A program made the translations under genes and the position numbers. 64,000 bases of DNA from Oceanispirochaeta crateris (GTDB lineage: Bacteria > Spirochaetota > Spirochaetia > DSM-2461), in NCBI RefSeq assembly GCF_008329965.1, contig NZ_CP036150.1, positions 1,364,001-1,428,000 on the forward strand. The letters are read 5' to 3'. The notes beneath the pieces were generated by a model. The model had not been told where the DNA came from. It did no database searches and worked only from the letters and a program-made list of their open reading frames with translations. Shown in pieces: positions 1 through 64,000 of this stretch. How positions within the stretch are numbered: position 1 is the stretch's first letter; every line of letters begins with the position of its first letter.

Positions 1-384
1 GAGGACTCTTCCGGCAATAGCCAGATCCCGATCCAGCCATGTCGAAAAAATTGGCCCCCCCATCACTTCGACCCCCATGGTTAGCATTCCGGATTTATCA
101 TTCAAAACACCTTCCTTCAATCTGAAGGTAGGACTGTCTGTATGGGCTGTGACAATTCTGAAACAGCCCCCTGTCAAATCTAGATCCCCTGTGTGAAAAG
201 CAATGAGAGAACTGCTGTTTCGCACTATATAATAGCCACGTTGCGGCTTCAGTTCCCAATTGGTCGACTCATCCAGCGAGGTAAAACCGGCTTCTTCAAG
301 TTTTTTTACCGTCTCTGCCGTACCATGATAGGCTGTGGGAGATGAATTCAGAAAATCCAGGAGAGATTTGACAGTCTGATCCAT
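1..384 (-). CDS. apeB: M18 family aminopeptidase, N-terminal part (cut by window edge)
   Basis: The minus strand from an ATG at 384 reads open to the window edge, giving about 128 N-terminal residues. The start matches M18 (aspartyl) aminopeptidases: a Leu-Asp-Phe-Leu helix, SPTAYHGTAE, a YYIVRN strand and AHTDSP, whose His is a zinc ligand in this family. M18 enzymes are cytosolic dodecameric metallopeptidases that remove acidic N-terminal residues. The ATG lies 3 nt after the stop codon of the upstream BI-1 gene and has an AGAAGGGA ribosome binding site inside that gene's end, so the two are probably cotranscribed. The catalytic core is outside the window. Confidence 0.9.
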   Translation of the reverse strand, partial: MDQTVKSLLDFLNSSPTAYHGTAETVKKLEEAGFTSLDESTNWELKPQRGYYIVRNSSSLIAFHTGDLDLTGGCFRIVTAHTDSPTFRLKEGVLNDKSGMLTMGVEVMGGPIFSTWLDRDLAIAGRVL

Positions 385-387
385 TTA

Positions 388-1089
388 TTAGTCCCTTCTT
401 CCCATGAGTCTGAGAATAAAGAGAAACATATTTATAAAATCCAGATAGAGGATGAGAGCTCCCAATATGGAGAGTTTGACAAATTGTCCTTCATCTACGG
501 AATAAGACATACTGCGGCTCATATTCTTAATTTTTTGAGTATCATAGGCCGTCAATCCTGTAAAAAGAAGAACACCCACATAGGAGATAAGATAGGACAT
601 ACCGCTGCTTCTAAGAAACATATTAATCAGCGAAGCAATAATCAATCCTACGAGTCCCATCATCAAATAATGTCCCCAGCCGGAAAGATCTTTTTTTGTA
701 GTGACTGCCCAGATACTCATTGCCCCAAAAAGAGCCGCCGTGGAAACAAAGGCATTTGTGATGGTTCCCAGGTTATACATCAGAAAAATCGAAGACATGT
801 TGATGCCGTTCAAACTGGCATAGACCCCAAAGGTCGTAATGGCTGCGCCAACGGTCATGGTATTGATCTTGCTTGAGAGCCTAAACACGAGGACAAGTTG
901 TGCAATAATGAGGCCGAACATGAGGATCGGGTTAGTAAACACGATTCTGTAAAGACCGGTCACGAGGAAAGCCCTGGCGACAATAGCTGTAAGAAAAAGG
1001 CCTGCAGTCATCCATAGATAAACATTTTTTAATATTGTTCGATCCTGAGCTGTCTGTCGGCTGCCGGCACCGGTAAAAGTCTGGTTCAT
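388..1089 (-). CDS. Bax inhibitor-1 (BI-1/YccA, TMBIM) family membrane protein
   Basis: Predicted protein of 233 residues with about seven hydrophobic segments and the family's C-terminal pattern: a YDTQKIK motif followed by a final hydrophobic segment reading LYLDFINMFLFILR. Bacterial BI-1 relatives are inner-membrane proteins; some conduct Ca2+ pH-dependently (BsYetJ) or interact with the FtsH protease (YccA). The ATG at 1089 is chosen over an upstream in-frame start because GGAG sits 8 nt before it and the preceding residues look non-coding. It is followed directly by the M18 peptidase gene. Its substrate or partner cannot be told from sequence. Confidence 0.9.
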   Translation of the reverse strand: MNQTFTGAGSRQTAQDRTILKNVYLWMTAGLFLTAIVARAFLVTGLYRIVFTNPILMFGLIIAQLVLVFRLSSKINTMTVGAAITTFGVYASLNGINMSSIFLMYNLGTITNAFVSTAALFGAMSIWAVTTKKDLSGWGHYLMMGLVGLIIASLINMFLRSSGMSYLISYVGVLLFTGLTAYDTQKIKNMSRSMSYSVDEGQFVKLSILGALILYLDFINMFLFILRLMGRRD

Positions 1090-1198
1090 ATTGATCTCCT
1101 GTATCTTTAATAATGCTTTTGTAATTCTAAATACAATATAATAAAAGAAACACAATTACCAAAGGAAAGCAACAAATTGAATTGAATTTTCTGAAGTA

Positions 1199-1227
1199 TT
1201 GACAGAGTATTCAAAAAAGAGAATAAT
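1199..1227 (+). promoter_or_regulatory. Sigma-70-type promoter for the ABC transporter operon
   Basis: A perfect TTGACA (1199-1204), a 17-bp spacer and AATAAT (1222-1227) lie 41 bp before the start codon of the solute-binding protein gene. Transcription should start near 1234. An AGGAGA ribosome binding site follows at about 1258. Confidence 0.75.
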
Positions 1228-1268
1228 GGTCAAGTGTTTCTATCTATAAGAACATCAGGAGAAAAGAA

Positions 1269-2285
1269 ATGAAAAAAATTATGATGCTGTTCCTTTGCGT
1301 TTTCAGTCTATCCACATTTACATTTGCCTCTGGCCAGACCGAATCCGTCACATCATCTCAAGACGAGATGGCAAAACCAATTAAAATCGGAATCACAAAG
1401 ATTGTCGCTCATCCAGCACTAGATGCACTGGAACAAGGGGCCATGGAAGTCATTCTTGAAAGCTATCCAGATGCTCAGTTTGACCTGCAGAATGCCAACG
1501 GAGATATGAATACAGCCTCTTCTATAGCCCAGAAGTTTAAGGCCGACAAGGTAGATCTGGCCATTGGGATTGCAACACCAACGGCTCAGGCCCTGGCAAA
1601 TACTCTTAAAACAACACCGGTTCTTTACAGTGCGGTCACAGATCCTGTTGATGCAGGCCTGGTCGACAGCTATGACAAGGGAGGAGCCTATATTACAGGG
1701 ATTTCCGACATGACTCCTGTAAAAGATCAGATTGCCCTTCTAGCCTCTCTGACAGAAATAAAAACACTGGGGCATATCTACACCAGCAGCGAAGCCAATG
1801 CGGTGAGACTGGCAGAAATGGCTAAAGAGGCCTGTGAAGAACTGGGAATAGAGTTTGTTGAAACGACAGTAACCAATTCTGCCGAAGTCAAGCAGGCTGT
1901 TCTGTCAATTATAGGAAAAGTAGACGGGATCTATATCAGTACGGATAACACAGTTGTTTCTGCCCTGTCCGCAGTATCAGATGTGACAACAAGAGCCGGA
2001 ATACCCATTATGTCTGCCGATCCCAGTTCTGCTGAAGAAAATCAGATACTCATTGCCTGGGGATTTGATTACTATAAAATGGGACAAGCCGCCGGCCGTA
2101 TGGCTGTAGAAGTTCTGGGAGGAAAGAAAACAGCCGATATTCCCACTGGTTTTATGACAAGTGTAGAAGACATCGACCTAATGATCAATCTTGATCTTGC
2201 AGCGGAACTTGGAATTACCATACCTGCTGATCTTCAAGAAAAAGCAGCGACTCTGGTTAAAAACGGAGAAATCATCAAGCAATAA
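1269..2285 (+). CDS. ABC transporter substrate-binding protein (TrpX-like, PF04392 type)
   Basis: Exported solute-binding protein of 338 residues. A signal peptide (Lys-Lys, about 15 hydrophobic residues, then FASGQ) is followed by a two-lobed periplasmic binding fold; the start KIGITKIVAHPALDALEQG and the internal TPTAQALAN and YSAVTDPVDAGLV stretches are typical of the ABC_sub_bind family that includes the streptococcal tryptophan/tyrosine-binding TrpX. No lipobox Cys is seen, so it may be periplasmic or tethered differently. The permease and ATPase follow downstream, making a complete three-gene importer. An aromatic amino-acid substrate is only a family-based guess. Confidence 0.88.
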   Translation: MKKIMMLFLCVFSLSTFTFASGQTESVTSSQDEMAKPIKIGITKIVAHPALDALEQGAMEVILESYPDAQFDLQNANGDMNTASSIAQKFKADKVDLAIGIATPTAQALANTLKTTPVLYSAVTDPVDAGLVDSYDKGGAYITGISDMTPVKDQIALLASLTEIKTLGHIYTSSEANAVRLAEMAKEACEELGIEFVETTVTNSAEVKQAVLSIIGKVDGIYISTDNTVVSALSAVSDVTTRAGIPIMSADPSSAEENQILIAWGFDYYKMGQAAGRMAVEVLGGKKTADIPTGFMTSVEDIDLMINLDLAAELGITIPADLQEKAATLVKNGEIIKQ

Positions 2286-2320
2286 GCTTGCAATAAACTG
2301 CAATTTTCATCAAAAATAGA

Positions 2321-2370
2321 GGGTCTGCTCCTAGAGTACTAGTACTCACGGTTCAGCCCCTTATTTTTTT
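2321..2370 (+). terminator. Partial terminator or processing hairpin between binding-protein and permease genes
   Basis: A perfect 14-bp palindrome (GAGTACTAGTACTC, 2334-2347) is nested inside a second imperfect pair (GGGTCTG 2321-2327 with CAGCCCC 2354-2360) and is followed by TTATTTTTTT. Such hairpins commonly let the binding protein be made in excess over the membrane subunits by partial termination or by 3' end protection. Confidence 0.6.
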
Positions 2371-2394
2371 CCATTTTATTTAAAAGAGGTAATA

Positions 2395-3297
2395 ATGATT
2401 GAAGGGATTTTAGTTGAAGGTCTCATATTTGGTATTCTGGCTTTGGGTGTTTTTATAACCTTCAGAATCCTGGATTTTCCCGATCTGACTGTTGATGGAA
2501 GTTTTCCCCTGGGAGCCGTTACAGCAGGAAGCTGTTTGCAAGCAGGAATGCATCCTCTTCTGGCTCTCATCCTCGCATTTGTGGCCGGTGCAGCCGCGGG
2601 AACCGTGACCGCCGTTATTCATAATAAATTGAAGGTTCCCAATTTACTGGCTGGGATTCTGACAATGACCATGCTCTACTCCGTAAACATCCGGGTTTTG
2701 GGCAACAGAGCCAATCTTCCCCTCTTAAAGTTGCGCACCATCATTGACGACGTCATGGTTCTTTCAGAACCTCTTATGTCTTATACAATAGCCCTTTTAC
2801 TATTCTTTCTCATTGTCTTTTTTATGATTAAATTCCTCCTGGATATATTTTTCATGACTGATATGGGTCTATCCATGGGTGCCATGGGTAATAACGAGCA
2901 GATGATTATAACTCTGGGTGTGAATCCAGACACGATGAAGATCATTGGCCTGAGCCTTTCAAATGGCCTCGTTGGTCTCTCGGGAGCCCTATTTGCCCAG
3001 TACCAGGGGTTTGCCGATGTAAATCTGGGACAGGGTATTGTTGTTTCAGGTCTGGCCATGGTCATGCTGGGAGAATTCCTGATAAGATCAAACAAAATCT
3101 ATTTTCTTACTTTTCGTGTGCTCTTGGGTGCCATTCTATTCAAAGCCATTATGTTTTATGGCCGTTACTATGGATACTATATCCATTTAACACCTAACGA
3201 CCTCAAATTGATCACAGGTCTTCTCATCATTCTGTCTCTGACCATTTCAAAAATGAAGAATAGAGACTTACTCAAGCCATTCAGAGGTAAAAAATGA
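2395..3297 (+). CDS. ABC transporter permease (TrpY-like)
   Basis: Integral membrane permease of 300 residues with about eight to nine hydrophobic segments. The N-terminal half carries the motif ITFRILDFPDLTVDGSFPLG found in permeases paired with PF04392 binding proteins, a relative of the branched-chain/ribose permease group. It forms the channel of the importer whose binding protein is encoded just upstream. An AGAGGT ribosome binding site precedes the ATG. The last codons overlap the ATPase gene by 4 nt (ATGA), implying translational coupling. Confidence 0.9.
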   Translation: MIEGILVEGLIFGILALGVFITFRILDFPDLTVDGSFPLGAVTAGSCLQAGMHPLLALILAFVAGAAAGTVTAVIHNKLKVPNLLAGILTMTMLYSVNIRVLGNRANLPLLKLRTIIDDVMVLSEPLMSYTIALLLFFLIVFFMIKFLLDIFFMTDMGLSMGAMGNNEQMIITLGVNPDTMKIIGLSLSNGLVGLSGALFAQYQGFADVNLGQGIVVSGLAMVMLGEFLIRSNKIYFLTFRVLLGAILFKAIMFYGRYYGYYIHLTPNDLKLITGLLIILSLTISKMKNRDLLKPFRGKK

Positions 3298-4085
3298 TAG
3301 ACATTCAAAATCTCAATATGATCTTCGGAGAAGGTACTCCCAACAGAAATCACGTTTTAAAAGATGTGAACCTTAACGTTAAAAAGGGAGATTTTATCAC
3401 CATTGTTGGCTCAAATGGCGCCGGTAAAACAACCCTCTATAATGCCCTTTCAGGACATGATCCCGTCTTTTCCGGGAAGATTTCATTTAACGGTATTGAT
3501 GTAACATCCATGGCTGAATATAAAAGAGCCTCTTTTATCGGCAGAATCTTTCAAAACCCCCTCTTGGGAACAGCAGGCAATATGTCCATCGAAGACAATA
3601 TGGTCATTGCCGCTTACAAGGGAATCAAAAAAGTAAAAAGAACCCTGAATAAGAAAAAAAGAGATGAATTTATTACACTGCTGACCCGGCTAGAGATGGA
3701 CCTGGAAAACCGATTGAAAGACAATGTAGCCCTGCTCTCGGGTGGTCAAAGACAGGCTCTCACTCTGCTGATGATGGTAATGTCCCGTCCCGAGCTGATT
3801 CTTCTAGACGAACATACGGCAGCATTGGACCCCAGGAACGCCGCAAAAGTCATGGAGCTGACTCTTCAATTTATCCAGGAATACGATCTTACAGCCATGA
3901 TGATCACCCATAATATGCAGCATGCCATTGATTATGGAAACAGATTGATCATGATGGATAAGGGTGAAATTATCATGGATATTCAAGGTGAAGAAAAAGA
4001 TGGATTGACTGTGAAAGCTCTTGTCAAAAAGTTTCATCATATCCGAAAAGAGGAATTCCTCAATGATGAAGCCCTGTTAAGTTAA
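3294..4085 (+). CDS. ABC transporter ATP-binding protein (TrpZ-like)
   Basis: Cytoplasmic ATPase of 263 residues with Walker A GSNGAGKTT (39-47), a Q-loop at FQNP (86-89), the signature LSGGQ (148-152), Walker B LILLDE (168-173), D-loop ALD and the switch His in MITHNM. It energises the importer of the two preceding genes and overlaps the permease gene by 4 nt. After its stop a weak G/C hairpin (around 4104-4122) without a good T-tract precedes rpiB, so read-through into rpiB is possible. Confidence 0.93.
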   Translation: MIDIQNLNMIFGEGTPNRNHVLKDVNLNVKKGDFITIVGSNGAGKTTLYNALSGHDPVFSGKISFNGIDVTSMAEYKRASFIGRIFQNPLLGTAGNMSIEDNMVIAAYKGIKKVKRTLNKKKRDEFITLLTRLEMDLENRLKDNVALLSGGQRQALTLLMMVMSRPELILLDEHTAALDPRNAAKVMELTLQFIQEYDLTAMMITHNMQHAIDYGNRLIMMDKGEIIMDIQGEEKDGLTVKALVKKFHHIRKEEFLNDEALLS

Positions 4086-4144
4086 ATACTGCTGATGATT
4101 TTAGGGGATGTTCAAACACCCCAATCTTAAAACAGGAGAAGTAA

Positions 4145-4585
4145 ATGAAAAAAGTTGTAATTGCCAATGATCACGGTGCTGTGGAAATGAAAGATGAGAT
4201 TGTTAACTTTCTAAAGCAAAAGGGATTTGAAGTCAATGATCTGGGACTGGCTGAAGGAGAATCGGCTGATTATCCGGATATGGCAGAACTAGCCTGCAAA
4301 GAGTACCTCAAAGGAGGATATGAATTTGCTGTGGTGCTCTGTGGTACCGGTATTGGTATTTCCATCTCTGCAAATAAGATAAAAGGCATTCGTTGTGCCC
4401 TGGTACAAAACAGTTATGCTGCTGAAATGACCAAAAGGCACAACAATGCCAATGTCATTGCCTTTGGCGGAAGAGTGGACTACCCCGAAAAAGTGACTGA
4501 TATCCTCGAGGCCTATCTAAACGCAGAGTTTGAAGGTGGCAGACACGAACGGCGTGTTGAAAAGATAATGTCTTTAGAAAAATAA
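4145..4585 (+). CDS. rpiB: Ribose-5-phosphate isomerase B
   Basis: Protein of 146 residues, the usual RpiB/LacAB length. ANDHG near the N-terminus supplies the substrate-binding Asp9 and His10; VVLCGTGIG contains the catalytic base Cys66 and the phosphate-binding glycine turn; KIKGIRCAL is also conserved. The enzyme interconverts ribose-5-P and ribulose-5-P in the pentose phosphate pathway. An AGGAG ribosome binding site lies 5 nt before the start. It converges on deoD, whose product releases ribose-1-P from nucleosides, so the pair fits pentose salvage. An allose-6-P isomerase role cannot be excluded. Confidence 0.95.
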   Translation: MKKVVIANDHGAVEMKDEIVNFLKQKGFEVNDLGLAEGESADYPDMAELACKEYLKGGYEFAVVLCGTGIGISISANKIKGIRCALVQNSYAAEMTKRHNNANVIAFGGRVDYPEKVTDILEAYLNAEFEGGRHERRVEKIMSLEK

Positions 4586-4590
4586 CGATA

Positions 4591-4613
4591 CAGGGGCTGT
4601 AATCCAGCCCCTG
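4591..4613. terminator. Bidirectional terminator hairpin between rpiB and deoD
   Basis: A perfect 9-bp stem, CAGGGGCTG (4591-4599) and CAGCCCCTG (4605-4613), with a 5-nt loop sits between the convergent genes. The T-rich side (GTTATTTTTC) is on the minus strand, so it should work best for deoD; for rpiB the T-tract is poor. Confidence 0.7.
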
Positions 4614-4620
4614 AACAGTA

Positions 4621-5325
4621 TTAGTAAATTGCTGTTTCCAAGGCCAATTTCATCATCTGGGTAAATGTCTTTTCCCGCTCTTCCGAACTGGTGGCCTCAT
4701 GGGTAACAAGTGAGTCACTGACAGTCAGGATGGTCAGAGCTTCTATACCCTTCTTGGCCGCCAATGTATAAAGGGCAGCCGCTTCCATTTCCACAGCCAG
4801 CACATTATGGTTAGACCAGATTTTCCACTCTTCCGGATCGTCATTGTAAAAAATATCCGTTGAAAGAATATTACCGGCATGAAAATCAAGATTCAGGGCT
4901 TCAGCTGCCTTTACAGCCTTGGCAAAGAGGGAATAGCTGGCAGTAGGTGCAAAAGTCATGCCTCTGAAGGTGATATCATTGAGACTACTATTTGTTGATG
5001 CGCTCATTCCGAGAATGATGTCTCTTATCTTCACCTCTTCCCTTAGAGAACCGCAGGACCCGATCCGCATGATCCTTTTGACACCAAAATCATTGATCAA
5101 TTCATTCACATAAATACCAATGGATGGAATTCCCATTCCACTCCCCTGGATGGAAACTCTTTTCCCCTTATATAGACCTGTATAGCCATACATTCCCCGG
5201 ACTTCTGTATAACAGACGGCCTCTTCTAGAAATGTTTCGGCTATATATCTGGCTCTCAGCGGATCTCCAGGCATAAGAACCGTGTCTGCGATATCGCCCA
5301 CCCTGGCTCCAATATGTATACTCAT
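4621..5325 (-). CDS. deoD: Purine nucleoside phosphorylase, DeoD type
   Basis: Protein of 234 residues, matching hexameric bacterial PNPs. MPGDPLRA near the N-terminus binds phosphate, GSGMG and IGSCGSL form the ribose/phosphate site, AVEMEAAALY contains the Met-Glu pair contacting ribose, and TVSDSL holds the Asp that protonates the purine. It converts purine (deoxy)nucleosides and phosphate to base and (deoxy)ribose-1-P. An AAAGGAG ribosome binding site precedes the ATG. An AT-rich upstream stretch (5326-5400) should hold its promoter, but no single clear -35/-10 pair stands out. Confidence 0.95.
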   Translation of the reverse strand: MSIHIGARVGDIADTVLMPGDPLRARYIAETFLEEAVCYTEVRGMYGYTGLYKGKRVSIQGSGMGIPSIGIYVNELINDFGVKRIMRIGSCGSLREEVKIRDIILGMSASTNSSLNDITFRGMTFAPTASYSLFAKAVKAAEALNLDFHAGNILSTDIFYNDDPEEWKIWSNHNVLAVEMEAAALYTLAAKKGIEALTILTVSDSLVTHEATSSEEREKTFTQMMKLALETAIY

Positions 5326-5445
5326 TCATGACTCCTTTGTCCTAATTCTTAATATAAAACTATAAAATATTATCAATGATTTTAAAAGAACGTCCAGAAC
5401 AAATAAAGTAGATGAACTGAGAAGACAATGCCGGTTTAACTCTTA

Positions 5446-5474
5446 TTGACAGGCTAGATCATTTGGATTATTGT
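5446..5474 (+). promoter_or_regulatory. Promoter for tRNA-Arg
   Basis: TTGACA (5446-5451), 17-bp spacer, TATTGT (5469-5474). The predicted start near 5481 is 5 nt before the mature tRNA, as expected for a stable RNA promoter. Confidence 0.7.
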
Positions 5475-5485
5475 TCTTCCAACAA

Positions 5486-5559
5486 GGTCGATTAGCTCAT
5501 TTGGATAGAGCGCTTCCCTCCGGAGGAAGAGGTGGTGAGTTCGAATCTCGCATCGATCA
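5486..5559 (+). tRNA. tRNA-Arg (anticodon CCG)
   Basis: A 74-nt cloverleaf folds fully by eye: acceptor GGTCGAT/ATCGATC with one G-T pair and discriminator A; D stem GCTC/GAGC; anticodon stem CTTCC/GGAAG with loop CTCCGGA (anticodon CCG, reading CGG); T arm GTGAG-TTCGAAT-CTCGC. CCA is not encoded. It stands alone with its own promoter and a terminator 18 nt downstream. Confidence 0.95.
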
Positions 5560-5576
5560 TTTTGATTTTGTTGACA

Positions 5577-5605
5577 GGGTAGTTCATTAGAACTACCCTT
5601 TTTTT
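5577..5605 (+). terminator. Rho-independent terminator of tRNA-Arg, abutting the next start codon
   Basis: A perfect 9-bp stem, GGGTAGTTC (5577-5585) and GAACTACCC (5590-5598), with an ATTA loop is followed by seven T (5599-5605). The ATG of the next gene begins at 5606, immediately after the T-tract. Confidence 0.9.
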
Positions 5606-6193
5606 ATGAACTATCTGGCACACGCCTTCCTTTCACCCCCGAATGATGAAATTCTCATTGGTAATATGGCCTGTGATATGATCAGTCCGAAAGATTATAC
5701 CATGCTGACACCGGGCATAAGAGAGGGATTTGCATTGCATCACAGAATTGACAGAGCCACCGATGCCCATGAAGGGTTCAAGGAAATCCGATCCATTTTC
5801 AATGAGGATGGACACCCTTACGCCGGGGTTCTTGTAGATATAATTTGTGATCATTACCTGGCCTGTTTCTGGGATGAGTATAGTTCTGATTCTCTAGATT
5901 TATTTTCAAAGAGGGTTTATGGAGTACTCAAGGAAAAAGCAGACGACCTGCCTGGACACTTTCCCCGCCTTGCCTCTTCTATCCAAAAAGAAGATTGGTT
6001 TGGTCAATTCACGAAACTTGAAGGATTAAAATCGGGTCTATCACGTCTGACATACAGAACCAGCAGAAAACTTCCCATCGATAGAATAATGGACCTAGTT
6101 CTCCAAAAAAAAGAGGTTTTGGTACCGCCTTTTCATAGCTTGATGAAGAGTCTTTGCCATGAAATAGGCCCGGTTATTCAAGAGAGAGGATGA
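5606..6193 (+). CDS. Acyl carrier protein phosphodiesterase-like protein (AcpH/DUF479)
   Basis: Protein of 195 residues matching AcpH along its length: N-terminal MNYLAHAFLS, GNMACDM, GIREGFALHHRIDRATD, and CDHYLACFWDEY, supplying the His/Asp set of this HD-like hydrolase. AcpH removes the 4'-phosphopantetheine group from acyl carrier protein. The start is fixed by the conserved N-terminus, yet no Shine-Dalgarno exists: the ATG directly follows the T-tract of a terminator. A TTGACA at 5571-5576 with a poor -10 (TACCCT, 5594-5599) would place transcription start at the ATG itself, that is a leaderless mRNA. The 3' end overlaps a convergent lipoprotein gene by 20 bp. Confidence 0.85.
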   Translation: MNYLAHAFLSPPNDEILIGNMACDMISPKDYTMLTPGIREGFALHHRIDRATDAHEGFKEIRSIFNEDGHPYAGVLVDIICDHYLACFWDEYSSDSLDLFSKRVYGVLKEKADDLPGHFPRLASSIQKEDWFGQFTKLEGLKSGLSRLTYRTSRKLPIDRIMDLVLQKKEVLVPPFHSLMKSLCHEIGPVIQERG

Positions 6194-7205
6194 GAACATC
6201 ACTGTAATCGGCATATTCATCATACACAATCTGAGTGATACACAGCTTGCCCGATGAACTTAAATCCAACCCCTGAAATTGATAGGTATTTGAGGGTCCT
6301 TCATAGAAGATATGTTCTTCTCCGGCACTATTTACCGAGAGAATCTGCCACTGATCATCCCTTTTAACTGCCAGGAGGATTTCTTCTTTACCCAACCATT
6401 GAATACCGCCGATCTCCTGGTATTCATAAACCCCTTTTGCATCAAAATTAATATTCCCGTCAGTGTCAAAGATCTTAAAGGTTTGAGTCGTCCCCTCAGA
6501 GCTTTCAAGATTCTGACAGACTAGAAATTCACTGATTGTATCGGGGGATGACAAATCCCGATAGACATCAAGAGAATGGTAATAATTTCCTACTAAATCT
6601 CCCTGAGAGTCCAAAGAAAAGGTTCCAGACTCGAGGTCAATGACATGAGAAGAATCTGTTAAAAAATTATAATAGTAGAGCCTTTGAATGGCCGTATTGG
6701 AGAGCTCATCGTACTCTGTACCAAGATAGACGATCTGATCATCCCATGGATAGGTTAATGCTGTGATTGACAGAGAAGATGGATTGGGAACCATCTTGTT
6801 CTGGCTACCATCCAGTTGGAATGTCTGATGATCTGAAGTTCCAAAAACGAGGCGGATAATTTGAGACTCTTTTGATTCGTCAGTAGCCATATTCACAAGA
6901 GCCGTACTGCCATCATCACTAAGAGCTATATTTCTTATTTCCTGTACGGCAGGATTGAGAAACAGAATGATACGGTCTTCTTCATATCCCACAAGATTCT
7001 GTTTCGTAAGTATCCTTTTTTCAGATTTACGGGCTGTCCAGAAATTCTCATCAGAGGATAGAACGGGATTTGTAATGGATTCATCATAGGGAAGAATCAA
7101 CTGACCGACACTTCCCAGAATAAATGAGGATGAAAAGGATTCATCCGGTCTCTCGGAGCAGGATAACAAGAATCCTATGAATAGAAGCAATAGAAACTTT
7201 CTCAT
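6174..7205 (-). CDS. Lipoprotein of unknown function, probable beta-propeller
   Basis: Protein of 343 residues starting with a lipoprotein signal peptide ending LLSC, so Cys16 would be lipidated. The rest is beta-rich, with several repeats of a Trp/Tyr plus small-residue strand pattern such as IQWLGKEEILLAVKRDDQWQ, as in six- or seven-bladed propellers, but no named family is recognised. An AAGGAAAGG ribosome binding site precedes the ATG. It follows the methyltransferase gene by 43 bp and is probably cotranscribed with it; its end overlaps the convergent AcpH-like gene. Confidence 0.75.
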   Translation of the reverse strand: MRKFLLLLFIGFLLSCSERPDESFSSSFILGSVGQLILPYDESITNPVLSSDENFWTARKSEKRILTKQNLVGYEEDRIILFLNPAVQEIRNIALSDDGSTALVNMATDESKESQIIRLVFGTSDHQTFQLDGSQNKMVPNPSSLSITALTYPWDDQIVYLGTEYDELSNTAIQRLYYYNFLTDSSHVIDLESGTFSLDSQGDLVGNYYHSLDVYRDLSSPDTISEFLVCQNLESSEGTTQTFKIFDTDGNINFDAKGVYEYQEIGGIQWLGKEEILLAVKRDDQWQILSVNSAGEEHIFYEGPSNTYQFQGLDLSSSGKLCITQIVYDEYADYSDVLILSLE

Positions 7206-7248
7206 GAAACCTTTCCTTAATTTATTTTACCCCGATATAAGCCCTGCA

Positions 7249-8211
7249 TCAAGATTCTGCATATTTTGGAACGTACCCTGTGGCAAAGAATGTCTTCAAA
7301 CCCCTGTCGGGGAAGCGTCCCAAATATTCAGGCGGACAGGGAATATCCTCAATATTTGTAAAAGTTCCCGGGGTTTCAGCCTGAATCATATCCAGAAATT
7401 CCTTCTTCCCGAAATCAGATGCATTGAGACAAAACAGGACCGCTCCACCTTCTGCCAGAATCTGTTCAAGTCGCTGCATAAGCCTGGGATAATCTTTTTT
7501 ATACTGAAAACTACTTCCCTGCTGAGGAGGTGGATCCAATATGATTAAACTGTAGGGTCCCCTCTTTTTTATTTTACCAAAGGACTTGAAAATATCGTAA
7601 GCAAAAATTGCTAATTTTCGGGCATCCAGCTTATTGAGTTCATGGTTTTTTTTTCCTATATATAATGAATTTTTATTCATATCCCAGTTATCCACACGGG
7701 TGGCTCCACCCTTGAGAGCGGCCACCGAAAAAGAGCATGTATAGGCGAACAGGTTTAGTACTGGAAGGATGGCCTCCGATGGGAGGTCATATGCTGATTT
7801 TTCCATATACTCCCTCACCCTTTTTCTACCGTTCTTCATATCTGCGAAGAATCCTGGATTCTGACCCCGGTTTGTATGAACCTGATAGAATAATCCATTC
7901 TCTTCTACAAGAATTGTCTCTGGACAATCCTTACTCAAATACAGATTCTCAGCCTGGCCGGCCTGGCGGTATTGAATTCTGATACAGCATCCAGGATATT
8001 CCTTTTGGAATAATGTAATGAGCCTCTCAGACTCTTCTGTAGCCAAATCACGATAGGTGACGACAAAGAAAAATGACCCGAAACGGTCTATGAGAAGCTG
8101 TTCTAAACCAGGGATACTCCCGGATGGTCCGTTAAATATTTTTTCACATTCCAGATTATTCTCAATCCTGCGGGATGAGATGCTCTCCAGGAGCTGATTC
8201 CATTGATCCAT
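7249..8211 (-). CDS. Class I SAM-dependent methyltransferase (RlmI/RlmL-C type, PF10672)
   Basis: Protein of 320 residues with the SAM-binding motif NLFAYTCSFSVAALKGGA and the catalytic-loop motif LDPPPQQG, as in 23S rRNA m5C/m7G methyltransferases of the RlmI and RlmL C-terminal group; a conserved HTNRGQNPGFFADMKNGR block precedes them. The PUA domain of RlmI is absent. The likely role is base methylation of rRNA, but the exact position is unknown. Its start is 175 bp from the divergent GH2 gene. The downstream lipoprotein gene seems to share its transcript. Confidence 0.85.
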   Translation of the reverse strand: MDQWNQLLESISSRRIENNLECEKIFNGPSGSIPGLEQLLIDRFGSFFFVVTYRDLATEESERLITLFQKEYPGCCIRIQYRQAGQAENLYLSKDCPETILVEENGLFYQVHTNRGQNPGFFADMKNGRKRVREYMEKSAYDLPSEAILPVLNLFAYTCSFSVAALKGGATRVDNWDMNKNSLYIGKKNHELNKLDARKLAIFAYDIFKSFGKIKKRGPYSLIILDPPPQQGSSFQYKKDYPRLMQRLEQILAEGGAVLFCLNASDFGKKEFLDMIQAETPGTFTNIEDIPCPPEYLGRFPDRGLKTFFATGYVPKYAES

Positions 8212-8312
8212 GTCCTGATTCTCGGCAGATGACAGGATTAAATGTTTCTCTAATTTTAATTACACTGAGAAAAGATAGGGATGAACAGCCAAATGGGAGC
8301 TTTATAATTCCC

Positions 8313-8342
8313 TTGCTAAGGATCATAGACTCTTTCTATAAT
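8313..8342 (+). promoter_or_regulatory. Promoter of the GH2 glycosidase gene
   Basis: TTGCTA (8313-8318), an 18-bp spacer and a perfect TATAAT (8337-8342). Transcription should begin near 8349; AAGGAG lies 5 nt before the ATG at 8387. No clear operator repeat is seen in the 8212-8386 gap. Confidence 0.65.
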
Positions 8343-8386
8343 AAATATCAGAGTAGACAAAAGATCAGGGTTCATAAGGAGCGTTC

Positions 8387-10798
8387 ATGCCGAATAAAGA
8401 AGACATTAATTTTGACTGGAGATACAGTGCTGATTTCAAAGAAGAATATATATCTCCTTCCTTTGATGATACGAATTTCGCTAACGTCAATATACCTCAT
8501 ACAAACATAGAAACACCCTATAATAATTTTGATGAAAAGATGTATCAGTTTGTGTCTACATATAAGAAGAAGATCCTGATTAAAAAGCTATCCGCCGATG
8601 AAAGAATCTATATAAAATTCGATGCTATAATGACTTATGCAAAGGTTTATTTGAATGGCCAGTTTATAGGAGACCATAAGGGTGGTTATACTCCTTTCAG
8701 ATTAGACCTGACTGATTTTGCCATTATAGACTCTCTGAATGACTTAACAGTGGTTGTTGATTCCCATGAAAAAGAAGAAATACCCCCTTTTGGTTTTGTT
8801 GTGGACTACCTCAGCTACGGCGGAATCTACAGAGAAGTCTCTTTAGAGTATTGTCATCAAATTCATATAGGAACTGCGGGTGTTAAAACAAAAAATGTTC
8901 TTAGTGAAAAACCGGAATTGGAGATAGACCTCTATATACAGAATCAGAATCAGAGGAAAGCTGATCTAAAAGTAGAGTTTGCACTGATATTCGAAGAAGA
9001 TGTAAGTAATTCTTTCTCCAAATCAATAAGGTTGACTGGTGATCGGACGGAAAAAATAAGCCTTAATAAAACTGTTGAAAATATTCATCTTTGGGATTTG
9101 GAACACCCAAACCTCTATTTTCTAGAAATATCCCTATTCCATGGGGACAGATGCATAGATTCCTACTCCGTCCGTTTTGGTTTCAGAGAGGCTTTGTTTA
9201 CAAAAAAAGGGTTTCTATTAAATGGGAAAAAGTTAAAAATTCTAGGATTGAATCGACATCAGTCCTTTCCCTATGTGGGTTACGCCATGCCTAAAAGTGC
9301 CCAGTACAAGGATGCAGAAATTTTAAAATATGAATTAGGAGTCAATACGGTCAGATTATCCCATTATCCCCAGAGTGACCATTTCATGAACAGGTGTGAT
9401 GAAATAGGACTACTGGTTTTGGATGAGATACCCGGATGGCAGCATATCGGAGATGAATCCTGGCAGAGGATTGCATTGCAGAATGTCCAGGAAATGATTC
9501 TCAAAGATATGAATCATCCTTCTGTCATTATATGGGGTATCAGGATAAATGAATCCAGTGAAAACCCTGAATTCTATCAAAAGACAAATTTTCTGGCCCA
9601 TTCTCTGGATCAGACAAGACAGACAGGGGGAGTTCGCAATATCAAGAAGAGTCCTCTGCTGGAGGATGTCTATACCTACAATGATTTTTTCCACAATGGT
9701 ACCAATCAGGGGCTTGAGAGAAAAAGGGCCGTTACCCAAAACCGGAATCCCTACCTTATAACAGAGCATAACGGACATATGTTTCCCACCAAAAAATTTG
9801 ATGATGAATCCCACCGCATAGAACAGGCCAAACGGCATTTGAAAGTTATCAATGCTATGAAAAAAGATGATTTTATTGCCGGAGCCATTGGCTGGTGTAT
9901 GTTTGATTACAATACTCATAAAGAATTCGGAAGTGGAGATAAAATTTGCTATCACGGTGTGATGGATATGTTCAGAATTCCCAAAGACGCCGCCTATGTG
10001 TATCTCTCACAACAAAAAAGAACGCCAATGATGCATGTGGCCAGTTCACTTAATATTGGGGAATACAAGGGCTCCATGTTAGAAGATATTTATATTTTTA
10101 CAAATTGTGATTTTATCAAAGTTTATAAAAACGGCAGCTATATTAATAGTTTTTATCCCCAACGAGATACTTATGCTTCGGTGGATCACCCCCCCATTAT
10201 TGTCGATGATCTTATAGGTGATGCCATAGAGAAGAACGAGAGATTTTCCCCAGGGGATGCACGGATTATTAAGAAGATACTGATACATATAAGCAAAAAT
10301 GGAGTTAAACTGAATGTACTTCAAATCTTGCAAATGGGATGGATTTTTCTCAAATACAAAATGAATCAGCACCAGGCCCAGGATCTTTATACAAAGTATT
10401 TTGGTGGATGGGGTGCAGCCTCAGTAGACTATCTGTTTGAAGGTTTTATTAATGATTCACCAGTCATCAAAGTACATAAGAGTCAGGTCTTTACACCACA
10501 TCTGGAAGCCCTAGCGGATTCGAAGGTCTTAAAAGAAGGGGCAACTTACGATGTGAGCCGGGTAGTTCTTCACTTACTGGATGAAAACAACAATCCGATA
10601 GTCTATGCCCATGACACTCTGATTCTAACAGCAGAGGGACCCATCGAGATCATTGGCCCAACAAGACTCTCACTCATTGGCGGTTCGGTGGCTTTCTGGA
10701 TAAAATCCATAGGAAAGTCTGGCACTGCTTCTGTAAAAATTGAATCCCACCGTTTCGGCCAGATTGAGAAAACATTTAAAGTTTTAAAAGAGGACTAA
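8387..10798 (+). CDS. Glycoside hydrolase family 2 protein (beta-galactosidase-like)
   Basis: Protein of 803 residues without a signal peptide, so cytoplasmic. Domain order is GH2: N-terminal sugar-binding jelly roll (residues 5-160, with MTYAKVYLNGQFIGDHKGGYTPF), an immunoglobulin-like domain (about 165-270), the TIM barrel (about 275-560), then a C-terminal beta domain. The barrel shows LGLNRHQSFP, the acid/base Glu at about 389 in WGIRINES (family NE motif) and the nucleophile Glu at about 459 in ITEHNGH. It should hydrolyse beta-linked galactosides or related glycosides. It converges with the alpha-galactosidase gene, overlapping by 4 bp. Beta-glucuronidase or mannosidase activity is not excluded. 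Confidence 0.88.
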   Translation: MPNKEDINFDWRYSADFKEEYISPSFDDTNFANVNIPHTNIETPYNNFDEKMYQFVSTYKKKILIKKLSADERIYIKFDAIMTYAKVYLNGQFIGDHKGGYTPFRLDLTDFAIIDSLNDLTVVVDSHEKEEIPPFGFVVDYLSYGGIYREVSLEYCHQIHIGTAGVKTKNVLSEKPELEIDLYIQNQNQRKADLKVEFALIFEEDVSNSFSKSIRLTGDRTEKISLNKTVENIHLWDLEHPNLYFLEISLFHGDRCIDSYSVRFGFREALFTKKGFLLNGKKLKILGLNRHQSFPYVGYAMPKSAQYKDAEILKYELGVNTVRLSHYPQSDHFMNRCDEIGLLVLDEIPGWQHIGDESWQRIALQNVQEMILKDMNHPSVIIWGIRINESSENPEFYQKTNFLAHSLDQTRQTGGVRNIKKSPLLEDVYTYNDFFHNGTNQGLERKRAVTQNRNPYLITEHNGHMFPTKKFDDESHRIEQAKRHLKVINAMKKDDFIAGAIGWCMFDYNTHKEFGSGDKICYHGVMDMFRIPKDAAYVYLSQQKRTPMMHVASSLNIGEYKGSMLEDIYIFTNCDFIKVYKNGSYINSFYPQRDTYASVDHPPIIVDDLIGDAIEKNERFSPGDARIIKKILIHISKNGVKLNVLQILQMGWIFLKYKMNQHQAQDLYTKYFGGWGAASVDYLFEGFINDSPVIKVHKSQVFTPHLEALADSKVLKEGATYDVSRVVLHLLDENNNPIVYAHDTLILTAEGPIEIIGPTRLSLIGGSVAFWIKSIGKSGTASVKIESHRFGQIEKTFKVLKED

Positions 10799-13155
10799 TC
10801 TTCAACTGCCCTTAGTATGAATAACCGGGAACCGAAATCACCAAGAAAGGCACAATGGTCATCAAGCCCCGTCCCGTAGAACTGCTGTTTGGGAACGAAG
10901 CCTCGAAACATTAATTGATCTCCAAAAGCCTTAAATTCAGTCTTTTCCAATTCATAGAGATAATTTTCAGCTATTTTAGAATGCAGGATTCCTTCGGTAT
11001 TGATTGAAACAGGCAGAGCTTGGTTTATCAGGTCACCAAATTGACGGATATCCATAAATTGTGTTCTGTTTTGTACTTCATACAACATGTCCGGATTTAA
11101 TCCTTCCAGTAGATACCGTTCTGAAGGAGGATTAGGCTGAGCCAGTTGCTGATAATAACCAAGAATTGCATCTTTTTGATCCTCTGATACAATCATCCAT
11201 AGGGATGTTCCCCTGTCTGAAGGAGCCTTAATCCTGTAAAAAGTCCCAAACTGAAGCAACTTTCGATGTTCTTTGTAAAACGCAATCTGCTTCTTTATAA
11301 CTTTCTTTTCAAAATTGGTGATTTTTGAAAGATCAAGTTCATAACCGAGCAAACCGAATGCCGCCGTATTGAAACGGGATTCTATGGGAGTATTTCTAAG
11401 TACCTGATGGTTAGGAACAGCACTAACATGGGCTCCCATGACAGAAGTAGGAGCAAAAAGTGAACTCCCCGATTGAATATGCAGCCTTTCCATAGCATCA
11501 GTATTATCACTTGTCCAAATTTGAGGCATAAAACAGAACATGGCCAGGTCAAAACGGTTCCCTCCGCTGGCACAGGATTCAAAAAGAATATGCGGGAATT
11601 GCTCTGTCAACTCTTTGAGAATACCATAGAGTCCCAGAACATATCGATGGGAGAATTCTTTCTGTTGTTCTGGCTTTAAAGAATGAGAATAAATGTCACT
11701 AAAATTTCTGTTCATATCCCATTTTACATAGGAAATATCAGCACTTGAGAACAGAGATTTCATGGATTCACAAATATATTCACAGACAAGAGGATTTGCC
11801 AGATCCAAAATAAATTGATTCCTTGCCGGAGAGGGTTCTCTCATCGGGCATTGTATCATCCACTCAGGATGCTGTTTATAAAGCTCACTCTCAATTGATA
11901 TCATTTCCGGTTCAACCCAGATACCAAAATCAAGACCTGTCTTTTTTATTTTATCTCCTAGTCCTTTCAGACCTCCAGGAAGCTTTTTAAGATTGACAGT
12001 CCAGTCTCCCAAAGAAGAGTGATCATCTTCTCTTTTTCCAAACCAACCATCATCAAGAACGAACAATTCCATTCCCAATGCTTTTGCCTCTTTTGCTAGG
12101 CTGAGCAGTTTTTTTTCATTAAATTTGAAATAGGTAGCTTCCCAGTTATTAAATAATATAGGTCTCTCTTTAAACTGCCATGGTCCCCGGACTATATTGA
12201 AGCGAATGAATCTATGATACATAGAACTGATCCCGTTTATACCCTTATCTGAAAACACAAGTAGTGCTTCTGGAGACTGAAAGATCTCATTTTCATTCAA
12301 TTTCCAGGAAAAATCAAAATCATTTATTCCCATCTGGATGCGGGTTTTGTCATGGGTATTCACTTCAACAGAACTACTGTGGTTTCCACTATAGATAAGG
12401 GCAAACCCATAGGCATTCCCTGAAATTTCACTAGCATTTGAATCGCATAAGAGGATAAACGGATTATGATCACTCCCACTGACGCCTCTACGTGAACTGA
12501 TTTCTGTCATTCCATAATTTAAAGCACGACGATGGGAAAACCGTTCTCTGATCCAGCTTCCATCTAGAGTCACAAGATCAAAATCAGGCTTGTCAAAATC
12601 AAGTGAAAAACTGCTGATTTTATCAATAATGAGGACTTGTTTCCCCCTATTCTGTAAACTCACAGATCTACTGATGACGTCTTTGTCATGAAAAATGCTG
12701 TAGCTGAGGATCAATCTCAGCTCATAGCATTTGTCTTCAAGGATCAATTCCAAAGACTGTACATCTTCACTTTCATATGCATAGGAGGATGGTAAACCGT
12801 CTAACTCTTTTTTTCCTGTAAATATCTGATGAGATTGATAAATAAAATCAAAAGTTCGATTTCCATCATTAGAGAGCAGCGAAATTGAAGGGTTTCGGTA
12901 ATCTCCTTTGCCATAGGAGCTGTATTCAAGAAGTTCATGTTGGAGAGAAAAACCATCAATGAGTCTATTATAAGAAGTGGTTGAACCGTAGGAGATTTTT
13001 TTTTGATCAATAAAGTTCTCAAAATCATTCCGATGACGGATTTTTTTTCCAAAATATAAATGAGCAAGATGACCCGTCTCTAGGATCTGTAATACATAGC
13101 TGGAAGCCTTTGTTTGTAAATGAAATTGCCGGCTGGATTTGTTATAGTGAATCAT
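10795..13155 (-). CDS. Alpha-galactosidase, glycoside hydrolase family 36
   Basis: Cytoplasmic protein of about 786 residues with the full GH36 layout: N-terminal beta-supersandwich, TIM barrel and C-terminal beta sheet. Motifs include FVLDDGWFG, GIWVEPEMIS, the nucleophile Asp in YVKWDMNR (about 477) and the acid/base Asp in WTSDNTDA (about 550), after ESCASGGNRFD. It removes alpha-1,6-galactose from melibiose or raffinose-type sugars. The ATG at 13155 is preferred over one 36 nt upstream because GAGG precedes it and homology begins there; it overlaps the symporter gene's end by 14 nt, so the two form an operon. Confidence 0.93.
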   Translation of the reverse strand: MIHYNKSSRQFHLQTKASSYVLQILETGHLAHLYFGKKIRHRNDFENFIDQKKISYGSTTSYNRLIDGFSLQHELLEYSSYGKGDYRNPSISLLSNDGNRTFDFIYQSHQIFTGKKELDGLPSSYAYESEDVQSLELILEDKCYELRLILSYSIFHDKDVISRSVSLQNRGKQVLIIDKISSFSLDFDKPDFDLVTLDGSWIRERFSHRRALNYGMTEISSRRGVSGSDHNPFILLCDSNASEISGNAYGFALIYSGNHSSSVEVNTHDKTRIQMGINDFDFSWKLNENEIFQSPEALLVFSDKGINGISSMYHRFIRFNIVRGPWQFKERPILFNNWEATYFKFNEKKLLSLAKEAKALGMELFVLDDGWFGKREDDHSSLGDWTVNLKKLPGGLKGLGDKIKKTGLDFGIWVEPEMISIESELYKQHPEWMIQCPMREPSPARNQFILDLANPLVCEYICESMKSLFSSADISYVKWDMNRNFSDIYSHSLKPEQQKEFSHRYVLGLYGILKELTEQFPHILFESCASGGNRFDLAMFCFMPQIWTSDNTDAMERLHIQSGSSLFAPTSVMGAHVSAVPNHQVLRNTPIESRFNTAAFGLLGYELDLSKITNFEKKVIKKQIAFYKEHRKLLQFGTFYRIKAPSDRGTSLWMIVSEDQKDAILGYYQQLAQPNPPSERYLLEGLNPDMLYEVQNRTQFMDIRQFGDLINQALPVSINTEGILHSKIAENYLYELEKTEFKAFGDQLMFRGFVPKQQFYGTGLDDHCAFLGDFGSRLFILRAVED

Positions 13156-14539
13156 AGACGGGGGATTCCTCTCTCTTTCCGATTTCATCAATAATTGTAT
13201 TATAAAATTTTTTATCGATCTTATAGTATTTATTATATATGTACAGTGACAATACTAAACCCAATATTGGTAATAGAAACATCATCATGCGAATTCCATT
13301 TAAGGTGAACTCACTTTGAATCTCATTGGCTTTGAATTTGAATATGGTTAAACCGGCACCAATCACAAGAGCACTGGTTGCACTGGCAAACTTAACGACA
13401 AAAGGCTGCATAGAGAATATGACACCCTCATTCCTCTGTCTTAATTTCCATTCACCATAATCTACTGAATCTGCAAGCAAAACAGTGGATAGGACCTGAG
13501 ACAGTCCAAGACCAAAAAAAAGGATTACCCCGCAACCCAGAAGTATTGAAATGGATTGTTTCCCAAAAAGACTGCTTAAAAATAGAAGTACGTACCCGAG
13601 AATGGGAAGAAGAACAGATAATTGAAAAATCTTCCTTCGGCTTATTCTTTTTGTGAATACTGGAAAAAGAACCATTGCCAGAACCTGTGAAATCCCAGCA
13701 ACAATAGTAAAATGAGAAAAGAGCAATTCATTACTCATGTTATATTTGAAAAAATACAATCCTAATCCTGTTGTGATATAGGTGACAGAATTAAATATGA
13801 TCATTGTGACCATAACAACAAGAGCTTGATCGTTTCTGAACAGGACCCGGAAAAGATCCTTAAGGGAAGTATTATTTTTAGAGACAGCTTCTTCTTTTAC
13901 ATTAAAAAATGTAATGAGAATTGTACCAATAAAAATGATAGAGATAGAGGCAGATAATAGAAAAAATCCTTTTTCCTGTATGGATAGATGATTCAAAAAA
14001 CCAAAAATATTTGTTTTTCCAGCCTTCTCAACAAATATAAGACCCGCTGAAGCCACCGTAAAAAACCCCAATGAAGCAAAGACTCTAGGGATGACAGCCA
14101 GTTTTTCTCGCTCACTCTGATTAGAGGATAGAGCAGGAATCATAGACCAGTAGGGAATATCCATGATTGTGTAGGTCATACCCCAAAGAAGATAGACAAT
14201 TGAAATATAAATATACTTCACCAGAGAAGAAAATGAAGGGTTATAAAATAAAAGCAGTAAAACAATGGAATTGATAAGTGTACCGCTTAAAATCCAGGGT
14301 CTGAATTTACCCCATCTTGTTCGTGTATTATCAACAATCATACCCATAATTGGATCGTTTATGGCATCCCACAAACGGGCAACAAAAAAAAGGCCTCCAA
14401 GAAATAAGGGCGCAATTCCGACAATGTCTGTAAAATAAAACATTATAAAGGTGGCAACAAGACCGTAAACCAAATCCTTCCCGAAAGCACCCGCCCCATA
14501 ACTCATTTTAACTCTTAGCGAGATCTCTTGTTTTTGCAT
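13142..14539 (-). CDS. GPH family sugar:cation symporter (MelB/LacS type)
   Basis: Twelve-helix major facilitator of 465 residues. The N-terminal half has YFTDIVGIAP and DAINDPIMGMIVDNTR-TRWGKFRPW, the hallmark of the glycoside-pentoside-hexuronide:cation family, which imports melibiose, lactose or other glycosides with Na+ or H+. The start at 14539 has GGAG 9 nt upstream, while an in-frame ATG further upstream lacks one. An extended -10-like TGGTACAAT lies at about 14574-14582. It is the first gene of the unit that ends with the GH36 enzyme, which fits uptake and cytoplasmic cleavage of an alpha-galactoside. Confidence 0.93.
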   Translation of the reverse strand: MQKQEISLRVKMSYGAGAFGKDLVYGLVATFIMFYFTDIVGIAPLFLGGLFFVARLWDAINDPIMGMIVDNTRTRWGKFRPWILSGTLINSIVLLLLFYNPSFSSLVKYIYISIVYLLWGMTYTIMDIPYWSMIPALSSNQSEREKLAVIPRVFASLGFFTVASAGLIFVEKAGKTNIFGFLNHLSIQEKGFFLLSASISIIFIGTILITFFNVKEEAVSKNNTSLKDLFRVLFRNDQALVVMVTMIIFNSVTYITTGLGLYFFKYNMSNELLFSHFTIVAGISQVLAMVLFPVFTKRISRRKIFQLSVLLPILGYVLLFLSSLFGKQSISILLGCGVILFFGLGLSQVLSTVLLADSVDYGEWKLRQRNEGVIFSMQPFVVKFASATSALVIGAGLTIFKFKANEIQSEFTLNGIRMMMFLLPILGLVLSLYIYNKYYKIDKKFYNTIIDEIGKREESPVYDSL

Positions 14540-14641
14540 TGTTGCTGACTCCACATTCCTAGCTGTCATACATTGTACCATGCAGATTCTAACATCGAGA
14601 TTAAAAAACTTATTTTTATGGATGACCATGCAATTGAGATA

Positions 14642-14680
14642 TAAAAAAATACCCGGAAGATCTAATATTCCGGGTATTTC
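14642..14680 (-). terminator. Terminator of the sppA-nfeD-SPFH operon
   Basis: A perfect 10-bp stem (14649-14658 with 14668-14677, ATACCCGGAA arm) is followed on the minus strand by seven T (14643-14649). Confidence 0.9.
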
Positions 14681-14699
14681 ATCGACTATACTTTCAAGA

Positions 14700-15620
14700 T
14701 TATTGACTGATTTCCTTTAGAGAAGCCGCCAATCCGGCAAGATTCTGGATCTCGGAGGGAATGATAATTTTAGTCGCCTGACCGTTGGCTACTTTGGCGA
14801 GGGCATCCAGACTCCTGAGCTGAATGACCGCGGCATCCACATGGGCATCCTTGATCATGGTCAGTCCCTTGGCAGTCGCCTCCTGAACTTTCAGAATTGC
14901 TTCGGCTTCACCATCTGCCTCACGTATTGAACGCTCTCTGTTGGCATCTGCCTGAAGAATAGCGGATTCTTTATCGGCTTCGGCCTTCAAAATGGTGGAC
15001 TGTTTCACACCCTCAGCCATGAGAATCGCCGACATCTTTTCACCTTCGGCTCTCAAGATGGCCTCACGTCTGCCTCTTTCGGCTCTCATCTGCTTTTCCA
15101 TGGCTTCCTGTATATCCGCAGGAGGAAGGATATTCTTGACTTCCACTCTGTTGACTTTGATCCCCCAGGGATCAGTAGCCTCATCTAGAATAGACCGCAT
15201 TTTTGTATTGATGACATCCCGTGAAGTCAGTGTTTCATCCAACTCCAAATCACCAATGATATTCCTCAGAGTGGTTGCCGTTAAGTTCTCAATGGCAGAG
15301 ATGGGTCTGTCTACTCCGTAAGTGAAAAGTTTTGCATCCGTAATCTGGTAATAGACAACCGTATCAATCTGCATTGTCACATTGTCTTTTGTGATAACAG
15401 GCTGAGGATCGAAGTCAATGACATTTTCCTTCATGGAAACCTTGTTTGAGACCCTGTCCACAAGAGGTATTTTCACATGGAGCCCTACTTCCCATGTGGT
15501 CTGGTAGGCTCCCAGCCTTTCAAGAATAAAGGCATTAGCCTGGGGAACGATTCTAATATTTTTAATCAATAGAATCAGCAAAAAAAGTAATACGGCAATT
15601 AATAGCCAAGATGAATTCAT
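14700..15620 (-). CDS. SPFH/band 7 (stomatin/prohibitin) family membrane protein, QmcA-like
   Basis: Protein of 306 residues: one N-terminal membrane helix (6-22), then the SPFH domain starting RIVPQANAFILERLGAYQTTWEVGLH, with TTLRNIIGDLELDETLTSR and WGIKVNRVEVKNILPP, then a long alpha-helical Ala/Glu/Arg coiled coil (about 180-265) and a hydrophobic C-terminal tail. Such proteins build large membrane scaffolds that often work with FtsH or NfeD partners. AGGAGA precedes the ATG. It is the last gene of an operon after NfeD (28-bp gap) and SppA, and a strong terminator follows. Confidence 0.93.
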   Translation of the reverse strand: MNSSWLLIAVLLFLLILLIKNIRIVPQANAFILERLGAYQTTWEVGLHVKIPLVDRVSNKVSMKENVIDFDPQPVITKDNVTMQIDTVVYYQITDAKLFTYGVDRPISAIENLTATTLRNIIGDLELDETLTSRDVINTKMRSILDEATDPWGIKVNRVEVKNILPPADIQEAMEKQMRAERGRREAILRAEGEKMSAILMAEGVKQSTILKAEADKESAILQADANRERSIREADGEAEAILKVQEATAKGLTMIKDAHVDAAVIQLRSLDALAKVANGQATKIIIPSEIQNLAGLAASLKEISQ

Positions 15621-15648
15621 ATTTTTTCTCCTAATATATTATGGCAGT

Positions 15649-16113
15649 TTATTCTGCCGGTTTCGCGATGATGATAGTGACTCCTTCAATGCGGATGACC
15701 TGGACCTGATCACCCGAGTTAAAAACACTCTTCGGGTCTTCCGGACGAGCAGTCCAAACCTGACCTGCCACCTTGACCTGCCCTGGTTTATCGGCGCTCA
15801 CCGGAATCTGCACAATCCCATTCATACCGATTAAACGGTCGGCATTGGTTTTTTCCTTGCCCATGTTCATTTTCCTGACGGCCAGAGGACGGGTAAATAT
15901 AAGCATGAGAATCGAAAGGACTAAAAAAACAACAATTTGTGCCGTAGCAGAAGGCATTATGAACGCAAGAACCATGCAGATCAGGGCGGCCAAAGCCAGC
16001 CAGACGGTGGTCATTCCCATTGTCAAACCTTCTATGACAGTCATGACTACAGCAATACCAAGCCAGACCCAGGGCATATTATTGATAATTTCCAAAGGCA
16101 GTATAATTTCCAT
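15649..16113 (-). CDS. NfeD family protein, short form
   Basis: Protein of 154 residues with two to three hydrophobic segments (about 10-75) and a C-terminal OB-fold domain (DRLIGMNGIVQIPVSADKPGQVKVAGQVWTAR is the family core, with VQVIRIEGVTIIIAKP at the end). The ClpP-like protease domain of long NfeD is absent. Short NfeD proteins are classically encoded next to a stomatin/SPFH gene, as here, and are thought to bind it. The start has no strong ribosome binding site. Confidence 0.92.
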   Translation of the reverse strand: MEIILPLEIINNMPWVWLGIAVVMTVIEGLTMGMTTVWLALAALICMVLAFIMPSATAQIVVFLVLSILMLIFTRPLAVRKMNMGKEKTNADRLIGMNGIVQIPVSADKPGQVKVAGQVWTARPEDPKSVFNSGDQVQVIRIEGVTIIIAKPAE

Positions 16114-16154
16114 AACTATGAATCTAACACCATTAGCATCTTTATTCCAATCTT

Positions 16155-17927
16155 TTATTTATTCCCCAACTGAGATAAAGCGTAGACTCTTCCAGGAACG
16201 AGTTCCGGCATAGAAACATCAATTCCCGGTAGGAAATCAAAAATGGAAATTTTGCCTTGTTGCAGCTTCATTAGGCTCTGACGTAAACTCATGGTACCCT
16301 GCCTATGATAACGGATATTAAACTCTTCCAGACCGGCAAGAGATGCAGCCGCGGCAATGCTTTCCTGGAGTGTTCCACTGTGATCGGCCAGCCCAATCTC
16401 CACAGCCTCTTCACCACTCCATATCCTACCTTCCGCCAAGGGCCTCAGTGTTTTCATTTCCAGATTTCGGCTCTCGGATACCAGTTCTAAAAACTGCTCA
16501 TAAGTATGATTGACGGAACTCTGAAAAACAGTCTTGGACTGGCTATTCAAGGGCTGGTCAATCCTTTCCTGACCGCTCATCCAGGTCGTCCCGACACCAT
16601 CCGAACGAATGCCTAATGTTTCTTCTGCAAATGAAGCGACCTGAGGAATAAGTGTGAATACTCCGATGCTCCCTGTGATTGTTCCTGGAGCCGTCCAAAT
16701 TTCATCCCCTGCAGTGGCAATCCAATAGCCACCCGAAGCGGTAACTCCCCCCATTGAAATCAAAACAGTCTTTCCCTTGGTTTTGAGTTCAATGAGTTTA
16801 CGTCGGATTAACTCTGATGCGTAGGCACTCCCCCCTCCTGTGTCCAGTCTTAATACAAGAGCTCCCACAGATCTATCTGCCCCAATCTCGTCTAAGCTAC
16901 TGATCAAAGAGTCAGACCCGATAGACCAGGGAGAGCCTTCTCCTTGGTGAATTTGTCCCGCAGCAGAAAGAACGGCGACCGTTTTTTCTCCCTGAATAGA
17001 AGCCTCTCGATCTAGGAGCCTTTCATAATCGGCTCCCATCACGACAGAATCACTTCCCTCTTCCAAATGTCTCATCATTTCTCTGTCAAATTCTGAAAAA
17101 TTCAACAGAGAGTCAATTAATTGGGAAGACAAGGCCGCTGAGGATTCTGACGCCCCCTGTTTGCTGATTAGGGAAGGATAATTTTGAATCCAGGATTCCA
17201 GTTGGCCTGGTTTTAAACCTCTGTTTTCACCAACTCTCGAGACATACTGTGACCAGAGTTTGTTTAACCAACGTCTATTTTCTTCTTTCATATCCTCCGA
17301 CATGGAAGAAGAAATATATGAATTCCCATAGGATTTAAACTCACCTGCATGAAAGTAAGCCATTTCCAGATTCCATTTATCCATAGCCTTTCCATAATAC
17401 GTTTTATATAGGCTGAAGCCGGGAAGGAGTACCTGTCCCATGGGGTCCATATATACACTGTCAGCACCAGATGCAAGGTAATAGCTATAGAGGTTGTAGT
17501 GATCTGCCCAAGTGAAAAGGGACTTCCCTTTACTTCTGAAATAACGGATATCCGACTCAATTTCCTGTAATACAGCCAATGAAGCATACTGAAGTTCTGA
17601 AAGATCCATTACCAAAAGTTTGATCCTTCTGTCTTCGGCTGCGGTACGGATTGTCCTGGAAAGTCGAAAAGCGGAAGTCTCTGAGACTGGTCCGGCAAGA
17701 GCCTCCATCCATTGAGGAAGCGCGTCTCCATCATTCATTTCTGACAGAGTTCCTACAGGCTTCAAATACAGGAGTGAATTATGGGGAACCTGTACCGTAG
17801 AAGGAAGAAAAGAGATGAGGATCAGAATCACTATAGACCAGAAAACAAGGTTAATTATAATGAGTCGGAGCAGGTTTAAAGATGCGAAGATCGAAGAAAA
17901 AAAACCTTTCTTCCGGTGGTGTTTCAT
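16155..17927 (-). CDS. sppA: Signal peptide peptidase SppA, 67-kDa type
   Basis: Protein of 590 residues with one N-terminal transmembrane segment (about 18-42) and two tandem SppA/S49 domains, like E. coli SppA. The N-terminal domain carries the general-base Lys at about 200 in GEFKSYGN and the C-terminal domain the Ser nucleophile at about 397 in GGVTASGGYW. The membrane-bound tetramer digests cleaved signal peptides. AGGAG precedes the ATG. It begins the operon sppA-nfeD-SPFH (gaps of 41 and 28 bp); the ClpP-like protease missing from the short NfeD may be functionally supplied by SppA, which is inference. Confidence 0.93.
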   Translation of the reverse strand: MKHHRKKGFFSSIFASLNLLRLIIINLVFWSIVILILISFLPSTVQVPHNSLLYLKPVGTLSEMNDGDALPQWMEALAGPVSETSAFRLSRTIRTAAEDRRIKLLVMDLSELQYASLAVLQEIESDIRYFRSKGKSLFTWADHYNLYSYYLASGADSVYMDPMGQVLLPGFSLYKTYYGKAMDKWNLEMAYFHAGEFKSYGNSYISSSMSEDMKEENRRWLNKLWSQYVSRVGENRGLKPGQLESWIQNYPSLISKQGASESSAALSSQLIDSLLNFSEFDREMMRHLEEGSDSVVMGADYERLLDREASIQGEKTVAVLSAAGQIHQGEGSPWSIGSDSLISSLDEIGADRSVGALVLRLDTGGGSAYASELIRRKLIELKTKGKTVLISMGGVTASGGYWIATAGDEIWTAPGTITGSIGVFTLIPQVASFAEETLGIRSDGVGTTWMSGQERIDQPLNSQSKTVFQSSVNHTYEQFLELVSESRNLEMKTLRPLAEGRIWSGEEAVEIGLADHSGTLQESIAAAASLAGLEEFNIRYHRQGTMSLRQSLMKLQQGKISIFDFLPGIDVSMPELVPGRVYALSQLGNK

Positions 17928-18084
17928 AGGTCAGACTCCTGAGCTTTCGTAGACATGAACTAAATATAAAAAATATTGCCCGTCAAAACAATAAGTCTCG
18001 GATCAGAGAGCAAATCTTCTAAAATATATCTGAGTGAAAAAGAACGACTGTAGGCATAGTTTATTTCAGATTTTAACCGGTAAA

Positions 18085-18113
18085 TTGATTTTTTCCCGAA
18101 ATTCCTGTAATAA
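18085..18113 (+). promoter_or_regulatory. Promoter of the aconitase gene
   Basis: TTGATT (18085-18090), 17-bp spacer, TAATAA (18108-18113), giving a start near 18120 and a leader of about 87 nt. The rest of the 279-bp gap 17928-18206 also holds the minus-strand upstream region of sppA, in which no clear promoter was found. Confidence 0.6.
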
Positions 18114-18133
18114 TACTAGAGTATCAAGACAAT

Positions 18134-18176
18134 GTTCTTCCTCTCAATGTCAGAGAGAGAACTCACAAAGAAGAAC
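18134..18176 (+). promoter_or_regulatory. Aconitase leader with two mutually exclusive hairpins
   Basis: The segment at 18134-18145 (GTTCTTCCTCTC) can pair with 18153-18162 (GAGAGAGAAC, with a small bulge) or its first seven bases can pair perfectly with 18170-18176 (GAAGAAC). The two folds exclude each other. Nothing downstream looks like a terminator, so if regulatory it would act on translation or RNA stability. Confidence 0.35.
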
Positions 18177-18206
18177 AGCAGATCTATCAAACCTTAAGGA
18201 GTCTCT

Positions 18207-20474
18207 ATGGCGGATCGCTCAAGCCCCCTGACATTAGTAGAAAACACTTACAAAAAAACAAGATTCAACTTGGAAATCATCAGAAAACGTCTGGCCAGAC
18301 CACTAACTCTGAGTGAAAAAATACTATTCGGACATCTCCAAAATCCAGAAAGCCAGGATCTAAGCAGATCAAAAAGCTTTCTCCTCCTCAAACCCGATAG
18401 AGTGGCTATGCAGGATGCCACGGCTCAGATGGCCATTCTCCAATTCATGCTCAGTGGAAAAGAGGAATCAGCCGTTCCGGCGACAGTTCACTGTGATCAT
18501 CTGATCAGGGCTTTCAAGGGTAATGAAGAAGATTTGAACCGTGCCAAAGCTGAAAACAAGGAAGTCTACGATTTCCTCTCTTCTGCTTCAAGCCGGTACA
18601 ACATAGGTTTCTGGGAACCGGGAGCGGGTATAATTCATCAGATTATTCTGGAAAACTACGCCTTCCCTGGAGGAATGATGATCGGTACAGATTCTCACAC
18701 CCCCAATGCGGGAGGTCTGGGAATGATTGCCAGCGGTGTCGGTGGAGCAGATGCTTCAGATGTCATGGCCGGCTTGCCCTGGGAAGTAAAGAATCCCGGA
18801 ATCGTCGGTGTAAAACTGACAGGCTCTCTTAGCGGGTGGACTTCCGCCAAGGATATTATCATCAAACTCCTTGAAATTCTCACAGTCAAAGGTGGAACAA
18901 ATAGAATAATCGAATATTTTGGTGAGGGCTGTGAAAGCATCAGCTGTACAGGAAAAGCCACCATTACCAATATGGGGGCAGAACTAGGTGCAACCTGTTC
19001 TCTCTTTCCTTTTGATGCCAAAATGGCAGCCTTCCTGGAATCGACTGGAAGACAGCCTCTGGCATCTGCCGCTGAGAAAAATATTGATATTCTTTGTGCC
19101 GACGAAGAAGTGTCATTGAATCCTACTGAATTTTATGACCAGCTCATCGAAATAAATTTGAGTGAACTGGAACCACAGATTACAGGACCTCACTCACCCG
19201 ATGCGGTAAGCTCCCTCTCTGAGATGAAGCAGAAAGCGGCACGGGAAGGATGGCCTACGAATCTGACTGCAGCCTTGATTGGTAGTTGTACCAATTCGTC
19301 CTATGAAGACATCGACAGATCTGCATCTATTGTGGCCCAGGCTTTAGAAAAAGGGATAAAACCAGCCCTCCCCCTCCTTATCTCACCGGGTTCTCAACTC
19401 GTGAAAGAGACACTGGAAAGAGACGGTCAGATGGAGATACTGATCAAAGGGGGTGCCACTATCCTGTCCAACTCCTGCGGACCATGCATTGGACAATGGC
19501 AGAGAGAAGACATTGAAAAAGGTGTCAAAAACAGTCTGGTAAATAGTTTCAATAGGAATTTCAGAGGAAGAAATGACGGAAATCCCGAGACTCTTTCTTT
19601 TATAGCAAGCCCCGAGATGGTCACCATCATGGGGATAACAGGCAAACTGGATTTTAATCCGATTTCAGATACAGTCACTAACGAAAAAGGAGAGAGTGTC
19701 AAGTTTGACCCACCCCGGGGCGATGAGCTCCCTTTAAAAGGGTACAAAGATAGTAAATCCGGATTTCAACCGCCAGCTGGTAAGGATACAAAAGTCATTG
19801 TTGCCGATGATTCAGAACGCCTGCAATTATTAACTCCCTTTGCACCCTGGAATGGTAAAGATCCTGTTGATCTTCCTCTGCTGTGCAAAGCCAAGGGCAA
19901 ATGTACTACTGACCACATCAGCCCGGCAGGTCCCTGGTTGAAATTTAGAGGTCATCTGGACAAGATTTCTGACAATATGCTTAGTGGTGCAGTCAATGCC
20001 TTTACTGGTGAAACAGGCAAGGGTAAAAACCTTATTAGCGGTGAACAATCCAAGTCTTTTTCAGAAAATGCCCGGTCATACAAGAAGGAAGGTCTGTCAT
20101 TCATCATCGTAGGAGATGAAAACTATGGTGAAGGTAGCAGCAGAGAACATGCAGCCATGAGCCCACGTCTTTTGGGTTGCGGTGCCGTTCTTGTAAAAAG
20201 TTTTGCACGGATTCATGAAACAAACCTCAAGAAACAGGGTCTTTTGGCTTTAAGCTTCGAAAACCCCGATGATTATGAGAAAATCCGTGAAGATGACAGA
20301 ATTTCCTTGGAGGGTGTGACGAAGCTTGCTCCCTCCTCTTCTATTAAGGTGATCCTCAACCATGCAGATGGCTCAAAAGAGTCATTTACAGCAGTCCACA
20401 CCTTAAATGAAGAGCAGATTCGCTGGTTTAAGGCTGGTTCTGCTTTGAATCTTTTGAGAGAAGAGAAATACTAA
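18207..20474 (+). CDS. acn: Aconitate hydratase, mitochondrial type
   Basis: Protein of 755 residues, the size of mitochondrial aconitase and smaller than E. coli AcnA or AcnB. Motifs in order: VAMQDATAQM, HCDHLI, GTDSHTPNAGGLG, then the three [4Fe-4S] Cys in IGSCTNSS (about 360) and NSCGPCIG (about 422 and 425), and the swivel domain with GDENYGEGSSREHAA. It converts citrate to isocitrate. AAGGAG lies 5 nt before the ATG. The gene is monocistronic, with its own promoter, leader and terminator. No citrate synthase or isocitrate dehydrogenase gene is nearby. Confidence 0.95.
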   Translation: MADRSSPLTLVENTYKKTRFNLEIIRKRLARPLTLSEKILFGHLQNPESQDLSRSKSFLLLKPDRVAMQDATAQMAILQFMLSGKEESAVPATVHCDHLIRAFKGNEEDLNRAKAENKEVYDFLSSASSRYNIGFWEPGAGIIHQIILENYAFPGGMMIGTDSHTPNAGGLGMIASGVGGADASDVMAGLPWEVKNPGIVGVKLTGSLSGWTSAKDIIIKLLEILTVKGGTNRIIEYFGEGCESISCTGKATITNMGAELGATCSLFPFDAKMAAFLESTGRQPLASAAEKNIDILCADEEVSLNPTEFYDQLIEINLSELEPQITGPHSPDAVSSLSEMKQKAAREGWPTNLTAALIGSCTNSSYEDIDRSASIVAQALEKGIKPALPLLISPGSQLVKETLERDGQMEILIKGGATILSNSCGPCIGQWQREDIEKGVKNSLVNSFNRNFRGRNDGNPETLSFIASPEMVTIMGITGKLDFNPISDTVTNEKGESVKFDPPRGDELPLKGYKDSKSGFQPPAGKDTKVIVADDSERLQLLTPFAPWNGKDPVDLPLLCKAKGKCTTDHISPAGPWLKFRGHLDKISDNMLSGAVNAFTGETGKGKNLISGEQSKSFSENARSYKKEGLSFIIVGDENYGEGSSREHAAMSPRLLGCGAVLVKSFARIHETNLKKQGLLALSFENPDDYEKIREDDRISLEGVTKLAPSSSIKVILNHADGSKESFTAVHTLNEEQIRWFKAGSALNLLREEKY

Positions 20475-20492
20475 TTAAGATTAAGTATAAAA

Positions 20493-20524
20493 CTCCCGGA
20501 GAAATCCGGGAGAGTTTATTTTTC
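20493..20524. terminator. Bidirectional terminator between acn and the K+ channel gene
   Basis: Stem CTCCCGGA (20493-20500) and TCCGGGAG (20505-20512) with a GAAA tetraloop; A/T flanks extend it. A T-rich tract follows on both strands. On the plus strand the T-tract lies in the last codons of the convergent channel gene. Confidence 0.85.
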
Positions 20525-21532
20525 TCTTGAAAAGTTCAAGAGAGACTTATGCTGCTCCTCACTACCCATAGCCATCAGAATATCTCCTTCCTCCAATTCA
20601 ATGGTAGAAATGGTACTCCTGTTGGTCTGATTGCTCCTAAGAACACCTTGTGCATTTAAAATCCCAATAACTACGGCACCGGTATATTGTCCTATATTGC
20701 TCTCCCTAAGAGACTTCCCAATCAATCCCGATCCTTTTTCCAGGGTACAGGCTTCGATATGGATGGCATCACTCTCACCGGATGAAATAGTCTCTAAGAA
20801 GTGCATAACTTCGGGCTTTATGCTCACTGTGGCCAACTGCTTTCCAGCGATGGCTTTTGGAGTAATGACCCTATTGGCACCGGCTTTTTTCAATTTCAAG
20901 ACAGTCCTTTTCAGGGAGGCTCTGGATACAATTTGAAGATTTGAATTCATCTGCCGTGCCGTCAAAACGGTGAATACGTTTTGCGGATCCTCTGGAAGAC
21001 AACTGATCAATCCCCTGGCCTTCATGATTTTAGCCTGTTCCAGGATTTCCTCTTCAGAGGCATCCCCCTCAATCATGACATAATCTGAGAACCGGGCTCT
21101 GTCGCCTTCGCTCAGGCTAAGATCCACAATGACGAAGGGAATCTTATGACGATTAAGCTCTTCCGCCGTCTCTTTTCCGACTTCGCCAAATCCACAAATA
21201 ATAAAATGATCTTTCATCTGCATTAAAAAATGTTTCATTCTTCTCTCCCTCATTGCATGAAGCAGCTGCCCTTCAAACAGAAAAGACATCAAGGTTGTAA
21301 TTATGTATCCTATGACCAGTAGACTCACCAAAATGAGGAAGATCGTGAAATATCGTCCTCCCGTGGATAAAGGATTCACTTCTCCGAAACCTACGGTAGA
21401 AATGGTCACAAAGGTCATATACAGGCTATCACTGAAAGACCAACCTTCCAGAACAATATATCCAGCTACGCCGGAAAAAATAAGAGAGAATATCAGCCCC
21501 AGGGCCAAGAGGAACCTTTGATAAGGAGTCAT
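20516..21532 (-). CDS. Two-helix potassium channel with RCK (TrkA-N/TrkA-C) domains
   Basis: Protein of 338 residues: TM1 (about 8-29), pore helix and selectivity filter TVGFGE (46-51), TM2 (about 61-88), then a Rossmann RCK domain starting HFIICGFGEVGKETAEEL (about 107) and a TrkA-C domain (about 235-330). The layout is that of MthK-type ligand-gated K+ channels, which open on Ca2+ or nucleotide binding. The filter has Phe in place of the usual Tyr, a variant known in working channels. Its ATG overlaps the hrpA stop by 4 nt (ATGA) with an AAGGAG inside hrpA, so it is translationally coupled. Confidence 0.92.
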   Translation of the reverse strand: MTPYQRFLLALGLIFSLIFSGVAGYIVLEGWSFSDSLYMTFVTISTVGFGEVNPLSTGGRYFTIFLILVSLLVIGYIITTLMSFLFEGQLLHAMRERRMKHFLMQMKDHFIICGFGEVGKETAEELNRHKIPFVIVDLSLSEGDRARFSDYVMIEGDASEEEILEQAKIMKARGLISCLPEDPQNVFTVLTARQMNSNLQIVSRASLKRTVLKLKKAGANRVITPKAIAGKQLATVSIKPEVMHFLETISSGESDAIHIEACTLEKGSGLIGKSLRESNIGQYTGAVVIGILNAQGVLRSNQTNRSTISTIELEEGDILMAMGSEEQHKSLLNFSREK

Positions 21533-24500
21533 AACATTACCTGCAGATTCTCAACCCTCTTTTCGATCCTCTCATCAGATACTTTTTCCTTCGTTTTCAT
21601 CTCCTGAGCAAAGAGAAAGATTTTGTACTCTTGAAAATACCACCACAGAGCATCCACTTCGCACCGTCTCTCAGGAGAGATCCATTCTGGTAGACCCAGG
21701 ACAATCTTCTCATAGCGGTTCCAGTACCTTCTAAATCGGGCTTCCCGTTCTTCGTCTTTGACCGGATCAAGGATACCTTTTTCTGTACGGATCCTTATGA
21801 GTTTCATATATCTAATCAATTCATTCAGCTTTTCTGAGGGATAGAGTTCAATAAAATTTTTCGGAATCAATTCTTCAAGTTCCTGTCTTCTGGATTCTAT
21901 ATATTTCATGGCCCTCCCTTTGCGCTGAGCCTGTGAAAGAAAGAGCCTGATACTCTTAAACTCTTGGATAATCAATTTTGTCTGTTTATAAAGGATCTCT
22001 GCTCTCTGATACAATTCGGGTGCCGTTTTTTTAACAAGAGACTGAAAGGCCTTCTCCTTTCGAACTGGTTTTGATGCAATATCAAGGAAGACACGATTCC
22101 AGATCTGCCTTTCAAGCTCTTTCAATCCTCCTAAATAGGCAGCTCCATCCTGAAATGGAAATTCATTAGCCAATTCTTGCTTGAAAGACCTGACTTCTTT
22201 GGCAAAACTCAGTCGTAAAAGCAGGGCGACACCCTTATGATGAATATCGGCAGCCTCTTCCTTATCCTCGAGAAGGACAATGGCCGCACTGTCATCACCA
22301 CAATCTTTTAAAGCCGGAAAGAGCCTAAAAAGAACCCCTTTCTTAGCTGTCTTGCTAATTTCTTCCGGAAGGGTTTCAAAATCCCAGCTCTTTATGCCCG
22401 ATCGTTCCCATTCTTTTCTGCTGTTTTTCAGGACTCTGCTGTCGATTGTCGCTTCATGCTTTTTAAAAAGGACTTCCGTGTCTCTGGCCGATTCGATCAC
22501 CTGTCCCCGTTCATCAGTCACAGCAATTCTGATTTTCAGATGTTCCGGCAGGGCGGACTCATCCCAATCATCCAGAGGCACATTGATTCCCCATTCTTTA
22601 TAGATGAATTCACTGAGCGCACGAGTCAGGCGTTGATCATCCTGAAGCTCCATATTTTTAATAATTTCATCCACCGTTGCATTAACGGGAGTCAGCTGTT
22701 TCCTTGTTTTTTTAGGCAACCCCTTTATCAGCGCGGTGATTCTGTCTCTGTGAAGACCGGGAATCACCCAATCCAATTGAGTGGGCTGTACCTTCGTAGC
22801 CTCCTGAAGAGGAATCTGAAGGGTGACTCCATCTTCATCCTTACCGGGTTCAAAATTATATTCAACAGAGACGTCCACATTTCCAATACTCAGTGTGTCT
22901 GGAAATTGAGCTAAAATATTATGATCAGCCTGTTCCTTCAGCAGCTCGGCTTCGCTGATGATGAGATAGTCCGGTCCTTTTTCTCTTAGAAGTTTTTCAA
23001 GAAGCCCAAGATCATAGACCTGGTTTCCAAGCCTCTGTTTATAGATGAGAAAGAGTTCTTCATCGGTGACCAAAAGATTCCGCCTTCTGATCTTGTTTTC
23101 CATATTCATGATGGAATCAATGAGACTTCTGTTTTTTTCAAGAAAGGGGAAGCTTTCAATATCCCGGATAGCTCCTTCCAGAAAAGCTCCTCGTATCATG
23201 AGGTCCGTAGCCTCTCCCGGATTCACCGGTCCATAAGGGACGGTCCCCTCGGCAATAATAAATCCGAAGAGCCGTTTCTGCCGAACTGCGATTACGGTTC
23301 CCTTGTCCTGAGACCAAACAGGGCTATGGTAGCTCTCTGTGACCAGATGAGCTCCCAGATCCTCAAGCCAGGCAGGGTCAATATTGGCAACAATGCGGCC
23401 GAAGAGCTTTGAGGTTTTGACAATTTCTCCACAGACGATCCAATCTCCGGCTCTTTTGCCCCCAAAGAGTCCGGAACCTGGAAAAATCATCAGTTCCCGA
23501 TTCCTGGTGGCCCTGTAGTAGACCTTCTCCTTTCTAAGGGCGATATGGGAGAGAAAACCGGAAAGGATAGATCGATGGATGGAAGGAAGATAGTTCTCTT
23601 CATTCCCTTCATAAGCCCGGACCTTATTGCCTTTTTCCTCCAGTTGCTGTTTCAACTGACGAAATATATCCTGCCACTCCCGCATCCTCCTGAAGGAGAT
23701 ATAATTTTCCTTACAGAATTTTCTCAAATGTCCAGTTTTTGTTGTGTCATAATTTTTCTCAAAATACCGCCAAATATTTAGACGGGTCATAAAATCTGAT
23801 TCGTCATGTCTGAATTTAGCATGAGCCTGATCGGCCGAACCCGCCTTATCCTGAGGCCTTTCCCTGGGATCATGGACATTCAATGAAGAGGCTATGATCA
23901 AAACATCCTCCAGGCAGCGTTCCTTAGAGGCTTCTAGAATGACCCTTGCCAACCGAGGGTCTATGGGCATGGATGCCATGGTCCTTCCTAGATGAGTCAG
24001 GGTATAGCTTTGATTCTTTCCACCACCCTTTTTTTCTACAGCGGCCAACTCTAAAAGGGTCTTATATCCGTCACTGATCCCCGTGGAAGTGGGAGGATCT
24101 ATGAAGGGAAAAGCTCCCGGATCACCCAGCTTCAAGGAGAGCATCCTCAAAATGACCTCTGCTAGATTGGTCCGTAATATTTCTGCGGGGGTAAACTCCT
24201 GACGGCTTTCAAAATCTTCTTCCGTATAAAGACGGACACAAATTCCATTCTCCACACGCCCGCAACGCCCTTTTCTCTGATCCGCACTACTCCGGGAAAT
24301 GGCCATGACAGGCAGGGCAAACGTACCTGTGGAAGGATAATACTGTGCCAGCCTGGCCATCCCCGTATCGATTACATATTTAATTCCCGGAATGGTCAAA
24401 GACGTTTCGGCGACATTGGTGGAGACGATGATTTTTCTGTTCCCGGATGAAGCAAAGACTTTTTTTTGATCTGACGAGGATAATCTGGCGTATAAGGGGA

Positions 24501-25503
24501 GGATGAGGGCTCCCTTCTGCTGTCCCGAGAGGATATCGCAACACTCACGGATATCCTGCTCTGTGGGCATGAAGATCAACAGGTCTCCCTGGGAATCTCT
24601 TGAAATCAGGCGATTTGCCGCTGTTGCCGCTCTTTCGGCCAACGATCCTTCTTCACTGTAGTCTTCCTTATCATAGCGAACTTCTACAGGATATGTTCTT
24701 CCCGAAACTTCAATGACCGGTGCGTTATCAAAAGCCTGTGAGAATTTTTTTGTATCGATAGTGGCGGATGTTATAACCAGCTTCAGATCTTTTCTTTTTT
24801 TTAAAAGTTGCCTGAGGTACCCTAAAATAAAGTCAATATTCAGACTCCGTTCATGAGCCTCATCGATGATGAGGGTGTCATATTCATTGAGGAATGCGTC
24901 CCTTTGAGTCTCGGCCAGAAGGATTCCATCAGTCATGATTTTTATGGTGCTGCTGGCCTTGTCTTTATCCTGAAAACGAATTTTATATCCCACACTCTGG
25001 CCAACTGGTTCACCCAGTTCCTGGGCAATCCTTTCTGCCACAGTCAAGGCGGCAATCCTGCGGGGCTGGGTACATCCGATTTTCCCTTCTATACCCCTAC
25101 CGGCGGCCATACAAAATTTGGGAATCTGGGTTGTTTTACCACTCCCGGTTTCTCCCGCAAGAACGACGACCTGATGATCTCTTATGGTCTTGATAATCTC
25201 ATCTTTCCGGGAAGTTATAGGCAGGTCAGGATTCCAGTTGTATCTGGTTTTACGAAGTAGGCGCCTCTGTTTCTCTTCCAGAGAACTCTGTATTTTGCCC
25301 TTGAAGCTGATCAGCTCCTGTGAATCTTCCATAAGCTCTGTTTTTTTTTCCAGGCGGTATAAATCTCTGCGTAAAGAGTGAAAATCACAGCCCCGAACTC
25401 TCTTAAGATCCCTTTGCAGGGGAATGATGAGAGGATTGATCACTTTACCATTCTGTTTTTTAGCTCTTTTACCATGAGATGACGTTTTATCAAAATCAGA
25501 CAT
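21529..25503 (-). CDS. hrpA: ATP-dependent RNA helicase HrpA (DEAH box)
   Basis: Protein of 1324 residues, like E. coli HrpA (about 1300). Motifs: Walker A GETGSGKTTQ (117-126), TQPRRIAA, DEAH (about 215), SAT, then the C-terminal helicase lobe with STNVAETSLTIPGIKYVID and QRKGRCGR, an HA2/ratchet region and OB fold, and the long DUF3418 C-terminus specific to HrpA. In E. coli it processes fimbrial mRNA and rescues stalled ribosomes. The gene is first of a two-gene unit with the K+ channel gene. Confidence 0.95.
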   Translation of the reverse strand: MSDFDKTSSHGKRAKKQNGKVINPLIIPLQRDLKRVRGCDFHSLRRDLYRLEKKTELMEDSQELISFKGKIQSSLEEKQRRLLRKTRYNWNPDLPITSRKDEIIKTIRDHQVVVLAGETGSGKTTQIPKFCMAAGRGIEGKIGCTQPRRIAALTVAERIAQELGEPVGQSVGYKIRFQDKDKASSTIKIMTDGILLAETQRDAFLNEYDTLIIDEAHERSLNIDFILGYLRQLLKKRKDLKLVITSATIDTKKFSQAFDNAPVIEVSGRTYPVEVRYDKEDYSEEGSLAERAATAANRLISRDSQGDLLIFMPTEQDIRECCDILSGQQKGALILPLYARLSSSDQKKVFASSGNRKIIVSTNVAETSLTIPGIKYVIDTGMARLAQYYPSTGTFALPVMAISRSSADQRKGRCGRVENGICVRLYTEEDFESRQEFTPAEILRTNLAEVILRMLSLKLGDPGAFPFIDPPTSTGISDGYKTLLELAAVEKKGGGKNQSYTLTHLGRTMASMPIDPRLARVILEASKERCLEDVLIIASSLNVHDPRERPQDKAGSADQAHAKFRHDESDFMTRLNIWRYFEKNYDTTKTGHLRKFCKENYISFRRMREWQDIFRQLKQQLEEKGNKVRAYEGNEENYLPSIHRSILSGFLSHIALRKEKVYYRATRNRELMIFPGSGLFGGKRAGDWIVCGEIVKTSKLFGRIVANIDPAWLEDLGAHLVTESYHSPVWSQDKGTVIAVRQKRLFGFIIAEGTVPYGPVNPGEATDLMIRGAFLEGAIRDIESFPFLEKNRSLIDSIMNMENKIRRRNLLVTDEELFLIYKQRLGNQVYDLGLLEKLLREKGPDYLIISEAELLKEQADHNILAQFPDTLSIGNVDVSVEYNFEPGKDEDGVTLQIPLQEATKVQPTQLDWVIPGLHRDRITALIKGLPKKTRKQLTPVNATVDEIIKNMELQDDQRLTRALSEFIYKEWGINVPLDDWDESALPEHLKIRIAVTDERGQVIESARDTEVLFKKHEATIDSRVLKNSRKEWERSGIKSWDFETLPEEISKTAKKGVLFRLFPALKDCGDDSAAIVLLEDKEEAADIHHKGVALLLRLSFAKEVRSFKQELANEFPFQDGAAYLGGLKELERQIWNRVFLDIASKPVRKEKAFQSLVKKTAPELYQRAEILYKQTKLIIQEFKSIRLFLSQAQRKGRAMKYIESRRQELEELIPKNFIELYPSEKLNELIRYMKLIRIRTEKGILDPVKDEEREARFRRYWNRYEKIVLGLPEWISPERRCEVDALWWYFQEYKIFLFAQEMKTKEKVSDERIEKRVENLQVML

Positions 25504-25730
25504 ATTATCCCATATTAGTCGGAATCACTGCTGCGGACAAGAGCGGTATTCCGTAGTTTTTCAATGAGCTCATTTTTGCTAGAAACCGATGTTTTCCGTA
25601 TGGAGGACCATCCTTTTTGTGGCTAGAGCCCGTGCTATATATCAGCTTATATATTGATATATTGAAAATCAGAAACTAAAGCAAATTAAATTCACTTGAT
25701 TACCACTTAACGAAAGTATAGTATACAATT
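25504..25730 (+). promoter_or_regulatory. Intergenic region with dinB promoter and an orphan inverted repeat
   Basis: Upstream of dinB, CTTGAT (about 25695-25700) and TATAGT with a 16-bp spacer form a plausible promoter; the start codon follows closely, leaving a very short leader. No LexA-type inverted repeat was recognised. Nearer hrpA, CGGAAT and ATTCCG (about 25520-25555) flank an inner GCT/AGC pair and are followed by a T-rich stretch on the plus strand; no gene ends there, so its role is unknown. Confidence 0.4.
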
Positions 25731-26822
25731 ATGAGAAAAATCATTCATGTAGACATGGATGCTTTCTATGCATCGGTAGAACAAAGAGACAATCCATCCT
25801 TACGGGGGAAACCGGTTGTAGTGGGAGGACCACCTAACAGCAGGGGGGTTGTTTCCACCTGCTCCTATGAGGCCAGAGTATATGGCATACATTCAGCTAT
25901 GCCTTCTGTTCAGGCCTACAAACTCTGTCCACATGCTATCTTTGTGTCTCATCACAATTTTGAAAAATACAAAGAAGCTTCAGATATCATCAGGAGTATT
26001 TTTTTTAGATACACAGACCTGGTTGAACCACTGAGTCTGGATGAAGCCTATCTGGATGTGACAGAAAACAAGGTGAATAATCCATCAGCTACCATGATTG
26101 CCCAGGAAATAAGACAAAAAATCTATGAAGAAACACAGCTCACGGCTTCTGCGGGAGTCTCTTTTAATAAATTTATAGCCAAAATAGCCTCGGATATACA
26201 AAAACCAAATGGTATGACGGTCATACGACCGCAGGAAGCAGAAGAGTTTATTGAAAAATTATCCATCCGTAAATTCTGGGGAATCGGCAAAAAGACGGAA
26301 GCCCGAATGAAATCCATGGGAATAGAGAATGGGTTCGATCTTAAAAAATTGGAAATGTATGAACTCCTGGAAGCCTTTGGTAAATCAGGGAGCTATTACT
26401 ACAATGCTGTAAGAGGCATAGATAACCGGCCAGTTGTACCAGAGCGCAGAAGAAAATCTTTGGGAAGAGAAAATACATTCACATCAGACCTGACAGACTC
26501 AGGTGAAATTATGTCAGAACTGGAGCAAATCAGTGCTCGAATTGAAGAAGACCTGAAGAGGCAGAACCTCCAGGCCAGACAATTGACATTGAAGGTGAAA
26601 TACCATGATTTCAGACTATGCACCCGATCCGTACAGAGTCCTACTGCATTAAAGAATAAGGATGATATCATCAGTCTTGTTCCGGGACTTTTAAAAAAAA
26701 CTGATGCAGGAGCCATCCCGGTCCGACTCCTTGGACTATCCCTGGGAAAGCTCCAGGGTGACTTATATAAAGAACCAGAGGCACAAATGGAATTGAACCT
26801 TTTTGCCTCTGAAACACCCTGA
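25731..26822 (+). CDS. dinB: DNA polymerase IV (Y-family)
   Basis: Protein of 363 residues with catalytic acidic residues Asp8 (HVDMDAF) and Asp104-Glu105 (SLDEAYLD), the YEAR motif (47-50), a helix-hairpin-helix thumb (KFWGIGKKTEARMKSMGI) and the little-finger domain. The C-terminus reads QMELNLF, matching the beta-clamp binding consensus. It performs error-prone translesion synthesis. The ribosome binding site is weak. It is followed after 49 bp by a TRIC-like gene. Confidence 0.95.
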   Translation: MRKIIHVDMDAFYASVEQRDNPSLRGKPVVVGGPPNSRGVVSTCSYEARVYGIHSAMPSVQAYKLCPHAIFVSHHNFEKYKEASDIIRSIFFRYTDLVEPLSLDEAYLDVTENKVNNPSATMIAQEIRQKIYEETQLTASAGVSFNKFIAKIASDIQKPNGMTVIRPQEAEEFIEKLSIRKFWGIGKKTEARMKSMGIENGFDLKKLEMYELLEAFGKSGSYYYNAVRGIDNRPVVPERRRKSLGRENTFTSDLTDSGEIMSELEQISARIEEDLKRQNLQARQLTLKVKYHDFRLCTRSVQSPTALKNKDDIISLVPGLLKKTDAGAIPVRLLGLSLGKLQGDLYKEPEAQMELNLFASETP

Positions 26823-26871
26823 TCATGACACTGCTGGAAAGCTTCTAAAATGATCTCTATAATACTCTATT

Positions 26872-27501
26872 ATGATTGAATATATTTTGGGTCAGGCAGC
26901 TGTGGCCGTGTTTGCCATCACCGGTGTTTTAGGGGCCATACGGAAAGACAGAGATATCCTCGGCCTCGTAGTATTGGGAGTGATCACTGCCATAGGGGGA
27001 GGAACACTCAGGGACACAATATTGAATACATCCGTGTTCTGGGTCCAAGATTTTAACTATATATTAGTATCAATCATCGCCTCTGTTCTCATTTTCTTTC
27101 TATTGAAAATTTCAAAGATCAATGAGGCTAGATATAGAATGCTCCTCTACTTTGATGCCCTGGGAGTCGCCTACTTCTGCATTCAAGCCTTTGAAAAAAC
27201 CATAAACCTTGGATATTCTTACCCCGTGGCCCTCATTATGGCCATGATCACAGGAATGGGTGGAGGAGTGATGAGAGATGTACTGACGGGAAGACCTAAT
27301 CTTCTGATAACAAAAGAACTTTATGCCTCCCCAGCATTATTGGGAATTCTCTTGTATATTCTTTTAAAGCTGAATCTGCCGGACTCTCATATCCCTTCGA
27401 TCACAGCCATATCCTTCATATTCTTATTCCGTTCACTAGCTGTCTATTTTCATCTTCAGATGCCCTCCTGGTTGGTCAATAAAAGAGAGAATGACCAGTG
27501 A
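26872..27501 (+). CDS. Trimeric intracellular cation channel (TRIC/UPF0126, YadS-like) family protein
   Basis: Protein of 209 residues with about seven membrane segments in two internal repeats, each containing the family Gly-rich motif: GGGTLRD (about 43-49) and GMGGGVMRD (about 122-130). Prokaryotic TRIC homologues form trimeric K+-permeable channels. No ribosome binding site of note; an ATGA overlap with maf at 27498 couples the two. Physiological role in bacteria is unclear. Confidence 0.9.
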   Translation: MIEYILGQAAVAVFAITGVLGAIRKDRDILGLVVLGVITAIGGGTLRDTILNTSVFWVQDFNYILVSIIASVLIFFLLKISKINEARYRMLLYFDALGVAYFCIQAFEKTINLGYSYPVALIMAMITGMGGGVMRDVLTGRPNLLITKELYASPALLGILLYILLKLNLPDSHIPSITAISFIFLFRSLAVYFHLQMPSWLVNKRENDQ

Positions 27502-28088
27502 CTCATCCTGCAATCCATCTAGCCTCGGGTTCTCCCAGAAGAAAACTGCTAATAGAACAGATGGGTCTGACCTGCCAGGTCGTGAGAATACAGGCAGAAG
27601 AACCCATGGACCAGAGTCGTCATGCTGCTGATCTGGCAATAGATTTATCAGAACTCAAGATGAAGGCCTGTTTGGATCAGAAACCAGAGCTGGCAAAGTA
27701 CGCTTGGATTCTAACAGCAGATACACTGATAGCCCTGGATGATGAGAAGATAGGCAAGCCTGACGATAGACAGCAAGCAAGAAAAATTCTATCCCGTCTT
27801 CAGGGACGTACCCATCAAGTTATATCAGCCTTCAGTGTGTATTCACCCTTGAGCAAAACTTTTATCTCAGACCTAGAAAGTACTGATGTTACCTTCAGCT
27901 CAATGGATCAAATGGAGATTGAATCCTACCTTGATACAAAGGAGTGGCAAGGAGTCGCCGGCGCTTACAGAATACAAGGGTGCGGAGGCAAATATGTTTC
28001 TTCCCTCAATGGGACATTCTACAATGTTATGGGGTTGCCAATAAATCGATTCTATGCCATCTTAAGGTTGCTGAATTTCAGCAACTAA
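27498..28088 (+). CDS. maf: Maf family nucleoside triphosphate pyrophosphatase
   Basis: Protein of 196 residues with the phosphate-binding LASGSPRRKLL motif at the N-terminus, the catalytic Asp75 in LTADT and a GVAGAYRIQGCGG segment near the C-terminus, all typical of Maf. These enzymes hydrolyse non-canonical or modified NTPs (dTTP/UTP or m7GTP type) to the monophosphate and inhibit septation when overproduced. Subtype (YhdE or YceF) is not clear by eye. It overlaps the preceding TRIC-like gene by 4 nt. Confidence 0.92.
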   Translation: MTHPAIHLASGSPRRKLLIEQMGLTCQVVRIQAEEPMDQSRHAADLAIDLSELKMKACLDQKPELAKYAWILTADTLIALDDEKIGKPDDRQQARKILSRLQGRTHQVISAFSVYSPLSKTFISDLESTDVTFSSMDQMEIESYLDTKEWQGVAGAYRIQGCGGKYVSSLNGTFYNVMGLPINRFYAILRLLNFSN

Positions 28089-28184
28089 TTTTCCGGCTGC
28101 AAAAGATTTGCTTGATAAATCTTTACTGTAGCTGAGACTAAGCGAAGGACCACTTTATTTTTGAAAGTGGAAATAGGAGACTAC

Positions 28185-29015
28185 ATGGCTGTAGTAACAA
28201 TGAAAAACCTGCTCGAGTCAGGTGTACACTTTGGTCATCAGACCAAACGCTGGGATCCCAGAATGAAAAAATTTATTTTTTCTCAGAGAAACGGGATACA
28301 TATTATCGACCTCCAGAAAACAATAGTTTCAATCCGTGAAGCTTACGATGTAGTTCGTAAAACAGTATTAAGCGGAAAATCTGTTCTGTTTGTTGGAACA
28401 AAAAAACAGGCACAGGCTGCCATTGCCAAAGAAGCGGAACGATGTGACATGTTTTATGTCAACAATCGATGGCTCGGAGGCATGCTGACTAACTTTTCAA
28501 CAATTAAAAAATCTCTCCACCAGCTCAAGAGAATTGAGAAGATGGAAGTTGATGGAACTTTTGAACAGCTTACCAAGAAAGAAGTTTCCAAGCTCCTTAA
28601 AGAAAAAGGCAGACTTGAGAAAAACCTTGGTGGTATCAAGAACATGTCCGAACTCCCCGGAGTTATTTTTATTATTGATACAAAAACAGAAGCCATCGCC
28701 GTTGCGGAAGCCAGAAGAATGGGCATTCCCATCATTGCAGTTGTAGATACAAACTGTAATCCCGATGGAATTACATATCCAATCCCCGGAAACGATGATG
28801 CCATTAGAGCTATCAGTCTGTTTACACAGATCATTGCAAACGCAGTTGTGGAAGCCGACAATGAGATTGGCCTTGAAGTCATTGAAAGCCTGCAGGATGA
28901 AGATGAAGCCAAAGAAGCTGAAGTTGAAACTCCTGAAGAAGAATCAAAAGAAAAAGACACTCCCGCTGAAGCTGCAAAAGTTGACGACAGCGATGTTGTT
29001 TACACTACTGAATAA
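28185..29015 (+). CDS. rpsB: 30S ribosomal protein S2 with acidic C-terminal extension
   Basis: Protein of 276 residues starting [24 protein letters not shown] lies 5 nt before this ATG, whereas an in-frame TTG 24 nt upstream has no support. Core S2 motifs are present: [48 protein letters not shown]2 usually ends near 235-250 residues; here about 40 extra residues are strongly acidic (Glu/Asp/Lys/Ala), probably disordered. tsf follows 12 nt later, the standard order. Confidence 0.96.
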
Positions 29016-29027
29016 GAGGAGAGAAAC

Positions 29028-29867
29028 ATGGCGGTATCACCAGCTGATGTAAAAAAACTAAGAGATAAAACTCTGGCAGGAATGCTGGATTGTAAAAATG
29101 CACTCGTAGAAGCCAATGGAGATTTTGCAGCTGCAGAAAAGATCCTGAAAGAAAAAGGTCTCGCCAGTGCAGATAAGAGAAGTGGTCGCTCCACAAATGC
29201 CGGTGCCGTATTCACTGCGGTCAAAGATGGTACAGCTGTAGCAGTTGAGTTGAATTGCGAAACTGACTTTGTAGCTAAAAATGCTGTATTTATAGAATCC
29301 GGTCAGAAGATTGCTGATTTTGTAGCAGAAAAAAAGATCAAAGAAGTCAACAGTGATGTTGAAGGTTTAGTCAAAGAAGCAATTTCTGTACTGAAAGAAA
29401 ACATGGGTGTGAAGAAAATCGCAACTATGGACGTTTCAGACACAGATGCTGTTGTAGACTATCTTCACAATAACGGACAGATCGGTGTTATGGTGAAACT
29501 AAGCTGTGACAGTTCTGATACTGCCGCTAAGGATGAAGTAAAAGCTCTGGGGATGGATCTTGCCCTTCATGCAGCAGCCTTCAGCCCCGCATACCTGAAC
29601 CGTAGCAAGGTAGATTCTGATTACATTGCTGAACAGGAAAGCATTTTCAAGGTACAGGCAGCCAATCTTGATAAACCCGAAAAAGTAGTTGCGGGAATCA
29701 TCAAAGGAAAACTGAACAAACATCTTTCACAGATTTGTTTTGTAGACCAGGCATTTGTTAAAAATGATAAGCTGAGTGTTACACAGGCAATTGCCGAAGT
29801 AGCAAAAGCTGTTGGTGGAAAAATTGAATTAACCGATTACATCTATATGCTGGTCGGCGAAGAGTAA
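29028..29867 (+). CDS. tsf: Translation elongation factor Ts
   Basis: Protein of 279 residues with the N-terminal UBA-like domain (VKKLRDKTLAGMLDCKNAL), the second EF-Ts signature ELNCETDFVAKN containing the TDFV loop that displaces Mg2+ from EF-Tu, and two core subdomains ending QICFVDQAFVKN. It exchanges GDP on EF-Tu. GAGGAG precedes the ATG. A long hairpin terminator follows, separating it from frr. Confidence 0.96.
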   Translation: MAVSPADVKKLRDKTLAGMLDCKNALVEANGDFAAAEKILKEKGLASADKRSGRSTNAGAVFTAVKDGTAVAVELNCETDFVAKNAVFIESGQKIADFVAEKKIKEVNSDVEGLVKEAISVLKENMGVKKIATMDVSDTDAVVDYLHNNGQIGVMVKLSCDSSDTAAKDEVKALGMDLALHAAAFSPAYLNRSKVDSDYIAEQESIFKVQAANLDKPEKVVAGIIKGKLNKHLSQICFVDQAFVKNDKLSVTQAIAEVAKAVGGKIELTDYIYMLVGEE

Positions 29868-29877
29868 AATTTATACT

Positions 29878-29911
29878 TTTACACCCCCTGAGAATTTCCA
29901 GGGGGTGTAAA
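29878..29911 (+). terminator. Terminator of rpsB-tsf
   Basis: A perfect 13-bp stem, TTTACACCCCCTG (29878-29890) and CAGGGGGTGTAAA (29899-29911), with an 8-nt loop. The following TATTTAT is only moderately T-rich. Confidence 0.75.
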
Positions 29912-29939
29912 TATTTATAAGGATTACGGCGTTTTGTAT

Positions 29940-29968
29940 TTGTAAACAAGAGCGATGAAATGTATGCT
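29940..29968 (+). promoter_or_regulatory. Promoter of frr-uppS-cdsA-dxr-rseP
   Basis: TTGTAA (29940-29945), 17-bp spacer, TATGCT (29963-29968) just after the tsf terminator. It is the only good candidate in the 90-bp gap before frr. Confidence 0.5.
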
Positions 29969-30001
29969 GTACAAAACCACACTGAGAGGAAGTAAATTAG
30001 G

Positions 30002-30544
30002 ATGAATACTGTAAAGAAAACTGCGGAAGACAAAATGAAGAAAACTGTCAAAGCATTAAAAGAGGAATTCAATACCATAAGAACAGGAAGAGCCTCTGCT
30101 AACCTCTTCGACAAAATCCATGTGGATTATTATGGAACCCCTACACCCTTAAATCAGGTGGCGAATATCTCCATTCCTGAAGCTAGACTTATCGTGATTC
30201 AACCCTTTGACAAGAATGCACTGAACGGAATCGAAAAAGCGATTCAAACATCTGAATTGTCATTAAATCCTAATAATGACGGTAAAGTTATCCGCATCAA
30301 TATTCCACCCCTTACCGAAGATAGACGTAAAGACCTTGTCAAACAGTCTAAAAATGTCGGAGAAAACAGCCGTGTTTCAATCAGAAACATTCGTCGAGAT
30401 GTAAATGAGCTGATCAAAAAGGGTGAATTTACAGAAGATGAACAGAAAAAGGGTATGGATGAAATTCAAAAACTGACTGACCAGTATATTAAAGAGATTG
30501 GCACCATTATTGAAGAAAAAGAAAAGGAAATAATGGAGATTTAA
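30002..30544 (+). CDS. frr: Ribosome recycling factor
   Basis: Protein of 180 residues, nearly the family length of 185. It shows the RRF pattern: FNTIRTGRASANLFDKIHVDYYGTPTPLNQVA, then domain II, then the helix with KNVGENSRVSIRNIRRDV. With EF-G it splits post-termination ribosomes. The stop overlaps the uppS start by 1 nt (TAATG). The usual pyrH gene between tsf and frr is missing here. Confidence 0.96.
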   Translation: MNTVKKTAEDKMKKTVKALKEEFNTIRTGRASANLFDKIHVDYYGTPTPLNQVANISIPEARLIVIQPFDKNALNGIEKAIQTSELSLNPNNDGKVIRINIPPLTEDRRKDLVKQSKNVGENSRVSIRNIRRDVNELIKKGEFTEDEQKKGMDEIQKLTDQYIKEIGTIIEEKEKEIMEI

Positions 30545-31245
30545 TGACTTCACAGGATAGGAACCCTTCCCATATAGGAATCATCATGGATGGCAATGGC
30601 CGCTGGGCAAAAAACCGCGGTCAAATCCGTTCTGCAGGCCATAAAGAAGGACTGAATGCGGCCAAGACCATCGTCAAAGCCGCTTCCGATATGGGTCTTA
30701 AAAACCTGTCTCTCTACGTTTTCTCAACAGAGAACTGGAAGCGAACTGAAGATGAAATTTCTTTTCTAATGGTCCTGATCAAGAGCTATTTGAAAAAGGA
30801 ATACCAGTTTTACAAGGAGAACTCCATCCGAGTAGTCCATAGTGGAGACTTAAATAGACTCCCTGGAGACATACAAAATGAGTTATCTACCGTCATGGAG
30901 CAGACATCACATTTTAAGGGACTGACTGTAAATCTGTTGATCAATTATGGAGGTCAGGATGAAATTGTCCGCTCCGTCAATAAACACATTCAAGACTCAC
31001 CGGGTGTAAAACTTTCAGCTGAAATTATAGGCAGAAACCTCGATAATCCCGAACTACCTCCGGTAGACCTCCTGATACGCACCGGTGGAGAAAAGAGAAT
31101 CAGTAACTTTCTCATTTGGCAGACAGCCTATGCAGAATTATATTTTTCTGAAAAGTTATGGCCTGACTGGACTGCTGAGGATCTTAAAGAAGCAGTTAAA
31201 TCATTCAAAAACCGAGACAGACGTTTCGGCGGAGTTAAAAAATGA
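30544..31245 (+). CDS. uppS: Undecaprenyl diphosphate synthase
   Basis: Protein of 233 residues of the cis-prenyltransferase family: HIGIIMDGNGRWAKNRG with catalytic Asp16, SLYVFSTENWKR, LINYGGQDEI and the C-terminal LLIRTGGEKRISNFLIWQTAYAEL with the conserved Arg/Ser substrate contacts. It makes the C55 lipid carrier for cell wall synthesis. It overlaps frr by 1 nt and cdsA by 4 nt. Confidence 0.96.
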   Translation: MTSQDRNPSHIGIIMDGNGRWAKNRGQIRSAGHKEGLNAAKTIVKAASDMGLKNLSLYVFSTENWKRTEDEISFLMVLIKSYLKKEYQFYKENSIRVVHSGDLNRLPGDIQNELSTVMEQTSHFKGLTVNLLINYGGQDEIVRSVNKHIQDSPGVKLSAEIIGRNLDNPELPPVDLLIRTGGEKRISNFLIWQTAYAELYFSEKLWPDWTAEDLKEAVKSFKNRDRRFGGVKK

Positions 31246-32087
31246 CAAATATCCAGAAGCGTTTTCTATTATTTGGAACATCACTGCCTTTTTTGGCATT
31301 GCTCATCCTTATTCCCTTTGCCAAACATCTGGCAATCAACTGCATTGTTCTGCTAATAACCATTGTCGGAACAAATGAAATGGCAAAAATGATTAAATCC
31401 GCTGGGATTTTCATTCATGTCAAAACATTAACTGCTGCTTCCTCGATCCTACCGGTATTGACCTACCTCATGGTCATGGGACTCCTACCGGAAAGTATAA
31501 TTCTGTTCTATTTCCTTGTCGCAGCCACGTTAATACTGGTTATTCCGGCGTTTACCATGGCCAAAGTCCAGTTCAAGGGTATTATTGAGTCCGCATCGGC
31601 ATCATTGCTCTGCCTGTTTTATCCAGGTATTTTCCTGACCTTCATCATCCGGTTTTCGAGCTTTGATTCTGCCAGCATTGTCCTCATTGTATTTATGCTC
31701 ACAGTGTATTTAAACGATTCTTTTGCCTGGTTTCTCGGCGTCTTTTTTGGGAAAAACTCCAAAAGGAATATATTTCCTGTGAGCCCGAATAAAAGTTTGA
31801 TTGGATTTGCCGGTGGAATTCTTGCCTCTTTATTTGTAACTATTAACTCTTGGATTTTTTTACCTCATATATTCAATGGTCCTTTATGGTCCATGATTTT
31901 TTTGGGGTTGTTGGCAGGAGTCACCACTATTTTAGGAGACCTGGTAGAATCTGGGATAAAGCGATCAACCGGTACCAAAGATTCGGGAAGTATCATCATG
32001 GGAAGAGGCGGATTGCTTGATTCCATTGACTCACTCCTCTTGACGGCACCTGTTTTTTACTATCTCCTGCAATATGCAATAGTTTAA
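31242..32087 (+). CDS. cdsA: Phosphatidate cytidylyltransferase
   Basis: Membrane protein of 281 residues with about eight hydrophobic segments and the C-terminal CDP-DAG synthase signature: GIKRSTGTKDSGSIIMGRGG then LLDSIDSLL. It makes CDP-diacylglycerol from phosphatidate and CTP. Compared with the textbook signature, His in GHGG is Arg and Arg in DR.D is Ser, while the metal-binding Lys-Asp and final Asp are kept. It overlaps uppS by 4 nt (ATGA). Confidence 0.92.
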   Translation: MTNIQKRFLLFGTSLPFLALLILIPFAKHLAINCIVLLITIVGTNEMAKMIKSAGIFIHVKTLTAASSILPVLTYLMVMGLLPESIILFYFLVAATLILVIPAFTMAKVQFKGIIESASASLLCLFYPGIFLTFIIRFSSFDSASIVLIVFMLTVYLNDSFAWFLGVFFGKNSKRNIFPVSPNKSLIGFAGGILASLFVTINSWIFLPHIFNGPLWSMIFLGLLAGVTTILGDLVESGIKRSTGTKDSGSIIMGRGGLLDSIDSLLLTAPVFYYLLQYAIV

Positions 32088-32107
32088 TATGCCTCACAGG
32101 ATTGAAA

Positions 32108-33238
32108 ATGAAAAAAGTACTGATACTGGGTTCCTCCGGTTCCATTGGAAGGAATACCCTTGATATTATAAGATCAAATCCAGAAGACTTCATTTTATGC
32201 GGACTTCAGGCTCATCTCAATGAATCCATCCTACTTGAAGACGGACGGGAGTTTCCGAAAGCCCTCCTATGTCTCAGCGGTAAGAAAAGTACATCGGATC
32301 AAATCACCTACTCTGGAAGTAAGGGGATTCTTCAGTTAATTGAAGATTCAAATGCTGACATTGTTGTGAACGGCATTGTAGGGGCTAGCGGTCTCAAGCC
32401 TTCAATTAAAGCCTTGGAATGCGGCATTGATCTTGCTCTGGCCAACAAAGAATCTATGGTTCTGGCAGGTTCACTCATCAAGCATCTGGCATCCCTTCAT
32501 AACTGTGCTCTTTTGCCTGTTGATTCTGAGCATTCAGCCCTCTTTCTCCTCCTGGAAAATAAGAAAAAAGAAATCATTTCAGAATTGATACTCACAGCCT
32601 CAGGAGGACCCTTCCGAAATAAAAAACTTGAAGAGTTCGATTCGATAACAGTCAATGAAGCACTGGCTCACCCAACTTGGTCAATGGGTCGTAAAATCTC
32701 TATCGATTCTGCTACCATGGCCAATAAGGGACTCGAAGTCATTGAGGCTCAACAGCTATTTGACTTTCATGTTGATTGTATTAAGGTTCTCATACATCCA
32801 CAAAGTTATGTTCATTCCCTCATCCGAACGAAAGATATGGCTTTATATGCACAGATTAGCGAGCCGGATATGAGGCTCCCGATTCAGGATGCCCTATTTT
32901 ATCCTGAAATGAGAAAGGTACCCTGGACCTATTTGGATCTAGCCGGAAAAACATTGGAATTCCAAGAGCCTGATTTAAAGAAATTCCCAATGTTGAAACT
33001 GGCATTTGAATGTGCCCGCCAGGGCCATGCCAGCCCGATAGCCTACAATGGGGCTAATGAAATGGCTGTAGAAGCATTCTTGAATGAAAGAATCCCCTAT
33101 TCTGCTATTGCAGCAGTGACAGAGCATACTCTTGAACATGACTGGTCCCAAAAGCATGAACAGGCAGATGAAATTCTGGAAAGTGATCAAAGATCCAGAG
33201 AGATTGCCGAACAATTTATAAGGGAAAAATCAAAATGA
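32108..33238 (+). CDS. dxr: 1-deoxy-D-xylulose 5-phosphate reductoisomerase
   Basis: Protein of 376 residues: NADPH-binding GSSGSIGRNTLDI (8-20), ALANKESMVLAG, the metal and substrate residues in LLPVDSEHSA, ASGGPFRN and IDSATMANKGLEVIEAQ. It makes 2-C-methyl-D-erythritol 4-P, so isoprenoids come by the MEP route. The ATG at 32108 is preferred to a TTG 6 nt upstream because AGGATT precedes it at better spacing. It overlaps rseP by 4 nt. Confidence 0.96.
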   Translation: MKKVLILGSSGSIGRNTLDIIRSNPEDFILCGLQAHLNESILLEDGREFPKALLCLSGKKSTSDQITYSGSKGILQLIEDSNADIVVNGIVGASGLKPSIKALECGIDLALANKESMVLAGSLIKHLASLHNCALLPVDSEHSALFLLLENKKKEIISELILTASGGPFRNKKLEEFDSITVNEALAHPTWSMGRKISIDSATMANKGLEVIEAQQLFDFHVDCIKVLIHPQSYVHSLIRTKDMALYAQISEPDMRLPIQDALFYPEMRKVPWTYLDLAGKTLEFQEPDLKKFPMLKLAFECARQGHASPIAYNGANEMAVEAFLNERIPYSAIAAVTEHTLEHDWSQKHEQADEILESDQRSREIAEQFIREKSK

Positions 33239-34584
33239 CTATAATAAAAATTTTATTTGGACTCTTTGGTTTATCAATTGTAGTCGTTGTACATGAGGCC
33301 GGACATCTGATTGCCGCCCGTCTCTCGGGTATTAAGGTAGAGGCTTTTTCCATCGGTTGGGGAAAAGTCCTGTTTTCAAGAGTGTGGAAAGGCACGGAAT
33401 ACCGCTTGTCTCTGTTTCCTTTGGGTGGTTACTGCAAAATGCAGGGAGAGCAGGCCATGATACAGGCCTGGGAGTCCAAAGCCAAAACAATAGAGACAAG
33501 CGAAGGCGACATGTATGGAGCTCTCTGGTGGAAGAGGATCTTTGTTTCCATAAGCGGCCCCTTGATGAATTTGTTGTTTGCATCTCTTATATTCTTCTTC
33601 ATAAGTATCATTGGTTACAATATTTACTACTACCCATCCAGAATCGTTCTGGCATCTGAGTATACAGACAGATCGGATTATCCCGCTGATAGGAGCGGCT
33701 TAATGAGTGGTGATCGCATAATCAGGATAGATGGCAGTCAAATAGACCGCTTTGACGAACTGCAGAATGCTATATTGATGCACCCTGACGAGGAAATGCA
33801 ATTTACTATTGAGCGTAATGGACAAACTCAGCAGCTTGTAGTAAAACCAGAGCTCAATAAAGAAACTGGCGCTGGTTCTTTGGGCATCTTTCCTTGGATT
33901 GAACCATCCATCAAGACCTTGGAACCAGATTCTGATTTCATGAGTTTAGGATTATTACAAGGCGATAGGATAACTGCCATGAATGGTAAGAAGGTTCATC
34001 ATGCTTTAGATATAAACCGAATTCTGAGTAGTGAAGAACTCCAGTCCATATCGTTTATCAGGGACGGATTTGAAAAATTTCTGAGTGTTGATGAGGCAGA
34101 TAGTAGCATAGAAAATCCAGGAATCCAATTTGAATATTTGACCATGAGGACAAATCCTGGCCAGGTGGTAAGATCAATTATCAACAGTTTTCAAGAGACT
34201 TGGTCCACAGTCTATAATTCTTTAAAGGGTTTGACGATGCTCTTTAAGGGTATCGATTTACAGTCGGCTGTTTCTGGGCCACTACGGATCACCTACATGA
34301 CTGGAGATTTAGCGTTTTCAGGATTCAGCCAGGGTATAGGCGAAGGATTACTGAGCTTTTTTCGATTTATTGCCCTGATTAATGTGGCACTTTTTATTAT
34401 GAATCTTCTACCTATTCCGGTATTAGATGGAGGACAAATCCTTTTCTTTATGATTGAGGGATTGACTCAAAAAAAACCTAATCCTACAGTTTTATACAGG
34501 TATCAGATGATTGGAACGGTCATGGTATTCGCTCTGATCATATTTGCAACGATGAATGATATATTATTTTTTTCAAGGAACTGA
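33235..34584 (+). CDS. rseP: Site-2 protease RseP (M50 family)
   Basis: Protein of 449 residues with the zinc motif HEAGH (20-24) in the first membrane helix, two central PDZ domains (about 130-205 with SGLMSGDRIIRIDG; about 220-290 with GLLQGDRITAMNGKKV) and the second catalytic motif NLLPIPVLDGG in a late helix. Intramembrane protease that cleaves anti-sigma factors or remnant signal peptides. Operon neighbours dxr and cdsA are standard for this gene. Confidence 0.95.
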   Translation: MTIIKILFGLFGLSIVVVVHEAGHLIAARLSGIKVEAFSIGWGKVLFSRVWKGTEYRLSLFPLGGYCKMQGEQAMIQAWESKAKTIETSEGDMYGALWWKRIFVSISGPLMNLLFASLIFFFISIIGYNIYYYPSRIVLASEYTDRSDYPADRSGLMSGDRIIRIDGSQIDRFDELQNAILMHPDEEMQFTIERNGQTQQLVVKPELNKETGAGSLGIFPWIEPSIKTLEPDSDFMSLGLLQGDRITAMNGKKVHHALDINRILSSEELQSISFIRDGFEKFLSVDEADSSIENPGIQFEYLTMRTNPGQVVRSIINSFQETWSTVYNSLKGLTMLFKGIDLQSAVSGPLRITYMTGDLAFSGFSQGIGEGLLSFFRFIALINVALFIMNLLPIPVLDGGQILFFMIEGLTQKKPNPTVLYRYQMIGTVMVFALIIFATMNDILFFSRN

Positions 34585-34588
34585 TAGC

Positions 34589-36736
34589 ATGCATAAATTA
34601 AAAATATCACTACTAACCCTACTCCTTTTGATTCCCATTGGTCTTTCTGCTCAGAATAACAGAATTGTTATCGACACAGGACACAGCAGATCCATTGCTG
34701 CTATGGAGTATCATGAAGGCAGTAATAATCTCATCACAGCAGACGAGTCAGGTTTGATTAAAGTATGGAACCTGGAGAATGACAACCTGGAATATCAAAT
34801 AGATACTGGGCTTGAAGGTTCCCTCAGCATCAAAGTTCATCCATCCAAAACAGAAGTGGCGATTCTCATTTCCCGCCCTGGATACAGTGGTCTTTCGGTG
34901 TGGAACTGGAAAACGGGACGCAATCTATTTACGAAGACACTTTCCAACAGGCCTGTTCAATTTGATTATTCTGGAAGCGGCAAATTCCTATTTATCGTCC
35001 AGGTAGGAACTCCTAGCGTTATTCTCTATGACAGTTTGAGTGGAAGAGAATATTCCTATCTGAAACGCTTAAATGGCTTATTCAGCTTTTCATATATCGG
35101 TTCTAATGAAACAACAATCATGACCTATAGTAATTCCGGATACTTCCGTTATTACGATATCCGAACGTCTTCTCTCCAAAATGAATCCAGCACAATAGAA
35201 GATCTCAAAGAAATTACGGTTTTGCAAACAGAAGGTAAACGTTATGTTATTGCCAGCAAAGAAGAAAACCTTTATTTGATTGACCGCCTAAGCGGCGAAG
35301 TCAGAGATACCCTGAGTGCCGATACAATGATCTCCTTTTCTGTTGACCAGAAGAATGGTGTCATCAGTGTTATTAAAGAATCAGAAACCGGTAGATTGAT
35401 TGTCAGTCATACATCTACCACATCAGCGCGCTTTACCCCCTTAAGCACTGGGGACTATCTGAACAACTCAAAACAGGTCATTGGGGGAATAAACGATGAC
35501 ACAGGCTATTTCAGGATGACTGATTCTTTCAGAGGAATCCTGAGTGTGAAAAATAGAGTTTTCATTTCTGACAGCGGCGGAACTATCTGGCAAATCAATG
35601 AAGAGAACCTGAAGCCTGAGATTTTCAAAAATGATATAGTCTCAGCTATTCATGACTTGAGCTTTGATCAGGACAATCTATATATGCTCACTGAGAATGA
35701 TATGATCACCATGAACAGTGAGTTCTTCAATACTTCCGGTATTAATAATCTTAAGCGAATGAATGATCTCAATATCAAGTTTACTAAAAATCCTCTACCG
35801 GGAGAATCCTTTCTGGAAGGCTATGATGAGGGCAAACTGCTCATATGGTCCTCAGAGAACAAAGGCTTGGGATATGTCTTATATGATCCAAATACAGATA
35901 CAGTCCTCAGTAGAAATAATGAGTATAAATCGTCTCTCAAACAACTTTCTGTAAGAGAAAACCAAGTTCTAGCTTTAGAAAGTAGCGGTGAAGCGTCTAT
36001 CAGTAATATACATACGGGAATCAGAGAGTTTGATTTTTCGGCTTTGGGTATGGTCAGTCTTAATTTTGTAGACAATTCACTTCTGTTAGCCGGTAAATCA
36101 CTCATGAAGACCGGAAGGGACCCCCTGTTTACTGTACAGACCTCTACTGGAGAGATCCTCCCTATTATTGACAATAGATTCCTCATACACAATATATTCA
36201 GTCCTGAAAAAGGAAATGTTGTCTATTCCGTTGGTTTGATGCTCAGCAATGACGGCTCCATTGAAACACAGATAAGAAGTCACCTAAAATCCAACCCATC
36301 AGTCATCAAAACCTTGTACAGTAGGGATGGGGAGTGGATCAATTCCATTTTGACTGTTGATTCATCCTCCTATACACCCACATTGTATGCCAGTATTACC
36401 GGGCGTGATATCGTTAGGCTGAGAGGTTCACAAAAAAAGATATGGGATTATGACCGAAATATTGAAAATATGTTCTTTCATGGATCTATTCTGTACATCA
36501 TCAACAGTGACGGATCACTCACTCTGTTTGATCCCCAGAAAGGTTCTAAGATTGTGGATTATTACATGCTCAACGATAACAACTGGATCGCCATATCCTC
36601 TAATGATACAATAAAACCATATATCAGTCAGCGAAGCGTAGCGTCCAGTATCAACTCATTCAGTCGGTCAACGGGAAGAAAAGTCTCGACCCAATATCAG
36701 ATCGTAAATACTAATAATGATAGGGATGAGAATTAG
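34589..36736 (+). CDS. Exported WD40-like beta-propeller protein
   Basis: Protein of 715 residues starting with a signal peptide (MHKLKISLLTLLLLIPIGLSAQ, cleavage after the Ala-Gln region likely). The N-terminal part has recognisable WD40-type blades (DESGLIKVWNLEND, SGLSVWNWKTGRNLF, VILYDSLSGREY); the rest is beta-rich with repeated Ser/Asn/Gly turns, suggesting two propellers. The start at 34589 has AAGGAA inside the rseP end; an upstream in-frame ATG would overlap rseP and lacks a signal peptide start. It ends the rseP operon and converges on comFB with 10 bp between. Function unknown. Confidence 0.8.
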   Translation: MHKLKISLLTLLLLIPIGLSAQNNRIVIDTGHSRSIAAMEYHEGSNNLITADESGLIKVWNLENDNLEYQIDTGLEGSLSIKVHPSKTEVAILISRPGYSGLSVWNWKTGRNLFTKTLSNRPVQFDYSGSGKFLFIVQVGTPSVILYDSLSGREYSYLKRLNGLFSFSYIGSNETTIMTYSNSGYFRYYDIRTSSLQNESSTIEDLKEITVLQTEGKRYVIASKEENLYLIDRLSGEVRDTLSADTMISFSVDQKNGVISVIKESETGRLIVSHTSTTSARFTPLSTGDYLNNSKQVIGGINDDTGYFRMTDSFRGILSVKNRVFISDSGGTIWQINEENLKPEIFKNDIVSAIHDLSFDQDNLYMLTENDMITMNSEFFNTSGINNLKRMNDLNIKFTKNPLPGESFLEGYDEGKLLIWSSENKGLGYVLYDPNTDTVLSRNNEYKSSLKQLSVRENQVLALESSGEASISNIHTGIREFDFSALGMVSLNFVDNSLLLAGKSLMKTGRDPLFTVQTSTGEILPIIDNRFLIHNIFSPEKGNVVYSVGLMLSNDGSIETQIRSHLKSNPSVIKTLYSRDGEWINSILTVDSSSYTPTLYASITGRDIVRLRGSQKKIWDYDRNIENMFFHGSILYIINSDGSLTLFDPQKGSKIVDYYMLNDNNWIAISSNDTIKPYISQRSVASSINSFSRSTGRKVSTQYQIVNTNNDRDEN

Positions 36737-36746
36737 ATAGGAAATG

Positions 36747-37046
36747 TCAGGATTTGCTGTGTAGTGGATTCTGACTTATTTTTTCAACAGACTCACGCAC
36801 TACTTTCTCAATATCTTTGATCAGAGTTTCTGTTTCAACCCTTGTAAAAAGGCTGCCCAGGAGCGAAACGGTATACCGGGGCTTGATCTGATTCAGGGCA
36901 AAACAGGCCATGTCCTGGACACAGTCTGTACACTTACAGATATCTTCATCCGAAATGGCACTAAGCTGCCTTTCAAGCTCTTTGTAGGCTACTTCTTCAA
37001 CTTCATTCTTGATTTCATCTAATTTATAATCATCAATAAAACTCAT
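36747..37046 (-). CDS. ComFB domain protein
   Basis: Protein of 99 residues matching late-competence protein ComFB (PF10719): an N-terminal Asn-Glu helix pair, then CKCTDCVQDMACFALNQIKPRY with Cys37, 39, 42 and 48 and the C-terminal TRVETETLIKDIEKVVRESVEKI. Cyanobacterial ComFB proteins have recently been reported to bind cyclic dinucleotides; the Bacillus protein's role is unclear. It is the last gene of the rpsF-ssb-rpsR-rplI-dnaB operon, 12 bp after dnaB, an unusual place for it. Confidence 0.88.
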   Translation of the reverse strand: MSFIDDYKLDEIKNEVEEVAYKELERQLSAISDEDICKCTDCVQDMACFALNQIKPRYTVSLLGSLFTRVETETLIKDIEKVVRESVEKISQNPLHSKS

Positions 37047-37058
37047 TGAATATCTCCC

Positions 37059-38399
37059 TCAACTATTGTATGCCAATGGTACAAACTTTGTAAAATGTGG
37101 TATAAAAGCCATTTTAACCACACCTACAGGTCCATTTCTCTGCTTGGCTATAATTAATTCTGTTTCTATATTTTCTGGTGTTCCATCATGATTGTCAATC
37201 CCTCGTTCACGATGAAGAAACATAACAACATCCGCATCCTGCTCAATGGCACCGGATTCTCGGAGGTCGGCCAGTCCAGGAGCTTTCCCTTCAGTTTGCC
37301 TTCCTACCTGAGATAGAGCGACGATGGGAATATCCAGCTCTCGTGCCAAGGCCTTCAAGGAACGACTCACTTCGGCCATCTGTTCATGCCGTGGTATCCT
37401 TTTATCTTCAAAGGTGATGAGTCCAAGGTAGTCCACAAATATAATCTTAACATCAAACTTACTGACCATTCTTCTGGACTGCGCCCTCAGATCGAGGAGC
37501 TTCATATTGGGGGTATCATCTATCCAGAGAGGGGCATCATAGATGCTGCTCGCCGCATCGGTAAGGCTGTTAAAATCTGATGGTTTCAACAAACCTGTTC
37601 TGATCTTATTTGAATTGATATTGGCCTGAAGCGATAGCAATCTCTGCATAACCGAAAGAGTGGTCATTTCCAAAGTAAAAAAGCCACAATTTATCTTACT
37701 CTTAATCGCTATATTAGCGGCAAGGGTCAACGCAAAAGCTGTTTTACCAACAGATGGACGTGCACCAATAACGATCATTTCTGATTTTTGAAAGCCTGTT
37801 GTCATGGCATCAAGCTCATCAAATCCAGAAGGCACACCGGTAAAGTCTCCCTTCTGAGAATATCGTTGCTCAATGGCAAAGATGGCTTCTTTGATAACAT
37901 CTCCGGCCGATTTTATGGAGTCGACTGATCTTTTATCATTGATGTCAAAAACCTGACGTTCCACTTCTTCCAAAATTTCTGCAGTATCTTTTGAATCATC
38001 ATGAGCCTGCTGATGCATATCGGCGCTAATTGATAACAAACGACGCCTGATACTGCATTCCTGGACGATTTTGGAATAGTATTCAATATTTGCGGTTGTA
38101 GGGACAGAAGAGGTCAGACTGGAGACATAGGCAACACCGCCTGATTTTTCTAGAAGCGCTTCTGACTTAAGCTCTTCTACAAGAGTGAGGAGGTCAACTC
38201 CACTACCCCTTTTCTCCAGTTGCTCAATAGCATGAAAGATATACTGATGAGCTGTTCTAAAAAAATCCCCGACCCCCAGATACATTCGAACAGTATCCAA
38301 GGCGTCGAGAGAAAAATTAATGAGGAGTGCCCCCAATACCGCCGATTCAGCATCTTCGTTATAGGGGGGTACTTTATCTTTCAGGGAACCTGAATCCAT
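37059..38399 (-). CDS. dnaB: Replicative DNA helicase DnaB
   Basis: Protein of 446 residues with the N-terminal DnaB domain (PPYNEDAESAVLGALL), a linker, and the RecA-like domain with Walker A GARPSVGKTAFAL, Walker B IIFVDYLGLI, LSQVGRQTEG and the DLRESGAIEQDADVV motif with FLHRE. Hexameric helicase of the replication fork. AGGAG precedes the ATG 7-8 nt. It follows rplI by 12 nt, the classic rplI-dnaB arrangement. Confidence 0.97.
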   Translation of the reverse strand: MDSGSLKDKVPPYNEDAESAVLGALLINFSLDALDTVRMYLGVGDFFRTAHQYIFHAIEQLEKRGSGVDLLTLVEELKSEALLEKSGGVAYVSSLTSSVPTTANIEYYSKIVQECSIRRRLLSISADMHQQAHDDSKDTAEILEEVERQVFDINDKRSVDSIKSAGDVIKEAIFAIEQRYSQKGDFTGVPSGFDELDAMTTGFQKSEMIVIGARPSVGKTAFALTLAANIAIKSKINCGFFTLEMTTLSVMQRLLSLQANINSNKIRTGLLKPSDFNSLTDAASSIYDAPLWIDDTPNMKLLDLRAQSRRMVSKFDVKIIFVDYLGLITFEDKRIPRHEQMAEVSRSLKALARELDIPIVALSQVGRQTEGKAPGLADLRESGAIEQDADVVMFLHRERGIDNHDGTPENIETELIIAKQRNGPVGVVKMAFIPHFTKFVPLAYNS

Positions 38400-38411
38400 A
38401 AGCTCCTGCGA

Positions 38412-38999
38412 TTAATTATCAGTTTCTTCTGCGGATGAATCTTCGACGGCTTCAGATTCATTAACTTCTGTGGCAACAGCTTCTTCTGCAACAACAGCTT
38501 CTTCTGCTTTCACATCATCCTTACGAGAAGATCTTGACTCAGAACCTTCGGTTTGAACACCATTAACGGTCACCTTAAGATCTGCAGATTCTCCTCCGTA
38601 AAGTTTTACCTTTACAGTATAGGTTCCTGTCAGTTTGATTGAATTTCCGGCAATTTCTACCTTTTTCTTCTCAATAACAAGACCAATTTTATTCAATTCA
38701 TCAACGATAGTAGCGGCGGTAACAGCTCCGAAAAGCTTACCCTTTTCACCAGCGGGCATATCAATAACCAGAGTCTCATTGCTCAATCGCTCTTTGATAC
38801 CCATGGCATCTTTTCGTTTTGTCTCTTTTCTTTTTTCAATAGCAACTTTCTTCTGCTCAAACATATTCAGGTTAGCTTTGTTGTATTGAACAGCCAATTT
38901 CTTGGGGATAAGGTAGTTTCTGGCATAACCATCGGCTACAACCTTAACATCCCCTTCCTCTCCAAGACTGGACATATCCTGATTTAATATAATCTTCAT
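38412..38999 (-). CDS. rplI: 50S ribosomal protein L9 with long acidic C-terminal tail
   Basis: Protein of 195 residues starting MKIILNQDMSSLGEEGDVKVV and including GYARNYLIPKKLA, the L9 signature, then the connecting helix and C-terminal domain ending DLKVTVNGVQ. L9 is normally about 150 residues; here some 45 extra residues are rich in Glu, Ala, Val and Ser. The ATG at 38999 fits the conserved N-terminus, excluding six codons further upstream. It lies 4 bp after the DUF2232 gene. Confidence 0.95.
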   Translation of the reverse strand: MKIILNQDMSSLGEEGDVKVVADGYARNYLIPKKLAVQYNKANLNMFEQKKVAIEKRKETKRKDAMGIKERLSNETLVIDMPAGEKGKLFGAVTAATIVDELNKIGLVIEKKKVEIAGNSIKLTGTYTVKVKLYGGESADLKVTVNGVQTEGSESRSSRKDDVKAEEAVVAEEAVATEVNESEAVEDSSAEETDN

Positions 39000-39003
39000 G
39001 GAT

Positions 39004-39960
39004 TTACTCCTTGTCAAATAGTCTGTAATTTATCCAGAGTTCGGATACACCGAGCCCTGCCGTTAATATCAATAGCACCAGATTTACGCCTGGTATAACA
39101 ATCAGAAATCCTGAGGTCATAAGCATGAGTCTCTGCGTATGACGGGGAAGACTTCTTCTATTTAAATAAGACTGAATGATACCGATTCCTCTGATGGCAT
39201 AGGCCCCGGCGGAAATCAGGATGATATTGGTAACAGCATAATAGGGAAGTATTCCCAAAATATGGATATTTCGTACCATCATCAGCTTATTTACTAAGAA
39301 AAGGGTCAATGGAATGAATAGAAACCATACCCAGACTTCAGGCAGATCCCAATTCTCCGATTTTCTTTCCGTTACAGCCCCTGAGGACTTGCTCACGACT
39401 TTCATGCCCATCCAATAGCTAAAGGCAATAAAGAAGAAATACCAGACTAATCCCGTACTTCCTGCAAGATCCTGTAGAATGAGAAACAGTGTTTCACCAT
39501 CCAGGGCTGCGTCACCCATGACTCCACTAATATTCAGCTCGTTGCTGACCAGTAGGATCTGATTGAGTGACATGATCATCTGTTCTCTTAGTCCTTGAGC
39601 CAGCGGCCATAAAAGCAGGCTTAACGCGGCTGCTCCGGCGGTAATGAAAGCAATTCGAACAGGCAGGGTAAAACCCTTTAGTTCAAAATTACAAACATAA
39701 AGGCCCGCGACGGCCAGAAACAGAATATATCCATCAACATAGACAAAACCAAGAGCCTCTAAAGGAATCAGCACTGTGGTCCTGAATGAAAGAATCAAAA
39801 AAATTGAAATCACAGAAGAGATTAAGAAGATTTTCCTATTTCTGCCCGCTGCAGAAAACTGCAGTGGAATGGCAAAAAAGGGGGAGAGGATACCCACATT
39901 ATACAGCAGAGCCGTAATGAGCGAGATGCCTGTTATCTTCCCTATCTTTCCGGTTTCCAA
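39004..39960 (-). CDS. DUF2232 (YybS-like) membrane protein
   Basis: Protein of 318 residues with about eight hydrophobic segments. The position between rpsR and rplI-dnaB and the membrane pattern match YybS/DUF2232, which sits next to rplI and dnaC in Bacillus; this is a context-supported assignment rather than a strong motif match. Translation starts with TTG at 39960 (no ATG is available near the N-terminus), preceded by GGGGA at suitable distance. Function unknown. Confidence 0.7.
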   Translation of the reverse strand: METGKIGKITGISLITALLYNVGILSPFFAIPLQFSAAGRNRKIFLISSVISIFLILSFRTTVLIPLEALGFVYVDGYILFLAVAGLYVCNFELKGFTLPVRIAFITAGAAALSLLLWPLAQGLREQMIMSLNQILLVSNELNISGVMGDAALDGETLFLILQDLAGSTGLVWYFFFIAFSYWMGMKVVSKSSGAVTERKSENWDLPEVWVWFLFIPLTLFLVNKLMMVRNIHILGILPYYAVTNIILISAGAYAIRGIGIIQSYLNRRSLPRHTQRLMLMTSGFLIVIPGVNLVLLILTAGLGVSELWINYRLFDKE

Positions 39961-39975
39961 ATCACATCCCCAAAA

Positions 39976-40302
39976 CTATTTTGTTACAAAAGGAAGAAGA
40001 GCCAAAGCTCTGGATCTCTTGACTTCTGTTGTTAGCATTCTCTGATGTTTAGCACAGGTTCCGGTAATTCTTCTGGGAAGGATTTTACCTCTTTCTGTGA
40101 TGAAGCGACGCAGAGAGTCAGGTTTTTTGTAATCGACTTCCAATCCGTTCTTACAGAACTTGCATACTTTTTTCTTATAAAATGTTCTTCTGGGAGGTCT
40201 CATTCCTGAACCTCTGTCCTGACCACCGGATCTGGGTCCGGAAGGTCTTGCACCGTCAGAATTATCCTGTCCGGTTCCTTCATTCTGATTATCTTCAGAC
40301 AT
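39976..40302 (-). CDS. rpsR: 30S ribosomal protein S18 with N-terminal extension
   Basis: Protein of 108 residues. The conserved core starts around residue 38 ([13 protein letters not shown]) and includes [32 protein letters not shown] and [11 protein letters not shown]. It keeps the CxxC and Cys-x2-His zinc-ligand pattern of the zinc-binding S18 form. About 35 extra N-terminal residues are Gly/Ser/Arg/Asp-rich and probably disordered. It is separated from ssb by an unusual 173-nt structured gap. Confidence 0.96.
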
Positions 40303-40343
40303 GTCTTTTCTCCTATTTCATGAATTCAATATCCATTTATCAC

Positions 40344-40480
40344 GACTGAATATCTTAGAATCAGTCCTCGTTTAAGCCTTGGTGTGCACCGCACTTCCAG
40401 AAGCTTATTTGCATTTGGTTATTCAGTTCCGCTTGTGTAATTTACTCAAACCGGTCCTATTGATAAACCAAGGGCCTAAA
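40344..40480 (-). promoter_or_regulatory. Structured spacer between ssb and rpsR
   Basis: Read on the minus strand, the stretch around the ssb stop (40467-40480, TTTTAGGCCCTTGGT) pairs with ACCAAGGCTTAAA (about 40371-40383) in a stem of about 13 bp with one bulge, enclosing some 80 nt. A second hairpin GACTGA/TCAGTC (40344-40349 with 40361-40366) follows just before rpsR. A long gap is unusual in this compact operon; it may be an attenuator, a processing site or a ribosomal-protein binding leader. No convincing promoter was found in it. Confidence 0.4.
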
Positions 40481-40955
40481 ATGGTATATCATCCTCAAAC
40501 CGGTCTGACTGTCCACCCGAACTTTTTTCAGGTTTACTGTAAGACTCAAAAGATTGAGAATTTCTGGAGGGGGCTGCTCCCTTGTTATTATTCTGATAGG
40601 AATTCTCTCCCATCTGACCCCTGTCATTTCTACTTCCCAGTAGCTGAATATCTGAGGCAGCGATAGTAACCTTGCTGCGTTTTACACCATCCTGCTCCCA
40701 ACGATCTTGCCGGAGCTGGCCTTCAACAGCAATTTGTGTACCTTTTGAAAGATACTGAGCCAGAGCTTCTGCTCTTCGGCCGAATAGGGATATATCAAAA
40801 AAGTTGGCCTCATCAACCCATTGATCACCCTGTTTTCTACTACGGTTACTGGCCAGGCTGATATCAGCAATAGCCATACCACCGCTGGTATACTTCAATT
40901 CTGCGTCTCTAGTTAGTCTTCCGACGAGTACAACTCGGTTTATATCAGATGCCAT
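40476..40955 (-). CDS. ssb: Single-stranded DNA-binding protein
   Basis: Protein of 159 residues: OB-fold domain (1-110; NRVVLVGRLTRDAELKYT, FFDISLFGRRAEALAQYLSKGTQIAVEGQL), a Gly/Asn/Gln/Ser-rich linker and the acidic tip DDIPF that recruits replication and repair proteins. Located between rpsF and rpsR as in most bacteria, 9 bp after rpsF. Confidence 0.97.
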   Translation of the reverse strand: MASDINRVVLVGRLTRDAELKYTSGGMAIADISLASNRSRKQGDQWVDEANFFDISLFGRRAEALAQYLSKGTQIAVEGQLRQDRWEQDGVKRSKVTIAASDIQLLGSRNDRGQMGENSYQNNNKGAAPSRNSQSFESYSKPEKSSGGQSDRFEDDIPF

Positions 40956-40964
40956 AAGAACCCC

Positions 40965-41246
40965 TTACTTTTCTTTTTTAACGAAAAGATACTTGAGAAG
41001 AGATGTCTGAAGTTTCAGAGCATTTTCAATCTTAAGGATTCCTGCAGGATCTGCATCAATATTGAGCAGATGGTAATGACCGCGTTCTTCTTTATGAACG
41101 GGGTATGCTAGTAATCTGTCACCCAAATCTTCTTCGGATAGGGTTGTCACACCGTTTTTCTCAAAAATGTCTTTGACATTCTTAAGACCGGTAGGATAGT
41201 TGTCTTCCTTTACACGGAAAACTGCTGTAAATTCATAGGATCTCAT
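40965..41246 (-). CDS. rpsF: 30S ribosomal protein S6
   Basis: Protein of 93 residues with the S6 pattern: MRSYEFTAVFRVKE, EDLGDRLLAYPVHKEERGHYHLLNI, and LLKYLFVKKE. Binds 16S rRNA together with S18. First gene of the rpsF-ssb-rpsR-DUF2232-rplI-dnaB-comFB operon, with AAGGAGG before its ATG. Confidence 0.96.
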   Translation of the reverse strand: MRSYEFTAVFRVKEDNYPTGLKNVKDIFEKNGVTTLSEEDLGDRLLAYPVHKEERGHYHLLNIDADPAGILKIENALKLQTSLLKYLFVKKEK

Positions 41247-41271
41247 TTAATCCTCCTTGCGGACTTATATG

Positions 41272-41335
41272 ATTTACTCCTAGGGAGCAAATAAAGAGGC
41301 TGAGAAAAAATAGCATAAGTGCTGATTGATGTCAA
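41272..41335 (-). promoter_or_regulatory. rpsF operon promoter and leader hairpin
   Basis: On the minus strand: TTGACA (41330-41335), 17-bp spacer, TATTTT (41307-41312), start near 41300. The leader then forms a 9-bp hairpin with a CTA loop (41272-41292), and a CCG triplet lies shortly before the AAGGAGG. S6:S18 complexes are known to bind rpsF leaders through a CCG-containing hairpin, so autoregulation is plausible but the exact motif is not established here. Confidence 0.65.
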
Positions 41336-41391
41336 GCTAAATGCCCATGTTGCCGAAACATATAATACAAAACCAGGATGGGGAGCAATAG

Positions 41392-41844
41392 ATGAGCGAG
41401 AAGGTTCATTATGAAGACAATCTCTTTTATCTTCACACAGAAATATCCAATATTCAAAACGGATTAAAACTCTCAATTGACAGTGAGTTTTTTGCCAGTA
41501 GAATCATAAATCAGATCTTTGCGATTGATGCTATTCTGAATCGGCATTATCTCCTGCTCAAGGAAAACCCCTATCTGATCAGACGAAATGACTTTCTATT
41601 TTCCATTCAGAAACTAAAAACAAAACTATCAAAACTCATAGAAACAGTTGAAGAAAAAAAATCATTCTTTTCCGAAAAGGATACTGAACGTTTTCCAGAA
41701 CTGAAAAGAAAAATGGCAGCCCATCTTATGGATGTCCAGAAAATTCGAAAAGAGATCAGCGAAAAGCTGGAAAGCTCTTCTGAAGATAGTTCCAGCCTCT
41801 CATCCAGTGAATATGAATTACTCATGCAATCTTCGGAAGAGTAA
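41392..41844 (+). CDS. Uncharacterised small alpha-helical protein
   Basis: Protein of 150 residues, mostly helical with Lys/Glu-rich coiled-coil character (about 65-130) and a Ser/Glu-rich C-terminal tail. No recognised family; no membrane segment or signal peptide. A perfect TATAAT (41361-41366) stands 31 bp before the ATG without a good -35, and GGGAG lies about 7 nt upstream of the ATG. It is divergent from rpsF, with the two promoter cores only about 25 bp apart. A hairpin GGAAGAG/CTCTTCC (41835-41854) overlaps its end but lacks a T-tract. Confidence 0.7.
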   Translation: MSEKVHYEDNLFYLHTEISNIQNGLKLSIDSEFFASRIINQIFAIDAILNRHYLLLKENPYLIRRNDFLFSIQKLKTKLSKLIETVEEKKSFFSEKDTERFPELKRKMAAHLMDVQKIRKEISEKLESSSEDSSSLSSSEYELLMQSSEE

Positions 41845-41886
41845 ATCCTCTTCCAAAGATCTTAGTGCAAAAAGAGAAAGTTCATC

Positions 41887-42909
41887 TCAATTGGATTCCG
41901 GTGTATATTCATTACCTACTTTTCTGGCTCGAACAGGAGTATCCAGATCGATTCCCAATGAGAGACCGGTTTCTACAAGAAGATTCCAGCCTGCTGCCAA
42001 TTCAACATAATTTTGAAAGTCTCCAGCCTCTGGAATAACGAGGCTGTGGGCAAAGGATGTTTTCCTAGGCGCAATAGAAATAATCTGAACCCCTACCCCG
42101 TCAGTCAGGCATTCTAAAAACTTAGCCTCCTCTTCTTCGAAGGGATCAACAATGATAAGAATATCACCAGGATTCATGACTTCTTCAATTCCATGAGCAC
42201 CATAGGTACCTTCCAAGAAATCAGATTTCTTTCTGGTAATTTCATTTGTTTTAAGTGTGAGTTCTTCTGCTACACCATTATTTCGACCAGAAAAGTAAAT
42301 CATATCAGCTTGGGCAATCAGTTGAATGACCGCAGGATCGATTTCCATTGATAGAGCCTGATCTACAGCTTTGGCAAGGGGATTAAGACCGTCCAGAGTC
42401 TTCCCTTCCAGGGCCGCTCTCAGCGCATCATAGAACAAGGCCTGTTCGGCAACGCTCTTTGTGGCAGCTACGGCATTTTCACTGCCACAGCTCAAAACAT
42501 ATGTTTCTTTGGAAAGAGACTCCAAAGCTGAATTCTTGGTGGCAGTCACAGCAAACAGGTCGGGATGATTATCACGGTTCAACTGATGGAAGAGCCGAAT
42601 CAGCTCCTTTGTTTTGCCGGAATTTGAAGAGCCGAAAACAGGCTTATTCATCAGCATATACTCCATTGCCTGCGTAGACCCTTCTGTAAAAAATCTGGTT
42701 TTCTCTCCTTTCATCAAAGACTGGGCTATGGCTCTTTTAGCCGGGAAGATTCTGCTGGAACCTTCCCCGGTAAGAAATATATCTTCAGAAGCTGAGCTTG
42801 TCTTTAAAAAACGATCCAAATGGGGGACATTAAAATTCCTGATAAGCTCTGGGGTCTCCAACATTTCTCTACATAGGGCATATTTCTGATATTTTTCTTC
42901 TTGGTTCAT
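41887..42909 (-). CDS. SIS-domain sugar isomerase/deaminase-like protein (AgaS/GlmS-C type)
   Basis: Protein of 340 residues with two SIS domains. LTGEGSSRIFPAKRA and GSSNSGKTKELI are phosphosugar-binding loops, and EELTLKTNEITRKKSDFLEGTYGAHGIEEV matches the GlmS/AgaS region where a Glu acts in isomerisation and a His comes from the neighbouring subunit. These enzymes interconvert aldose and ketose phosphates, with loss of ammonia in AgaS-type deaminases. The ATG at 42909 has GGAG upstream and overlaps the PIG-L gene by 4 nt (ATGA). Last gene of the ROK operon; substrate not known. Confidence 0.85.
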   Translation of the reverse strand: MNQEEKYQKYALCREMLETPELIRNFNVPHLDRFLKTSSASEDIFLTGEGSSRIFPAKRAIAQSLMKGEKTRFFTEGSTQAMEYMLMNKPVFGSSNSGKTKELIRLFHQLNRDNHPDLFAVTATKNSALESLSKETYVLSCGSENAVAATKSVAEQALFYDALRAALEGKTLDGLNPLAKAVDQALSMEIDPAVIQLIAQADMIYFSGRNNGVAEELTLKTNEITRKKSDFLEGTYGAHGIEEVMNPGDILIIVDPFEEEEAKFLECLTDGVGVQIISIAPRKTSFAHSLVIPEAGDFQNYVELAAGWNLLVETGLSLGIDLDTPVRARKVGNEYTPESN

Positions 42910-43679
42910 TTTCTGTTCTCCATTCGAATATAGTCTTTTAACGTTTCCTGAATAAAGGGATCTTTTTGAAACCCGCCTCCCAGATGCTGCCAGAAACACT
43001 CTGCATATTCCACTCCGGATTTTTCTCCCAGTTCCCGACTGAATTTTCTCATTTCACCAAAAAAATCATCAATCTTGTGCATGTGCTTCATTAATAGTTT
43101 TTGAGACTCATGACATCCAAGCATTTCAAGCTTCTTATCAATAGTCGAACTTATATCCACATAAAAATGGGGAGCGGCAATGGGAAATCCCAATGGATCA
43201 CTGAGGCTCATGGGAGCACTGTGATACAAAAGAGGCGTGATGGGCAACGGCTTCTCCTTTGAGGGGACATTGGGAAGGGATGAGATCATAGCCGCGGCAT
43301 CACATATAGTGCCGGTTGCTCGATGATCTGTATGATAATCATTCAAAAGATGAGTGATGACAATTCCTGCTTCAGTCTTCCGGATAATATCGACCAGCCT
43401 GATTCTGACTTCAGCATTGTCAAAAACAAATCCGTCTCTTTGATCAAGACAGTAATAATCTGCCTCCAGTAGTGCAGCAGCATTGTGGGCTTCTTCCTTA
43501 CGGATACGGGTAGTCTCTTCCTCATCACCGTTCATACCACCCAGACCTCCTGCTGTCATTGTGACAATGGAGATTTTAAAACCGGCTTCTTTAAGGAGTG
43601 CTAATGTACCGGCACACCAGGCTTCAGCATCGTCTGGATGAGCCTGAACCACTAGAATATTTTTTTTGAATTCGGTCAT
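42906..43679 (-). CDS. PIG-L/LmbE family zinc deacetylase
   Basis: Protein of 257 residues with the PIG-L zinc motifs HPDD (14-17) and HTDH (116-119) and a TMTAGGLGG loop. Members remove N-acetyl groups from GlcNAc-containing compounds (PIG-L, MshB, BshB, chitobiose deacetylases). No signal peptide, so it acts in the cytoplasm. It lies 3 bp after the PFK gene and overlaps the SIS gene, suggesting that an N-acetylated sugar (phosphate) is deacetylated before isomerisation/deamination. Substrate is inference. Confidence 0.88.
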   Translation of the reverse strand: MTEFKKNILVVQAHPDDAEAWCAGTLALLKEAGFKISIVTMTAGGLGGMNGDEEETTRIRKEEAHNAAALLEADYYCLDQRDGFVFDNAEVRIRLVDIIRKTEAGIVITHLLNDYHTDHRATGTICDAAAMISSLPNVPSKEKPLPITPLLYHSAPMSLSDPLGFPIAAPHFYVDISSTIDKKLEMLGCHESQKLLMKHMHKIDDFFGEMRKFSRELGEKSGVEYAECFWQHLGGGFQKDPFIQETLKDYIRMENRK

Positions 43680-43682
43680 ATC

Positions 43683-44885
43683 CTATTCCTTATAAAACTT
43701 ATTTTCTAATGCGACGAACTGCGGTAGTGATGAGATTAGGGGAGTCATATAATTTAGAAATTCATCACTCACATCGTTCCCTCTTTCATTGATATACTCC
43801 CGGGGCATAGCCCTGGCCTTAACGGCAACATCCTCAAGGGCGGCCTGCCCTAGAGAAAAAGAACAATCCGGATTCCTTTTGATAGTGACCATAACAGCAC
43901 TGGTTCCCCCACAGGCTAGCCGTACTGCCTCTTGACCGCATTTATATGCCATATCCAGGTCTTGGGGCTCAGACCTGTCGAAAGCACTCATAATGAGTGA
44001 TTCTGTAATCTGAAATTCTCCGCGGGCCCCCTCTAAAGCATCAGTGAGGATTCTATGAACATTCAAGGCAACACTTGCCCCCCCCATGGCTCCAAATTCG
44101 GTATTATTAAACTTGTCTTTATTTTGAGAAGCGCTTACAGGAGTCCCGTCTTTATACAGCAGACCTTCACTGACTACGATAGAAACCCATCCATACTTCC
44201 TGATGCATTCTTTTGCATCCTCTATCATCTGTTCCGGCGCCAAGGGTCTTTCCGGACAATAGATAAGATGAGGGGCATCACCCTCTTTCTTTCTTGCAAG
44301 GGCTGTTGCTGCGGCAAGCCATCCGGCATCACGCCCGATGGTCTGATATATGACAAACTGATCCACCTTTTTCATATCCCGCGCCAAGACTCCCGCCTGG
44401 AGTACATTCAGGATATTGCTGCGGGCAGCAGATGGAAATCCCGGGGTATAATCTGTTCCGAATAAATCGTTATCAACAGTCTTGGGTATTCCAATTCCCC
44501 GGAGCTCATAGTTTTGTTCTCGGCAGTAGAGCTCTACCCTGTGTACCGTATCCATCGTATCGTTTCCACCAATAAGGAAAAAATAACGGATATTATATTT
44601 TTTTAAGATTTCAAGTATGACGGGAAAATCATCCTCTACCAGCTTATGACGGGAAGAACCCAGAGCTGAAGATGGAGTGCCTCTTAACCCCTTTATGACT
44701 TCAGGGCTCTGGGCACTTAGGTCAAAAAAATCTTCATTCATAAAACCTTCTATACCAAAATTCATACCAAGAATTTTAGTAATAGCCTCTTCTTCAAGAG
44801 CCTTCGATATGACTCCGGCAAGACTTGAATTTATTACTGATGTAGGGCCTCCTGACTGACCAACTACAGCTTTACCTTTCAACAT
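43683..44885 (-). CDS. 6-phosphofructokinase family protein, probably PPi-dependent
   Basis: Protein of 400 residues with the PFK fold: VVGQSGGPTSVINSSL, GGNDT (106-110) and PKTVDND (134-140), then FVIYQTIGRDAGW and ESLIMSAFDRSEPQDLD. In ATP enzymes the two key positions are Gly (GGDG and PGTIDND); Asp109 and Lys135 here are the changes tied to pyrophosphate use, though Asn at 108 is also unusual. It phosphorylates a ketose 6-phosphate or acts reversibly. First enzyme gene after the ROK regulator, overlapping it by 14 nt. Confidence 0.88.
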   Translation of the reverse strand: MLKGKAVVGQSGGPTSVINSSLAGVISKALEEEAITKILGMNFGIEGFMNEDFFDLSAQSPEVIKGLRGTPSSALGSSRHKLVEDDFPVILEILKKYNIRYFFLIGGNDTMDTVHRVELYCREQNYELRGIGIPKTVDNDLFGTDYTPGFPSAARSNILNVLQAGVLARDMKKVDQFVIYQTIGRDAGWLAAATALARKKEGDAPHLIYCPERPLAPEQMIEDAKECIRKYGWVSIVVSEGLLYKDGTPVSASQNKDKFNNTEFGAMGGASVALNVHRILTDALEGARGEFQITESLIMSAFDRSEPQDLDMAYKCGQEAVRLACGGTSAVMVTIKRNPDCSFSLGQAALEDVAVKARAMPREYINERGNDVSDEFLNYMTPLISSLPQFVALENKFYKE

Positions 44886-46002
44886 GCGTACCTCCCTGGT
44901 TTTTTTTTAACTTGATGACTTTTTCCCATTGTCCCTTTAAAAGTGCTGACTCATTGAAACCGGGAAGAGTGAAAATTGTTCTGATAAAAAAAGATGAAGC
45001 CCCCTGAGCGACCTCCCAGAGCCCCTTATCGGAAAAGCTCCATTTGAAGGGAATGGAAGATTTCAGTGCAGCTTCTAGTTTTAGACTGTGTTGGAAGAAC
45101 TCTCCACCCAAAATCACACTGTGTGGATCTAGAGCCGAAATAATGGGATTCAGAGTTTTAAAGAGGGTCAAAATGTATGTCTCTATTGCTGCCATATCTG
45201 ATGACCCTTGTTCTTTTAATTCCCTCAAAAATAAGTCTCGCAGCTCATCACTCACCGGAGAATTCATCAGTTCACCAGCTGCAAAACCTGACCCGTGGTA
45301 TACCGATCCATGATGGACAATCCCGATGCCGATTTCCTGGTCCCAGGTCTGCTGACTCTCGGGAGAATGGAACTGCAACAAGAGACAGACCAGATTTCCA
45401 TCGAACTCTCGGCGTCCCATAATTTCACCCCAGGCAAAACAATTAGCATCATTTTCAATCAGGACCGGCACCCCGAGGTTTTCCACCAGTATTTCAGTCA
45501 AGTTTGTCTCAAAAAGAGCCAGAGGCTTGGATGAAATAACCCTGCCCAAGTCAGGGTTGATCCTACCGGGAAGCCCCAGAGCTACTCCGGAAATTCTATC
45601 AGAGAATTCATTTTCAAGATTCTGAATCAATTTTTTGGCTGTATCCGTGAATTGAGAGATTGTATTCGCCATCAAGTCCATCATGCCCTGTTTTAAGGAC
45701 TGACCCGTGAGGTTTGATAGGCTATAGCGGAGGTATGAATCCTGCCATTCTATTCCCAAAATCAATCGCTCCACAATTTTCAATCCAATAGGGATTCGAC
45801 CACCCCGTTCACCTGAACGTGCGGTTTTCTCTTCCCTGATGTACCCGTCTAAGAGAAGATCATTCACAATATGAGTCAATGTTGATCTATTGAGTCCCAG
45901 GATTTCCGAGGCCTCTATTCGACTGACACCCGGTCTGATTCTAATTAGATTTAATGTTCTGCTCCGGTTGATCTTTCCTTCCTGGACCTTGTTAACGGTC
46001 AT
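44872..46002 (-). CDS. ROK family transcriptional regulator
   Basis: Protein of 376 residues: an N-terminal winged helix-turn-helix (SRIEASEILGLNRSTLTHIVNDLLLDGYI, about 26-55) followed by a sugar-kinase-like ROK domain with ALGLPGRIN, ENDANCFAWGE and GIGIVHHG. The HxxxCxxxCxxC-type zinc motif of many ROK proteins is not evident. The ATG at 46002 has AAGGG 10 nt upstream; an ATG at 46041 would start almost at the predicted transcription start. It heads the operon ROK-PFK-PIG-L-SIS and probably regulates it in response to a sugar or sugar phosphate. Confidence 0.9.
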   Translation of the reverse strand: MTVNKVQEGKINRSRTLNLIRIRPGVSRIEASEILGLNRSTLTHIVNDLLLDGYIREEKTARSGERGGRIPIGLKIVERLILGIEWQDSYLRYSLSNLTGQSLKQGMMDLMANTISQFTDTAKKLIQNLENEFSDRISGVALGLPGRINPDLGRVISSKPLALFETNLTEILVENLGVPVLIENDANCFAWGEIMGRREFDGNLVCLLLQFHSPESQQTWDQEIGIGIVHHGSVYHGSGFAAGELMNSPVSDELRDLFLRELKEQGSSDMAAIETYILTLFKTLNPIISALDPHSVILGGEFFQHSLKLEAALKSSIPFKWSFSDKGLWEVAQGASSFFIRTIFTLPGFNESALLKGQWEKVIKLKKNQGGTHVER

Positions 46003-46018
46003 GTGTCTTACACCCTTA

Positions 46019-46037
46019 TTGTTGATTGTTTCAACAA
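46019..46037 (-). promoter_or_regulatory. Candidate operator of the ROK operon
   Basis: A perfect inverted repeat with 7-bp arms (TTGTTGA, 46019-46025, and TCAACAA, 46031-46037) and a 5-bp centre spans the predicted transcription start, where a repressor would block transcription. ROK regulators such as NagC and XylR use T/A-rich inverted repeats, so autoregulation is plausible. Confidence 0.55.
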
Positions 46038-46041
46038 ACAT

Positions 46042-46070
46042 ATCATAAAATTGTACTCGTGAATTGTCAA
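46042..46070 (-). promoter_or_regulatory. Promoter of the ROK operon
   Basis: On the minus strand: perfect TTGACA (46065-46070), 17-bp spacer, TATGAT (46042-46047); start near 46035. Confidence 0.8.
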
Positions 46071-46073
46071 TCT

Positions 46074-46122
46074 AAAAGAGGCTCTCTATACCAAGATCTT
46101 CATTTTCCTGATTTAGAGAGCC
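46074..46122 (-). terminator. Terminator of the mutarotase-like gene
   Basis: A 9-bp stem, GGCTCTCTA (46080-46088 on the plus strand) and TAGAGAGCC (46114-46122), with a 25-nt loop is followed on the minus strand by TCTTTT. It separates the gene from the ROK operon. Confidence 0.65.
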
Positions 46123-46151
46123 ATGGACTCATGGATAATTTGTATGATGAG

Positions 46152-47378
46152 TTAGAATTGAGATAACTCTTTCAGCTCCTCAAAACGACTCTGAGCCATT
46201 ATAGACATGGAAGAATCCTTCCCTTCCCCGTAAATCATCAATCTATCCTCATTTTGTTCCACCCTTGAAATCCCTAGATCCAAAGCATCACCAGTGTAGG
46301 AAAAAAAGGCCGTTCCATAGTTGAGAACCCTCGTTTCTCCAGGATGGAGCACAATATGAGTGGGATGTCCCATGAGGGATGGATTCTTAACAGATTCTTC
46401 AAGACCGTTGGCAAAATAGCTGACGGAATTTTCAGATCCCAGACAAAATGACCGGTCACACCCTCCATCCTGAGCTGCCCAGGGCTGGAAGGGTCTCCCA
46501 CCATAATTCATCCAATAGTTATAGAAGAAAAGAGGGATTTCTGATTTACCCAGTTTAGCGGGTCCCGTAAACCAGGAGAGATACACAAGCTTTTGTCTGG
46601 TATTGACAACAGCAGACCAGCCCAGGGGGCTATCGGAGGGTACTTTCGCTGTAATAAAATCTGTGTAGCCCGTCACTCCGGGGACTCTGGACATATCAAC
46701 TGTTCCCCCTGCTCTCAGGGCCATTGATTTGAGGGAACTGCTGGTTGAACCAGGTTGAAGCTGACTTGTATTATCAAATTCTGTTCCTAGAGGGGGAACC
46801 ATAAATTCATTTGAATTATTATTAATAAGGCATCCTGACTCCAAAAAGGGAGCTCCCACCGTGTTGTGCCAACCAATGTTAAGCTCTTCTTCAGAATCAG
46901 AACGATTGGAGACAGCAAGGCTAGTATAATGAACATTCTCATGAGCTCGAATCATATCCACTTTTTTAAAAGTCAGAGCTTGATTCTCTGGAGATAACTC
47001 CCATTGGACCGAAACAGAACCCTTTTCCTTTCTTAGACCCTGATTTTTCCAAGGCATAGAACTGGTAAAACCATGAGGAGGCAATTCCGAACCTTTCCAG
47101 CTGTGTCCGGGACCAAAATTGGGACAGCAGGGAAAGTTTCCAGCAATATCAAACAAGAGGGGAACCTTCCAGTAGGCTTCATGTTTCTCTGCTATCCATT
47201 TATCAGAAGAAGTATTTCGGAACCAGGGCTGCCAATGGGCATTGATCCACGCTTTGCCTTTGCGAGAACAGAGTTCGGGAACCATCCCCTTCTCTTGATT
47301 GATCAATACCCGGAATGAATCATTCTCCAGCAAAACACTCTCACGGTCACCGATGTCGTAGGTTTTCTCAATTTTCAT
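46152..47378 (-). CDS. Galactose mutarotase-like (aldose 1-epimerase superfamily) protein
   Basis: Protein of 408 residues, beta-rich throughout, with the supersandwich features of the galactose mutarotase-like superfamily: LLENDSFRVLINQEKGMVPEL, PPHGFTSSMPW (a region that holds a catalytic His in mutarotases), WHNTVGAPF, LHPGETRVL. Exact family is not recognised and the catalytic Glu is not certain. No signal peptide. AGGGAG precedes the ATG. It lies just upstream of the ROK operon, with a terminator between. It may act on the same sugar, which is inference. Confidence 0.7.
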   Translation of the reverse strand: MKIEKTYDIGDRESVLLENDSFRVLINQEKGMVPELCSRKGKAWINAHWQPWFRNTSSDKWIAEKHEAYWKVPLLFDIAGNFPCCPNFGPGHSWKGSELPPHGFTSSMPWKNQGLRKEKGSVSVQWELSPENQALTFKKVDMIRAHENVHYTSLAVSNRSDSEEELNIGWHNTVGAPFLESGCLINNNSNEFMVPPLGTEFDNTSQLQPGSTSSSLKSMALRAGGTVDMSRVPGVTGYTDFITAKVPSDSPLGWSAVVNTRQKLVYLSWFTGPAKLGKSEIPLFFYNYWMNYGGRPFQPWAAQDGGCDRSFCLGSENSVSYFANGLEESVKNPSLMGHPTHIVLHPGETRVLNYGTAFFSYTGDALDLGISRVEQNEDRLMIYGEGKDSSMSIMAQSRFEELKELSQF

Positions 47379-47452
47379 AACACTCTCCCTTTAACGAAAA
47401 TACAAGCTCTTAGTCTGTTTCTTCATACATGAAAAGCATCATGAAGGATCGA

Positions 47453-48859
47453 CTAGAAGCTTTCCAAAGCGGCTTTTGCTTCCCTACGGACATTGAGATG
47501 TTGTCCTTCAATATCCAACCCGGTAATACTGGGTACCAGGGAAGAAAGATGATTGAGTTTAGCCCCTCTGATACCATAGATTTTAATGACGAAATTAGGA
47601 TGTTCCAGCATTTTTTCATACAAGGGTTCTAGAGAAGCCCATTCACTGGTACTCAGAGTCTTGCACAGGGGACCTAGCTCATTGTCCTTGTCCTTCTCCC
47701 ATCTGGGCCCGAGAACCTTCTCCAGAGACTCTACGGTCCCGGATACTTTGTGTTCCACCATCAAAGTAAGAGCCTTCTGTCTGATATCAAAGGCAATTTT
47801 TTCACCTTCAAATTGACTCAGAAGGAATTCTCTTGCCTGTGAGTTATTGATTTTACCCAGGGCTTCCAGAGAGGAGTATCGAACTTGTCTGACAGGATCT
47901 TTTCGAACTTTGTACTCAAGAATATCTACTGCTTCGCTTGTTTTCCTTTCCCCGAGACCTTCGGCGGCGGCGACTCTTATACGCCAAAATGAGTCTCTGA
48001 GGGCCGTGAGCAGAAGTTGTTCTACTTCCGGACCATCATACTCGGTAATTCCCTTGAGGATGTAAGAGCGAAGGAGGCTGTCTTCAGAGCGGACATACAT
48101 GGAGGTTAACAGGTCCAGCCCCTCAGGTTCATTGATTTGACCTATGGCAATGGCAGAATACTGTCGTTGTGAAGCAGGAGCATCTTCATCTTCCAGGAAG
48201 GTCTCCAGGAGAGACTGAGCACTCGTGTATTTCAGTTCACCCAGAACCAAAATAGCACTGGCGGAGAAGTCCTGATATTCTGTATCTCCCGAATATTCTT
48301 CCAAAAGTTCCATAATTTCATCAACTCTGGAATCGTCTTTTAACTTGGCTATCCCCCTGAGGGCAGCCGAAGATAGTGCTAGATTGTTATCATCAAGAAG
48401 ATCATAAAAAACATCTCCCGCTGAAACGGACCCGATACTACCCAGATAGCTGACCGCTGCCAATAGAAGATTGGTAGAGTATTCATAGTCTTCCATATGA
48501 TTCTGAAGAAGAGTGAGGGCTTGCTCTTCAGCCAGATCAACTTCAATCATGGCAAAATAATCAAGAATGGCTCTATTAATATCTGGATTTTCATTGTAAG
48601 TGAGAAGGTCGGTTAATTCTTTATTGAAAGTCATATCTTTTTCGGATTGAATAACACTAATCACATCCAAGACTTCAGAATCGATTCCATAACGAAGGAC
48701 ATCCCGTTTTTCTTCATTCAGCGACGTAATAAGCTCTTCTTTCTCGGCCTCTATTTCTTTAGAATCCGTTTCATCACTGACGGCCTCTTCGCTTGAATCC
48801 TCCTGTGAGTATAGAGTCTGCAAAGACATGAATATCAAAAGAATAAGGATTTTTTTCAT
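47453..48859 (-). CDS. Exported HEAT-repeat protein
   Basis: Protein of 468 residues. A signal peptide (MKKILILLIFMSLQTLYSQ) is followed by an acidic stretch and about nine to ten HEAT/Armadillo helical repeats with the usual spacing (for example AAAEGLGERKTSEAVDILEY, VRYSSLEALGKINNSQAREFL). Such solenoids are protein-binding scaffolds. GAGG precedes the ATG and it follows murJ after 1 bp. Role unknown; a periplasmic scaffold is likely. Confidence 0.85.
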   Translation of the reverse strand: MKKILILLIFMSLQTLYSQEDSSEEAVSDETDSKEIEAEKEELITSLNEEKRDVLRYGIDSEVLDVISVIQSEKDMTFNKELTDLLTYNENPDINRAILDYFAMIEVDLAEEQALTLLQNHMEDYEYSTNLLLAAVSYLGSIGSVSAGDVFYDLLDDNNLALSSAALRGIAKLKDDSRVDEIMELLEEYSGDTEYQDFSASAILVLGELKYTSAQSLLETFLEDEDAPASQRQYSAIAIGQINEPEGLDLLTSMYVRSEDSLLRSYILKGITEYDGPEVEQLLLTALRDSFWRIRVAAAEGLGERKTSEAVDILEYKVRKDPVRQVRYSSLEALGKINNSQAREFLLSQFEGEKIAFDIRQKALTLMVEHKVSGTVESLEKVLGPRWEKDKDNELGPLCKTLSTSEWASLEPLYEKMLEHPNFVIKIYGIRGAKLNHLSSLVPSITGLDIEGQHLNVRREAKAALESF

Positions 48860-48860
48860 A

Positions 48861-50417
48861 TTATTTTCCTCTCCTTTTAAGGATCGTCATCACATCCAGT
48901 TTCATTAAACTGTAAAAGGACAGGAGGATAACCAGAGAGAGGATTCCCTCCAATGCCAGATATCCCAAATTGACCCAGCTGCTGCCATTGTAGAAATGGC
49001 TAATATCCAGAATCCTCTTCATACCAAAGATTGCCGCGGCCATAGGGATCTGAGCCACCAGGATTCTAAAAATCTGGCTAAAAAGTTTCTTTAAGTTAAA
49101 ATGAATATTCTCTTTTATACTGCCCAAAAATAGGAGTAATGATCCTCCAATAAAAGCAATTGAGTTTGCCCAGGCGAGGCTGATGACACCCCATCCCAGA
49201 TGAAGAAAAAACAAAGACAGGGCTATATCCGAAACAACCACCGCTCCGGCTGTTTTTAAGGGAGCGCTGTAATTTCCCTGAGAATAGAAGGATCTCTGAA
49301 AAAGATTATATGAACCGACAAAAACCATTCCTGGAGAGTAGGCAAAAAGAACCCTTGCCGCCAAAATCGTATCTTCTGATTTATATTCCCCCCTTTGAAG
49401 GGCAATGGATATCAACTCCGGACCAAAAAGCATGAGCAGAATGGAGGATGGAATCAAAAGGACCGCCAGCATTTGAATTCCTTCCTGCAGGGTTGAGGAC
49501 AGACCATCCCAGTTTTTTTCTCCAGCCATACGGCTCATTTTAGGAAACAACACTGTGGCAATAGACGCGCTGAAGATACCAAAAGGAAGCTGCCAGAACA
49601 CAATTGCGTTACTCAAGGCTGTTGTTGACCCCTCTTCCAGACCTGTTGCCAGAAGAATGGCTATCTGCTGGTTGATCGTAAAGATGGAAGAAGTGACCAG
49701 AACGGGAACCCATTGTTTCATGACCCGCTTGAAGGATTCATCATTGAAACGGAAACTGGGTAAAAGGGAGTATCCTATCTTTTTATAGAAAGGATACTGC
49801 CAGAAGATCTGGGCAAAACCACCTCCCAAGACCCCCACAACCATTGAAAAGATCCCAAGGGTATCATGCCAGATCACGATCGAAATTATCACCGAGATTG
49901 AAAACAACAAGGGAGAGACCGCGGGCACCATAAAGCGGTTATGGGAGTTTAGAACGGCCATAATAACAGCACTGACGCTGATAAGGACAATGTAGTGAAA
50001 GATCCACCTGAAAAGCCTGATAGCCATTTCCAGTTTCCAGGGTTCCTGGAATCGAATAAAAAGTTTCAGAACAATTTCGGGAAAGAATACACAAACGAGT
50101 GACATGGGTAGGAGGATCAGAAGCTGCAGCCCCAGAATGCTTCGGCTGAGACTGCGGGACTGACTCCCCTTTGGGTCAGACACGATCTGTCTGGACAACT
50201 CAGGAATAAATGCAGAGGACAGGGCCCCCTCAGCAAGAAGCTTTCTAAAATTATTGGGAATATTAAAAACGGCATTAAGAATATCGGCTTCACCCGAGGC
50301 CCCAAAATACATGCTGATCAATGCAATCCGGACAAAACCGAGAATCCGGGACCCCAGCGTTCCTGCCATAACAGCCAGAGTGGACAGGAAGCTCTGCCTA
50401 CGCGTCGTTTCTTTCAA
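48861..50417 (-). CDS. murJ: Lipid II flippase MurJ (MviN)
   Basis: Protein of 518 residues with about fourteen membrane segments and the MurJ signature near the N-terminus: GTLGSRILGFVRIALISMYFG, DILNAVFNIPNNFRKLLAEGALSSAFIPEL. It moves lipid II across the membrane for peptidoglycan synthesis. The start codon is TTG at 50417, with AGAGGA 4-5 nt upstream, overlapping the tgt stop by 4 nt. Confidence 0.96.
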   Translation of the reverse strand: MKETTRRQSFLSTLAVMAGTLGSRILGFVRIALISMYFGASGEADILNAVFNIPNNFRKLLAEGALSSAFIPELSRQIVSDPKGSQSRSLSRSILGLQLLILLPMSLVCVFFPEIVLKLFIRFQEPWKLEMAIRLFRWIFHYIVLISVSAVIMAVLNSHNRFMVPAVSPLLFSISVIISIVIWHDTLGIFSMVVGVLGGGFAQIFWQYPFYKKIGYSLLPSFRFNDESFKRVMKQWVPVLVTSSIFTINQQIAILLATGLEEGSTTALSNAIVFWQLPFGIFSASIATVLFPKMSRMAGEKNWDGLSSTLQEGIQMLAVLLIPSSILLMLFGPELISIALQRGEYKSEDTILAARVLFAYSPGMVFVGSYNLFQRSFYSQGNYSAPLKTAGAVVVSDIALSLFFLHLGWGVISLAWANSIAFIGGSLLLFLGSIKENIHFNLKKLFSQIFRILVAQIPMAAAIFGMKRILDISHFYNGSSWVNLGYLALEGILSLVILLSFYSLMKLDVMTILKRRGK

Positions 50418-51535
50418 AAGGTCCTCTTGCTGAAGCGGTCAAGGAATGATTTTTTGTATTGAAGGAATCGACCTTCCTTCAATGAAAGTCTGACTTCAGC
50501 CATAAATTGATAAAGAAAATGCAGATTATGCTCTGTGACCAGCATGGGTCCGAGAATCTCTTTGGCCTTGAAAAGGTGTCTGAGATAGGAACGGCTGTAT
50601 TGCTGACAAACCGGACAGGTACAACTGGGTTCAATGGGCTGCTGATCCAAACGGAACTGCTCGTTCTTAAGAGCCAGGTTTCCATCCAGGGTAAAACATG
50701 TACCATTTCTTGCAATCCGTGTGGGATAAACACAATCGAACATATCTATACCCGCTTCTACGGCTTCCAGCATATAATCCGGAGTTCCAATCCCCATAAC
50801 GTACCTTGGTTTGTCTTCAGGAAGAAACTGGGACGTGTAGTGGAGATAGTCTCTAAACATCTGTGGGCTTTCACCCACCGAAAGTCCTCCAATCGCGATT
50901 CCGGGAGTATCAAGTTCCAAAATCTCTTCGGCGCTTCGCTTCCTAAGATCCTCGTAGAAATTTCCCTGAATGATTCCAAACAGTTTTCCTTCATAGTCGT
51001 CCCGGCAATTTTCCCAACGCTTTTTAGCCCTGGAGGCCCACCTGGTAGTAATTTCGAGAGCCTTGAGGGCATCCTTATGCGATATTCCGGGTTCTGTGCA
51101 GATATCCAGGGCCATCTGAATATCACTGCCCAGAGTTTCCTGTATTTCCACAACCTTCTCGGGTGTAAACTCATGGTAGGCACCATCAATATGGGAACGG
51201 AAACGAACCCCTTCTTCTCTTATTTTCCTAAATGGCGCCAATGAAAAAACCTGAAAGCCTCCCGAATCAGTCAGGATGTTGTGCTTCCAGCCACTAAACT
51301 CATGGAGGCCACCGGCAGCCTTGATCACTTCCATCCCAGGTCTGAGATAAAGGTGATATGTATTTCCCAGAATGAGTGTATACCCCATATCTGCCACGGA
51401 GTCATGCTTGACCGCCTTAACGGTTCCGTTGGTACCAACGGGCATAAATGCCGGAATTTCAACGTCACCATGAGGCAGATGCAAGATGCCTCCCCGACCG
51501 CGGCAGGATGGATCTCTATATTTAATATCAATCAT
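50414..51535 (-). CDS. tgt: tRNA-guanine transglycosylase
   Basis: Protein of 373 residues with the TGT catalytic features: ILTDSGGFQVFSL (Asp general acid), GIAIGGLSVGE, YPTRIARNGTCFT (Asp nucleophile region in MFDCVYPTR) and the zinc site CTCPVC...H. It inserts preQ1 at position 34 of Asp, Asn, His and Tyr tRNAs. The ATG at 51535 has GGAG 5 nt upstream and matches the conserved N-terminus. Confidence 0.96.
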   Translation of the reverse strand: MIDIKYRDPSCRGRGGILHLPHGDVEIPAFMPVGTNGTVKAVKHDSVADMGYTLILGNTYHLYLRPGMEVIKAAGGLHEFSGWKHNILTDSGGFQVFSLAPFRKIREEGVRFRSHIDGAYHEFTPEKVVEIQETLGSDIQMALDICTEPGISHKDALKALEITTRWASRAKKRWENCRDDYEGKLFGIIQGNFYEDLRKRSAEEILELDTPGIAIGGLSVGESPQMFRDYLHYTSQFLPEDKPRYVMGIGTPDYMLEAVEAGIDMFDCVYPTRIARNGTCFTLDGNLALKNEQFRLDQQPIEPSCTCPVCQQYSRSYLRHLFKAKEILGPMLVTEHNLHFLYQFMAEVRLSLKEGRFLQYKKSFLDRFSKRTF

Positions 51536-51572
51536 AATTACTCCTTCAACTCCTATCTGTATCCTCTTTGAA

Positions 51573-52652
51573 TCATGTTTTAGCAGTTTTGAACAGGTAC
51601 AGACCAAAAACTAAAAATATAAGAAAGGCTGCCCAGGCTCCGTATAAGGGAGGAATATATCCCAGTTTTGCTAAAAGAACCATAATCATCTGAGCTACGA
51701 AATATATAACAGAAACGACCAGACTGGAAAGAAGGCTCATGAGAAGGATATTCTTTTTGAACCGCCCGCCTAGAGAACAGGATAAAAAAGCAACGACCAG
51801 TGGGGTCAGGGCAAAGGAAAATCTCTGGTAGTATTCCGTGAGGGCGCCACGGTAGGGAAACCCCGTCCTCTTGAGAGAATCGACCCATTCTTTGGCTTCC
51901 CGGCTGTTCATCTCGTCAATATCTCTGGAAATTCTTTTGAAAGATCCGGGCGGCTCATTCAGCAATGGCTCTGTCCAACTTGTGAAAAATTCTTCTTCCA
52001 CATAATCATGGTTCTCATCATATTTGTATACTCTGACATTTTTAAGACTCCACTGATTATCTTCCCATAGGGCCGAATTGGAATCAATCCTCTTTTCAAA
52101 ACCGCCATTAGAATCCAAAAACAGGACTGAAAGGCCAGTCAGGCTTTCTCTTCGGTCATTATAAAAATCAGCAATGTATATCACTGTATTCTTGTGACTG
52201 AGAACAGCAACATTGGAGTTGCTGTAGGATACAGTTTGTCCCATGATTTCCTTTGAGATTCTGTTTTTATCCTTAAATGTTGGAATTACAATGCGATCCT
52301 CAAAAAAATAACCTGCCAGGCTCAGAAGAATCCCGCTAATTAAAAGGGGTCTTGTCAATTGGTACAGGGAGTACCCTGAACCGAAAACAGCAATGAGCTC
52401 ATTGTTGGCATAGTAGTTGCCCAGTGTATAAGAGATTGAAAAGAGGATGGCTATGGGCAGCGAAAAAGAGACACATTTGGGAGTGTACAGAAGAGAAACA
52501 TAGGCAATATCTCTCAAGGGAACATCTGCATTGAGGTAACGCCAGAGGTTTCCAAATAGATCGACTAACTGCAATATGAGTATAAAAAATACCAGGGCAA
52601 CGAGCATGGTGGGTATGAAATCTTTCAAGATCATTTTATGTAGAACTTTCAT
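51573..52652 (-). CDS. lptG: LptF/LptG family permease (second of pair)
   Basis: Protein of 359 residues: three N-terminal membrane helices (about 12-115), a periplasmic beta-jellyroll domain (about 130-260) and three C-terminal helices (about 268-357). This is the YjgP/YjgQ layout; such permeases, with LptB, extract lipopolysaccharide or a similar glycolipid and pass it to LptC. It overlaps the preceding permease gene by 4 nt. The LptF versus LptG naming rests on gene order. Confidence 0.9.
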   Translation of the reverse strand: MKVLHKMILKDFIPTMLVALVFFILILQLVDLFGNLWRYLNADVPLRDIAYVSLLYTPKCVSFSLPIAILFSISYTLGNYYANNELIAVFGSGYSLYQLTRPLLISGILLSLAGYFFEDRIVIPTFKDKNRISKEIMGQTVSYSNSNVAVLSHKNTVIYIADFYNDRRESLTGLSVLFLDSNGGFEKRIDSNSALWEDNQWSLKNVRVYKYDENHDYVEEEFFTSWTEPLLNEPPGSFKRISRDIDEMNSREAKEWVDSLKRTGFPYRGALTEYYQRFSFALTPLVVAFLSCSLGGRFKKNILLMSLLSSLVVSVIYFVAQMIMVLLAKLGYIPPLYGAWAAFLIFLVFGLYLFKTAKT

Positions 52653-53944
52653 TTTTTTATCCTGAAAAGATACAAGATGAACCCCGTGCTAAAAATAAGG
52701 ATGTTGGGAAGCCACATAGTCAATGCAGGCGGGTAGAATGTCCTGATGCCTAAGGTCCTTCCGGCCACCAACATCCCCCAATAGAGAATGGTGATGAATA
52801 AACCAATTCCAAATCCAACGGATTTCCCACTCCTTTTCGTATACAATCCCAGAGGAAAAGCCAAAAGAACAAAGGGAAGGCATGAGAAAGGAATTGAGAA
52901 TTTCTGATGAAATTCCAGCTTCCAGATCTGAAGAGACCGATCCTGAACCTCGGCGGCCAGACTGTCCTGGTATTGCTGTCTTGTATTTTCAAGTTTTACA
53001 GGATAGGACATGACTTCCCGGGGATTAGACTGCTGATTCATCAGTAGCCAATCTCCATAAAGGTTACCCATGAGGGCAAGGCTTTTCATCCTTCTTTGAT
53101 TGACTTTTTCATTGAATCTGACCTCTTTCTCCTTTATGGTTCTATAAACATCGGGAGAACTCATTTCACGGGGACCAGGATTTCGGATGGAAGATGTAAT
53201 ATCCTTAAGCAAAATATTATACACCATTCCTTCCGCTTCAGAATAAAGGAATTCCCCGCGGTTTCTTTTTTCACTCTTATGATCCAGTATGCGATCCAGT
53301 TCAAATGACAAGACACCGGCATCTTCAAAAGAATCGTTGATGCGGGCTTCATCTGCCAAAATGATACGCCTATTGGCTTCCTTATCTTTTTCAATAATAA
53401 TCAGATTATCAATATCTTTGCCTTCTACTTGACCGGTTATTATAATGCTGTCCTGAAAATACTTGATCGAATAAGACTCCAGCTCAACCTCTGGATTCCT
53501 GAAAATCATCTCTCTGTACAGACGAGTAAAATTGATTGTTCCCACGGGAAGAAGATAGTCATTTACAAAAAAAGATAGAAATGAAAATAGAATGCCAATG
53601 AGCAATACGGGGAGAAATATTCTGTTGTAGGTAATGCCGGAGCATTTCATGGCCAGAATCTCATTATCTGATGAAAACCGGCCATAGGTCATCAACGTAC
53701 CAACCAGGGTAGCAAAAGGAAATGAAATAGCAATGATAGAGGGCAATGAATAGAAAATCAGCTTCATGACATAGCTAAAAGGAACTTGTTTTGAAAGTAT
53801 ATCTTCTGCTAATAGGAGGAGTTGATTTATAAAAAAAATGAAGAAAAAGAACAGGAATGAGACAAAAAATGAAAGAAAAAACTCCTTGGCTATATAGAGA
53901 TAAAGCGTTTGGTAGCTTCTAGGGCGTTTTAAAATAGTTTTCAT
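52649..53944 (-). CDS. lptF: LptF/LptG family permease (first of pair)
   Basis: Protein of 431 residues with the same three-plus-three helix layout and a larger central soluble domain than its partner. N-terminal helix FFLSFFVSFLFFFFIFFINQLLLLAEDILS, then FPFATLVGTLMTYGRFSSDNEILAMKCSG, a region conserved in LptF. Overlaps the preceding propeller gene by 26 nt and lptG by 4 nt, implying coupled expression. Confidence 0.9.
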   Translation of the reverse strand: MKTILKRPRSYQTLYLYIAKEFFLSFFVSFLFFFFIFFINQLLLLAEDILSKQVPFSYVMKLIFYSLPSIIAISFPFATLVGTLMTYGRFSSDNEILAMKCSGITYNRIFLPVLLIGILFSFLSFFVNDYLLPVGTINFTRLYREMIFRNPEVELESYSIKYFQDSIIITGQVEGKDIDNLIIIEKDKEANRRIILADEARINDSFEDAGVLSFELDRILDHKSEKRNRGEFLYSEAEGMVYNILLKDITSSIRNPGPREMSSPDVYRTIKEKEVRFNEKVNQRRMKSLALMGNLYGDWLLMNQQSNPREVMSYPVKLENTRQQYQDSLAAEVQDRSLQIWKLEFHQKFSIPFSCLPFVLLAFPLGLYTKRSGKSVGFGIGLFITILYWGMLVAGRTLGIRTFYPPALTMWLPNILIFSTGFILYLFRIKK

Positions 53945-55010
53945 GTATTTTTATGATTCCCTGCCCCTGTACCGCACAAATCAGATATGGATCAACATAA
54001 ACCAATGCATTGATATCCAGTCCACTCAACCCTTCTGATATGCCATAAAACCTGGATTGAAGAGTTTCCCCATCTAAAACAACAAGTCCCTGACCTAAGG
54101 ATGAAAAATAATATTCCCCCTTGATTTCGACTCCGTCGGTAATCCATTGAACAGGGGTATGTAGAAAGACTATATCATACCCCTCCCCCTGTCTGACAAG
54201 CTGAAAGAGTCCGGCTCCGTAACTCCCCCCTATCATCCTAACATCAGGATCACCCAAAACGGCTCTCACAGCCGATGTTTTTCTGTTATTCTCAGACAAG
54301 GGACGGGGCTGAAAATATTCATCCAGTATAAAAAGACCATCCATTTCCGTTCCGGCAAGAAGAGTTCCATTTTTGAGGTCTTTCAGGAACGTAATATTCC
54401 TTAAAGAGGGGGTTTGCTGAATCACAGACTGACTGTCCAGCCTAATCCTACGCAGGTTGCTAGACTGAGTTCCGCTAATCAATCCCTGGCCCATTAATAC
54501 TGCACTTTGCAATCCCCGGTACTCCTGATCATCGGGAATGGATAGCTGAATAAACCGATCATGTCTTTTTGAATAAATGGCAACACTACCATAAGACAAA
54601 AACCAGATTCTCTCAGATTCTATTTGTATGGACTGCACCATGCGTATGGCCAGGGATTCTTCACCCCGTACAAAGGATGTCCATTTTCGCTCCGAAAGAG
54701 AATATCGGGCAATATCACCGCTGCGGCTTCCCAGCCAGATGTCATCACCATCAGCAGATAAGGCCGAAATCTGAGTGTCAAAAAAAAGAGACTCAGGAAG
54801 AGAGATATCCTCTAAATAAAGCTGTCTCTTGAGGATTGTCCGCTCCGTAGGATCACTCACAAGGGACAGTTTATGCTCCCCATCCTGAATGACATACTGC
54901 TCAGAGATAAAATCACCCCGGCTTCTTATTTTCTGAAGATTCAGAATACTGTCCTCACCGTAACAGAGACAGGAAAATGAAAAGAATATAAGGACCAGGG
55001 AGTATTTCAT
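53919..55010 (-). CDS. Exported beta-propeller protein of unknown function
   Basis: Protein of 363 residues with a signal peptide (MKYSLVLIFFSFSCLCYG; Cys at 14 or 16 might form a weak lipobox). The body has blade-like strand repeats similar to ligand-binding sensor propellers (ADGDDIWLGSRSGDIARYSL, NGTLLAGTEMDGLFIL, YYFSSLGQGLVVLDGETL). No known family is recognised. It overlaps lptF (26 nt) and dut (4 nt), so it may serve envelope assembly with LptFG; that is context only. Confidence 0.75.
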   Translation of the reverse strand: MKYSLVLIFFSFSCLCYGEDSILNLQKIRSRGDFISEQYVIQDGEHKLSLVSDPTERTILKRQLYLEDISLPESLFFDTQISALSADGDDIWLGSRSGDIARYSLSERKWTSFVRGEESLAIRMVQSIQIESERIWFLSYGSVAIYSKRHDRFIQLSIPDDQEYRGLQSAVLMGQGLISGTQSSNLRRIRLDSQSVIQQTPSLRNITFLKDLKNGTLLAGTEMDGLFILDEYFQPRPLSENNRKTSAVRAVLGDPDVRMIGGSYGAGLFQLVRQGEGYDIVFLHTPVQWITDGVEIKGEYYFSSLGQGLVVLDGETLQSRFYGISEGLSGLDINALVYVDPYLICAVQGQGIIKIHENYFKTP

Positions 55011-55447
55011 TGAACCCCTGTAGAACCGAAGCCTCCGCTTCCCCTGCTCGTTTCATCGAGAGTATCACAGAGTGTAAAATCAGCCTGGATAACTGGAGAA
55101 AATATAATTTGTGCTATCCTGTCCCCTCTCTCAATGGTCACTGCCTCAGAACTCAGATTAACCAGAATAATTTGTACGTCACCTCTATAATCTGCATCGA
55201 TCGTTCCTGGAGAATTGAGTACTGTCAAGCCTTTTTTTACGGCCAATCCAGACCGGGGTCGAACCTGTCCTTCGTATCCCCTAGGGATGGCCATCTTCAA
55301 ACCTGTTGGTATAAGCTTGCGTTCACCAGCCTGGAGAGTGACACTGCTGTCAATACAGGCTCTCAGATCGGCTCCGGCAGCGTCTGCGCTCCCGTAATGG
55401 GGGAGCATCTCTGTAGGACCTGTAATTTTAATTTCTATGTTCTTCAT
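55007..55447 (-). CDS. dut: dUTP diphosphatase
   Basis: Protein of 146 residues with the five trimeric dUTPase motifs: AAGADLRA, RPRSGLAVKKG, NSPGTIDADYRG, RGDRIAQIIF and C-terminal RGSGGFGSTG. It hydrolyses dUTP to dUMP and PPi. GAGGATA precedes the ATG. First gene of the propeller-lptF-lptG-tgt-murJ-HEAT series, 22 bp after the pnp terminator. Confidence 0.96.
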   Translation of the reverse strand: MKNIEIKITGPTEMLPHYGSADAAGADLRACIDSSVTLQAGERKLIPTGLKMAIPRGYEGQVRPRSGLAVKKGLTVLNSPGTIDADYRGDVQIILVNLSSEAVTIERGDRIAQIIFSPVIQADFTLCDTLDETSRGSGGFGSTGVQ

Positions 55448-55469
55448 CCCATATCCTCATGTTTATATC

Positions 55470-55499
55470 AAAAAAAACAGCCCTCGTATCGAGGACTGT
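55470..55499 (-). terminator. Terminator of pnp
   Basis: A 9-bp stem (one G-T pair), 55477-55485 with 55491-55499 and a GTATC loop on the plus strand, followed on the minus strand by eight T (55470-55477). Confidence 0.88.
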
Positions 55500-55502
55500 C
55501 TG

Positions 55503-55511
55503 ATTATAGCA
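55503..55511 (-). promoter_or_regulatory. Candidate extended -10 promoter for the dut operon
   Basis: On the minus strand TGCTATAAT is a full extended -10 (hexamer 55503-55508). No good -35 is seen. The predicted start, near 55496, falls inside the 5' arm of the pnp terminator, so transcripts from here would begin with only part of that hairpin. Confidence 0.45.
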
Positions 55512-55549
55512 TAAGAGGGATTCAAAATTGAATCCCTACAGAATACATA

Positions 55550-57664
55550 TTACCTGCGGTTCATTCCACCGGACCTCTGGGGTTTCCAGTCTTTGTTCTG
55601 AGCGTCTACGATGCTCAAGTTAATGCGGCCCATTCTATCCACTTCAATCAGTCGTACTTCTACTTCCTGACCTTCTTTTAAAACGTCTGAAACATTATTA
55701 ACACGTTCATTGGAAAGCTTTGAAATATGACAAAGCCCTTCTTTTCCAGGAAGAATTTCCAGGAAGGCTCCGAAATCCATGATTCTTTTAACAACCGCTT
55801 TGTATATGGTTCCGACTTCGGGTTCTTCGATCATTCCCTTCACCATGGCTTCCGCCAGATCGGTACCTTTCTTCTCGCGGCAGAAAATGCTGACAGTTCC
55901 GTCTTCATCAATATTTATTTTAGCACCACTCTTTTCAGACATGCTTTTAATATTCTTACCACCGGGGCCAATCAGGAGACCAATTTTATCAACGTCCACT
56001 TTAAAAGAAGTGACACTGGGTGCGAACTCAGAAACTTCGGCACTGGGCTCGGAAATGGTTTCATTCATGATTTTAAGGATGTACAAACGACCTTCCAAGG
56101 CCTGCGAAAGAGCCTTTTTCATGATATCAATACTGATTCCTGGTATTTTGATATCCATCTGAAAGGCAGTAATCCCATCTTCGGAACCAGCAACCTTGAA
56201 ATCCATATCACCCATGTGGTCTTCTTCACCTAGAATATCAGAGAGAACGACAAAGTCATCTCCCTCTTTAATCAGGCCCATGGCAATACCGGCAACAGGT
56301 TTCTTTAGAGGGACACCCGCATCCAGTAGGCTCAATGAACCGCTACAGATTGTAGCCTGAGAGGAAGAACCATTTGATTCAAGAATCTCAGAGACAACAC
56401 GAATGGTATAGGGAAATTCTTCTTTCTTAGGAAGGACACCTTCGATGGCTCTCTGAGCCAGATGTCCGTGACCTATTTCTCGGCGCCCGGTACCAAGTCG
56501 TCCTGTTTCTCCTACCGAATAAGGAGGAAAATTGTAATGGAGCATAAAGTTGGATCTTCGATCACCATCGATGTCATCCATAATCTGCTCATCCTGAACA
56601 CTTCCCAGAGTGGTTATACCCAGAGACTGAGTTTCACCCCGAGTAAAAAGAGCACTACCATGACAACGATCCAGAAGATCAATCTCACAGCTAATATCAC
56701 GGATTTTATCACTGGGTCTTTTATCGCAGCGCAAATTATTTTCAAGAATAGACTTTCTGATTATCACACGTTCAAGTTCTTCAAAAAGATCGCCCACAAG
56801 TTTCTTCTGCTCTTCTGGAATCTCGGCATCATACTTTGCCATCATATCTTTTTTAATGGTTTTAATGGCTTGACGTCTTTCAAACTTTCCATCTGTGAAA
56901 ACAGCGGTTTCCATCAGTGGGTAGGCTTCGGCCCACATATCGTCCCATTTATCAAGTTTAATAGTTTTTTCTACTAGCGGGAGTTTTTCTTTTCCACATT
57001 TCTCTGTCATATCAACAAGAAATGCGCAGATATCAGCAAGAGTTTTTTCAGCGGCCTGAATAGCACCCAGCATCAAGTCTTCTGATACCTGTTGTCCACC
57101 ACCTTCAACCATGCAGATCCCGTCATTGGAGGCAGCAACAATAATATCGAGTTCACTCTCTTCAATCTGCTGAAAAGAGGGGTTAATAACATATTCACCC
57201 TTAATTGAGGCAACTCTTACAGCGGCCACAGGTCCATTAAATGGAATATCAGAGATCATAACAGCCGCGAAAGCTGCAAGCATACCCAAAACATCAGGGG
57301 TGTGTACCTGGTCTGTAGAAATGGTCATGGGTACAACCTGGATCTCACGTCCAAAATCTTTATAGAAAAGAGGCCTCATGGGACGGTCGATCAAACGTGA
57401 TACAAGGATTTCTTTATCCTTTGGTCTGGCCTCTCTTTTCAAAAATCCACCAGGAATTTTCCCGGCAGCATAATATCTTTCATTGTAGTCAACTGACAGT
57501 GGTACATAATCCAATCCTTCAACAGATTCTGAACCGCAGCAGACGGTTGCCATTACAGCAGAACCACCACAACGTACCAGGACTGAACCGTTAGCCTGTT
57601 TGGCCATTTTGCCAGTTTCTATGATGATTTCATCATCACCAATTTTAAATTTAAAAGTTTCCAT
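55550..57664 (-). CDS. pnp: Polyribonucleotide nucleotidyltransferase (PNPase)
   Basis: Protein of 704 residues: two RNase PH domains (SVDYNERYYAAGKIPGGFLKREARP in the first; catalytic DMDFKVAGSEDGITAFQMDIK in the second), a linker helix domain, a KH domain (IGLLIGPGGKNIKSM) and an S1 domain (GTIYKAVVKRIMDFGAFLEI). It degrades RNA 3' to 5' with phosphate. Downstream of rpsO with a terminator between, the classic rpsO-pnp pair. The upstream leader contains a GGCGT/ACGCC hairpin (57677-57689) next to the AAAGGAA ribosome binding site. Confidence 0.97.
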   Translation of the reverse strand: METFKFKIGDDEIIIETGKMAKQANGSVLVRCGGSAVMATVCCGSESVEGLDYVPLSVDYNERYYAAGKIPGGFLKREARPKDKEILVSRLIDRPMRPLFYKDFGREIQVVPMTISTDQVHTPDVLGMLAAFAAVMISDIPFNGPVAAVRVASIKGEYVINPSFQQIEESELDIIVAASNDGICMVEGGGQQVSEDLMLGAIQAAEKTLADICAFLVDMTEKCGKEKLPLVEKTIKLDKWDDMWAEAYPLMETAVFTDGKFERRQAIKTIKKDMMAKYDAEIPEEQKKLVGDLFEELERVIIRKSILENNLRCDKRPSDKIRDISCEIDLLDRCHGSALFTRGETQSLGITTLGSVQDEQIMDDIDGDRRSNFMLHYNFPPYSVGETGRLGTGRREIGHGHLAQRAIEGVLPKKEEFPYTIRVVSEILESNGSSSQATICSGSLSLLDAGVPLKKPVAGIAMGLIKEGDDFVVLSDILGEEDHMGDMDFKVAGSEDGITAFQMDIKIPGISIDIMKKALSQALEGRLYILKIMNETISEPSAEVSEFAPSVTSFKVDVDKIGLLIGPGGKNIKSMSEKSGAKINIDEDGTVSIFCREKKGTDLAEAMVKGMIEEPEVGTIYKAVVKRIMDFGAFLEILPGKEGLCHISKLSNERVNNVSDVLKEGQEVEVRLIEVDRMGRINLSIVDAQNKDWKPQRSGGMNRR

Positions 57665-57765
57665 ATAGTTTCCTTTGGCGTTATACGCCTGTGCGAATGC
57701 GACAAGCCGGAGACTCCCCCCGGTTTATGAACATCCGTAATTCTTTATCGGTATAAGGAAAATAG
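57665..57765 (-). promoter_or_regulatory. pnp leader with small hairpins
   Basis: Between the rpsO terminator and the pnp ATG lie a 5-bp hairpin (57677-57689, GGCGT/ACGCC) and a GC-rich CCGG...CCGG pair (about 57708-57724). In E. coli the pnp leader is a duplex cut by RNase III for autocontrol; an equivalent here is possible, not shown. Confidence 0.3.
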
Positions 57766-57792
57766 AAAAAAATCCCGCCCTTCGGCGGGATT
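57766..57792 (-). terminator. Terminator between rpsO and pnp
   Basis: Perfect 9-bp stem AATCCCGCC (57771-57779) and GGCGGGATT (57784-57792) with a 4-nt loop, followed on the minus strand by seven T (57766-57772). Confidence 0.92.
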
Positions 57793-57796
57793 CTTA

Positions 57797-58063
57797 TTAT
57801 TTTCTCAAACCGAGTTTTGCGATTAGAGTTCTGTAGCCTTCAATATCTTTTCTCTTAAGATATTTAAGAAGCTTTCTTCTAGAACCAACCATCTTCAGCA
57901 ATCCGCGTCTTGAGGCATGGTCCTTTTTATTTGCCCTGAAATGTTCTGTCAAATCTTCAATTCTCTTTGTTAAAAGGGCAATCTGTACAGCTGTTGAACC
58001 GGTATCTTTAGCATCAGCACCGAATTCTTCAATAATTTCAACTTTGTTTTCTTTGGTTAACAT
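57797..58063 (-). CDS. rpsO: 30S ribosomal protein S15
   Basis: Protein of 88 residues with the full S15 signature [20 protein letters not shown] and KRRKLLKYL-type helix. It binds 16S rRNA early in 30S assembly and represses its own mRNA in many bacteria. The ATG at 58063 has GAGGAG upstream; four further upstream codons are not conserved. Confidence 0.97.
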
Positions 58064-58093
58064 AATGATTAACACTCCTCATAAATAATAAAA

Positions 58094-58183
58094 CGGGTTT
58101 CATACCGATTGAAAGCAGAGCAACGCCCTGACAGAAATCAGCACCCGAAAATACAATATTACCGAAATCACCATAAAAGTCAA
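58094..58183 (-). promoter_or_regulatory. rpsO promoter and junction-like leader
   Basis: On the minus strand: TTGACT (58178-58183), 17-bp spacer, AATATT (58155-58160). In the leader CGGGT (58143-58147) and ACCCG (58094-58098) can close a stem enclosing two small hairpins (CTGA/TCAG and GGC-GTT-GCT), a three-way-junction outline similar to known S15-binding leaders. The fold was judged by eye only. Confidence 0.45.
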
Positions 58184-58233
58184 TCTAAGATACCGCTATG
58201 TAAGTAAATACAAGAGATCAAATTTCACTCTGA

Positions 58234-59163
58234 TCAACTTGCTGCCAAATTGATTTTATAGTGATACGCTCCATCCTTCTTTTCAAGGACGGCCTTTAAT
58301 ATATCATCCTGACTCTTCAAAAGAATAAAATCTGCCTCGGCCTTCAAAGGAGAAATCAGAAAATTTTCCTTAAAGGGCACTCCATGTTCCACTTTCTGAA
58401 GACCATCATCGCTCAAATAGACAGATACAGAGTTCCCTAAAGTCTCAAAAAACTTTTCCCAGGGATAAAAATCCTCTTTACCCCTGAAATCATCAACTTT
58501 AAGAGCTTCAGAGAGAGCAAAAGGGCCAACGGATGTTCTAATCAATTCCTGAACATATCCGCGGCTCCCACAGGCCCGGGCTAGATCTCTAGCCAAAGAC
58601 CGAATATATGTTCCCTTTGAACAATGGACTTTCAATCTCAAATCCGGTGCATTGTACTCTAATATCTCAAGATCATAAATTGTTATTTTACGGCTGGGCA
58701 TCTTAACATTCTGTCCACTTCTTGCAAGAGCATGGGCTCTTTTACCATCAATATGAATAGCAGAATACTGGGGTGGAACCTGAGAAATAACACCCTTGAA
58801 CTGATCCAGCTTTGATTGAATCACATCCAGACCAGGAATAGGAGCCCTATCGATAACTTCCCCTTCAGGATCGAGGGTATCCGTTTCACTTCCAAAACGG
58901 ATCAAAGCCTCATAAGACTTATCCATATCTGTGATGATTGAATTCAAACGGGTCAACTTCCCTGTCAGAATGATGAGTAACCCTTCTGCAAATTTATCTA
59001 GAGTCCCTGTGTGCCCCACCTTTCTCGTACCTAAGACCCTTTTAAGTTGACCTAGAGCCTGAAATGAGGTAAGACCGGGCTGTTTATGAAGTAAAATGAT
59101 TCCCCCTCCACTCTGATGGGAGAGGGACTTAGTTTTAAGATTCTGATTCTTTTGATTTATCAT
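58234..59163 (-). CDS. truB: tRNA pseudouridine-55 synthase TruB
   Basis: Protein of 309 residues with catalytic Asp56 in VGHTGTLDKFAEGLL, YEALIRFGSETDTLDPEG, QVPPQYSAIHIDGKRAHALARSG and CSKGTYIRSLARDLA. It makes pseudouridine in the T loop of tRNA. The first 20 residues are an extra polar N-terminus; the start overlaps rbfA by 29 nt, so it is translationally coupled. Confidence 0.96.
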   Translation of the reverse strand: MINQKNQNLKTKSLSHQSGGGIILLHKQPGLTSFQALGQLKRVLGTRKVGHTGTLDKFAEGLLIILTGKLTRLNSIITDMDKSYEALIRFGSETDTLDPEGEVIDRAPIPGLDVIQSKLDQFKGVISQVPPQYSAIHIDGKRAHALARSGQNVKMPSRKITIYDLEILEYNAPDLRLKVHCSKGTYIRSLARDLARACGSRGYVQELIRTSVGPFALSEALKVDDFRGKEDFYPWEKFFETLGNSVSVYLSDDGLQKVEHGVPFKENFLISPLKAEADFILLKSQDDILKAVLEKKDGAYHYKINLAAS

Positions 59164-59506
59164 GAAGGAGACTATCTATTTTCTGATTGAGCATAATTCC
59201 ATCCCGGACAGACGTGTCCGGATAAAAATGAAGTTTAGGAGTCAGACGCATCTTCATTTGCCTCCCTATTCTGTTCTGGATAAACCCGGCTGCATGATTC
59301 ATAGCATCTACGCTCTTCTTCAATTTCGCCTCGCCTTCCAGACCGGAAACATACAGTTTTGCGGAAGCAAGATCGTTTGAAACTTTCACAATCGTGATAG
59401 AGAGGAGACTATTGATTCTGGGATCTTTAATCTCCCTATTCATTATAAGAAAGCTAACCTGTTCACGAATTAGACTTTCTACACGCTTCATTCTCAACTC
59501 ATTCAC
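59135..59506 (-). CDS. rbfA: Ribosome-binding factor A
   Basis: Protein of 123 residues: RMKRVESLIREQVSFLIM, KDPRINSLLSITIVKVSNDLASAKLYVS and the C-terminal KMRLTPKLHFYPDTSVRDG, the RbfA KH-like core. It helps 30S maturation. Overlaps infB by 8 nt and truB by 29 nt. Confidence 0.95.
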   Translation of the reverse strand: MNELRMKRVESLIREQVSFLIMNREIKDPRINSLLSITIVKVSNDLASAKLYVSGLEGEAKLKKSVDAMNHAAGFIQNRIGRQMKMRLTPKLHFYPDTSVRDGIMLNQKIDSLLHDKSKESES

Positions 59507-62321
59507 TAGCTGTAGGTTCTCCCAATTTTTTGGCGATTTCTTTCATAATAAAAACTTCCAGCTCGTCACCAACTTTGATGTCTACATAGTTTTCAATAGA
59601 AAGACCACACTCGAATCCCTCACGGACTTCTTTTGCATCATCTTTGAATCGTTTAAGAGAAGAAATTGGTCCGGTATGAACCTGTATTCCATCTCTAATA
59701 ACATGAACATTGCTCTTTCTGGTAACGATACCTGAAGTAACCATACAACCGGCAATAACACCGATTTTTGGTACCTTAAAGGTTTCACGGACTTCAACTT
59801 TACCAACAACCTGTTCTTCAAGGTCGGGAACAAGCATTCCTTCCATGGCTGTCTTAATATCTTCTACCGCATCATAAATGATGTTGTATTTTCTAATTTC
59901 CACTTTCTCACGTTCTGCTACCATCTGAGCTTTTGGTGTTGGTCTAACATGAAATCCAATGATGATTGCATTAGAAGCAACGGCTAGGTTCACATCATTT
60001 TCAATGATAGCCCCTGCTGCGGCATGCTTGCAGACTAGTCTTATCTCAGGAGTACTCAATTTCTCGAGAGCCTGTTGCAATGCTTCAACAGAACCATGTA
60101 CATCACCCTTGATGATGACATTCAATTCTTGCACAGAACCGGACTGTATGGAGTCATAAAGGTTGTCCAAAGTGATTTTTTTCACATTTTTGGCACTTTC
60201 CATCTTCCTCAGTTCCTGGCGTTTATCACCATACTGACGGGCCACTCGTTCATTTTCAGTCACCTGAAAGGGATCTCCAGACCCGGGAATACCGGAAAAT
60301 CCGAGAATCTCGACCGGCATAGACGGAGTTGCTTCGTCTACTTTTTCACCCTTATAGTTGAACATGGCTCTTACTTTTCCAGGAAAAACACCTGCAACGA
60401 AAGAGTCTCCGACCTTTAGGATTCCCCGTTCAACCAATACTGTAGACACAATACCGCGTCCCTGATCGACCTTGGACTCAATAACTTTCCCCTCGGCACG
60501 ACAGTTCCAGTTTGCCTTCAGTTCCATTATTTCTGATTCAAGAATCAATACATCTACAAGATCCTGAATACCTTCACCCTTAAGAGCAGAAAGTTCTACA
60601 AACTGTGTTGTTCCACCCCAGCTGTCAGGCATCAAGTTATACTCTGAAAGCTGCTGTTTTACCCTGTCTGGATTCGCATCTGGCAGATCCATCTTATTCA
60701 CGGCTATAACAATGGGAACATTGGCATCTTTTGCATGGTTTATGGCTTCAATTGTCTGAGGCATAACCCCGTCATTTGCCGCAACAACCAAGACAACAAT
60801 ATCAGCGACCTGGGCACCACGGGCTCTCATCAGCGTAAAAGCTGCATGACCGGGTGTATCAAGGAAGGTTAAATCATGTCCATCTTTGGACTTGATAGTA
60901 TAGGCTCCAATATGCTGCGTTATTCCTCCATGTTCAGAGGAGACAACGTCAGTATTCCTCAAGGCATCCAATAATTTTGTTTTACCATGGTCAACATGAC
61001 CAACAACAGCAATAACAGGAGGTCTTGTTTTTAAATCCTTTTCTTTGTCTTCTTCAGACTCAATCAGGGTTTCATCGTAAAGAGAGACTAGCTTAACCTT
61101 ACAGTTGTAATCATCAGCTAAAATAGTTGCTGTTTCTGCGTCTATTTGTTGATTGATTGTAACCATCATACCCATACCCATCAATTTCGAGATGAGATCG
61201 GATGCTTTTAGGTTCATTTTTCTAGCCAGTTCTGAAACTGTCACAACTTCCATAATATCAATTTCTTTTGGTACAGGATTCGTTGTGTTGATAGTTTTCT
61301 TTTTAATCTGATACAGCTTCTCAGTATTTTCAGCCTTTTTCTTCTGATAGGACTTTACGCCCTTCTTACTCTTGAAGAATTTCTTTGAGGCAGATTTTTG
61401 AGAATCTGACAGTGACTCCTTGGGAGCTCCACCACCAGCATTGCTACCACCTGGCCTGAAGCCACCGCGATTGGGCCCTCCGGGACCACTAGGACGGAAT
61501 CCTCCCCGGTTGGGTGTACTTCCTCCCTGTCCTCCAGGACGATATCCGCCACTTTGGCCTCCGGGACGATATCCACCGCCCTGATTGCCTTGACGATATC
61601 CGCCACTCTGGTTGCCACTACTTTGACCTCCGGGACGGTATCCGCCACTTTGGCCTCCTGGTCGGTAGGTGCTATTTCCACCACTGGGACCGGGTCGGTA
61701 GGTGCTATTTCCACCACTGGGACCAGGTCGGTAGGTGCTATTTCCACCACTGGGACCGGGTCGATAGGTGCTATTACCAGACCTTGGTCCAGGACGATAA
61801 GTACTGTTCCCCTGACCACTTGGACGGTATCCACTACCCTGACTGGGATTTGATCTATATCCACCATTCTGGCTCTGATTATTACTATCATCACCGGATC
61901 TAGGACGTTCAAAATTTCTGCCGCCGGGTGCATAATTCCCCGCTCTTCCACCAGAAGGTCTGGGTGCTCTGCTTTCACCACTCAGATTGCCGGCTCGACC
62001 GGTACCACGACTGGAATTAGAAACTCTGTCTGGATTCCGAGGAGCTGGCTTCTTGGGTGGAGCGCTGGTCTTTGCTGAATCTTCACTTGGAGTCGAAGTC
62101 TCAGGGCTGACTTTCTTAGCAGCGACAGGTTTGGTTTTCGTTTCTTCCGATGCAGTATCTTTAGTTGCCACGACCTTATGGGCCTTTTTGACAACGACTT
62201 TTTTCTTAACTACCACAACTTTCTTTTTGGTGTCAGCTGCTTCTGTAACGGGAGGTGCTTCTGCCTTTTTATGCTTAATGAGTGTTGCTTTAGGTTCTTT
62301 CTTATCTAAATCTTCTGACAT
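59499..62321 (-). CDS. infB: Translation initiation factor IF-2 with long repetitive N-terminus
   Basis: Protein of 940 residues. The first 350 or so are low-complexity: a Lys/Val/Ala-rich basic start (VVVVKKKVVVKK), then Gly/Ser/Arg/Tyr-rich repeats, then Lys-rich helix. The conserved IF2 N-domain (VTVSELARKMNLKASDLISKLM) and G domain follow, with GHVDHGKT (about 440), DTPGHAAF and NKMD, then domains II, III and the fMet-tRNA-binding C-domain. It starts 8 bp after nusA. The repeats are described separately. Confidence 0.96.
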   Translation of the reverse strand: MSEDLDKKEPKATLIKHKKAEAPPVTEAADTKKKVVVVKKKVVVKKAHKVVATKDTASEETKTKPVAAKKVSPETSTPSEDSAKTSAPPKKPAPRNPDRVSNSSRGTGRAGNLSGESRAPRPSGGRAGNYAPGGRNFERPRSGDDSNNQSQNGGYRSNPSQGSGYRPSGQGNSTYRPGPRSGNSTYRPGPSGGNSTYRPGPSGGNSTYRPGPSGGNSTYRPGGQSGGYRPGGQSSGNQSGGYRQGNQGGGYRPGGQSGGYRPGGQGGSTPNRGGFRPSGPGGPNRGGFRPGGSNAGGGAPKESLSDSQKSASKKFFKSKKGVKSYQKKKAENTEKLYQIKKKTINTTNPVPKEIDIMEVVTVSELARKMNLKASDLISKLMGMGMMVTINQQIDAETATILADDYNCKVKLVSLYDETLIESEEDKEKDLKTRPPVIAVVGHVDHGKTKLLDALRNTDVVSSEHGGITQHIGAYTIKSKDGHDLTFLDTPGHAAFTLMRARGAQVADIVVLVVAANDGVMPQTIEAINHAKDANVPIVIAVNKMDLPDANPDRVKQQLSEYNLMPDSWGGTTQFVELSALKGEGIQDLVDVLILESEIMELKANWNCRAEGKVIESKVDQGRGIVSTVLVERGILKVGDSFVAGVFPGKVRAMFNYKGEKVDEATPSMPVEILGFSGIPGSGDPFQVTENERVARQYGDKRQELRKMESAKNVKKITLDNLYDSIQSGSVQELNVIIKGDVHGSVEALQQALEKLSTPEIRLVCKHAAAGAIIENDVNLAVASNAIIIGFHVRPTPKAQMVAEREKVEIRKYNIIYDAVEDIKTAMEGMLVPDLEEQVVGKVEVRETFKVPKIGVIAGCMVTSGIVTRKSNVHVIRDGIQVHTGPISSLKRFKDDAKEVREGFECGLSIENYVDIKVGDELEVFIMKEIAKKLGEPTASE
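61660..61791 (-). repeat. Four tandem 33-bp units inside infB
   Basis: Units begin at 61660, 61693, 61726 and 61759 and differ by few bases. Each encodes an 11-residue block GNSTYRPGPSG. Flanking sequence (about 61530-61660 and 61792-61860) has looser GGYRPGGQ and NSTYRPG repeats. The exact spacing in a multiple of three keeps the reading frame, so copy number could vary between strains without loss of IF2. Confidence 0.9.
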
Positions 62322-62329
62322 ATACCACC

Positions 62330-63835
62330 TTATCCCTGATCATCATCCTGAACGTCCAGGTCTTCTTCCTGTCCATCCTGCTCGACTTCTTCTATTTCAA
62401 AGCTCAGCCCGACACCGCAACTTGGACAAGCTGTCATATCCAGAGTAATACCAGCCCCACATTCGGGACATTCATAGGCTTCCTCATCTTCAATGACTTC
62501 ATCTTCATCCAGTTCTTCATCACTGTCACTTTCCACGATTTCTACATTTTCTTCGATAGTACCCTTAATCAGGGTTATATCATCTTCATTGATTCCTTCA
62601 AAGGACTTGAGATCATCAATATTCATATTTACAAGTGTTTCGATTAGATCGATTCCATTTTCTCCAAGCAGGGCTGCGACTCTCTCGGGAATATCGGGTA
62701 ACTCATCAATACGGGTAATTTCTTCACTGGGCTCTTCTTCATTGCTAAAGAGTTCGGAGGCAGCCCTATTGATCTCTTGAGACAAGTCCATCTCTTCGAA
62801 CTGCTCTTCTGTTTTAACATCAATACTCCAGTCAACCAGTCTATTGGCAAGCCTGACATTCAGCCCCTGTTTACCGATGGCAAGAGAAAGCTGCTGCTCC
62901 GGAACTATGGCCAAAGCCTGTCGTTTTGCACCGTCAATGACAACCACATCATTAACTTCTGCAGGAGACAGCGCGTTCTTGATGAATGCAATTGGATCTG
63001 GATCAAATTTCAAGATATCAATCTTTTCACCTTCCAGCTCTCTGACGATGGCCTGAATTCTAACACCTTTGAGACCGACACATGCTCCTACTGGATCAAC
63101 ATCATCTCTATTAGAAGAAACGGCAATCTTGGTTCTGTATCCTGCCTCACGGACAATCTTATGAACTTCGATGGTATTATCATAGATCTCCGGAACTTCC
63201 AATTCAAAAATACGTTTTACAAAATCCGAATGGGTTCTGGATAAAACGATCTGCAAACCAGAGGGAGTCTTATTTACTTCACTTATAAGAGCCTTAATTC
63301 TGTCCCCCTGATTATACTCTTCACGGGGAGACTGAAATCTTTTTGGCAGGATACCTTCGGTCCGTCCCAGATCTACAAAAATATTTCCATTTTTCTCTCT
63401 CTGGTAGTACCCGATGATCATCTCACCGACCTTATCTTTAAATTCAGAATAAAGAGTATCTTTCTGAATTTCTCTTAGATCTTGACGGGCTCTCTGTTTG
63501 GCGCTCTGTACAGCTAATCGGTCAAACTCTTTAGGGTCTATTTCAATGAGAAGTTCATCGCCCAACTCACTTTCTTCGTTATATTTTACGGCTTCTTCAA
63601 GAAGAATTTCACAAACAGGATCGTAATAGTCGTCTTCATCAACAATTTTTTTCTGAGCAAAAATAGCTACATTGGAGTTATCTTCACTAAATCGGACAAT
63701 TGCATTGTCCGAAGTTCCGAATTTCCTCTTGTAAGCTGCCATTAAAAAATCCTCAATAGTACTGAGAACCAATTCCTCTGTTATGCCTCTTTCCTGCTGA
63801 AGCTGACGTATTGATTCAGCGAAATCTGATGTCAT
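62330..63835 (-). CDS. nusA: Transcription factor NusA with C-terminal acidic linker and zinc ribbon
   Basis: Protein of 501 residues: N-terminal RNA-polymerase domain (RQLQQERGITEELVLSTIEDFLMAAYKR), S1 domain (FVDLGRTEGILPKRFQ), two KH domains (VDPVGACVGLKGVRIQAIVREL; LSLAIGKQGLNVRLA), a helix-hairpin-helix-like acidic repeat (about 385-430), a strongly acidic linker and a four-Cys ribbon (Cys456, 459, 470, 473). The ribbon is not part of standard NusA. It controls pausing, termination and antitermination. Begins 3 nt after rimP. Confidence 0.95.
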   Translation of the reverse strand: MTSDFAESIRQLQQERGITEELVLSTIEDFLMAAYKRKFGTSDNAIVRFSEDNSNVAIFAQKKIVDEDDYYDPVCEILLEEAVKYNEESELGDELLIEIDPKEFDRLAVQSAKQRARQDLREIQKDTLYSEFKDKVGEMIIGYYQREKNGNIFVDLGRTEGILPKRFQSPREEYNQGDRIKALISEVNKTPSGLQIVLSRTHSDFVKRIFELEVPEIYDNTIEVHKIVREAGYRTKIAVSSNRDDVDPVGACVGLKGVRIQAIVRELEGEKIDILKFDPDPIAFIKNALSPAEVNDVVVIDGAKRQALAIVPEQQLSLAIGKQGLNVRLANRLVDWSIDVKTEEQFEEMDLSQEINRAASELFSNEEEPSEEITRIDELPDIPERVAALLGENGIDLIETLVNMNIDDLKSFEGINEDDITLIKGTIEENVEIVESDSDEELDEDEVIEDEEAYECPECGAGITLDMTACPSCGVGLSFEIEEVEQDGQEEDLDVQDDDQG

Positions 63836-63838
63836 AGC

Positions 63839-64000
63839 TTAACGGGCCTCCATTGTATAATCCAATTTTCCTTTCCTGACTTGATCAAGAGAATAGGATA
63901 CTTTTTTATCATCTATAATCAGAACCAGAGTTACGCCGTCTGATTCCACTATTTTACCAGAAATCCAATCATTACTGCTTTCAAGCAATATTTTTACAAA
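63839..64000 (-). CDS. rimP: Ribosome maturation factor RimP, C-terminal part (cut by window edge)
   Basis: The minus strand is open from the window edge to a TAA at 63839-63841 and encodes about 53 residues with the Sm-like fold pattern of RimP's C-terminal domain (WISGKIVESDGVTLVLIID, then YSLDQVRKGKLDY). Position directly before nusA is the standard rimP-nusA-infB order. The rest lies outside the window. Confidence 0.85.
   Translation of the reverse strand, partial: FVKILLESSNDWISGKIVESDGVTLVLIIDDKKVSYSLDQVRKGKLDYTMEAR

Follow-up and report, generated by a model that had tools for sequence, protein, structure and literature searches.

A ROK-PFK-PIG-L-SIS operon in Oceanispirochaeta crateris: a candidate amino-sugar catabolic module with stand-ins for NagA and NagB

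Could four adjoining genes of the spirochaete Oceanispirochaeta crateris, none of which is NagA or NagB, serve the breakdown of an N-acetylated amino sugar? The genes lie in a stretch of 64,000 nucleotides of contig NZ_CP036150.1 (here termed the window, and the genome to which it belongs the window genome), where four open reading frames on the minus strand (41887-46041) encode a ROK protein, a phosphofructokinase (PFK), a PIG-L protein and a double-SIS protein. An earlier, sequence-only reading of this DNA proposed such a role, and we have followed it through other genomes. The features are as follows.

46042..46070, minus strand: sigma-70-type promoter, -35 TTGACA (46070-46065), 17-nt spacer, -10 TATGAT (46047-46042); 11/12, by consensus match only
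46019..46037, no strand assigned: palindrome TTGTTGA-N5-TCAACAA at the expected transcription start, conserved upstream of ROK; candidate ROK operator
44872..46002 (ORF to ATG 46041), minus strand: ROK/NagC-type transcriptional repressor, winged helix plus ROK domain (PF00480)
43683..44885, minus strand: PPi-dependent-type phosphofructokinase, 400 aa (PF00365, PRK14072)
42906..43679, minus strand: PIG-L/LmbE-family Zn deacetylase, 257 aa (PF02585)
41887..42909, minus strand: double-SIS sugar-phosphate deaminase/isomerase, 340 aa, predicted glucosamine-6-phosphate deaminase (PF01380)

Operon and control region

The four families named by the sequence-only reading are matched by PF00480, PF00365, PF02585 and PF01380, and the junctions of 14, 3 and 4 nt that it gave are exact by ORF coordinates: the ROK stop (44872) and the PFK ATG (44885) share 14 nt, 3 nt lie between the PFK stop (43683) and the PIG-L ATG (43679), and the PIG-L stop (42906) and the SIS ATG (42909) share 4 nt. 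The strong promoter claimed ahead of the four genes was recovered as the sole site above 9/12 in a scan that returned 10 promoter-like sites against 9.3 in shuffles, i.e., no overall excess. Because the -10 element ends at 46042, the ROK gene probably starts at ATG 46002, behind AAGGGTG, rather than at ATG 46041. The co-directional gene further upstream (46152-47378) was set aside as a pathway member, since its homologues in relatives belong to a different group of genes (D-lyxose isomerase/PfkB/mannitol-1-P dehydrogenase-like).

The ROK protein scores 60.5 bits against PF00480 and carries MarR_2/HTH_24 at its N terminus; its nearest equivalogs are NagC and Mlc, with scores far under their cut-offs. 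Exact copies of the palindrome precede the ROK gene in two other loci (L042 and L043, in our numbering) and the variant TTGTTGATTTAATAAACAA precedes it in L039, L044, L046, L052 and L074, while a search of 1.23 Mb of loci with the relaxed motif gave no further site. The protein shows the features of the ROK/NagC type, an N-terminal HTH, a ROK domain and a palindrome at its own promoter, for which an operator role is predicted. In the rest of the window genome (1.6 Mb scanned of 4.0 Mb) there was no second exact copy, and the two sites with one mismatch, at 272158 and 1159590, are compatible with chance. The site at 272158 lies 204 nt ahead of a GHMP-kinase-like gene.

Conservation, neighbours and exclusion of NagB

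PFK, PIG-L and SIS adjoin one another in the same direction in 24 other distinct genomes while their flanks vary, so the arrangement is not due to chance. The search for the same set elsewhere, which the sequence-only reading had recommended together with a look at shared neighbours, also brought up genes of sugar metabolism. The order in L125 is Gfo/Idh-NahK-GalT-like-PFK-PIGL-SIS-CBM9-LacI-GalE, and GH20, NahK, CBM9, PFK, PIGL, SIS and GalE meet in L129 and L130; NahK (N-acetylhexosamine 1-kinase) matches PDB 4wh1 at E 4.5e-84, the GH20 gene encodes a hexosaminidase and GalE is a GalE-like epimerase. In L053 a sugar ABC transporter belongs to the PFK-PIGL-SIS operon, and an ABC transporter adjoins PFK-SIS in L066, L067 and L069. 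Glucokinase adjoins PIG-L in L101-L103, within the order PFK-PIGL-glucokinase-symporter in L101 and L102, whose host genomes have NagB and no SIS.

Over 118 genomes, SIS and NagB occur together in 1, SIS alone in 42, NagB alone in 39 and neither in 36 (p 3.5e-9; 8e-4 after collapse to genera), statistics that consist of genome counts and a genus collapse and model the species tree only in part. Among NagA-bearing genomes, NagB is found in 1/20 with SIS vs. 30/33 without, and among NagA-bearing genera in 1/11 vs. 21/23 (p 5e-6). Ten genomes with both SIS and NagA hold no NagB-family protein at E 1e-10, so SIS is their only evident GlcN6P deaminase. This near mutual exclusion lends indirect support to the proposal that SIS takes the place of NagB. 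For PIG-L the relation is less direct: NagA is also present in 20 of the 43 SIS-bearing genomes, and PIG-L is therefore not a simple replacement of NagA.

The window genome gave no match to NagA (TIGR00221) at E 1e-10, and its best scores against canonical NagB (TIGR00502) were 106.6 and 45.9 bits for a cut-off of 236.9, so that the reported absence of a transporter, NagA and NagB nearby is correct and, for NagA and canonical NagB, applies genome-wide. The 106.6-bit paralogue sits in an apparent TRAP-transporter/polyol-dehydrogenase cluster, and the weak NagB paralogues could be active. The NagB-PIG-L fusion PRK02122 (NF002557), found in 7/118 genomes, all of the same class, is absent from the window genome, in which no PTS EIIC, PF02685 glucokinase or NagK-sized BadF was found either. 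The operon includes no gene for such a kinase or for a transporter, and none was identified with certainty in the genome; the transporter of L053 has a close homologue here, which is followed by a beta-mannosidase-like GH2.

The three enzymes

PFK scores 385.6 bits against the diphosphate-type NCBIfam model PRK14072 (cut-off 273) and matches PDB 3k2q at E 3.7e-67. Its GGNDT and PKTVDND motifs place Asp and Lys where residues 104 and 124 lie in E. coli PfkA, the pair of the PPi-dependent type that had been thought probable. GGNDT was seen in 42/57 and PKTVDND in 41/57 orthologue sequences, with no variant form observed, many of the sequences without a motif match being incomplete at locus ends. 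The enzyme is predicted to use PPi as phosphoryl donor and fructose-6-P as substrate.

The PIG-L protein has the PIG-L fold and HxDD...HxDH Zn site of the Dac (CE14) enzymes, its HPDD and HTDH motifs being invariant in 21 sequences, and the best solved relative of its profile is the diacetylchitobiose deacetylase 8bgn (E 3.3e-36). An AlphaFold2 model from a three-sequence alignment reached a mean pLDDT of 48. A second PIG-L, ~20% identical, adjoins PFK-SIS in L059, L060, L066, L068, L070, L071 and L127, and replaces the first one in other lineages.

The SIS protein, of 340 aa and without a glutaminase domain, falls within the ~330-340 aa of two-SIS-domain chains, and its profile covers both halves of 8eol, 2cb0 and the GlmS isomerase domain. 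K220, E223, H239 and K330 are invariant across 31 homologues, the first three aligned to solved relatives and K330 placed by a DxDxPxxxxK motif; we take them to be K485, E488, H504 and K603 of the E. coli GlmS isomerase, whose set of catalytic residues is thus complete. The homologues match the GlmS model in 31/31, NagB-II in 29/31 and GlmD in 13/31 cases, the NagB-II and GlmD matches being weak (e.g., 36 bits for L073 against the NagB-II cut-off of 430), and the window protein matches neither NF046059 nor NF041128 at E 0.001. Judged by these scores, it is a subfamily separate from NagB-II and GlmD, and it is predicted to deaminate GlcN-6-P. Its AlphaFold2 model, again from a three-sequence alignment, has a mean pLDDT of 43, and no homologue was found in the plasmid collection. 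SIS is accompanied by the hexapeptide-repeat protein DUF4954 in L053, L054, L057, L061, L063 and L079; PFK and PIG-L are missing from L054, L057, L061 and L063, and the role of SIS there may be different.

Proposed pathway, alternatives and meaning

Gene content, co-directional order, conservation, NagB exclusion, neighbours and catalytic residues were directly observed. What the enzymes do, the use of PPi, the precise substrate, the pairing of repressor with operator and whether deacetylation or phosphorylation comes first are inferred. The four genes are likely to form a locally repressed catabolic module for a GlcNAc-type amino sugar with stand-ins for NagA and NagB, and the conserved set, the phylogenetic replacement of NagB and the neighbouring NahK, GH20, GalE-like, glucokinase and ABC transporter genes support the amino-sugar role first proposed. 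As NagA does, PIG-L would take the acetyl group off its substrate, an N-acetylhexosamine that is most probably GlcNAc or GlcNAc-6-P, a kinase encoded elsewhere in the genome would provide the 6-phosphate, and SIS would do the work of NagB by turning glucosamine-6-phosphate into fructose-6-phosphate and ammonia through a GlmS-isomerase-type mechanism. The PPi-type PFK would then commit fructose-6-phosphate to glycolysis, and ROK, acting at the palindrome of its own promoter, would keep the operon repressed until a pathway sugar binds.

Two orders of steps can be considered within this pathway. To the first, which overlaps with the general proposal, we give slightly less than an even chance: the substrate of PIG-L is free GlcNAc or a short oligosaccharide of chito- or glycan origin, a glucokinase-type enzyme phosphorylates the resulting glucosamine and SIS deaminates it, in the manner of Dac and GlmD in the Thermococcales. 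It is favoured by the PIG-L profile, whose nearest relatives of solved structure are Dac enzymes, by the glucokinase beside PIG-L in L101-L103, by the lack of a PTS in the window genome and by the sugar ABC transporter within the L053 operon; however, the NahK homologue of L125, L129 and L130 would phosphorylate ahead of deacetylation, and the window genome, having no PF02685 glucokinase, would need a kinase of another family. More tentatively, PIG-L may deacetylate a phosphorylated monosaccharide (GlcNAc-6-P or a HexNAc-1-P made by NahK) ahead of a new subfamily of SIS deaminase and a dedicated PPi-dependent PFK, a simultaneous non-orthologous replacement of the textbook enzymes in many spirochaete families.

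A GalNAc pathway, with SIS as an AgaS-like galactosamine-6-P deaminase and PFK acting on tagatose-6-P with PPi, is unlikely. AgaS is a SIS protein, and partners of the NahK and GalE type handle both GlcNAc and GalNAc compounds, but the exclusion concerns the GlcN6P deaminase NagB, also given NagA, and in the loci read none of the genes beside the operon was recognised as a tagatose-bisphosphate aldolase. Quite improbable, too, is an anabolic SIS that makes GlcN-6-P from fructose-6-P and ammonia, or a SIS that acts on another amino sugar for envelope glycans, with PIG-L and PFK merely co-regulated: GlmS is a homologue and DUF4954 keeps company with SIS in six loci, yet the surrounding ROK repressor, ABC transporters, GH20, NahK and PFK, as well as the mutual exclusion with a catabolic NagB, point to catabolism.

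We give hardly any credence to bacillithiol-type or other thiol or glycolipid biosynthesis with PIG-L as a BshB-like GlcNAc-malate deacetylase or relative, for although BshB1 is its top NCBIfam model, PIG-L stays under the cut-offs of TIGR04001 (109.3 vs. 182.5 bits) and TIGR04000 (58.4 vs. 195.25), and thiol synthesis has no use for PFK or a sugar-phosphate SIS. BshC (PF10079) occurs in 5/118 genomes, neither the window genome nor any with SIS among them, which excludes bacillithiol as the conserved role; with the set itself conserved, both outcomes that the sequence-only reading had named as speaking against it, a set confined to this genome and bacillithiol-type substrates, did not occur. 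Equally remote is a fructosamine/Amadori pathway with SIS as an FrlB-like deglycase, a double-SIS enzyme with the E and H common to fructosamine-6-P deglycases, as the deglycase 3eua is among the SIS profile matches (E 1.2e-8) but scores below GlmS, NagB-II and GlmD, and a PIG-L deacetylase with NahK/GH20 partners makes no sense for Amadori compounds.

The module shares its net reaction, HexNAc-6-P to fructose-6-phosphate, with the NagA/NagB pathway, but both enzymes are swapped for unrelated families and a PPi-type PFK is added. In the chitin pathway of Thermococcales (diacetylchitobiose deacetylase Dac, GlmA and GlmD; PMC3512248, PMC9779004), a PIG-L-family deacetylase and a SIS-type GlcN-6-P deaminase likewise lead into glycolysis; the present module differs in being bacterial, in forming an operon with a ROK repressor and a PPi-type PFK, in lacking an adjacent GlmA, in the weak similarity of its SIS to GlmD and in the NahK kinase or GH20 that joins it in some loci. 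NagB-II (SO3506) of Shewanella, a SIS-type GlcN-6-P deaminase used with NagA and NagK (PMC2996990), resembles our protein as a double-SIS chain of ~330-340 aa, solved as 8eol, that replaces NagB in GlcNAc catabolism, whereas the window operon has PIG-L and the homologues, where scored, lie far under the 430-bit cut-off. PRK02122 (“glucosamine-6-phosphate deaminase-like protein”) also couples a GlcN-6-P deaminase domain with PIG-L, but in one polypeptide, with the NagB fold in place of SIS and no PFK, while the window operon encodes separate chains. A catabolic PIG-L, which the sequence-only reading considered unusual, hence has precedents in archaeal Dac and this fusion. NahK with GalT-like and GalE-like genes in L125, and with GalE-like genes in L129 and L130, recalls the bifidobacterial LNB/GNB pathway (NahK, GalT, GalE), although these genes are missing at the window locus and no LNB/GNB phosphorylase was recognised.

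As its parts have relatives in Dac/GlmD, Shewanella NagB-II and PRK02122, the module combines known chemistry in a new way, and no description of the operon was found in the open-access papers searched, subscription literature lying outside that scope. Genomes such as this one, without NagA and canonical NagB, would be judged by annotation to be incapable of GlcNAc use, for which the module may offer a route. A SIS subfamily receives a predicted function through it, as do an orphan PIG-L and the extra PPi-type PFK, and the module would be a clean case, open to testing, in which unrelated enzymes rebuild a central pathway in parallel to the archaeal chitin route.

Gene order and putative operator

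The four closely adjoining genes described in the sequence-only reading are borne out by the positions of their open reading frames, and their families by Pfam and NCBIfam matches:

44872-46041 (likely start ATG 46002), minus strand: ROK repressor
43683-44885, minus strand: PPi-type phosphofructokinase (PFK)
42906-43679, minus strand: PIG-L, deacetylase family
41887-42909, minus strand: double-SIS protein (SIS), predicted glucosamine-6-phosphate (GlcN-6-P) deaminase

ROK and PFK overlap by 14 nt, PFK and PIG-L are 3 nt apart, and PIG-L and SIS overlap by 4 nt. PFK exceeds the NCBIfam cut-off of PRK14072 (diphosphate-type subfamily), and its GGNDT and PKTVDND motifs contain the Asp and Lys residues usual in PPi-dependent PFKs. 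With the promoter, TTGACA-17-TATGAT, ending at 46042, transcription would start inside the longest ROK frame, so translation most likely starts at 46002, an ATG preceded by AAGGGTG. Positions 46019-46037 form a perfect palindrome, TTGTTGA-N5-TCAACAA; among loci fetched from related genomes (L numbers) it is exact in L042 and L043 and reads TTGTTGATTTAATAAACAA in L039, L044, L046, L052, and L074. Within the 1.23 Mb of DNA fetched, the relaxed motif is confined to sites immediately upstream of this ROK gene, and no second exact copy was found in 1.6 Mb scanned of the rest of the window's genome. This placement fits an autoregulating ROK repressor that would bind the palindrome as its operator.

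Conservation of the module and exclusion of NagB

Of 118 genomes of the class, 43 carry a SIS orthologue; in a phylum-wide sample of 393, 21 do. Reading the loci around SIS, we found PFK-PIG-L-SIS as a contiguous, co-directional set in 24 distinct genomes other than the window's own. Flanking genes are common to near relatives only, indicating that the module itself is the conserved unit. Seven loci (L059, L060, L066, L068, L070, L071, L127) lack PIG-L between PFK and SIS and instead carry another PIG-L, ~20% identical, 3′ of SIS, followed by an aldose-1-epimerase-like gene. That two divergent PIG-L types adjoin the same PFK-SIS pair is strong evidence for deacetylation as a step of the predicted pathway.

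Canonical NagB (TIGR00502 above cut-off) occurs in 40 of these 118 class genomes, only one of which also has SIS (Fisher p 3.5e-9). NagA is independent of SIS (20/43 genomes with SIS, 33/75 without). Among NagA-bearing genomes, NagB accompanies 1 of 20 with SIS vs. 30 of 33 without. Collapsed by genus, the two contrasts give p 8e-4 and 5e-6, respectively, which accounts only partly for the species tree. Ten genomes with both SIS and NagA hold no NagB-family protein at E 1e-10, leaving SIS as the only evident deaminase for NagA-made GlcN-6-P.

At the same place as in the window, L101 and L102 carry an inverted PFK-PIG-L operon, which suggests an ancestral site. A conserved 150-aa protein without Pfam match (41392-41844) stands beside rpsF-ssb-rpsR-rplI-dnaB in several genera, and one similar in size and start occupies this site in L101/L102. 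The 408-aa protein at 46152-47378 matches DUF4432 only marginally; in L040 and L043, of the same genus, its counterpart closes a D-lyxose isomerase/PfkB kinase/mannitol-1-P dehydrogenase-like group that is missing in the window.

Neighbours and substrate class

Module neighbours in other genomes point to the likely substrate class. L125 holds, in one co-directional run, Gfo/Idh, NahK-like kinase, GalT-like, PFK, PIG-L, SIS, CBM9, LacI-type regulator, and GalE-like epimerase genes; in L129 and L130 a GH20 protein joins the set. The L129 NahK-like protein matches N-acetylhexosamine 1-kinase 4wh1 (E 4.5e-84), and the GH20 protein a beta-N-acetylhexosaminidase (E 4.8e-32). Two loci of NagB-bearing, SIS-lacking genomes (L101, L102) have a PFK-PIG-L-glucokinase operon followed by a sodium symporter and GH2, L103 has CBM9-PIG-L-glucokinase with no PFK on the contig, and seven genomes of the class encode NagB-PIG-L fusions (PRK02122). 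A substrate-binding protein and two permeases lie directly 5′ of PFK-PIG-L-SIS in L053, and transporters adjoin PFK-SIS in L066, L067, and L069.

Free CBM9 proteins occur within the same operon in L052, L103, L125, L129, L130, and L133, and a 636-aa frame (L047:10601-12508) fuses CBM9 (PF16011) to PFK. A DUF4954 (PF16314) plus DUF6819 hexapeptide-repeat protein of ~715-750 aa adjoins SIS in L053, L054, L057, L061, L063, and L079, regardless of whether PFK and PIG-L are present, and it seems genuinely connected with amino-sugar phosphates. At L073:1507-4810, genes for a GH4 glycosidase and a BadF/NagK-like kinase line up with one for a distant SIS homologue (37% identity), possibly forming another amino-sugar operon.

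NagA, canonical NagB, PTS EIIC, and PF02685 glucokinase are all absent from the window's genome. Since PF02685 is lacking and the only two BadF proteins are giant, the pathway kinase probably belongs to another family, ROK or PfkB. At ~685-688.5 kb the genome encodes an ABC transporter that shares 66-73% identity with the one in L053 and is accompanied by a ROK repressor and a GH2 resembling beta-mannosidase (L168:2522-9827, ~682.5-689.8 kb); this system may import a glycan fragment containing mannose and GlcNAc. Another region of the same genome (L164:1564-7604, ~601.5-607.6 kb) has genes for a ROK-type repressor, a sugar ABC transporter, and a protein of 598 aa that resembles a SIS/MurQ-type sugar-phosphate enzyme in its N-terminal part.

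Relation to known amino-sugar pathways

K220, E223, H239, and K330 are invariant across the SIS alignment. In profile alignments, the first three match the Lys, Glu, and His of the GlmS catalytic site and the equivalent residues of NagB-II (8eol). The metal site is kept throughout the PIG-L alignment, and diacetylchitobiose deacetylases rank first with the PIG-L profile; structure models of both proteins were of too poor quality for fold search. Dac is a PIG-L protein and GlmD a SIS protein, in line with the profile matches here. Chitin catabolism in Thermococcales employs this pair, deacetylase Dac and GlcN-6-P deaminase GlmD (PMC3512248, PMC9779004); in Shewanella, the GlcN-6-P deaminase activity of NagB-II has been confirmed by experiment (PMC2996990). 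The SIS family falls below the cut-offs of both named models, NagB-II and GlmD, and therefore forms a separate subfamily, probably with a like mode of action.

Conservation, NagB exclusion, and neighbours support the core of the proposed amino-sugar pathway, which we consider rather likely to hold. No description of the whole combination with PPi-type PFK and ROK repressor was found in the open-access papers searched; the pathway would be of a known kind, and this combination a new variant of it.
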